From: a virus
Length of the DNA: 24,217 bases
IMG/VR virus record: IMGVR_UViG_3300042556_000593
Span: 1-24,217 of that record
Direction: 5' to 3' (one strand)
Part shown: positions 1 to 24,217 of the stretch, one piece after another
Layout of the letters: each line of letters starts with the position of its first letter
Numbering within the stretch: the first letter of the stretch is position 1
Made by a program: the position numbers and the translations under genes
Notes under the pieces: model-generated
The model's input: the letters and a program-made list of their open reading frames with translations, nothing else
Databases searched by the model: none
Told to the model about the DNA's origin: nothing

Positions 1-102
1 TGGACATATAGCCAAACCAAAAACCGTTACTACTTTGATGACATAGGCGATGAGTCTTTAACAGAACTTTGGTCACAGCCATTTTTGAGGCAGGCGGAGT
101 AA
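1..102 (+). CDS. C-terminal end of an unknown protein (5' truncated)
   Basis: Frame 1 is open from the first base and ends with TAA at 100-102, giving 33 residues that end in QPFLRQAE. The start lies left of the window. The piece is too short to assign a family. A perfect 6-bp hairpin follows 17 nt after the stop, which supports this being the end of a transcribed gene. It could also be a chance open frame, but the hairpin and the promoter that follows argue for a real gene end. Confidence 0.55.
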   Translation, partial: WTYSQTKNRYYFDDIGDESLTELWSQPFLRQAE

Positions 103-119
103 GAGATATTAACCGCTAT

Positions 120-134
120 TGCCCTTTTAGGGCA
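120..134 (+). terminator. Hairpin after the partial gene
   Basis: TGCCCT (120-125) and AGGGCA (129-134) form a perfect 6-bp stem with a TTT loop. The sequence after it is T-rich but has no clean U run. It lies between a stop codon at 102 and a strong promoter at 176, the expected place for a terminator. Confidence 0.5.
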
Positions 135-175
135 TATTGAGGTTTGTTAGTTCTATTTTGCGCCGAACTCTTTGC

Positions 176-204
176 TTGACACATGCCAAAATCTTTGTTA
201 TACT
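176..204 (+). promoter_or_regulatory. Consensus sigma70/sigmaA promoter, leaderless layout
   Basis: The -35 box TTGACA (176-181) and the -10 box TATACT (199-204) are 17 bp apart. The ATG of the next gene begins at 211, after exactly 6 nt, so transcription would start at or next to the A of the start codon. No ribosome binding site can fit. Confidence 0.85.
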
Positions 205-210
205 GAATAC

Positions 211-312
211 ATGGCTCATATAATAATCTGTCCAGTGTGTAAAAAAGAAATAGAGTCTAGGTCAAGTATGGCTTCACAAACCTTAACAAACCACACAAAA
301 GGGCATAAATGA
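211..312 (+). CDS. 33-residue C2H2-like zinc-finger microprotein
   Basis: The ORF runs ATG 211 to TGA 310-312. Cys7 and Cys10 (CPVC) and His28 and His32 (HTKGH) give C-x2-C-x17-H-x3-H, a spacing that could bind one Zn ion like a C2H2 finger. The gene is supported by a perfect promoter whose predicted start point coincides with the ATG. It is the first gene of a + strand run of very small genes. A nucleic-acid or protein binding role is inferred only from the finger-like pattern. The family is not recognised. Confidence 0.65.
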   Translation: MAHIIICPVCKKEIESRSSMASQTLTNHTKGHK

Positions 313-327
313 ATAAAGAACTAGGTG

Positions 328-333
328 TATAAT
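328..333 (+). promoter_or_regulatory. -10 box TATAAT, leaderless layout
   Basis: TATAAT lies 6 nt before the ATG at 340, the same distance as at 211 and 566. No good -35 box is visible at 16-18 bp. Confidence 0.55.
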
Positions 334-339
334 TAAAAT

Positions 340-543
340 ATGAAAAACTTCATTAGAAAAGAAAAAACTAACAACTTAGTATTAAGATTTATAGGAAATG
401 TTTCTGGATCAATTTTTACTTTTTTTCTCATTAAAGAAATCAGGGCTGAAGATAAAAATCACATATTAAGAGCAATAATACTTGCTAAGATATGTACTCC
501 TTTTGGCAAAGCACAAAATAAATGGGCTACTTACTATATCTAA
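340..543 (+). CDS. Hypothetical protein, 67 aa
   Basis: ATG at 340, TAA at 541-543. The protein starts with a basic stretch (KNFIRKEK), then has a short hydrophobic patch around residues 23-33 (GSIFTFFLI), and a Lys-rich C-terminal half. The patch is too short for a clear membrane helix. The start is supported by a TATAAT box 6 nt upstream and by the lack of any Shine-Dalgarno sequence. No family is recognised. Confidence 0.6.
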   Translation: MKNFIRKEKTNNLVLRFIGNVSGSIFTFFLIKEIRAEDKNHILRAIILAKICTPFGKAQNKWATYYI

Positions 544-553
544 GATAGTTTGG

Positions 554-559
554 TATACT
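554..559 (+). promoter_or_regulatory. -10 box TATACT, leaderless layout
   Basis: TATACT sits within TGGTATACTAA, a string also found at the promoter before 2837. It ends 6 nt before the ATG at 566. The -35 position (TTACTA, 531-536) matches only 3 of 6 bases. Confidence 0.6.
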
Positions 560-565
560 AAATAT

Positions 566-658
566 ATGGGGAAGTTAGTTAGCATATTTATTGCATTTTT
601 AATTTCTTTTGGTCTTTGGAAATTATGGACAAAGTTAGTTGATTCTTTTTATGAGTAG
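566..658 (+). CDS. 30-residue single-helix membrane peptide
   Basis: ATG 566 to TAG 656-658. Residues 4-19 (from LVSIFIAF to LW) are hydrophobic and are followed by a Lys/Trp-rich stretch, as expected for one short membrane helix. The gene has a leaderless-type promoter 6 nt upstream. It overlaps the next gene by 8 nt (ATGAGTAG), so translation of the two is probably coupled. Function unknown. Confidence 0.55.
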   Translation: MGKLVSIFIAFLISFGLWKLWTKLVDSFYE

Positions 659-758
659 TTATTGTAATCGTTGTGGTGGCAAACTGTTTAACAATGATTG
701 TGGATTTTGTTTAAATAATTCTAATGCGTTAAGAGAGTTTGAGGATCAAGATGAGTAA
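651..758 (+). CDS. 35-residue zinc-ribbon microprotein
   Basis: ATG 651 to TAA 756-758. Cys5, Cys8, Cys17 and Cys20 form C-x2-C-x8-C-x2-C with a Gly-Gly after the first pair, a standard mini zinc-ribbon pattern, followed by an acidic tail (FEDQDE). It overlaps the gene before it by 8 nt (ATGAGTAG) and the gene after it by 8 nt (ATGAGTAA), so it sits in a translationally coupled chain. The metal site is inferred from the cysteines. The partner or target is unknown. Confidence 0.6.
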   Translation: MSSYCNRCGGKLFNNDCGFCLNNSNALREFEDQDE

Positions 759-963
759 CTGGACTGAAGAACTATCAGATGAACACAAAGAACAGATTTG
801 GCATTTTATTGTAGAAACAGTTAAAGAAATACGTGAACAAATTGCTCAAGACATTGAAGGCACTAATGATTTATGGAAAGCCAAGGGGCTAAATAAGTCT
901 CGTCGTACTACTAAAGCATTTCAAATATCTGCTGCTATAGCCAGGGGACAAAATGAAATCTAA
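751..963 (+). CDS. Hypothetical helical protein, 70 aa
   Basis: The start chosen is ATG 751, 6 nt after GAGG (741-744) and within the ATGAGTAA overlap with the previous gene. A TTG at 739 is in frame but has no such support. The product (MSNWTEEL...) is charged and probably helical, with an acidic N-terminal half and a basic stretch KGLNKSRRTTKA near residue 50. No family is recognised. Confidence 0.6.
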   Translation: MSNWTEELSDEHKEQIWHFIVETVKEIREQIAQDIEGTNDLWKAKGLNKSRRTTKAFQISAAIARGQNEI

Positions 964-1033
964 TGAAATTATTAAAAACTTAATTATCTCTATATTAGTT
1001 ATTTCCCTAGCAGCAATTATATTTTTGGCATAA
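953..1033 (+). CDS. 26-residue membrane peptide
   Basis: ATG 953 to TAA 1031-1033, with AGGGG (943-947) 5 nt upstream as ribosome binding site. It overlaps the previous gene by 11 nt. Residues 9-26 (from NLIISILV to IIFLA) form one hydrophobic helix after a short polar N-terminus. It is the second single-helix peptide in this cluster. Function unknown. Confidence 0.5.
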   Translation: MKSNEIIKNLIISILVISLAAIIFLA

Positions 1034-1034
1034 C

Positions 1035-1304
1035 ATGACATCAGAAGAGATTATTCAGTTAATTAAAGATCAGTACTATCTTTGCCCTAACATAGATGAT
1101 AATGTTTGTTATACATGGTGGAAGCATGAGCATTGTGAGACATTACGATCACTTCTTTATACCGTCACAAAAGATCCTGTGTATATTGAACCATTAAGTA
1201 AATTAAGACCAAACGTAAAAGATGCTATTGAAGAGATGTTAAATGATCCAGAACATGAAGCACTTATGGAACGCTTAAAATACATGGAGGATAATGGAAT
1301 CTAA
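1035..1304 (+). CDS. Hypothetical protein, 89 aa
   Basis: ATG 1035 follows the preceding stop by one base. The product has an acidic, helical C-terminal half (EEMLNDPEHEALMERL) and a Cys/Trp/His-rich stretch at residues 17-34 (CPN...CYTWWKHEHC), which could bind metal but does not match a family I know. It overlaps the next gene by 11 nt, so it belongs to the same transcription unit. Confidence 0.6.
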   Translation: MTSEEIIQLIKDQYYLCPNIDDNVCYTWWKHEHCETLRSLLYTVTKDPVYIEPLSKLRPNVKDAIEEMLNDPEHEALMERLKYMEDNGI

Positions 1305-2073
1305 TTTAAAGGCTAATATATTAAATACATTAGAGCATTCAAAAAAATTAATTATATCTCCAGATGTTGATGGTTTTATGACTGCTAAATTAATTAACAG
1401 ATACAATGGCTCTGTTGTTGTTGGCGCATACGATAAAAACATATTAACAATTGCAGATGGAATAGATCCAAAGGAATGTCTTTTTGTTGATTGTGATATG
1501 AACAGGCAAGAGTTTGTGTCAATAGGAAATCATATGAGACTTCTTTCTGATAACATGTCTACAAAATCTTTTAATCCTAACGTACACTTTAACGTTGAAA
1601 CTTACACAGATAAGTTTCCATACGCCACTTGCTTTTTAATAACATTTGCAACAGGACTAACAACCTCAGACCTTGATAAAAATCGTATGGCTTATGCTGA
1701 TTCAACTTATAAAAATTTAGAAAAATATGGCAGGAATATGAGAAATTGGTCTACTAGAATATATCACAATGAGGTAGAAAGAATTCTTAATCCTAAACCT
1801 TCTGATCACAATGAAAGGTTATGGGTAGAAAAAACTTATCAGGGTCAGTCCTTTGTTTCAAAACAATTTGGAAAACCTAGATACATAACAGCCTTAAATG
1901 ATGCACTGGTATCTGAAAATATACAGCACATACCAATTTTTAATGGTGTAAAATATAAAAAGGGTATAGTAGATAAACATACAACAATAAAATATAATCA
2001 AGACATAATCTCATATGCAGAAATATATTCAGGAGAATACTCTGTTACATATGAAGATTTGGCTGACTGGTAA
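1294..2073 (+). CDS. Probable degenerate DHH/RecJ-like phosphoesterase fold protein
   Basis: A 259-residue protein. Near the N-terminus, SPDVDGFMTAKL resembles DHH motif I (DxDG followed by a small-residue helix), and LFVDCDMN resembles motif II (a hydrophobic strand ending in an Asp). A short GNHM about 12 residues later could replace the DHH triad itself. DHH proteins are Mn-dependent phosphodiesterases and exonucleases, but the triad is not intact here, so activity is doubtful. The start at ATG 1294 is supported by GGAGG at 1286-1290 inside the previous gene. The gene ends 2 nt from the convergent gene at 2076. The family call is moderate, from motif likeness only. Confidence 0.5.
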   Translation: MESNLKANILNTLEHSKKLIISPDVDGFMTAKLINRYNGSVVVGAYDKNILTIADGIDPKECLFVDCDMNRQEFVSIGNHMRLLSDNMSTKSFNPNVHFNVETYTDKFPYATCFLITFATGLTTSDLDKNRMAYADSTYKNLEKYGRNMRNWSTRIYHNEVERILNPKPSDHNERLWVEKTYQGQSFVSKQFGKPRYITALNDALVSENIQHIPIFNGVKYKKGIVDKHTTIKYNQDIISYAEIYSGEYSVTYEDLADW

Positions 2074-2075
2074 AC

Positions 2076-2771
2076 CTACTTTACTATTTCATAAACACTT
2101 GGATCTAAAAACAAGTTGTTTAAAATTTTACTTTGTATGCCTTTAAATGCTTGATCTTCTGTAGATAAAAATATAGAGTGTTCTGTAATCTCATTTGATC
2201 TAGCCAAATGCCTTCTGTTTGTATAAACCTTGACATCCTGCATCTGTAAACCACCAACCTCAAATATATTGCCATACATAGATCTCCATAGACAACTTGG
2301 ATACTTCTTTATAATGGTAAGTAGTTTGTCTCTTTCCATTGGCATTGGAGTATGTAGTTCATAGTCTAATGGTTGTTTAATTCCCCGTTCATTTAGGCGG
2401 GTATTGGTTTGAATTAATTTTTTAATATACAAAGATGACCCAGTAATCTTAACATACTTATCTATTTTGCCTGACAGTAGACCTCCATGAGAATAGTCAA
2501 TCTTATCTATCTTTTTGATTATAAAAAAGTCATCATTCATTAATATAAAATTATTAGATATTTGCTCTGTCTTACACAGAGTTGTTAAGTTATTTAGGGC
2601 ATTTGTATATTTGTTGTGATTTTGTTCAACTGGCACATAATTACCTTCATACCAATCTGGTTTGCCACCAACTAACCAAACCTTTGCATCTGGAAAACTA
2701 TGAAGAACAGATCTAATAGAGTATCTTAACTCTTCATTTTCTCCAGAACGGCAGATATAAACAAAATCCAT
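2076..2771 (-). CDS. Stealth-like sugar transferase (CR2-type)
   Basis: A 231-residue protein that begins DFVYICRSGENEELRYSIRS, followed by a strand ending KVWLVGG and, at residues 75-84, ILMNDDFFII. This order (ELRYSLRS, a Rossmann-like strand, an NDD metal motif) matches the CR1/CR2 region of the Stealth family, whose members transfer hexose-1-phosphate in capsule synthesis. The C-terminal Stealth regions are not obvious and the protein is short for the family. AGGGGAG (2775-2781) is a good ribosome binding site. The gene is divergent from the + strand cassette and is the only cassette member on this strand. Cytoplasmic location and a glycan role are inferred. Confidence 0.65.
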   Translation of the reverse strand: MDFVYICRSGENEELRYSIRSVLHSFPDAKVWLVGGKPDWYEGNYVPVEQNHNKYTNALNNLTTLCKTEQISNNFILMNDDFFIIKKIDKIDYSHGGLLSGKIDKYVKITGSSLYIKKLIQTNTRLNERGIKQPLDYELHTPMPMERDKLLTIIKKYPSCLWRSMYGNIFEVGGLQMQDVKVYTNRRHLARSNEITEHSIFLSTEDQAFKGIQSKILNNLFLDPSVYEIVK

Positions 2772-2786
2772 TAACTCCCCTAATTT

Positions 2787-2815
2787 ATTACAAGTATATC
2801 AGAATCTGGTATACT
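2787..2815 (+). promoter_or_regulatory. Promoter of the glycan cassette
   Basis: The -35-like ATTACA (2787-2792, 4 of 6) and -10 TATACT (2810-2815) are 17 bp apart. The downstream gene has GAGGGG at 2826-2831 and a TTG start at 2837, so this is a leadered promoter with a short 5' UTR. Confidence 0.6.
2793..2798 (-). promoter_or_regulatory. -10 box for the Stealth-like gene
   Basis: TATACT on the minus strand, 21 nt before the ATG at 2771 and upstream of its AGGGGAG site. The -35 region is poor. It overlaps the spacer of the divergent + strand promoter at 2787-2815. Confidence 0.4.
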
Positions 2816-2836
2816 AATATAAACAGAGGGGTAGTC

Positions 2837-3796
2837 TTGGCTAACATAGTATTTCTTGGCAACTTTGAAGTGCCTTATAGTAGTGAGAATCATCATGCTA
2901 AGTCTCTAGAGTCTCTTGGACATACCGTTGAAAAATTGCAGGAGAAAAAAGCGGGCAGTTCAGAAATATTAATGAAAGCATTGAAATCTGACTTATTCAT
3001 CTGGGTGCATACCCATAGATGGCAAACTCCAGGATCTAGGTCAATGACAGATGTATTAAAAGAATTAAAGGCTGCTGGCATACCAACTATGACCTATCAT
3101 TTAGATTTGTGGTTTGGGATTGAACGTGAAAAAGATTTAAAGAATGATGACTTCTACACAAGTATTGGTCACTTCTTTGCTACAGATAAGTTAATGTGTG
3201 ATTGGTTTAATGAAAATACACAGGTAAAGGGGCACTTTCTGCCTGCTGGTGTGTATGATAAAGAGTGTTATCTACATCAAGATTACGATCCACATAATTT
3301 TGAGAATGATATTATATTTGTTGGCAGCAAAGGCTATCATCGTGAACATAAATACCGTCCAGAATTAATAGACTTTTTGAGAAACACATACGGCAAAAGA
3401 TTTTTACATGTTGGTGGAGACGGTGACACTGGAACTGTACGTGGAGATGCTTTAAACCGTATCTATGCAAGAAGCAAGATAGCAATAGGTGATAGTTTAA
3501 ACATTAATTTTAACTACCCTTACTACACTAGTGATAGGTTGTTTGAGAGTACTGGTCGTGGTGGTTTTACCATTTACCCTCGCATTAAAGGGCTTGAAGA
3601 ATACTTTAAAGATGAAAATGAAATTATATTTTATGAACACGGCAACCTTGAAGATCTAAAAAATAAAATAGATAAGTACTTGTTAGACGGTGTATCAAGA
3701 GAAACAATCAGACTTAACGGACATGAAAGAACAAAGAAAGAGCACACATATGTTCATAGATGGGCTAGCATTTTAGAAACCTTAAATATAAAATGA
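2837..3796 (+). CDS. GT-B type glycosyltransferase (CgeB-like)
   Basis: A 319-residue protein that starts with a Rossmann strand (ANIVFLGNFEVPYSSENHH) and has a second half carrying DIIFVGSKGYHREHKYR, then YARSKIAIGDSLN and DRLFESTGRGGFTIYPRIKGLEEYF. The last block is the nucleotide-sugar site typical of the CgeB/GT4-like C-terminal domain (R-x-x-E-x-x-x-x-G-x-F, then a surface Glu/Phe block). The donor and acceptor cannot be read from the sequence. The start is TTG at 2837, preferred because GAGGGG lies 5 nt upstream. It opens the + strand cassette and overlaps the epimerase gene by 4 nt (ATGA). Confidence 0.85.
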   Translation: MANIVFLGNFEVPYSSENHHAKSLESLGHTVEKLQEKKAGSSEILMKALKSDLFIWVHTHRWQTPGSRSMTDVLKELKAAGIPTMTYHLDLWFGIEREKDLKNDDFYTSIGHFFATDKLMCDWFNENTQVKGHFLPAGVYDKECYLHQDYDPHNFENDIIFVGSKGYHREHKYRPELIDFLRNTYGKRFLHVGGDGDTGTVRGDALNRIYARSKIAIGDSLNINFNYPYYTSDRLFESTGRGGFTIYPRIKGLEEYFKDENEIIFYEHGNLEDLKNKIDKYLLDGVSRETIRLNGHERTKKEHTYVHRWASILETLNIK

Positions 3797-4677
3797 AATA
3801 TTTAGTTACAGGTGGTGCTGGTTTTATTGGATCAAACCTTGTTGATAAGTTAGTTAGTCTTGGTCACGATGTTGTTTGTATTGATGATGAGTCTGCAGAA
3901 TGTCATGAACAATTTTATTGGAACGATAAAGCACACAACTATAAGTATGATATTTGCGACTATGATTTAATTGCACCACTCTTTAAAGATGTTGACTGCG
4001 TGTTTCACGTAGCATCTGATGCAAGAATACAGCCAGCAATATTAAATCCTAAAAAATCTATTCAATCAAACGCAGTAGGAACAGCAAATGTTCTTGAACT
4101 TTGTAGGGTTAATAAGGTAGATAGGCTAATTTATTCAAGCACATCTTCTTCTTATGGTAAAAAGGCTTTGCTTCCAAACCAAGAAACCCAATCGCCCGAT
4201 CCTTTAACTCCATACTCCGCTGCTAAAGTTTTTGGTGAAAACCTTGCAAGAGTTTATTATAATCTTTACGGATTAAAGACTATATCCCTTAGATATTTTA
4301 ATGTTTATGGAGATAGACAACCATTAAAAGGTCAATACGCACCAGTAATAGGACTATTTTTAAAACAATACCATGAGTCAAAACCATTGACAGTAGTTGG
4401 AGATGGATCTCAGCGTAGAGATTTTACTCATATATTAGACGTAGTAGAAGCAAATATCCTTGCATCTGAAGTTAAAGATGGATTTGGTGAAGTATATAAC
4501 ATTGGGTATGGAAGTAACTACGCTATACTTGATATTGCTAATATGATCTCAAATGATATTAAATTTATCCCGCCAAGAATTGGTGAAGTGCAAGAAACTC
4601 TTGCGTCTAATGCCAAGTTTAAAGATTTAACTGGATGGATGCCAAAAGTATCATTAATAGAATGGTTACAGAAATGA
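3793..4677 (+). CDS. NAD-dependent sugar epimerase/dehydratase (extended SDR, GalE-like)
   Basis: A 294-residue extended short-chain dehydrogenase. GGAGFIG (residues 7-13) binds NAD and DD at 31-32 ends the second strand. The catalytic set is Ser/Thr in YSSTSSSYG (about 114-122), Tyr141 and Lys145 in YSAAK. RYFNVYG and GDGSQRRDFTHILDV are the substrate-binding blocks of UDP-sugar 4-epimerases and NDP-sugar dehydratases. It would make or interconvert the nucleotide sugar used by the neighbouring transferases. The length is a little under the usual 310-340. The start ATGA overlaps the previous stop and its end overlaps the next start (ATGA at 4674). Which of epimerase or dehydratase it is cannot be settled here. 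Confidence 0.9.
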   Translation: MKYLVTGGAGFIGSNLVDKLVSLGHDVVCIDDESAECHEQFYWNDKAHNYKYDICDYDLIAPLFKDVDCVFHVASDARIQPAILNPKKSIQSNAVGTANVLELCRVNKVDRLIYSSTSSSYGKKALLPNQETQSPDPLTPYSAAKVFGENLARVYYNLYGLKTISLRYFNVYGDRQPLKGQYAPVIGLFLKQYHESKPLTVVGDGSQRRDFTHILDVVEANILASEVKDGFGEVYNIGYGSNYAILDIANMISNDIKFIPPRIGEVQETLASNAKFKDLTGWMPKVSLIEWLQK

Positions 4678-5534
4678 AATATGTAGCACTAGTGCCCTAT
4701 ACAGTTCAGTCAATAATGGATGAGTTTATGGCAACATGTAAACTTGAAAATGTTCTAAAGGTTGATAACACTATAAATAATATTGGAGCAATGGCAAGTC
4801 ACAATCTTGGCGTTGACAAAATGTATGAAACTGAATCTGAATGGCTTATTATCATTAGTCCAGCAATTCGTTTTGGCAATCCTGGTGGTTTAGATTTTAT
4901 AGAAAAACTTAAAAGTACTAAATATAAAATTGTAGAAAGTCTGGGGGTGTTTGGATGGCACCTAATTGCTTTTCATAAAGATGTAATAGATAAAGTTGGA
5001 AAATGGGATACTAACTTTACTCCATATGGATATGACGATCTTGATTTTAGCATTAGAATTCAAAAAGCATTTCCATATGCATTTTCAGATGATGAAAAAT
5101 TTGTTGTTAATGCTGAGAAAGTTTTTCTTTGGACAAAAGAATTGGTTGATGTAAAAGATACAATAATGTCTCACAGCCTGAAGTTAAACAAAATTAATAC
5201 AGATAATTCACATCATAGAGAATACTATGAAAGAAAATGGGGCAAAGTTCCTGGAACAGGAGAACATCTCCTTAACACATATGAACACCCATTTAATAAT
5301 CCAGAAAATGATATAACATATTTTTCTAATGACTATTACAATGAGTGGATAGAAAAAGAATCAATAAAAGATGATTTAAATTTTAAAGAAACATCAATTA
5401 TTTGCACAACATGTGGTAATACTTTTAAATATAAATCAACATACGCTGAGGGTAGTGTTGATAATAAAATAGAAATAAATACATGTGGGGTATGTAATCC
5501 AGAAATTATAGAGCATAATAAAATAAGGGGATAA
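4674..5534 (+). CDS. Glycosyltransferase-like protein with C-terminal bL31-like zinc ribbon
   Basis: The start chosen is ATG 4674 in an ATGA overlap with the epimerase stop. An in-frame ATG at 4635 lies inside that gene and is less likely. The protein has 286 residues. The N-terminal 200 look like a GT-A/GT2-type transferase: YVALVPYT at the start, SEWLIIISPAIRFGNPG in place of the DxD block, LIAFHKDVIDKVGKWD and YGYDDLDFSIRI (acceptor-side ED/DD motif). Residues 244-276 then carry CTTCGNTF, ST, IEINTC and CGVCNP, with Cys244, 247, 271 and 274. This follows the order of zinc-type ribosomal protein bL31 (CxCGNxF, ST, I-x-V-x-x-C, C-HP). The tail may bind Zn and a partner. The fusion is in frame with no stop. 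Confidence 0.7.
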   Translation: MKYVALVPYTVQSIMDEFMATCKLENVLKVDNTINNIGAMASHNLGVDKMYETESEWLIIISPAIRFGNPGGLDFIEKLKSTKYKIVESLGVFGWHLIAFHKDVIDKVGKWDTNFTPYGYDDLDFSIRIQKAFPYAFSDDEKFVVNAEKVFLWTKELVDVKDTIMSHSLKLNKINTDNSHHREYYERKWGKVPGTGEHLLNTYEHPFNNPENDITYFSNDYYNEWIEKESIKDDLNFKETSIICTTCGNTFKYKSTYAEGSVDNKIEINTCGVCNPEIIEHNKIRG

Positions 5535-5535
5535 A

Positions 5536-6249
5536 ATGACAGAGATGGTTAAAGCCATTATTAACGGTGAATTTGAAATAACACTACCAAAGCATCGTGC
5601 AGATAGACCAGACTGGTATAAACCACACGGTTGGGAAAAACCAAGGCTAAAGCATATGTCAGAAAATATTTCATCTGGAGATGTTGTATATTATGTTGGT
5701 GCAGAAGAAGGAGAGATGCCTGCCCTATGTCAGATGTGGGGATCAGAAGTTGTTTTATTTGAACCTAATCCAAAGGTTTGGTCACACTTTCCTTTGCTTT
5801 GGAGTGCTAATAATTTAGAAATGCCTCTTGTTTGCATTCCTGGATTTGCTTCAGACAAAAACAATAACCTTACACGTATTTATTATAATGAGTTTCCACC
5901 AGAATCAAATTTAGAAATTGAAGCAGCACATGGATTTAAAGAACTATACCTTGAAGGAGATACCTATGGTCAAATTACCATAGATTCCTGTGTATATGAT
6001 CATGGGATTAAGCCTCCTACGGCAATTTCTTTAGACGTAGAAGGCAGCGAAGGACGTGTTTTAAGGGGCGCAGAAGGCGTTTTAAAGGAGTTTAAGCCTA
6101 AGATCTGGTTATCTGGTCATCCAGAATTTATGATGCAACAATGGAATGAATACTTATATGATTTAAGATTTTGGTTGTGGGGGCTTGGATATAAAGAAAC
6201 ATTGCTTGACTATCAACATGAAGTACACTTATATTATGAACGATATTAA
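5536..6249 (+). CDS. FkbM-family SAM-dependent methyltransferase
   Basis: A 237-residue protein with the FkbM layout: SAM motif I VVYYVGAEEGEM (residues 50-61), an acidic strand end VVLFEPNP (72-79), and the family signature ISLDVEGSEG with RVLRGAEGVL at about 164-183. FkbM enzymes put methyl groups on hydroxyls, and relatives commonly act on sugars in surface-glycan clusters. The start ATG 5536 follows AGGGG (5526-5530). A second ATG at 5545 is possible. It sits 1 nt after the previous stop and overlaps the next gene by 14 nt, consistent with one operon. The substrate is probably a sugar made by this cassette, by inference from context. Confidence 0.88.
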   Translation: MTEMVKAIINGEFEITLPKHRADRPDWYKPHGWEKPRLKHMSENISSGDVVYYVGAEEGEMPALCQMWGSEVVLFEPNPKVWSHFPLLWSANNLEMPLVCIPGFASDKNNNLTRIYYNEFPPESNLEIEAAHGFKELYLEGDTYGQITIDSCVYDHGIKPPTAISLDVEGSEGRVLRGAEGVLKEFKPKIWLSGHPEFMMQQWNEYLYDLRFWLWGLGYKETLLDYQHEVHLYYERY

Positions 6250-7090
6250 AGCATATCTTTATTCAGTTAAACAAGAAGATTGTGCTGCTGATAAATGGGA
6301 TTACGGTTTATTAAAACAATTTTTTAATAAAAACAAGATTAAACCAGACAGAGTAACAACTTTGCCCAATGTAGATAGAGCATTTGTGGTAGTTCCTGGA
6401 CCACAAAACGTAGACTATGAAGATCAAATATCCAAAGAGTTAAATAAGATAGGTAGAGTAGTTTTATTCATTACTGGAGATGAAAGTGCTACATTTAAAG
6501 TTGATAAGATAAAACATAAAAATATTGAAATTTGGATTCAATACCCGCACAAAAAACATTCACAATATAATAAGTTAGCCTTGGGTGTTCCACAACACTT
6601 ATCAAATAATTTACCAAAGTATCAAGATAAATCATATGATGTATTTTTTTCAGGGCAGATAACGCATGCAAGAAGGCAGGAACTTGCAACTGTTATGCCT
6701 AACATACCAAACTCTTTTTATAATCCAACAACGGGCTTTGCAGAAGGGTTAAAACCAAAACAGTATTACCAAAAAATGTTTTTATCAAAAATTGTTCCTT
6801 GCCCTAGCGGAGCAATAGTTATTGATTCATTTAGGTTTTACGAAGCAATTGAAATGCTTTGCCTACCCATTGGAGATAAATTAGACTCAAAAATGCAGAA
6901 TACAGATTTTTTTAATTTTTTATTTGAAGATAATCATTTAATAAAAACTGTTGAGAATTGGCAACACTTGCCTCAATTGCTACCTGAATTATTAAATAAT
7001 TATACATCTGAAATTCATCAAATAGTTTGTTGGTGGATTAAGTATAAAAGAAATTTATTTATTAAGTTAATGAGGCAAGTAAATGCATAA
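6236..7090 (+). CDS. Exostosin-like glycosyltransferase
   Basis: A 284-residue protein. The start chosen is ATG 6236, which overlaps the FkbM gene by 14 nt. Alternatives at 6185 and 6218 lie deeper inside it. Residues 134-150 (YDVFFSGQITHARRQEL) and 177-212 (YYQKM...SKIVPCPSGA, then SFRFYEAIEMLCLPI) match the core of the exostosin/GT47 domain: a start strand, then K-x-x-x-x-P-x-G...S-x-R-x-x-EA. It would be a GT-B sugar transferase. Donor and product are unknown. It overlaps the next gene by 8 nt. Confidence 0.75.
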   Translation: MNDIKAYLYSVKQEDCAADKWDYGLLKQFFNKNKIKPDRVTTLPNVDRAFVVVPGPQNVDYEDQISKELNKIGRVVLFITGDESATFKVDKIKHKNIEIWIQYPHKKHSQYNKLALGVPQHLSNNLPKYQDKSYDVFFSGQITHARRQELATVMPNIPNSFYNPTTGFAEGLKPKQYYQKMFLSKIVPCPSGAIVIDSFRFYEAIEMLCLPIGDKLDSKMQNTDFFNFLFEDNHLIKTVENWQHLPQLLPELLNNYTSEIHQIVCWWIKYKRNLFIKLMRQVNA

Positions 7091-7844
7091 AAGAGATATA
7101 ACAATTGTTATGGCTACATCTGTAATTCCAAATCATCCAAGTACAACAATGATAGAACAAACTATTAGTGATATTCGTGTTCACTTTCCAGACAACGAAA
7201 TTATTATGCAAATAGATGGTCTTAGAGAAGAACAACAAAACCGTAAAAAAGATTACGATGAATATAAAAATCGTATTTTGTGGAAGTGTTTACATGAAGA
7301 TAAAAACATTTTACCTTTTATATTTAAAGAACATAGCCATCAAACTAACATGATGCGTCAAACAATTACTGAAGTTAAAACACCTCTATTACTTTATGTT
7401 GAAGGTGATGCTCCTTTAACTCCAGATGTACCAATAGACTGGGATAAGTGCTTGGACATGTTTGAATACAATAAAGCAAACACTATTCGTTTTCATTATG
7501 AATCATTTATACCAAAAGATCACGAGCACCTTATGTTTGGCTTAGAGGATGGATTTATGAAAACTATGCAGTGGAGTCAACGACCACACCTAAGTAGAAA
7601 AAAATATTACAAAGATATTGTTCTTCCAAGATGTAATGATAAATTTTTTATAGAAGATACATTTCATGGTGCAATTCAAGATGACATATCTCCGTATGAA
7701 TTATTTAGTCAAGAAGGCTGGGACATACACAAACTTTGGATATATCATCCTGAAGGTAGTATTAAGCGTTCTTATCATTTAGATGGTCGTCAGGGTACCC
7801 GCAAATTTACGGTAGATGATGAAACTTGGGGGTATAAAGAATGA
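7083..7844 (+). CDS. GT-A-like glycosyltransferase
   Basis: A 253-residue protein that begins with a typical GT-A strand (DITIVMATSVIPNHPS), a helix ISDIRVHFPDNEIIMQIDG, and then LLLYVEGDAPLTPD at about residues 103-116. The EGD there takes the place of the DxD nucleotide-sugar/metal motif. The second half has DTFHGAIQDD and a His-rich end (WIYHPEGSIKRSYHLDG). The full GT2 motif set is not seen, so the family call is moderate. It overlaps both neighbours (8 and 4 nt), which fits coupled translation within the cassette. Confidence 0.65.
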   Translation: MHKRDITIVMATSVIPNHPSTTMIEQTISDIRVHFPDNEIIMQIDGLREEQQNRKKDYDEYKNRILWKCLHEDKNILPFIFKEHSHQTNMMRQTITEVKTPLLLYVEGDAPLTPDVPIDWDKCLDMFEYNKANTIRFHYESFIPKDHEHLMFGLEDGFMKTMQWSQRPHLSRKKYYKDIVLPRCNDKFFIEDTFHGAIQDDISPYELFSQEGWDIHKLWIYHPEGSIKRSYHLDGRQGTRKFTVDDETWGYKE

Positions 7845-8878
7845 GACTAGGGATTATAGCAAGATGTGATAACACTGGTCTTGGCAATCAAACAAAAGAG
7901 TTAGTAAAAATGTTAAATCCTCATAAGATTTTACTTATTGACTCATATTCTTTTAATAACAATAAACAATACCCGCAGTGGTATGACGGACATAATGTAA
8001 TAAAAACAATAAAGGGTATGCCTAGAACAAAAGAAATTCTTGATTTTTTAGATAATGTCGATGTTGTTATTAGTTGTGAAACATTTTACCATTTAGACTT
8101 TGTGGATATAGCAAGAAAAAGAAATATAAAAACAATATTGCAATATAACTATGAACTATTTGGAAATTTAGTTCATCCAGAGTGGCCTTTACCAGATGTA
8201 CTATTATCACCAAGCAGTTGGAATATAGATGTTGTTAAAGAAAAATTTGGATTAAAATGCAAGGTATATCATCTACCACCACCAACAGATACATCATTAT
8301 TTAATACTGCAAGAGAAAATAACCTATCAAAAACCCATAAACGAATACTCCATATTGCTGGTAAAAAAGCAGCCAAAGATAGAAATGGAACTAATACCGT
8401 AGTAGAAATGCTTAAACATTCTAGTGCAGATTATGAACTTGTAATAGCAACACAAACCCCCCTAGACTTTATAACTAAGGATAGCCGTTTAAAAATAAAC
8501 AAAGACAATGTTAGAAATAGAGAAGACTTATACAACGGCTATGATGCTATGGTTCTTCCTAGACGTTATGCTGGTCTTTGTTTACCTATGAATGAGGCTT
8601 TAATTTCTGGTCTACCCGTTTTTATGACAGACATATCACCTAATAATCAAATACTTCCACACAACTGGTTAGTAGGTTCAAATAAAATTGGTGAGTTTAA
8701 AACTAAATCAATGGTAGATATATATGAGGCTGACGCAACAAAATTAGGTAAAACAATAGATAACTATATTAATAGTAATAGTATAAATAAAGATAAAAAT
8801 ACTGCGGTAGAACTTGGTTTTAATAATTTTTCTGTTGAGGTATTAAAAGACAAATGGTTAAATATTATAAATGAATAA
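7841..8878 (+). CDS. GT4-like (GT-B) glycosyltransferase
   Basis: A 345-residue protein. The N-terminal GNQTKELVKML follows a first strand (LGIIARCDNTGLG). The second domain starts with RILHIAGKKAAKDRNG (about 168-183), and the sugar-nucleotide site is DAMVLPRRYAGLCLPMNEAL-ISGLPV (about 235-260), equivalent to the GT4 block with a conserved Glu and Gly. It is the last gene of the cassette, overlaps its upstream neighbour by 4 nt, and is followed by the hairpin at 8886-8909. Substrates are unknown. Confidence 0.82.
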   Translation: MRLGIIARCDNTGLGNQTKELVKMLNPHKILLIDSYSFNNNKQYPQWYDGHNVIKTIKGMPRTKEILDFLDNVDVVISCETFYHLDFVDIARKRNIKTILQYNYELFGNLVHPEWPLPDVLLSPSSWNIDVVKEKFGLKCKVYHLPPPTDTSLFNTARENNLSKTHKRILHIAGKKAAKDRNGTNTVVEMLKHSSADYELVIATQTPLDFITKDSRLKINKDNVRNREDLYNGYDAMVLPRRYAGLCLPMNEALISGLPVFMTDISPNNQILPHNWLVGSNKIGEFKTKSMVDIYEADATKLGKTIDNYINSNSINKDKNTAVELGFNNFSVEVLKDKWLNIINE

Positions 8879-8885
8879 ACAGAAA

Positions 8886-8909
8886 AGCCAGCCTATTTCT
8901 AGACTGGCT
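8886..8909. terminator. Bidirectional hairpin between convergent operons
   Basis: AGCCAG (8886-8891) pairs with CTGGCT (8904-8909). One C-A mismatch separates this from an inner CTA/TAG stem with a TTTC loop. Read on the minus strand it is followed by TTTTCTGTTTATT, a good U tract for the minus operon. On the + strand the T run is weak. It lies between the stops of 7841-8878 (+) and 8927-9223 (-). Confidence 0.75.
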
Positions 8910-8926
8910 ATCTGATAAAAGATAAA

Positions 8927-9223
8927 CTACTTTACAGCAAAACGACCTCCGCCGCTTCCACTCTTTTTTGCAGTTTTCTTTGTTGGTGCTTTTGTAGACT
9001 TAAGAGCCTTAGCAACTTCAGCAGCATCAGGCAAGATGCCAAATGCCTTATCTGCAGGATTTAGCGCTCTTAACGCAACGGGCGCTATAGCAGCAACTAA
9101 TGCAGCCCATAGATCTTTTGGATCTGTTACGCCAGCCATGTAAAGAGCAATTACTGCACCAAGAACAGATCGTCCATATGATGCTAGCATTGCCTTAGTC
9201 TTATCATTGATTAGGTTATTCAT
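8927..9223 (-). CDS. Holin-like small membrane protein
   Basis: A 98-residue protein. Residues 13-52 carry two hydrophobic stretches (GRSVLGAVIALYMAGV and WAALVAAIAPVALRALN) joined by TDPKD, followed by NPADKAFG, then a Lys/Ser/Gly-rich basic tail. The two-helix start with ALRxLNPxDxAFG resembles holin-like proteins of actinobacteriophages. However, the CHAP lysin is 13 kb away, so a lysis role is uncertain. The start is firm: AGGAGG at 9229-9234 is 5 nt from the ATG, behind a perfect promoter. A strong single-gene transcript ending at the nearby hairpin is likely. Confidence 0.7.
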   Translation of the reverse strand: MNNLINDKTKAMLASYGRSVLGAVIALYMAGVTDPKDLWAALVAAIAPVALRALNPADKAFGILPDAAEVAKALKSTKAPTKKTAKKSGSGGGRFAVK

Positions 9224-9250
9224 TTTATCCTCCTAGGATTTTTCTATATT

Positions 9251-9279
9251 AGTATAGCATATGACTACAGCGTAGTCAA
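9251..9279 (-). promoter_or_regulatory. Consensus promoter of the holin-like gene
   Basis: On the minus strand, TTGACT (9274-9279), 17 bp, TATACT (9251-9256), followed by AGGAGG (9229-9234) and ATG at 9223. This is one of the best promoters in the window. Confidence 0.85.
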
Positions 9280-9299
9280 TTTGATGAACAACAAATAAA

Positions 9300-10064
9300 T
9301 TAAAAGTTGTCATCAAAATCTTTTTCTTTGTATTTTTTAATAAATTTTATAAGAAATTCTTTTTCTTCAATATTTTCTGAACGAAGCAAAATATTTTTTA
9401 TATTTTTTTCTTTTAATAAATTTAATAAATTTTCAAATTCAACATGTGTGAAAAAAAACATATCTTGGTTTTTTTGTTTTTTATTCAACAAGTCTAATTC
9501 TTTTTGTGTTTTTCTTATTATTGGATTAATATATATAGTAGTATTATGGTTGTTTATGCTAAACTTATTTTGTATGTAAACAGAGTACGGAACAATGATT
9601 TTATTATTATATTTATTTGCTATATTATAAACGTGTTCATTAGTAACAGAAACATAAAAATTTAAACTATCTGCATTCATATTATTTAAAACTTTTAAAT
9701 ATTCTATTAAATAATTGTTTTTTTCTATATTAGAAGACAGATCGTTTACTGAACCTAATACTCCACCAAAAACTTTTTCAGTTTCGTAAGACCATCCAGA
9801 GACAAGATTAATTTCTAATTGATTAGGAACTATTTCATTTAATGAACGATTAATCATATATAAATATTGTGGAGAAATAGAATAAGGTCTAATTGCTACC
9901 ATATATTTTAAATTATAATTTAAATTGGCATATTTAGCAATTTTAGTAAAAAAATCACCACTATGAAGTCCATACGCAAAAAGCACACCATGAAAATGAT
10001 GATCTGATAATTCTTGTAATTTATCTACAATTTCATTATGTATGCTAAACCAATAAAAATTCAT
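9300..10064 (-). CDS. Short luciferase-like monooxygenase (SsuD-type) homologue B
   Basis: A 254-residue protein. After HGVLFAYGLHSGDFFTKIAKYA comes YMVAIRPYSISPQYLYMIN and then LEINLVSGWSYE with a nearby GG. This order matches the flavin-dependent bacterial-luciferase-like (LLM/alkanesulfonate monooxygenase) family: DPW-like helix, VAVRPG-SPxxxAxM, GRLxxNxVTG. Usual members have about 330-390 residues, so this copy is short and the C-terminal half is divergent and rich in Asn/Lys/Phe. Flavin binding is plausible but unproven, and luminescence is not implied. It lies 5 nt from its paralogue at 10070-10927. AGGGG precedes the ATG with very little spacing. Confidence 0.7.
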   Translation of the reverse strand: MNFYWFSIHNEIVDKLQELSDHHFHGVLFAYGLHSGDFFTKIAKYANLNYNLKYMVAIRPYSISPQYLYMINRSLNEIVPNQLEINLVSGWSYETEKVFGGVLGSVNDLSSNIEKNNYLIEYLKVLNNMNADSLNFYVSVTNEHVYNIANKYNNKIIVPYSVYIQNKFSINNHNTTIYINPIIRKTQKELDLLNKKQKNQDMFFFTHVEFENLLNLLKEKNIKNILLRSENIEEKEFLIKFIKKYKEKDFDDNF

Positions 10065-10069
10065 GTCCC

Positions 10070-10927
10070 CTATTTTTCTGATTCATAATATTTATTAATA
10101 TAATATCTAATTGCTTCAAATTCTCTAAATGGATAAGCATTTAAAAGCAACTGAGTTATACCTTTTTCTTTAGCACTTTTTATAAAAGAAACAAATTCAT
10201 CGTAGGTAAAAAACTCAATATCTGATACTGGATTTGATGTTTCTCCTTCACGCCAAATTGGACGATATGCGTAATCTTCTGGTAATTTTTCTAATGCCGA
10301 AATATCTTTTCTAATAACAGGGGTTACTGCTAACATAACTTTATTATAATTTAAATCTAATGGTTTTTTTACAATTTTTTTTCCAGTCCATTTATCAATT
10401 TCTTCCCAATATTGAGATTTATACACTTTGTAAGGCAAAATTATTTTACTATCATATCTATTTGCTGCTTTTTCTACAGTAGGGTTAGTTGTTGATATAT
10501 AAAAATCTAATGGATTCTTTTTATTTCCTTCCATTTTATTTAAAATATCTATATATTTAATAAGATGATTAGATCTATCAATGTTGTTTGGTGGAGCCGT
10601 AGACTCAATAGATTCTTCAAAAAGTCCTCCAAAACCTTCTTCATGACTTTTTAGATATCCAGAAATAAAATTTATTTGCAATCTATTGCCATTTAATATT
10701 TGAGTCATACTATTATTAATCATACAAAGATATTGTGGGGAAATTGCATACGGCCTTATTGCAATTAAATATTTTGTTTTTTGATCTGGATTTGCTTGTT
10801 GTGCTAATTTTGTAAATATATCTCCTTGAGTTACATCATATGTAAACATAAGACCTGTAAATTTAGATTTATCTATTTCGTCTAAAAATCCTGGCACAAA
10901 ATTTCCACCGAAATAATAAAATTCCAT
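10070..10927 (-). CDS. Short luciferase-like monooxygenase (SsuD-type) homologue A
   Basis: A 285-residue paralogue of the gene at 9300-10064. Shared landmarks are the TxGDIFTKLAQQA helix, YLIAIRPYAISPQYLCMIN (18 of 19 positions similar) and LQINFISGYLKSHEEGFGG. These are the conserved N-terminal core of SsuD-like flavin monooxygenases (TIM barrel, FMNH2-dependent, acting on sulfonates or related compounds). It has an extra segment near residues 180-235 (KWTGKK..., REGETSNP) missing from the other copy. It overlaps the upstream membrane-protein gene by TAATG at 10927. A reductase supplying FMNH2 is not seen in the window, so the host would have to provide it. Confidence 0.72.
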   Translation of the reverse strand: MEFYYFGGNFVPGFLDEIDKSKFTGLMFTYDVTQGDIFTKLAQQANPDQKTKYLIAIRPYAISPQYLCMINNSMTQILNGNRLQINFISGYLKSHEEGFGGLFEESIESTAPPNNIDRSNHLIKYIDILNKMEGNKKNPLDFYISTTNPTVEKAANRYDSKIILPYKVYKSQYWEEIDKWTGKKIVKKPLDLNYNKVMLAVTPVIRKDISALEKLPEDYAYRPIWREGETSNPVSDIEFFTYDEFVSFIKSAKEKGITQLLLNAYPFREFEAIRYYINKYYESEK

Positions 10928-11355
10928 TATGTGTTTTTTATTTCTGACTCATCTGGTAAAAATTTTTTTAAATCTTTATATGCAGTAGTTATTTTTTTCA
11001 TACCATCATTTAAAGGATTTCCTTCTTGTAAAGAATTAAACTCATCAAAATAATTAATAGTTGGATCTACCTCTTCAACAAATTTAACTAAACCCTTTTG
11101 AACATCTTCGATATATGTAAAAGCCCAGTCACGAGAATCTGATAAGAACTTAATAAAATTTTCTCTATGTATGTCATTATCAGTTAATTCTTGATTTGTT
11201 TTAACTGATTCAGCCTGCTGATTAAGTTTAAAATTTTCTAAAAATAATTGAGCGGAAGTCAAACTAAGACTTCTTAATTTATATGAAACTGTTAAATATG
11301 ATATAGCAAAAGAAACTGACAAAACTATAAAAAATATCAATAAACCAGTTTTCAC
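10927..11355 (-). CDS. Membrane-anchored hypothetical protein, 142 aa
   Basis: Residues 4-24 (GLLIFFIVLSVSFAISYLTV) are one membrane helix, and the rest is a charged, probably helical domain. The stretch from RDWAFTYIEDVQKG to DPTINYFDEF is a recurring block I associate with aquatic phage proteins of unknown function. The N-in orientation is suggested by the Lys at position 2. It overlaps the glycosylase gene by ATGA and the downstream monooxygenase-like gene by TAATG, so it is co-transcribed with both. Confidence 0.7.
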   Translation of the reverse strand: MKTGLLIFFIVLSVSFAISYLTVSYKLRSLSLTSAQLFLENFKLNQQAESVKTNQELTDNDIHRENFIKFLSDSRDWAFTYIEDVQKGLVKFVEEVDPTINYFDEFNSLQEGNPLNDGMKKITTAYKDLKKFLPDESEIKNT

Positions 11356-11840
11356 GATACTACTCTCCCCTCAATATGAGTTGCCCAATAATATAAACAT
11401 TTATCACAACAAGGTCTATTATACTCGTTCTTAGTCTCCATGTAAAACTCAGCATAGTAGATAGGGTCCTTACGATATAAGTTAGCCCTATGAGTGATAT
11501 TTACACGGTTTATGTGAGAAGGCTTGTTCCAGACTGGCTTACCAGTACCCCAAATCTGCCCACAAACAGCCTCTAGAGCCTCTATATTGGCTTCGTTCTT
11601 ATCTGTCCTTATACCTCTTGCTTTGGCTTCTTTAATCATAACCTTAGCATAGTTACGTAATGACCATTCAGCATTTTTCCACATCAATACCGCTGGATGA
11701 TTGCGCCATGCCCCTGATGGGGACTTTCCAGACAAAACCTTAAGTATCTGATAGGTTTCTAATATCTGTTTATTTAATCTTTTATTATCTAATATTTCTG
11801 CACACTGATCATAATCTTTATAAGGTAGAAAGGTTTGCAT
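11352..11840 (-). CDS. Pyrimidine-dimer DNA glycosylase family (MSMEG_6728-like)
   Basis: A 162-residue protein. The start MQTFLPYKDYDQCAEILDNKRLNKQ, followed by LETYQILKVL, GAWRNHPAVLMWK and a C-terminal HRANLYRKDP, matches the MSMEG_6728-like family, related in fold to T4 DenV (endonuclease V). Such enzymes excise UV-induced pyrimidine dimers. The N-terminal polar residues and the KRLxKQ/RNHP blocks are the conserved part. A Cys pair (CCDKC) near the end is an extra feature. It couples to its upstream neighbour by TAATG. DNA repair in sunlit water fits an aquatic host. Activity is by family likeness only. Confidence 0.82.
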   Translation of the reverse strand: MQTFLPYKDYDQCAEILDNKRLNKQILETYQILKVLSGKSPSGAWRNHPAVLMWKNAEWSLRNYAKVMIKEAKARGIRTDKNEANIEALEAVCGQIWGTGKPVWNKPSHINRVNITHRANLYRKDPIYYAEFYMETKNEYNRPCCDKCLYYWATHIEGRVVS

Positions 11841-12070
11841 TATTTAATGGCCTCTCTAGTAATCATAACTATTGCCCCATTGTCTTCTAAAGCCTTCTTT
11901 ACTCTTACCATATATTCTATCGCCTGTCGCTTCTCTGTGTCAAATAGGCGCATAAACATAGCCTCATTGGCCTTAACTGTAATAAAGTGTTCGTTGTCTA
12001 TAATATCTACCTTGAAATTTTTAGGAGATGGTATTGAATGAAAAGCCATTTTCATTTTATCTGTATACAT
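11840..12070 (-). CDS. Hypothetical protein, 77 aa, coupled to WhiB
   Basis: The start chosen is ATG 12070, which shares the TAATG with the stop of the WhiB-like gene. A TTG at 12097 is in frame but lies inside that gene. The product (MYTDKMKMAFHSIPSPKNF...) has an FKVDIIDNEHFITVKANE beta-like section and a helical C-terminal half with DTEKRQAIEYMVRVKKALEDNG. No family is recognised. The tight junction suggests that it is made with WhiB. Confidence 0.6.
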   Translation of the reverse strand: MYTDKMKMAFHSIPSPKNFKVDIIDNEHFITVKANEAMFMRLFDTEKRQAIEYMVRVKKALEDNGAIVMITREAIK

Positions 12071-12354
12071 TATTGTTCCATTGTTAGGGATTGCCAAGTA
12101 ATTGACCAGTCTTGTTTGGTTTTATGATTGTTAAATTCTCTTGAAACTTCTCCGCCTTCTAAATAAACACCACCCCAAACTCCCCATTCTTTACCAGATA
12201 TACCAACAGCAAAACATGTTTTGGCTACTGGACACATCTGACACATAGAGTCAACAACTCCACGGCTAGAAGGATTGTCTTCATACTTATCAAAATATAT
12301 GTTAGTGTCAAGACCTAAACATATTGCATCGTCTTTCCATAAATGCTGTTTCAT
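12070..12354 (-). CDS. WhiB-like Fe-S transcriptional regulator
   Basis: A 94-residue protein with Cys12, Cys38, Cys41 and Cys47 (C-x25-C-x2-C-x5-C), which hold a 4Fe-4S cluster, and the family's GVWGGVYL turn at residues 58-65. The first Cys follows WxDDAxC, as usual. Wbl proteins are restricted to Actinobacteria and their phages and act with sigmaA or SigA-bound RNA polymerase, sometimes as redox switches. The basic residues after GVWGG (HKTKQ) may touch DNA. The gene overlaps the next one by TAATG and starts 2 nt after the previous stop, so it is in the middle of an operon. In phages, WhiB can interfere with host regulation. Confidence 0.93.
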   Translation of the reverse strand: MKQHLWKDDAICLGLDTNIYFDKYEDNPSSRGVVDSMCQMCPVAKTCFAVGISGKEWGVWGGVYLEGGEVSREFNNHKTKQDWSITWQSLTMEQ

Positions 12355-12356
12355 TT

Positions 12357-12566
12357 TTAATCTCGATACTTATTTGGAATATCCCAACCATTACGACCAG
12401 GTGAATAAATTTTATGTACATACCACTTATCTTTTACTCTAATGCCTGTTGGAGATGTCTTTGCGATCTCTGATTCTTTTAAATCAATAACATCCCAACC
12501 ATTCCAAATTAAATTATTGTTTTTGGAAACAATTTTTTCCATTGTATTTAAACTTCTAATTAACAT
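12357..12566 (-). CDS. Hypothetical protein, 69 aa
   Basis: ATG 12566 is preceded by AGGGGG about 5 nt upstream. The stretches WNGWDVIDLKESE and GIRVKDKWYVHKIYSPGRNGWDIP have the look of a small conserved beta protein with two GWD repeats, at about residues 23-25 and 60-62. No known family. Membership of the WhiB operon is shown by the 2-nt gap. Confidence 0.6.
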   Translation of the reverse strand: MLIRSLNTMEKIVSKNNNLIWNGWDVIDLKESEIAKTSPTGIRVKDKWYVHKIYSPGRNGWDIPNKYRD

Positions 12567-12575
12567 AAATACCCC

Positions 12576-12926
12576 CTAGTATTTAAATATACCAATTTCT
12601 ATATTTTTTAGTTGTGCGTCTGAAACTAACTTAGATATTTTTTCATTTGGCTTACTTAAAAATGCAAAATAATTTATTTGATCTAAATTTTCTTTCATCC
12701 AAAGCGGAGCAACCTTATAAAATTTTATTTTTTTCCCTCTTGCTTTCATTCCTTTTTCTGATACATTAGAGAATTCTGAAACAAAAGAGTTTACTTTTGC
12801 GGGACCAGCAGAATAAATAATAAACTCATTATCTTCCTGATTCATATTTGACATGGCAACACCCATGGAGCGAATAAAAACTCCATAGTCATTGAACTCA
12901 TTGGTTCCCTGAACTGCCACGATCAT
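12576..12926 (-). CDS. Possible SLOG/YspA-like Rossmann protein
   Basis: The start chosen is ATG 12926 (MIVAVQGTNEF). ATG 12938 is an alternative but lacks a properly spaced site. The 116-residue protein begins with a hydrophobic strand and GTNEFNDY, then has a helix, EFIIYSAGPAKVNSFVSEF, RGKKIKFYKV, NYFAFLSKPN and a last helix and strand (SDAQLKNIEIGIF). This alternation resembles the SLOG (YspA/DprA-like) nucleotide-binding fold: start strand with DxxxY, GGAxG-like turn (here SAGPA), then AFLS. The glycine turn is weaker than in classic members, so the call is tentative. It overlaps the upstream gene by about 29 nt. Confidence 0.45.
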   Translation of the reverse strand: MIVAVQGTNEFNDYGVFIRSMGVAMSNMNQEDNEFIIYSAGPAKVNSFVSEFSNVSEKGMKARGKKIKFYKVAPLWMKENLDQINYFAFLSKPNEKISKLVSDAQLKNIEIGIFKY

Positions 12927-13314
12927 TTCTTTTCCCATCCCTTAAACTATCTAGTATAAATAGCATCTTATCTAAATCTACCTTTGACAAACTATCTATG
13001 TCTACTGGCTTTGTAGTGCTTTTTTGTACCTCACCATTAACAGCCTCTGCAACATAAAATTTATTGTTAGATACCCAGTAAGCCTGATTACCTAGAACAA
13101 TAACCTTAATCATACCTTTTTGTCTATGCTTTGTCAACTGCGTAGAGTTATCACTATTTGCTAAAGAAATTGAAAAAAAATGTTTTAACAATCTATGTAT
13201 ATCGCTTTGGCGAGACAAAGTCATTAAGTTTTTCTTTTTTTCAGTTTTCTTTGTTCTATTAATTATAAACCAAATAGCCCCTAATGTCAAGAATCCTGCT
13301 ATTAATTCTTGCAT
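12898..13314 (-). CDS. Membrane-anchored hypothetical protein, 138 aa
   Basis: An N-terminal helix (IAGFLTLGAIWFII, residues 5-18) is followed by a strongly basic stretch (NRTKKTEKKK), as expected for an anchor with the body in the cytoplasm. The rest is not recognised. It has VIVLGNQAYWVSNNKFYVAEA, a beta-rich segment, then an acidic helix ending in a Lys/Arg tail. No good ribosome site is visible before ATG 13314, so the start is less sure. ATG at 13224 is an alternative. Confidence 0.5.
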   Translation of the reverse strand: MQELIAGFLTLGAIWFIINRTKKTEKKKNLMTLSRQSDIHRLLKHFFSISLANSDNSTQLTKHRQKGMIKVIVLGNQAYWVSNNKFYVAEAVNGEVQKSTTKPVDIDSLSKVDLDKMLFILDSLRDGKRNDRGSSGNQ

Positions 13315-13326
13315 TATCGTAATATT

Positions 13327-13500
13327 TTATTTTTTACCTGAAGCAGACTTATTGTTTGCTTGTAGTTCTACAGTGTCTTGAAGTGCAGTAATCCTATTTA
13401 ACTTTATTTGCAATTGCAATAAATTAAATTCAAGATCTGCGCTTTTTTGTTTATAAAAAATAACTAATTGCTTTATTTCTTCTAGACTTAAATCCTCCAT
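13327..13500 (-). CDS. Short coiled-coil protein, 57 aa
   Basis: The start chosen is ATG 13500, since AAGGGG lies 4 nt upstream. An earlier in-frame start lies inside the preceding gene. Nearly the whole protein (MEDLSLEEIKQLVIFYKQK...) is one long helix with a heptad-like pattern of Leu/Ile, followed by a short Asn/Ser/Lys tail. Function unknown. Confidence 0.65.
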   Translation of the reverse strand: MEDLSLEEIKQLVIFYKQKSADLEFNLLQLQIKLNRITALQDTVELQANNKSASGKK

Positions 13501-13501
13501 T

Positions 13502-13873
13502 TTACCCCTTTCTAAAACTAAATGGACTTCCGTTCCAAACCTTTTCAACCTGTTTTTTTTCTCTTTCTACAATTGCACGACTCCACGAAAATCCTGCATC
13601 TCCACCCCATGCGTCCCACATAATTCTGCCGTTAGATGGAAACTCTGGACCAGAATAAAAACCTTTTCCTTTTTTATCTACTTCATGACGAGAAAAGAAA
13701 GAGAACATTCTTTTAACGGTACTAAGAGACATTGCTCTACCAGAAACTATATCAGTTGCACGACCCCAACCTACAGGAGTTCCTGCACCAGTTGCTTTTC
13801 CATCTTCTTTCCACTTTAATGCACGTCTAGCAGCAGCCTTCATGCCAGAGGTAGGGCTATATGTATCAGCCAT
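13502..13873 (-). CDS. Conserved phage protein with FFSRHEVDKKGKG motif, 123 aa
   Basis: The start chosen is ATG 13873 (MADTYSPTSG), which overlaps the previous small gene by 8 nt. The sequence has a basic helix (GMKAAARRALKWKEDG), LSTVKRMFSFFSRHEVDKKG and WDAWGGDAGFSWSRAIVERE. I recognise this block as one that recurs in many phage proteins, alone or as an accessory domain, with no settled function. The basic helices suggest nucleic-acid or protein contact. It is 1 nt from the coiled-coil gene. Confidence 0.75.
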   Translation of the reverse strand: MADTYSPTSGMKAAARRALKWKEDGKATGAGTPVGWGRATDIVSGRAMSLSTVKRMFSFFSRHEVDKKGKGFYSGPEFPSNGRIMWDAWGGDAGFSWSRAIVEREKKQVEKVWNGSPFSFRKG

Positions 13874-13976
13874 TTTTCTTGTCCCGTTTTTGTTGTTTAG
13901 CAACACGTTTTTCTTTTAGTGTCATCTTTGGTTCTTTTTTTGTATTAACATTACCTTTTTGTTCTTTATTAGCCAT
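13866..13976 (-). CDS. 36-residue Lys-rich peptide
   Basis: ATG 13976 to TGA 13866-13868. The product (MANKEQKGN...) is mostly Lys, Gln, Asn and Arg, ending KRVAKQQKRDKKNG. It overlaps the genes on both sides by 8 nt, through ATGGCTAA upstream and ATGGCTGA downstream, so it fits a coupled chain. A ribosome site (GGGG/GGTGG) lies upstream. It could be a nucleic-acid binding peptide, but that is only from composition. Confidence 0.5.
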   Translation of the reverse strand: MANKEQKGNVNTKKEPKMTLKEKRVAKQQKRDKKNG

Positions 13977-14127
13977 TACTTACCACCCCTTTTTGTTTTG
14001 TTTTATATGGACCCAAGTCTGCTTTTACACTACCGTCTTTTCTTAAACGAACAATCCTACCATCTTTAATTTGCATTGGATTAAATCCGTGATTTTTAAA
14101 ATAAGATCCTGAAGATTTTTTAGACAT
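13969..14127 (-). CDS. 52-residue small basic protein
   Basis: ATG 14127 shares TAATG with the stop of the upstream gene. TAA is at 13969-13971. The product includes SGSYFKNHGFNPMQI and GRIVRLRKDGSVKADLGPY, with a KDG-turn between short beta strands. No family is recognised. It fills what would otherwise be a 220-base gap. Confidence 0.6.
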   Translation of the reverse strand: MSKKSSGSYFKNHGFNPMQIKDGRIVRLRKDGSVKADLGPYKTKQKGVVSNG

Positions 14128-14582
14128 TATTTTATTAAATCCCTTGGATCAAAAATGCCACCATCCCAAATACCTTTAGTAATTTCTTTTTCTGCTTTAT
14201 AAGTTCCGCCACGGCGCTTGTATTCTTGCACAACCCAAGAGTTTGCAACTGCAGATGGATATACGTCAAATTTATCTTTTGCTGCTTGTACTACCGCTGC
14301 ATAAAGTTTTGGGTTTGAAGGTGATGACCCACCCCGTCTTGGCTTAATCATATCTTCATAATTTGGTTTTTTTGCTTTGTCCATCTCCACGTTTTCTCCT
14401 TTATTTACGGGAACACAGTTAGGAACCATGCGTCCACCTTTATCTTTCATACCTCTTTGCTCATACCCAACCCAACATGCCTTTTGCATATTGTCCCATT
14501 TATCTTCTTCTTCGTTATCTGAGTAGTATGTCATACTATCTATTATATCAGGCTTTGGGGTGCAAAAGTCGTATGATTTCAA
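14127..14582 (-). CDS. Conserved phage protein with CWVGYEQRGMK and YKRRGGTY motifs, 151 aa
   Basis: The first part has CWVGYEQRGMKDKGGRMVPNCVPV (residues 36-59), a Cys-containing block common in phage proteins. The second half has LYAAVVQAAKDKF, YPSAVANSWVVQEYKRRGGTY, a block found in several phage and jumbo-phage proteins of unknown function. The protein may be a fusion of two short modules joined by an acidic/Lys-rich linker. Its 5' end overlaps the upstream gene by 35 nt. M17 at 14534 is a possible alternative start but has no ribosome site. Function unknown. Confidence 0.7.
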   Translation of the reverse strand: MKSYDFCTPKPDIIDSMTYYSDNEEEDKWDNMQKACWVGYEQRGMKDKGGRMVPNCVPVNKGENVEMDKAKKPNYEDMIKPRRGGSSPSNPKLYAAVVQAAKDKFDVYPSAVANSWVVQEYKRRGGTYKAEKEITKGIWDGGIFDPRDLIK

Positions 14583-14883
14583 AAAGGTTCCACCTGTTTT
14601 TTTTGGATAAACCCCCTACTGCAACTTGATCAAAAGCCTTTTTAGATAGGGTAATTATGGGTTCTGAAGCAAAAAAATCTATTTCTAAAAAACCTTTTTC
14701 CCATAATTCCATGACGCAAGAATTCACATCTGTTATATGCTCATTATATAAATCTGGCATAAGGTTTTTAATTTTAGGGGTAAAAGAATACAGCAATTCA
14801 CCAGTTTCTTCGTCAACGCCTACAGTTTCTAGCCCTCCATTAAGAATGAGTTTTTCAATTATTTCTTGTTCTTCGTTACTCAT
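14548..14883 (-). CDS. Hypothetical, possibly winged-helix, 111 aa
   Basis: The order of helices (EEQEIIEKLILNGGLE, then LMPDLYNEHITDVNSCVMELWEKGFLEID, then ITLSKKAFDQV) resembles a small winged-helix domain: two helices, a wing-like WEKGFLEIDFF segment, then a helix. GVDEETGELLYSFT at about 22-35 could be a beta turn. This is a weak fold guess with no DNA-binding motif to prove it. It overlaps the thioredoxin gene by 8 nt. Confidence 0.55.
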   Translation of the reverse strand: MSNEEQEIIEKLILNGGLETVGVDEETGELLYSFTPKIKNLMPDLYNEHITDVNSCVMELWEKGFLEIDFFASEPIITLSKKAFDQVAVGGLSKKNRWNLFEIIRLLHPKA

Positions 14884-15127
14884 TATTTATAAACTCCAAC
14901 AAAGACTGTTGAGTTTGTGCACCAACCATGCGCTTAATTTCTTTTTCATTTTTAAATAATATAAAAGTAGGAACTGATTTTATCTCAAACCTTTTAACAA
15001 GTAATTGCTCATAGTCAGCATCAATTATTTGAAACTGATAACCATCTTTTTTTAATTCTTCAACAATTGGTCGTGTTTTTTTGCAAGGACCGCACCACTC
15101 TGCCGTAAAATAAAAAATTGTTTTCAT
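14876..15127 (-). CDS. Thioredoxin-like protein
   Basis: An 83-residue protein with WCGPC at residues 11-15 and the cis-Pro in SVPTF at 51-55, which are the thioredoxin hallmarks. It lacks the N-terminal helix of classic thioredoxin (about 105 residues), so it is a minimal, glutaredoxin-sized form, as often seen in phages. It would reduce disulfides. A phage glutathione peroxidase at 16659-17099 has the Cys pattern of thioredoxin-dependent types and is a possible partner. It starts with ATGA overlapping the nuclease stop at 15124. Confidence 0.9.
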   Translation of the reverse strand: MKTIFYFTAEWCGPCKKTRPIVEELKKDGYQFQIIDADYEQLLVKRFEIKSVPTFILFKNEKEIKRMVGAQTQQSLLEFINNE

Positions 15128-15531
15128 TTACCAGACTTTGCTCTAGCCTTTTTTAATGCCTCAAAATCTTTTACTTTAGCATCTCCCATGTATCCCCAAG
15201 CATATCCATCGTTAATCATCTTATCATTTAATGATTCTGTGTTGCCATTTACGTATATCCAGCCAAGAATACGACCAAACTTTTCAGTTGAATTCATCTT
15301 TTCTGTTTTAATTACAACAGACTTAGCATCTTTAAGATGTTTCTTTAAGTATTCTTTAGATTCAAGACCAAGCGCTTTTTCAACTTTATCTGTTGTGCGT
15401 GATTCTGGAGTATCAATACCTGCTAAACGAACACGGGAAGAAAATAGAATATCAAATCCTAAATCAATAATTACATCAATGGTATCTCCATCAACGACAT
15501 TTTTAACTTCTTTTACAAAATACTGATACAT
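15124..15531 (-). CDS. Staphylococcal-nuclease-like thermonuclease
   Basis: A 135-residue protein. VVDGDTIDV (12-20) supplies the Ca-binding Asp, VRLAGIDTPESR follows at 34-45 (Arg35, Asp40, Thr41, Glu43), and KFGRILGWIYV holds Arg87. These are the six catalytic and Ca-binding positions of the SNase fold, all present. The enzyme cleaves DNA and RNA non-specifically in the presence of Ca. No signal peptide is seen, so it would stay in the cytoplasm or in a particle, unlike secreted SNase. It could degrade host DNA or salvage nucleotides. It couples to thioredoxin by ATGA and adjoins the small Zn protein gene. Confidence 0.9.
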   Translation of the reverse strand: MYQYFVKEVKNVVDGDTIDVIIDLGFDILFSSRVRLAGIDTPESRTTDKVEKALGLESKEYLKKHLKDAKSVVIKTEKMNSTEKFGRILGWIYVNGNTESLNDKMINDGYAWGYMGDAKVKDFEALKKARAKSGK

Positions 15532-15803
15532 TATATTGCTCCAATCGCTCTATTCTCTACTAGTTTTTCACGCTCATCAACAACCTCTAACATAAAAGAC
15601 ATCATTTTTTTATATGATTCTTGGTTATTCATGATCTTATCATAATGATGACTGCAAAACATTAACTCTCCTGAAGCGCCTTTTACTTTAACTAATGCCT
15701 GTGCTAAACACTTATCACAACGATCTTTTGCATTTAAAATCCATTCTTTTGGTTTTACACTTGGATGATCTTTGATTGCATTGTTCATAGTATTATTATA
15801 CAT
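15531..15803 (-). CDS. Actinobacterial-type small Zn protein (CxxC...C..HH)
   Basis: A 90-residue protein with RCDKCLAQALVKV at about 28-40 and a later GELMFCSHHYDKI. The order (R-C-D-x-C-x-A-Q-A, then GELxFCxHH) is that of a small zinc protein common in Actinobacteria and their phages, usually annotated as a DUF7455-type protein. Zn would be held by the two Cys, the later Cys and a His. The rest is helical and acidic. It starts at ATG 15803 directly after the FmdB stop (TAGATG), so translation is coupled. ATG at 15788 is an alternative. Confidence 0.75.
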   Translation of the reverse strand: MYNNTMNNAIKDHPSVKPKEWILNAKDRCDKCLAQALVKVKGASGELMFCSHHYDKIMNNQESYKKMMSFMLEVVDEREKLVENRAIGAI

Positions 15804-15977
15804 CTACTTTCTGTTGTCGGTTGAATAAAATCCACTACCATTAAAAATTGCAGCAGGAGCACTCCAAAGTCTTTGCATTGATTGATTACAGCATACTGGA
15901 TATCTGTCTTCATTTATTGCTTTTTCAAACTCAATTTGTGAAGAACAAACAGAACATCTATAATCATATCTTGGCAT
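15804..15977 (-). CDS. FmdB-type zinc-ribbon protein, 57 aa
   Basis: ATG 15977 to TAG 15804-15806. The sequence starts MPRYDYRCSVCSSQIEFEKA and has CCN at about 29-31, then MQRLWSAPAAIFNGSGFYSTD near the end. The MPxYxYxC-x2-C start and the GSGFYSTDxR tail are the FmdB family signature. FmdB-like proteins are small zinc-ribbon regulatory proteins of mostly unknown role. AAGGAG lies before the ATG. A TTGCAA/TATAAT promoter is upstream (16041-16069), so this begins a new transcript. Confidence 0.88.
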   Translation of the reverse strand: MPRYDYRCSVCSSQIEFEKAINEDRYPVCCNQSMQRLWSAPAAIFNGSGFYSTDNRK

Positions 15978-16005
15978 TTAAGTGCTCCTTTCTTTTAAAA
16001 AATAG

Positions 16006-16028
16006 TGAGCAGTTTTTGGACATGCTCA
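16006..16028 (-). terminator. Hairpin with U tract between sHSP and FmdB genes
   Basis: TGAGCA (16023-16028 on the minus strand) and TGCTCA (16006-16011) form a 6-bp stem with an 11-nt loop, followed on the minus strand by CTATTTTTT. It may end the heat-shock transcript or attenuate the transcript that starts at the 16041-16069 promoter. The stem is short, so the call is weak. Confidence 0.4.
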
Positions 16029-16040
16029 GGTCTTATATAT

Positions 16041-16069
16041 ATTATACAGTGTTAGTTACTTTTTTGCAA
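16041..16069 (-). promoter_or_regulatory. Promoter of the FmdB-Zn protein-nuclease-thioredoxin run
   Basis: Minus strand: TTGCAA (16064-16069, inside the end of the heat-shock gene), 17 bp, TATAAT (16041-16046). The 5' UTR contains the hairpin at 16006-16028 and AAGGAG before ATG 15977. Confidence 0.7.
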
Positions 16070-16487
16070 CTTTGATAGAAATTTCCTTTGGTTTTTTGTC
16101 CTCTGGAACAACACGATTAATGTCAATGTTTAACATGCCATCTTTCATTTCAGCGCCAGTTACTTCCATATATTCACCAAGTGCAAATGTGCGGGTAAAT
16201 TTTCTACCAGCAATGCCTTTATGAACAATTTCAGCATCTGTTACTTCAACTATTTCTCCTTTAATAATTAATGTTCCATTATCTACGGATACATTAATGT
16301 CATCTTTAGAAAACCCAGCAACGGCTAAGGATAATTTATATGTATCCTCGTCTAATTTAAAAATGTCGTATGGCGGATATGCCTGACGAGTTGCTAGATT
16401 ATGTACTGCATTTAATCGGTCCAATTCACGATTGAAACCAATAAAAAATGGATCTTTAAAAAGATCCAGTGTAAATGAACTTACCAT
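16056..16487 (-). CDS. Small heat-shock protein (Hsp20/IbpA-like)
   Basis: A 143-residue alpha-crystallin domain protein. PPYDIFKLDEDTYKLSLAVAGFSKDDINVSVDNGTLIIKGE (about 38-77) begins the domain and FALGEYMEVTGAEMKDGMLNIDI is the second core beta block with its G-x-L turn (GML). The C-terminal tail ends in ISIKVAKK, where the usual I-x-I motif is present as ISI. It would hold unfolded proteins in the infected cell. Related genes are known in cyanophages and other aquatic phages. AAGGAG before the ATG is a clear site. The promoter and hairpin upstream are described separately. Confidence 0.93.
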   Translation of the reverse strand: MVSSFTLDLFKDPFFIGFNRELDRLNAVHNLATRQAYPPYDIFKLDEDTYKLSLAVAGFSKDDINVSVDNGTLIIKGEIVEVTDAEIVHKGIAGRKFTRTFALGEYMEVTGAEMKDGMLNIDINRVVPEDKKPKEISIKVAKK

Positions 16488-16519
16488 TTTATTTTCTCCT
16501 TTTCAGCGAGTTTCATTTT

Positions 16520-16542
16520 TGTACCCCCATTTGGCAGGTACA
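16520..16542 (-). promoter_or_regulatory. 5'-UTR hairpin of the heat-shock gene
   Basis: TGTACC (16537-16542 on the minus strand) and GGTACA (16520-16525) form a 6-bp stem with an 11-nt loop, close to the predicted transcription start. It does not cover AAGGAG, so it is not a classic thermometer. It could stabilise the mRNA. Confidence 0.3.
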
Positions 16543-16547
16543 GTACT

Positions 16548-16553
16548 ATTATA
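16548..16553 (-). promoter_or_regulatory. -10 box TATAAT for the heat-shock gene
   Basis: TATAAT on the minus strand, about 60 nt before ATG 16487. A -35 at 17 bp would be CCTACA (16571-16576), matching 3 of 6, which lies within the T arm of the tRNA-Thr. Confidence 0.5.
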
Positions 16554-16563
16554 TCATTTACTG

Positions 16564-16635
16564 AGCCTCTTGTAGGATTTCAACCTATGACAACCGACTT
16601 ACAAGGCGGGTACTCTACCCCTAAGTTAAAGAGGC
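16564..16635 (-). tRNA. tRNA-Thr (anticodon TGT)
   Basis: On the minus strand, acceptor GCCTCTT pairs fully with AAGAGGC. Anticodon loop CTTGTAA holds TGT, and the T stem is ATAGG/CCTAC. Flaws are a C-C mismatch in the anticodon stem, an A-C at the end of the T stem, and a T loop of TTGAAAT instead of TTC... CCA is not encoded (discriminator T then CAG). It reads ACA (and other ACN by wobble). The features fit a divergent but folding phage tRNA. Confidence 0.8.
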
Positions 16636-16658
16636 TTGGCATTAAAAAATATTATTAT

Positions 16659-17099
16659 TTAATTTTTATTAATAATATCTGCAATTTGATAAGAACTAGG
16701 ATAATGTTTAATAGATCCATCGATAGATATTAAAAATTTTTCAAAGTTCCACGCTATATCTTTACCCCCAATGGCCTTATCCTTACAATACTTATAAATT
16801 GGATGAGCATCTGGACCATTAACATAAATTTTTTCAGCAATAGAAAATGTTACACCAAAATTGCTTGCACAAAAATTTTTTATTTCTTCGTTTGTTCCTG
16901 GCTCTTGATTTCCAAATTGATTACACGGAAAACCAATAACTACTAAAGAATCACTTTGTGCTTTTTGCAAATCGGCATATTGAGATGTATATCCACAATG
17001 GCTTGCGGTATTGACAATAAGTATATTTTTACCTTCAAATTGTTTTAATTTTATAATATTTTTATTATTGTCAGTAAATGATAAATCATGTATACTCAT
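16659..17099 (-). CDS. Glutathione-peroxidase-family (thioredoxin-dependent type)
   Basis: A 146-residue protein. NTASHCGYTSQY places the peroxidatic Cys at 35, GFPCNQFGNQEPG supplies Gln61, and IAWNFEKFLI supplies Trp117 and Asn118, so the Cys-Gln-Trp-Asn tetrad is complete. Cys77 in NEEIKNFC is where the resolving Cys of thioredoxin-dependent peroxidases lies. It would reduce hydroperoxides in the cytoplasm. The length is near the bacterial norm (about 160) but slightly short at both ends. AAGGGA precedes the ATG. The next gene upstream is a divergent paralogue. Confidence 0.93.
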   Translation of the reverse strand: MSIHDLSFTDNNKNIIKLKQFEGKNILIVNTASHCGYTSQYADLQKAQSDSLVVIGFPCNQFGNQEPGTNEEIKNFCASNFGVTFSIAEKIYVNGPDAHPIYKYCKDKAIGGKDIAWNFEKFLISIDGSIKHYPSSYQIADIINKN

Positions 17100-17122
17100 A
17101 AAGATTCCCTTATATTTTAAAT

Positions 17123-17926
17123 TTAAACAGCAATTAATCCATATTCACTATCATATGATGGATTAATAATTGACTTTTCTCCAGACATTAGTCTTTCAAT
17201 ATGATCACGAATGACAGAATTTTCTTCATTAAAAATATATTCGGACCTATCAGAACCCATTTTTGCTGGAATTCCTTGTGCTGCAAGATCTTCTTTAAGA
17301 GTACGCTCTACATCCCAGTTTAATGTTGTAGCGGGATAGTGCTTAACTACATAGCCATCTTTGTCAATTAAAAATTTTTCAAAGTTAGCATTCATTTTGT
17401 ATCCGCCATTGTGTTCGTTTAAATATCGTGACTCATAATCTGTTTTTTCAATAATTCCAAGTTCTATTTTTTTATTACTAATTCTCATAATTTGTTTTGC
17501 AACTTCTAAATAAAGTTCATGTCTTTCTCCAAAGGGTTGGCCATTACCATTAAGTCCTGGACCTTTACCAAGCCATGGCGCTTCTAAAGGAATGTCTGCT
17601 GGGTTTGATGTAATCATTTCTGAAAATGGAAATGTTACACCGTAAACATCTTCTCCATACAACTTTGAATCAAGACCGCATGTAATACCCTTTGACCATT
17701 TCCCTTTTGTTATACTTGGTCCACAAAAATCATTAGTAGGAATTGCTACAACAGTAAAGTCTTCTCCAGCCATATCTTCTTGAATCCACTGAATAGACTC
17801 CATCTGACCAGCGTTACCACAACCAACTGTTGTATTAATAAGTAAAACTACTTTACCTTTAAATTGTTTTAAAAAATTTGGCTGTCCTTCTGCAGAGTTT
17901 AACTCAATATCGTATATAGGTTTCAT
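17123..17926 (-). CDS. Divergent glutathione-peroxidase paralogue with insertion
   Basis: A 267-residue protein with the same core: NTTVGCGNAGQME with Cys36, AIPTNDFCGP in place of FPCNQFGNQEP, and NANFEKFLIDKDG in place of WNFEKF. The tetrad Gln and Trp are therefore replaced by Asp and Ala, with Asn kept. About 75 extra residues are inserted in the middle (from ITCGLDSKLYGEDV to the RYLNEHNGG region) and about 65 at the C-terminus. It may be a non-peroxidase redox protein or act on a different substrate. TATAAT is 6 nt before the ATG, with no ribosome site (leaderless layout). Confidence 0.78.
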   Translation of the reverse strand: MKPIYDIELNSAEGQPNFLKQFKGKVVLLINTTVGCGNAGQMESIQWIQEDMAGEDFTVVAIPTNDFCGPSITKGKWSKGITCGLDSKLYGEDVYGVTFPFSEMITSNPADIPLEAPWLGKGPGLNGNGQPFGERHELYLEVAKQIMRISNKKIELGIIEKTDYESRYLNEHNGGYKMNANFEKFLIDKDGYVVKHYPATTLNWDVERTLKEDLAAQGIPAKMGSDRSEYIFNEENSVIRDHIERLMSGEKSIINPSYDSEYGLIAV

Positions 17927-17932
17927 AAGTTT

Positions 17933-17938
17933 ATTATA
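17933..17938 (-). promoter_or_regulatory. Extended -10 box, leaderless layout
   Basis: TGTTATAAT on the minus strand carries the TGn extension before TATAAT (17933-17938). Exactly 6 nt separate it from ATG 17926. No good -35, as expected for an extended -10. Confidence 0.6.
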
Positions 17939-17946
17939 ACATAATT

Positions 17947-18630
17947 TTAACAGTCATCTGCCGTGCTGACTGGGGCTGTTTCAATGTCTATAAATGAGTT
18001 GCCATACAGGGTATGTCTTGAGTTGGGGCCAAGTACTTTATTTACTTTATGTCTGTATTTATCTCCGCCAGGAATTACGGCCAACATGCCAGCCTCTGGC
18101 TTTATTTTAATTGGTAAATTTCCAAACTCTAATTCTCCACCTTCAAAATCATCATTAAGATAAAGGCTAAAAGAGGCATTAATATTGCTTTCTGCTCCAG
18201 GATCTTGATGCCAATACATTGCAAAATCAATGGCCTCTATAGAAATATTATATTCTTCTAAAGCATTTAAATTTACATTTTCTTTAATTTCTTCATCTGT
18301 CATATATTTAAAAGTTTGCAATGTTGCGTGTCGTTTGTATGTTGGAGGTAATATAGAATCAAGTCTATCCCATATACCACCTGGATCAGAAAATACTGGA
18401 AGATCAATAACTTTTGAATCTTTATTTGGAAAAACAATGTTACCAGTTTCATCATATTTAGGAATAATATTTAAAAATTTATTTAAAATATTTTTATATG
18501 GAGATCTCATTGTTGGATACCATCCATTTTCATCATCTGTTTGAGTCTTAAACCATGTTAATTCTTCTTGTGTAAGAAAATTTTTAATAATCCAAATTTG
18601 TTTATCATCATCTAAATATATTTTTTCCAT
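17947..18630 (-). CDS. 2OG-Fe(II) oxygenase (prolyl-4-hydroxylase-like)
   Basis: A 227-residue protein. The Fe triad is His141 and Asp143 (YWHQDPGAES) with His194 (KYRHKV), and the 2-oxoglutarate Arg is Arg205 (GPNSRHTLYGN). NASFSLYLNDDFEGGELEF and EAGMLAVIPGGD are the double-stranded beta-helix strands between them. It would hydroxylate a protein or small molecule with O2 and 2-oxoglutarate. Such oxygenases are frequent in aquatic phages. It has a leaderless-type -10 box (18637-18642). The stop is 21 nt before the start of the peroxidase paralogue. Confidence 0.9.
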   Translation of the reverse strand: MEKIYLDDDKQIWIIKNFLTQEELTWFKTQTDDENGWYPTMRSPYKNILNKFLNIIPKYDETGNIVFPNKDSKVIDLPVFSDPGGIWDRLDSILPPTYKRHATLQTFKYMTDEEIKENVNLNALEEYNISIEAIDFAMYWHQDPGAESNINASFSLYLNDDFEGGELEFGNLPIKIKPEAGMLAVIPGGDKYRHKVNKVLGPNSRHTLYGNSFIDIETAPVSTADDC

Positions 18631-18636
18631 ACTATA

Positions 18637-18642
18637 ATCATA
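18637..18642 (-). promoter_or_regulatory. -10 box TATGAT, leaderless layout
   Basis: TATGAT on the minus strand ends 6 nt before ATG 18630. A weak -35 (TTAATA, 18 bp, 4 of 6) is possible. No ribosome site precedes the ATG. Confidence 0.45.
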
Positions 18643-18675
18643 TCATAATTTTTTATGCAGTATTAATAAAATTAG

Positions 18676-18747
18676 TACCCCCAAGGGGAATTGAACCCCT
18701 GTTACCACCGTGAAAGGGTGGTGTCATAACCACTAGACCATGAGGGC
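18676..18747 (-). tRNA. tRNA-Glu (anticodon TTC)
   Basis: Minus strand: GCCCTCA pairs with TGGGGGT (G-T at each wobble position). The anticodon arm CCACC/GGTGG is perfect with loop CTTTCAC (TTC), and the T arm AGGGG-TTCAATT-CCCCT is standard. The discriminator is A and CCA is not encoded. It reads GAA and GAG. Confidence 0.92.
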
Positions 18748-18751
18748 ATAG

Positions 18752-18822
18752 AGCGGATAGCGGGAATCGGACCCGCACATTAACCTTGGCAAGGTTACGC
18801 ACTACCACTATGCAATATCCGC
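18752..18822 (-). tRNA. tRNA-Gly (anticodon GCC)
   Basis: Minus strand: acceptor GCGGATA/TATCCGC is perfect, the anticodon arm TAACC/GGTTA has loop TTGCCAA, and the T arm is GCGGG-TCCGATT-CCCGC. CCA is not encoded. It lies 4 nt from tRNA-Glu, so the two are one transcript. Confidence 0.93.
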
Positions 18823-18832
18823 AATTATATAA

Positions 18833-20293
18833 TTAATTATTTTTAATAATTTTAATTTTGTCATAATTTAAATTATCAATTACTTCTATTGTTACTCCTT
18901 CAACAGTTACCTTTTGCTCCCTATATAAAATTGGATTTGGATATCCAACAACTAAGCAATCAGAACTATATTCTATGCCTCTTTCTACAGGTACAATCGG
19001 TTTTAAAAAATTTTCTCCATGGCTTAAAGTTGCATCGTATGTATAAACTAAAATACCATTTCGTTTAGACGGCATTTGACAAGAAAATTTATTTTCACGC
19101 CTTGACTCAATTACAACCGCTTTTGTTTCAGATATTGGGATTACTACCATTTTTATTCCTTTATCTGAACTATTTAATGGAATTAAAGTTATATCCGTAC
19201 TTTTTAATTTATTAAATTCTTGGCAATAAACTCTTTCATCACTTAGCCAACCTGCAACAAAACGCATCCAACCACTAAGTTCTCTGGACTCTCCGTCTTG
19301 ATTACCCATAATATCTAAACCAAGAAATGGATTAGGCTCACGAGAAGATCCAACATGAGGTAAAGCCATTGCATGACCAAATTCATGCATCCAGTAAGAC
19401 CAATATCTTTTTTTATCAGAATCCATAAATTTTCCTGGAATTGAAAAAGAAGACACAGACCCTTCGTTTGTTACTAAGTTTTTTACTGCTGCATCCCAAG
19501 GAAAACCTTGTGAAGTTTCAGTGATAAAGTTTTGCCCTTTGGGCAGTACAAAATTGACAGTTTGCACACCCGTAAAATCAAAAATTTTATCACTCTGTGT
19601 CATTGCATCATTCCAAAGTTTTAGACCGTTAGGCACTCGGTCTAAATTATCAGATCGATCAATCTTATAATCATTACTTGGATTGGGAAGTCTTACCCAG
19701 TTATCTGCTACAACCCACTCAACCTTAAATTTGCCTTCACTAACCGTTTCAAACCACTCAGATAAATATTTCATATCATCATCTACCCTTGATTTAAAAT
19801 TATCTTCTCCTGCTAGATCTGGAAAATCTATCGGTATCAGGGCCCATTTAACTGTTCCTATTTTTTGAGCAATAGTAACACTTGGAAAACCTGCAGCCAA
19901 TGGATTTAGCATGCCACGGCGATTATTATTATTTTCTTTAATTTTACAAGTCTCAATATTTACACCTGGCTGAGTCGGAGTTGAATACGTCATCAATCCC
20001 GTACTCTGACCATTACTTATATCATTTTTAGAAAATTGATTTTTAGTAATTGGCAAATCTTTTTTTATTGTCCATCTGTAAACTTTGCCATTCTTTAGAC
20101 AAATAGTATTTTTTTTAACTTTATTTAATTCTGATTTAGAGCATAATTTATTTGTAAATTTGTACTCTGATTTTTTTGTCGAGTAAAACTCTTGAACATA
20201 ACTTTCCTTGACTACTGTATTTATATGAACAGGCTGTTGTGCTGGAGCCAGTAGAGTTGCGACAGTTGCAGTAGATACACAAATAATACACAT
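18833..20293 (-). CDS. Secreted zinc metalloprotease (M6/metzincin-like)
   Basis: A 486-residue protein. Residues 1-20 (ICVSTATVATLLAPAQQ) look like a signal peptide, though without the usual positive start. HEFGHAMALPH at 303-313 is the zinc site HExxHxxxxxH, with a likely Met-turn in LDIMGNQ at 326-331. The upstream block TVKWALIPIDFPDLAGED is like the start of M6-type catalytic domains. Residues 49-75 (CSK...KNGKVYRW) form a small module common in actinobacterial exported proteins. The exact family is not fixed. It could be released to break down host or neighbour proteins, or be part of the particle. AGGGGG is 5 nt before the ATG. Confidence 0.85.
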   Translation of the reverse strand: MCIICVSTATVATLLAPAQQPVHINTVVKESYVQEFYSTKKSEYKFTNKLCSKSELNKVKKNTICLKNGKVYRWTIKKDLPITKNQFSKNDISNGQSTGLMTYSTPTQPGVNIETCKIKENNNNRRGMLNPLAAGFPSVTIAQKIGTVKWALIPIDFPDLAGEDNFKSRVDDDMKYLSEWFETVSEGKFKVEWVVADNWVRLPNPSNDYKIDRSDNLDRVPNGLKLWNDAMTQSDKIFDFTGVQTVNFVLPKGQNFITETSQGFPWDAAVKNLVTNEGSVSSFSIPGKFMDSDKKRYWSYWMHEFGHAMALPHVGSSREPNPFLGLDIMGNQDGESRELSGWMRFVAGWLSDERVYCQEFNKLKSTDITLIPLNSSDKGIKMVVIPISETKAVVIESRRENKFSCQMPSKRNGILVYTYDATLSHGENFLKPIVPVERGIEYSSDCLVVGYPNPILYREQKVTVEGVTIEVIDNLNYDKIKIIKNN

Positions 20294-20314
20294 TTTTACC
20301 CCCTAAATTATTTT

Positions 20315-20533
20315 TTAATTGTTTTGTATTTTAATTACTACCTGACAAGGGTCTCCGCCCTCTTCCCACTCTTGTGCTTCTTCATCACTCATATAGGGAT
20401 CTCCCTCATGAGTGTTACAGAACGGTTCTGTTACCCATCCCCGCTCAATTCCATTAGTTAACCAAATCTCAAACTCATCAAGACTTGATGCTTCATCTTG
20501 TAGATCTTTTAATATATCGTCAAAGTTTGTCAT
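20315..20533 (-). CDS. Conserved small acidic phage protein, 72 aa
   Basis: ATG 20533, TAA 20315-20317. GIERGWVTEPFCNTHEGDPYMS is the conserved centre, followed by EEAQEWEEGGDPCQVVIKI. I recognise this as a recurring phage protein of unknown role. Cys39 and Cys63 and His42 might bind a metal. The promoter is perfect and leaderless (20540-20568), so this gene is probably made at a high level. The metalloprotease gene follows 21 nt later. Confidence 0.85.
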   Translation of the reverse strand: MTNFDDILKDLQDEASSLDEFEIWLTNGIERGWVTEPFCNTHEGDPYMSDEEAQEWEEGGDPCQVVIKIQNN

Positions 20534-20539
20534 ATATAA

Positions 20540-20568
20540 ATTATACTTTGAACTGCTATCTTTGTCAA
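20540..20568 (-). promoter_or_regulatory. Consensus promoter, leaderless layout
   Basis: Minus strand: TTGACA (20563-20568), 17 bp, TATAAT (20540-20545), 6 nt, ATG 20533. Both boxes are full consensus. The -35 box overlaps the stop codon of the upstream gene (20565-20567). Confidence 0.92.
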
Positions 20569-21194
20569 CTTTTATTTTTGTCTTCTGAGTATAATAAAAC
20601 TCCAGCCCTTGGACCTTCTCCCCAAACTTCGTGAGTTAGTTCGTGTGGCAATAAAAGCATATCTCCTGAATTTAATACACATATATCGTCGTGTTTTTCA
20701 ATTTTCCAAAAAGATTTTCCTACTAATTGAATATATCCAGCATCAAAAACATCTCTGTGCTCATTAATCAAACGACTTGCCAAAGAAACTATCAAACCTT
20801 CTGAGTGCCATACGCAACCACAGTTGCAATCTCTGTAGGATGTTTCACTATAGTACTGACAGTTTTCAAATGCCGTTGCACTACCAAAATCACTGTTTAG
20901 TTTAATTAAAAAATCTTTTAATTCTGGAAGGTCTTTCCAAACTTTTCCACTTAAAGTTTTAATCCATAGTGGATGGTGTACTGATAACTCACCCTTTACT
21001 GTTATAAAAAGATTTCCTTCTGGAACTACTTTAGAAAAATTTTTCTTATTTTTTTCTCCTATGTCTTCAATAGAAGATGCTTTATATATAAAGTTTAATA
21101 TGTCTTCCCAAGTAATATTGTTTGGAAAATAGGATCTTTCTACTATAAATGTATTATTTTCTTTTGCTTCTTTAAATTTATTTTTAAGATTCAT
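20565..21194 (-). CDS. Cupin/JmjC-like Fe oxygenase-fold protein
   Basis: A 209-residue protein. His146 and Asp148 (NEHRDVFDAGYIQLVGKSFWKI) and His188 (LLPHELTHEVWG) form an HxD...H facial triad in the right order and spacing for a cupin/JmjC oxygenase, and LNSGDMLLLP is the usual strand before the last His. A Cys cluster (CQYYSET...CNCGC, Cys112, 123, 125 and 127) is unusual and may bind metal. It could hydroxylate a protein. It starts with TAATG at the stop of the Ntn hydrolase gene, so the two are coupled. Confidence 0.65.
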   Translation of the reverse strand: MNLKNKFKEAKENNTFIVERSYFPNNITWEDILNFIYKASSIEDIGEKNKKNFSKVVPEGNLFITVKGELSVHHPLWIKTLSGKVWKDLPELKDFLIKLNSDFGSATAFENCQYYSETSYRDCNCGCVWHSEGLIVSLASRLINEHRDVFDAGYIQLVGKSFWKIEKHDDICVLNSGDMLLLPHELTHEVWGEGPRAGVLLYSEDKNKS

Positions 21195-21718
21195 TAAATA
21201 CTAACTACATCAATAGGTCCCATACACGATGGGCTAAACTTAATAGCAGAAGAAACTGCACCTACAACTCTTTTGCGGGGATCTTTAGATTTTTCGGTAG
21301 CATTTAAATACCCATAAGCATATTCAGCGCCAGAACCCATTGCTAAATAATCTAAATTATACTTAGATAAAGACATATCAACTGCATTGTGCTCATATAT
21401 TTGTCCTTTAACACAAATAATTAAACCAAGATCAGCCTCTTTGCCAGTGTCAACCCACCAGTCGTTATAAAAATTTTTAAGTTGTTTAATAAACTTAGTT
21501 TGCATAAACTTATCTATGTCTTTAATGTCTGGTATATATGGATTAAAATTATAACGAATTCGTTCTCCGTCTAGAGCACCCGCATATCCAAGTAAATATG
21601 GACCAAGTTTCCAAACTTTTGGTGCTGTTAAAGAAAGTATTGTATTATCATCTGATGCGCCACGATCTCCAGCCATATATACTTTGCCCTCATGACGAAC
21701 TACAGCCAAGACTGTCAT
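21194..21718 (-). CDS. Proteasome-beta/HslV-like Ntn hydrolase
   Basis: A 174-residue protein that starts MTVLAVVRHEGKVYMAGDRGAS. If the Met is removed, Thr1, Asp17 (in GDR) and Lys33 (in APKVWKLG) fall exactly where the catalytic triad of proteasome beta subunits and HslV lies, and Ser128 (MGSGAEYAYGYL) matches the conserved GSG serine. The mature N-terminal Thr is the nucleophile. The length is shorter than beta subunits (about 200-230) and near HslV (about 175). It has no propeptide. An HslU-type ATPase is not present in the window. It might work alone, with a host ATPase, or as a chaperone-like ring. Confidence 0.82.
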   Translation of the reverse strand: MTVLAVVRHEGKVYMAGDRGASDDNTILSLTAPKVWKLGPYLLGYAGALDGERIRYNFNPYIPDIKDIDKFMQTKFIKQLKNFYNDWWVDTGKEADLGLIICVKGQIYEHNAVDMSLSKYNLDYLAMGSGAEYAYGYLNATEKSKDPRKRVVGAVSSAIKFSPSCMGPIDVVSI

Positions 21719-21746
21719 ATAAGAATCCCCTCAGAGTATACATTTA

Positions 21747-21775
21747 AGTATACCAAACCCTTTTTACTTAGTCAA
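21747..21775 (-). promoter_or_regulatory. Consensus promoter of the Ntn hydrolase gene
   Basis: Minus strand: TTGACT (21770-21775), 17 bp, TATACT (21747-21752), in TTTGGTATACTTAA. GAGGGG lies before ATG 21718, so this one has a leader. Confidence 0.85.
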
Positions 21776-21781
21776 AGACCT

Positions 21782-22357
21782 TTATTTAATGGTTTGACCG
21801 CATGCTGAGCATGTTTTAGGCTTTGCAGCAGCCTTTTTAGCGGTACCCGCAGGGGCAGAGCCAAACTTAGGTCTACCAAACCCTACAATAGAAACCATAA
21901 TTCCTTTTTTATTTTTCTTAAAGGCACGAAGTTTTTTACAAACCTCTCCACCATTACGCTGGCTACCTTTAGGATCTCCAGAAGTGTTACCTTCAACACA
22001 CCAAACTGTTCCATCCCCATTGTCTGCTACTACTATTGCTACGTGACTAATTCTATCTACCCCGTCAGATGGGAAATCAAAGTATGCAATGTCTCCTGGC
22101 TCTGGATCTGCTAAGTCTCCGTCAATCCAAGATCCTGCTTTTTTAAATGCTTGTGCTCCACCTGGAGTATAAACAGTATTAGGAATTTTTACTCCTGCTT
22201 CATTTCCACACCAGTTTACAAATGAACCACACCATGGTTGAAAATCTGCTTTAGTAAACTTACCATACTTGGTTTCGTTATCTTTAGGACCTTCAATAGT
22301 TCCTATTTCTGCTTCAGCGACTTCAATAAGACGTGCTGCTGTTCCTTGTTCTGCCAT
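21782..22357 (-). CDS. CHAP-domain endolysin
   Basis: A 191-residue protein with the CHAP amidase/endopeptidase core. Cys43 (QPWCGSFVNWC), His105 (RISHVAIV) and Glu122 or Asn124 (WCVEGNTSG) are the catalytic set. PEPGDIAYFD is the typical strand before the His. It would cut peptidoglycan at the end of infection. Residues 170-186 are Ala/Lys-rich, followed by CSACGQTIK (Cys183 and Cys186), a half zinc-ribbon that may bind the wall or a partner. No signal peptide, so it needs a holin. Four small membrane or lipoprotein genes lie just upstream. Confidence 0.92.
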   Translation of the reverse strand: MAEQGTAARLIEVAEAEIGTIEGPKDNETKYGKFTKADFQPWCGSFVNWCGNEAGVKIPNTVYTPGGAQAFKKAGSWIDGDLADPEPGDIAYFDFPSDGVDRISHVAIVVADNGDGTVWCVEGNTSGDPKGSQRNGGEVCKKLRAFKKNKKGIMVSIVGFGRPKFGSAPAGTAKKAAAKPKTCSACGQTIK

Positions 22358-22563
22358 TACTTTACCTTGCTTCCAAATTTAGCCCAAACTCTTTCATGTA
22401 AAAAGTATCCAAGTGCTTCCCATCCAATATAAATAAGAGCGCCAAGGCTTGCATATTCCCATTCACGAGTAAATAAATAAATAACTCCAGCCACACCTAC
22501 AAGATGAAAAGTTTCCCAACTTGCTGTCTTTAGTAAAGTTTTTTTTGTAGAATCTTTAGCCAT
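22357..22563 (-). CDS. DUF2061-like two-helix membrane protein, 68 aa
   Basis: KTLLKTASWETFHLVGVAGVIYLFTREWEYASLGALIYIGWEALGYFLHERVW has the DUF2061 order: K-T/S-W-x-x-x-x, a helix, W-x-x-A, a second helix, then YFxHERxW. Two membrane helices lie at about 20-32 and 37-52. Related genes are frequent in marine and cyanophages. Next to the CHAP lysin it may be a holin or its partner. It overlaps both neighbours by TAATG-like junctions. Confidence 0.75.
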   Translation of the reverse strand: MAKDSTKKTLLKTASWETFHLVGVAGVIYLFTREWEYASLGALIYIGWEALGYFLHERVWAKFGSKVK

Positions 22564-22970
22564 TATTTATCCCAGTCCGCATCTACTGGTTGTTCTTCTG
22601 GCATTGCTCCGTCTGGCTTAGAAAGTCTACGTGCTTTTGCTTCATCAATTTCTGACTCTAATTTTTTATCTGCCATTGTATTTTTAGCATCAACTTCTTT
22701 GTTTGCAATCTGTGCTGCCATAACATCTTTAGCACCAGATGAGCCAATTAATAAACCAGCAAGTGTTCCTGTAATAAATGTTGCTACGCTACCAAGAACA
22801 TTAAAAAACATTTTATCGTTTTCTGATTGTCCTGTAATTGGTTGTGTAACAAATATAAGGGCATACATGATGCCTGTTGCAGTTATAAATAAAATTGATC
22901 CTAGTGTGATACCTAAGATAAACTTAAGTCTTGCATCTAACTCTTGAGGAGTTAATCTTTCTTTAGCCAT
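22563..22970 (-). CDS. Two-helix membrane protein with charged C-terminus, 135 aa
   Basis: Helix 1 is residues 17-40 (FILGITLGSILFITATGIMYAL) and helix 2 is about 57-77 (VLGSVATFITGTLAGLLIG), followed by a charged, probably coiled-coil tail. It is next to the lysin gene, so a holin role is reasonable. Similar proteins are common in aquatic phages near lysis genes. It overlaps the lipoprotein gene by 8 nt and DUF2061 by one base. Confidence 0.7.
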   Translation of the reverse strand: MAKERLTPQELDARLKFILGITLGSILFITATGIMYALIFVTQPITGQSENDKMFFNVLGSVATFITGTLAGLLIGSSGAKDVMAAQIANKEVDAKNTMADKKLESEIDEAKARRLSKPDGAMPEEQPVDADWDK

Positions 22971-23169
22971 TTTGTGTTCCCTCCACCTTTGGTTGTTCTG
23001 CTAAATCTTCTGGACATGCCCCGTTAGCAGTACAAATTGGTGGTTTGCATTCTGCTGATTCCCAATTTATTGGGTCTTGGCATGGATATCTATAATGACC
23101 ATCATACTTACAGCCAGACAATCCTAATGCTAGGATGCTTGATAGTAGGAGTATGCGTAGTTTTAACAT
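22963..23169 (-). CDS. Small lipoprotein, 68 aa
   Basis: Residues 1-20 are a lipoprotein signal (MLKLRILLLSSILALGLSGC) with LSGC as lipobox, so Cys20 would carry the lipid. The mature part has six Cys, including YPCQDPINWESAECKPPIC and GACPED, which could form disulfides. I recall a lipoprotein of this type in other aquatic phages, next to lysis genes. TATAAT is 6 nt before the ATG (leaderless layout). Confidence 0.8.
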   Translation of the reverse strand: MLKLRILLLSSILALGLSGCKYDGHYRYPCQDPINWESAECKPPICTANGACPEDLAEQPKVEGTQNG

Positions 23170-23175
23170 ACTCCC

Positions 23176-23181
23176 ATTATA
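23176..23181 (-). promoter_or_regulatory. -10 box TATAAT, leaderless layout
   Basis: TATAAT on the minus strand ends 6 nt before ATG 23169. The -35 region is poor. Confidence 0.5.
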
Positions 23182-23187
23182 TCAAAC

Positions 23188-23364
23188 TTATTCGTCTTCT
23201 TTACGAATTCCTATGGTTGCAAACCATATGGCTACTGATAATAGGGTTACATACCCTACTACCGTCTTTGCGCTGCCCTCTAAAACCACCCATGCTACAA
23301 AGAAGCCCAGGAATGTAAAGTTCTCATTTAGGGCTGCCATACCCCATTGTTTTAACTTTTTCAT
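23188..23364 (-). CDS. Small membrane protein, 58 aa
   Basis: The start chosen is ATG 23364 with AGGAG 5 nt upstream. An earlier in-frame ATG lies inside the preceding gene. FTFLGFFVAWVVLEGSA and VVGYVTLLSVAIWFATIG form two membrane helices, followed by IRKEDE. This is a common small phage protein of unknown role. Its ribosome site is formed by the final Arg codons and stop of the acidic gene. Confidence 0.75.
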   Translation of the reverse strand: MKKLKQWGMAALNENFTFLGFFVAWVVLEGSAKTVVGYVTLLSVAIWFATIGIRKEDE

Positions 23365-23365
23365 T

Positions 23366-24217
23366 TTATCTCCTTCTTCTAGGTGCAGTAGCAACAATTA
23401 ATTGACCAGCAATAATTGTTACAACTACAATATCTTCTGCTTTTTCACGTTCTGGAATAGACATATCAGCACCCATGCTAAGTAAGGCTTTGCCTAACTC
23501 ACATTTTTGCTCTTCTGTCAAACCTTCAATTGCTTCATCTGGATTAAAACAAGTAGCAACCGCATCTAATAATGCTGCTGGACTTTCTAATACAAGCAAT
23601 GCTGAAGCCACCTCTGCTGTAATAACAACAGGATTACCATTAATATCTTCTCTTACCTCTACTGGTATTAATGGTGGAAGGTCACGATATTCAAGTCCCG
23701 CCGCTTCTATGGCTCCTGCTTCAACTGGAGCACCTTCTGCCGATGTTACTAAAACATCTGCAACTAAATCTTTTTCTGCTAAAGTAAACTTGCCGTCTTC
23801 GTTTAACGCTTCTGATAAGTTTACAATTTCTGCAGTTGTTATTTCTCCGTCTGCTGATAACATTTCTGTAATAAACTCTGCTTCTGCCTCTGTTATTCCA
23901 CCCTCTGATAATGTTGATGAAACTTCTGCAGCAATTTCTTCAGATACTTCTCCACCATTAGCAATCGCCTCTAAAACTTCGGTAACTTCAGAAGCATCCA
24001 AACCACTATCTGAAACCAAATCACTAACTATATCTTGCACTTCTTCTACAGATAAGGTATCATTATCTTGTGCAATTTCTTCAAAAGAATCCTGACTTTC
24101 TTCAAGAATATTTTCTAGTTCATCGTTGGATGAAGATTCATCAGATTCAGGTGTATCCGTTTCAGGAGATTCAGTTTCTTCGGAAGGCACTTCTTCAGCA
24201 GGAGTTTCTTCCACTGG
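23366..24217 (-). CDS. Acidic helical-repeat protein, C-terminal part (5' truncated)
   Basis: The frame is open to the right edge of the window, so the start lies beyond 24217. The visible 283 residues begin with an acidic Glu/Pro/Ser-rich linker (ETPAEEVPSEETESP...), then six tandem 17-18-residue repeats (about 24064-23750), and a final domain with EGLTEEQKCELGKALLSMGA, IPEREKAEDIVVV and ATAPRRRR. The repeats read DG-x-[IVLF]-[ST]-x-x-E-[hydrophobic helix], like an EF-hand or dockerin half. It is a likely structural or tail-tip protein, but function is not shown. The last codons provide the ribosome site of the next gene. Confidence 0.75.
   Translation of the reverse strand, partial: PVEETPAEEVPSEETESPETDTPESDESSSNDELENILEESQDSFEEIAQDNDTLSVEEVQDIVSDLVSDSGLDASEVTEVLEAIANGGEVSEEIAAEVSSTLSEGGITEAEAEFITEMLSADGEITTAEIVNLSEALNEDGKFTLAEKDLVADVLVTSAEGAPVEAGAIEAAGLEYRDLPPLIPVEVREDINGNPVVITAEVASALLVLESPAALLDAVATCFNPDEAIEGLTEEQKCELGKALLSMGADMSIPEREKAEDIVVVTIIAGQLIVATAPRRRR
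23750..24064 (-). repeat. Six tandem 17-18-residue coding repeats
   Basis: Within the acidic protein, units begin NDTLSVEEV, SGLDASEV, NGGEVSEEI, EGGITEAEA, ADGEITTAEI and EDGKFTLAE, each followed by a hydrophobic helix. Positions 3 and 4 are mostly Gly or Asp-Gly and a hydrophobic residue, with a Glu 4 residues later. Units differ at the DNA level, so the copies are old. Confidence 0.75.

Follow-up and report, generated by a model that had tools for sequence, protein, structure and literature searches.

The window analyzed here is a stretch of 24,217 nucleotides from the viral record IMGVR_UViG_3300042556_000593. Its minus strand carries two adjacent genes whose products are predicted to have the fold of the luciferase-like monooxygenases (LLM; the luciferase/sulfonate-oxygenase fold of flavin enzymes). 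P0002 (10070..10927, 285 aa), the longer of the two, is read first, and the shorter P0001 (9300..10064, 254 aa) follows after a gap of 5 nt. P0002 starts on the last base of the gene before it, c1 (10927..11355, minus strand), a one-base overlap. The genes c1, P0002 and P0001 form one tightly packed unit, which is followed by c2 (8927..9223, minus strand), the gene of a conserved small protein of 98 aa. The product of c1 has 142 aa and an N-terminal hydrophobic segment. P0001 and P0002 are 34% identical over their full length and have in common the core KYxxAIRPYxISPQYLxMIN...INxxSG. ORF coordinates and identity thus bear out the initial annotation, which had described two phage-encoded paralogues of 254 and 285 residues, 5 nt apart, with a long common core. 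Both proteins are also, as stated there, shortened relative to enzymes of about 330-380 aa, and the extra segment ascribed to one copy was located in P0002, mainly at residues ~172-190 and ~216-236.

The same block contains a gene for a WhiB-like regulator (12070..12354, minus strand; phrog_12112, E 2.4e-12). This gene suggests an actinobacterial host, and the virus probably infects actinobacteria. A gene for a pyrimidine dimer DNA glycosylase (Pyr_excise, E 1.4e-19) lies just upstream of c1, at 11352-11840, and is variably present in relatives.

Family identity and predicted fold

Searched as a single sequence, P0001 scores 12.6 bits with the Pfam model PF00296 (Bac_luciferase), for which the gathering cut-off is 27.9, and P0002 gives no match. 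Across the family, 23 of 31 non-redundant relatives match this model at E <= 0.1 (best 2.4e-8). The SsuD model TIGR03565 is matched by all 31 (best E 2.2e-15), and by P0001 (24.6 bits, E 1.1e-5) and P0002 (18.9 bits, E 6e-4) themselves, neither of which reaches its curated cut-off of 518 bits. A family profile compared with solved structures matched MsuD (E 4.8e-10) and SsuD (E 4.5e-7). The Pfam cut-off is a detection threshold and does not define the fold; the fold evidence outweighs the low score.

AlphaFold (AF2) models were built on 59-sequence alignments and reached a pLDDT of 90.3 and a pTM of 0.89 for P0002, and 91.9 and 0.90 for P0001. With Foldseek, the best match of the P0002 model was MsuD 7k64 (E 5.9e-10; VIA Z 18.9) and that of the P0001 model MsuD 7jv3 (E 1.2e-9; VIA Z 19.6 to MsuD and 20.1 to KvPepI). 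The best structural matches of both models all belong to the LLM group, i.e., MsuD, SsuD, SfnG, KvPepI, RutA and luciferase. Z values of about 19-20 were obtained against SfnG, MsuD, SsuD and KvPepI; values less than one unit apart count as tied and do not decide which structure is nearest. Both proteins are thus modeled as (beta/alpha)8 barrels of the LLM fold. The initial annotation had assigned them to the LLM/SsuD type and had set a structure prediction with structural search, and an HMM search, as checks able to overturn that assignment; a TIM barrel was found, the HMM matches hold family-wide, and the assignment stands. Pairwise dN/dS values among family members range from 0.07 to 0.53, which indicates purifying selection; on these values, long and short types are both maintained as proteins. 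Because of these values, the 31 of 31 TIGR03565 matches and the LLM barrel in both models, the signal is far beyond chance. The pair consists of trimmed, diverged relatives of bacterial LLM flavin enzymes.

The closest known systems by sequence are MsuD and SsuD, two-component FMNH2-dependent alkanesulfonate monooxygenases, which also share the barrel fold. The phage proteins keep the MsuD residues A75, R77, N104 and G108 and the motifs KYLVAIRP..SP and INxxxG, but are 254-285 instead of about 380 aa long. SfnG, a dimethylsulfone monooxygenase, shares the fold (Z 19.1 to P0002) and a weaker sequence match (TIGR04021), but is longer, and the scores of the phage proteins fall far short of the curated cut-off for its model. 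In a viral structure library two significant matches were found, both named 'Luciferase-like domain containing protein' and both from uncultured Caudovirales phages: A0A6J7WQ01 (251 aa, E 3.7e-16) and A0A6J7WN64 (249 aa, E 1.8e-13). They are similarly short, but only 16-23% identical to P0002 in structural alignment, and their domain name is automatic.

The F420-dependent oxidoreductase KvPepI resembles the phage proteins in fold and in its short length (solved chains of ~270 residues), but is only about 10% identical to them over the structural alignment. It ranks first, or level with the first, among the structural matches (for P0001 with a TM of 0.69), and is the closest in length. The phage proteins might accordingly be F420H2-dependent oxidoreductases that use F420 of the host; the WhiB-like gene points to actinobacteria, many of which make F420. 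Their sequence kinship, however, is to the FMN-dependent SsuD/RutA branch and not to F420 families, and the structural matches within one Z unit are tied. Dependence on F420H2, as far as the models speak to it, is therefore considered unlikely.

Active site residues

Residue roles were taken from the ternary structure of MsuD, in which the substitutions R225A, R296A and W195A each abolish activity (PMC8234197). The isoalloxazine/O2 pocket (A75, R77 and N104 in MsuD numbering) is invariant in all 59 aligned relatives, and G108 is kept in 58. The equivalents of A75 and R77 (O2 pocket/flavin) lie in A56-I57-R58 of P0002 (10754..10762, minus strand) and in A57-I58-R59 of P0001 (9888..9896, minus strand); the O2-pocket residue N104 corresponds to N86 in both proteins (10670..10672 in P0002 and 9807..9809 in P0001, minus strand). 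Of the six pocket positions that were mapped, three lie in invariant columns, of which the alignment has only seven (hypergeometric P about 2e-4). In nearly every long and short member Thr147 stands where MsuD has S177, and S178 corresponds to Asn148. Two FMN-phosphate ligands of MsuD, H123 and Y127, have no conserved counterpart where they align and are missing in all relatives; the proteins could thus bind their cofactor weakly or in an altered way, or bind F420.

The sulfonate-binding arginine R225 of MsuD is replaced by A, S, T, Y, H or F in 59 of 59 relatives, H227 of the same site is missing in all of them, and the IS-4 lid together with the RGGA loop that carries R296 is deleted throughout, as is the C-terminal extension of MsuD/SsuD in the phage proteins. 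The counterpart of W195 was placed by hand at Tyr166, at the end of strand 6; it is invariant in 54 of 54 long and short members and absent from a divergent third group of paralogues. In the C-terminal half the sequences are hard to align, which makes the mapping of R225 and W195 less certain; a global hhalign alignment of this half with SsuD was poor, and a MAFFT alignment of the 59 relatives with SsuD was used. On this alignment, the sulfonate site and the lid of MsuD/SsuD appear to have been lost across the family.

Long members carry a lid-like segment (Y..RP.W..GE...D) in the place of the lid. In P0002 it comprises residues 219-236 (10220..10273, minus strand), between barrel strands 7 and 8 according to DSSP of the model, and it is absent in P0001. 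It reads Y219-x-x-R-P-x-W-x-x-G-E-229, plus D236, and is well conserved among the 40 long members (W225 and P223 in 38, E229 in 37, D236 in 40). A kept cofactor pocket, a lost sulfonate site and a lid that is rebuilt or dropped fit a redox enzyme that takes a new small substrate and is fed reduced cofactor by the host.

The initial annotation had considered that the pair could release sulfite during infection; by the SsuD mechanism this was not upheld, as R225 and the R296/RGGA loop are absent in 59 of 59. With a rebuilt site, e.g., R222 of the long clade in the role of MsuD R296, the proteins could still be monooxygenases of alkanesulfonates or other organosulfur compounds that free sulfite for the phage. 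SsuD/MsuD is the closest sequence family, the expressed viral auxiliary genes reported elsewhere include ssuD (PMC9636769), and phages of the relatives encode APS kinase, DUF2061 and sulfotransferase, APS kinase being present in 15 of 21 LLM-positive versus 3 of 17 LLM-negative contigs (Fisher p 0.0013). A functional link between LLM and APS kinase in sulfur assimilation, however, found no support from phylogenetically independent pairs, of which there are only 3-5. The residues missing in all 59 include two whose substitution abolishes MsuD activity, and short members such as P0001 lack the R222 loop as well. Sulfite release by such a rebuilt site is thus quite improbable.

Viral ssuD genes have been counted as sulfur-cycle auxiliary genes (e.g., PMC9636769). 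Since an SsuD-like match in a phage can be devoid of the sulfonate-binding residues, such counts need a check of the active site. The family also offers many minimal LLM barrels (about 250 aa), and with them a view of how much the fold can be cut down without losing the flavin pocket.

Distribution, slot and origin of the two copies

The family is widespread among viruses: in viral contigs, two scans confirmed 51 and 27 matching stretches, and a third, which used the alignment, at least 311 (redundant contigs included). When the genomes of 84,980 bacterial and archaeal species were scanned for the motif, 26 matches came up, none of them confirmed; diverged relatives can escape a scan of this kind. 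The named phage collection contained no match to P0002 and only two weak SsuD matches, in records of Acinetobacter phages (24% identity over 40%). As far as these searches reach, the family is restricted to viruses. No description of it was found in the part of the literature covered. A search of 19 contigs for the terminase family TerL PF03354 gave no match, a result that bears on that terminase family only.

In 45 representative LLM loci the recurring gene order is nuclease - thioredoxin - ... - WhiB - c3 - c1 - LLM - c2, with c1 directly upstream of the LLM slot in 43 loci and c2 as its downstream border in 38. Loci were also collected by a neighbor anchor, the gene at 12576-12938 of the window. 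Among the 62 evaluable loci, which include near-identical contigs, 52 have no LLM gene between c1 and c2, seven have one and three have two. In most loci without LLM genes c2 directly follows c1, and in several of the 52 the slot is filled by other cargo. With the LLM genes missing from 52 of 62 loci, a core phage gene is ruled out and the genes are accessory. As cargo, they occupy a fixed slot that two conserved phage genes flank, and they mark a defined site for cargo in a lineage of uncultured phages. Neither LLM protein was matched by PADLOC, which covers defence functions. One phage without LLM genes holds in this slot, by eye, an IMP dehydrogenase/GMP reductase-like protein of 336 aa (L198:3575-4585).

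The initial annotation had suggested duplication in place, followed by divergence. In a quick tree of 63 viral members and SsuD, all long proteins fall into one clade (SH-aLRT 100) and the short proteins into several lineages outside it; long branches make the placing of P0001, L077 and SsuD unsure. The nearest relative of P0002 (84% identical) stands alone in the same slot of its locus. With P0002 in the long clade, P0001 in another deep lineage and this relative solitary, a recent local duplication is not borne out, and the two genes are best read from their sequences as two old lineages sharing one slot.

An additional LLM gene of greater divergence is present elsewhere in some contigs. A further LLM-fold gene (L234:4241-5050, minus strand, 269 aa) was seen ~13 kb away from the tandem pair of L134, on the same contig, near glycosyltransferase-like and methyltransferase-like genes.

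Tandem copies are spaced by 5-7 nt or overlap by 1-4 nt in 50 of 51 pairs (redundant loci included). Recurrent tight pairing is reminiscent of bacterial luciferase, in which LuxA and LuxB are tandem paralogous subunits; LuxF is a shortened LLM barrel and, in Photobacterium, a non-catalytic binder of flavin or a flavin adduct. The models score Z 17-19 against luciferase (1luc), and LuxF is not among the structural matches listed, which excludes nothing. Either non-catalytic binders of the LuxF kind or a LuxA/LuxB-like heterodimer with one structural copy would agree with the shortened barrels, the recurrent pairs and the difference of ~30 residues between long and short members, part of which lies after strand 7. 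Long and short members, however, have identical invariant pocket residues, which also argues against the non-catalytic TIM-barrel proteins that the initial annotation had named as an alternative, and no luminescence gene context was seen. The 42 distinct complete loci comprise 22 with a long gene only, four with a short gene only, seven short-long, three long-short, five long-long and one short-short; pairs of one type and single copies of either type thus occur, which argues against a fixed partnership. An obligate heterodimer, with the paralogues always together, was rejected on the 26 of 42 loci that carry a single copy. Non-catalytic binders, or a heterodimer with one structural copy, are, all told, unlikely.

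Proposed function

The reading preferred here, which we hold to be probable though well short of certain, is that the family consists of minimal, virus-restricted LLM-fold oxidoreductases, encoded in an accessory slot, that receive their reduced cofactor from the host and act on a small metabolite other than an alkanesulfonate. P0001 and P0002 would be accessory (auxiliary metabolic) genes of phages that probably infect actinobacteria. Inside the infected cell their products may bind reduced flavin, as FMNH2 from host reductases, or possibly F420H2, and would oxidize or reduce a small host metabolite. The long protein may close the site with its own RPxW..GE loop, and the short one may be a second enzyme or a partner subunit. 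A search of 17 phage contigs for genes of flavin reductases (PF03358, PF01613), the partners of MsuD/SsuD in their two-component systems, found none, with positive controls; these contigs may be fragments. The missing reductase is consistent with, and no proof of, a host enzyme serving the LLM proteins.

In a related phage (L146:538-5053) an operon was observed with the order divergent LLM - sulfotransferase - Asp/Asn beta-hydroxylase - APS kinase - DUF2061 - tryptophan halogenase. LLM enzymes and halogenases both usually need reduced flavin. A bolder proposal, which is unlikely as it stands, is that of an enzyme class born in viruses: a lid-less LLM family, evolved in actinobacteria-infecting phages, whose interchangeable long and short proteins would form homo- or heterodimers and carry out redox chemistry on a host metabolite that cellular LLM enzymes do not serve. 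This redox step perhaps belongs to the sulfation/halogenation chemistry encoded beside the third paralogue.

Further genes were noted in the window. A cluster on the opposite strand (2837-8878, plus strand) contains glycosyltransferase-like, NDP-sugar-epimerase-like and methyltransferase-like genes and is variable among related phages. Two adjacent genes of the glutathione peroxidase family encode 146 aa (16659-17099, E 5.9e-37) and 267 aa (17123-17926, E 7.6e-10), the second being unusually long. Three phage tRNAs, Thr(tgt), Glu(ttc) and Gly(gcc), are encoded at 16563-16635, 18675-18747 and 18751-18822. A protein of 486 aa (18833-20293) shows, by eye, a HEFGH zinc-metalloprotease-like motif.
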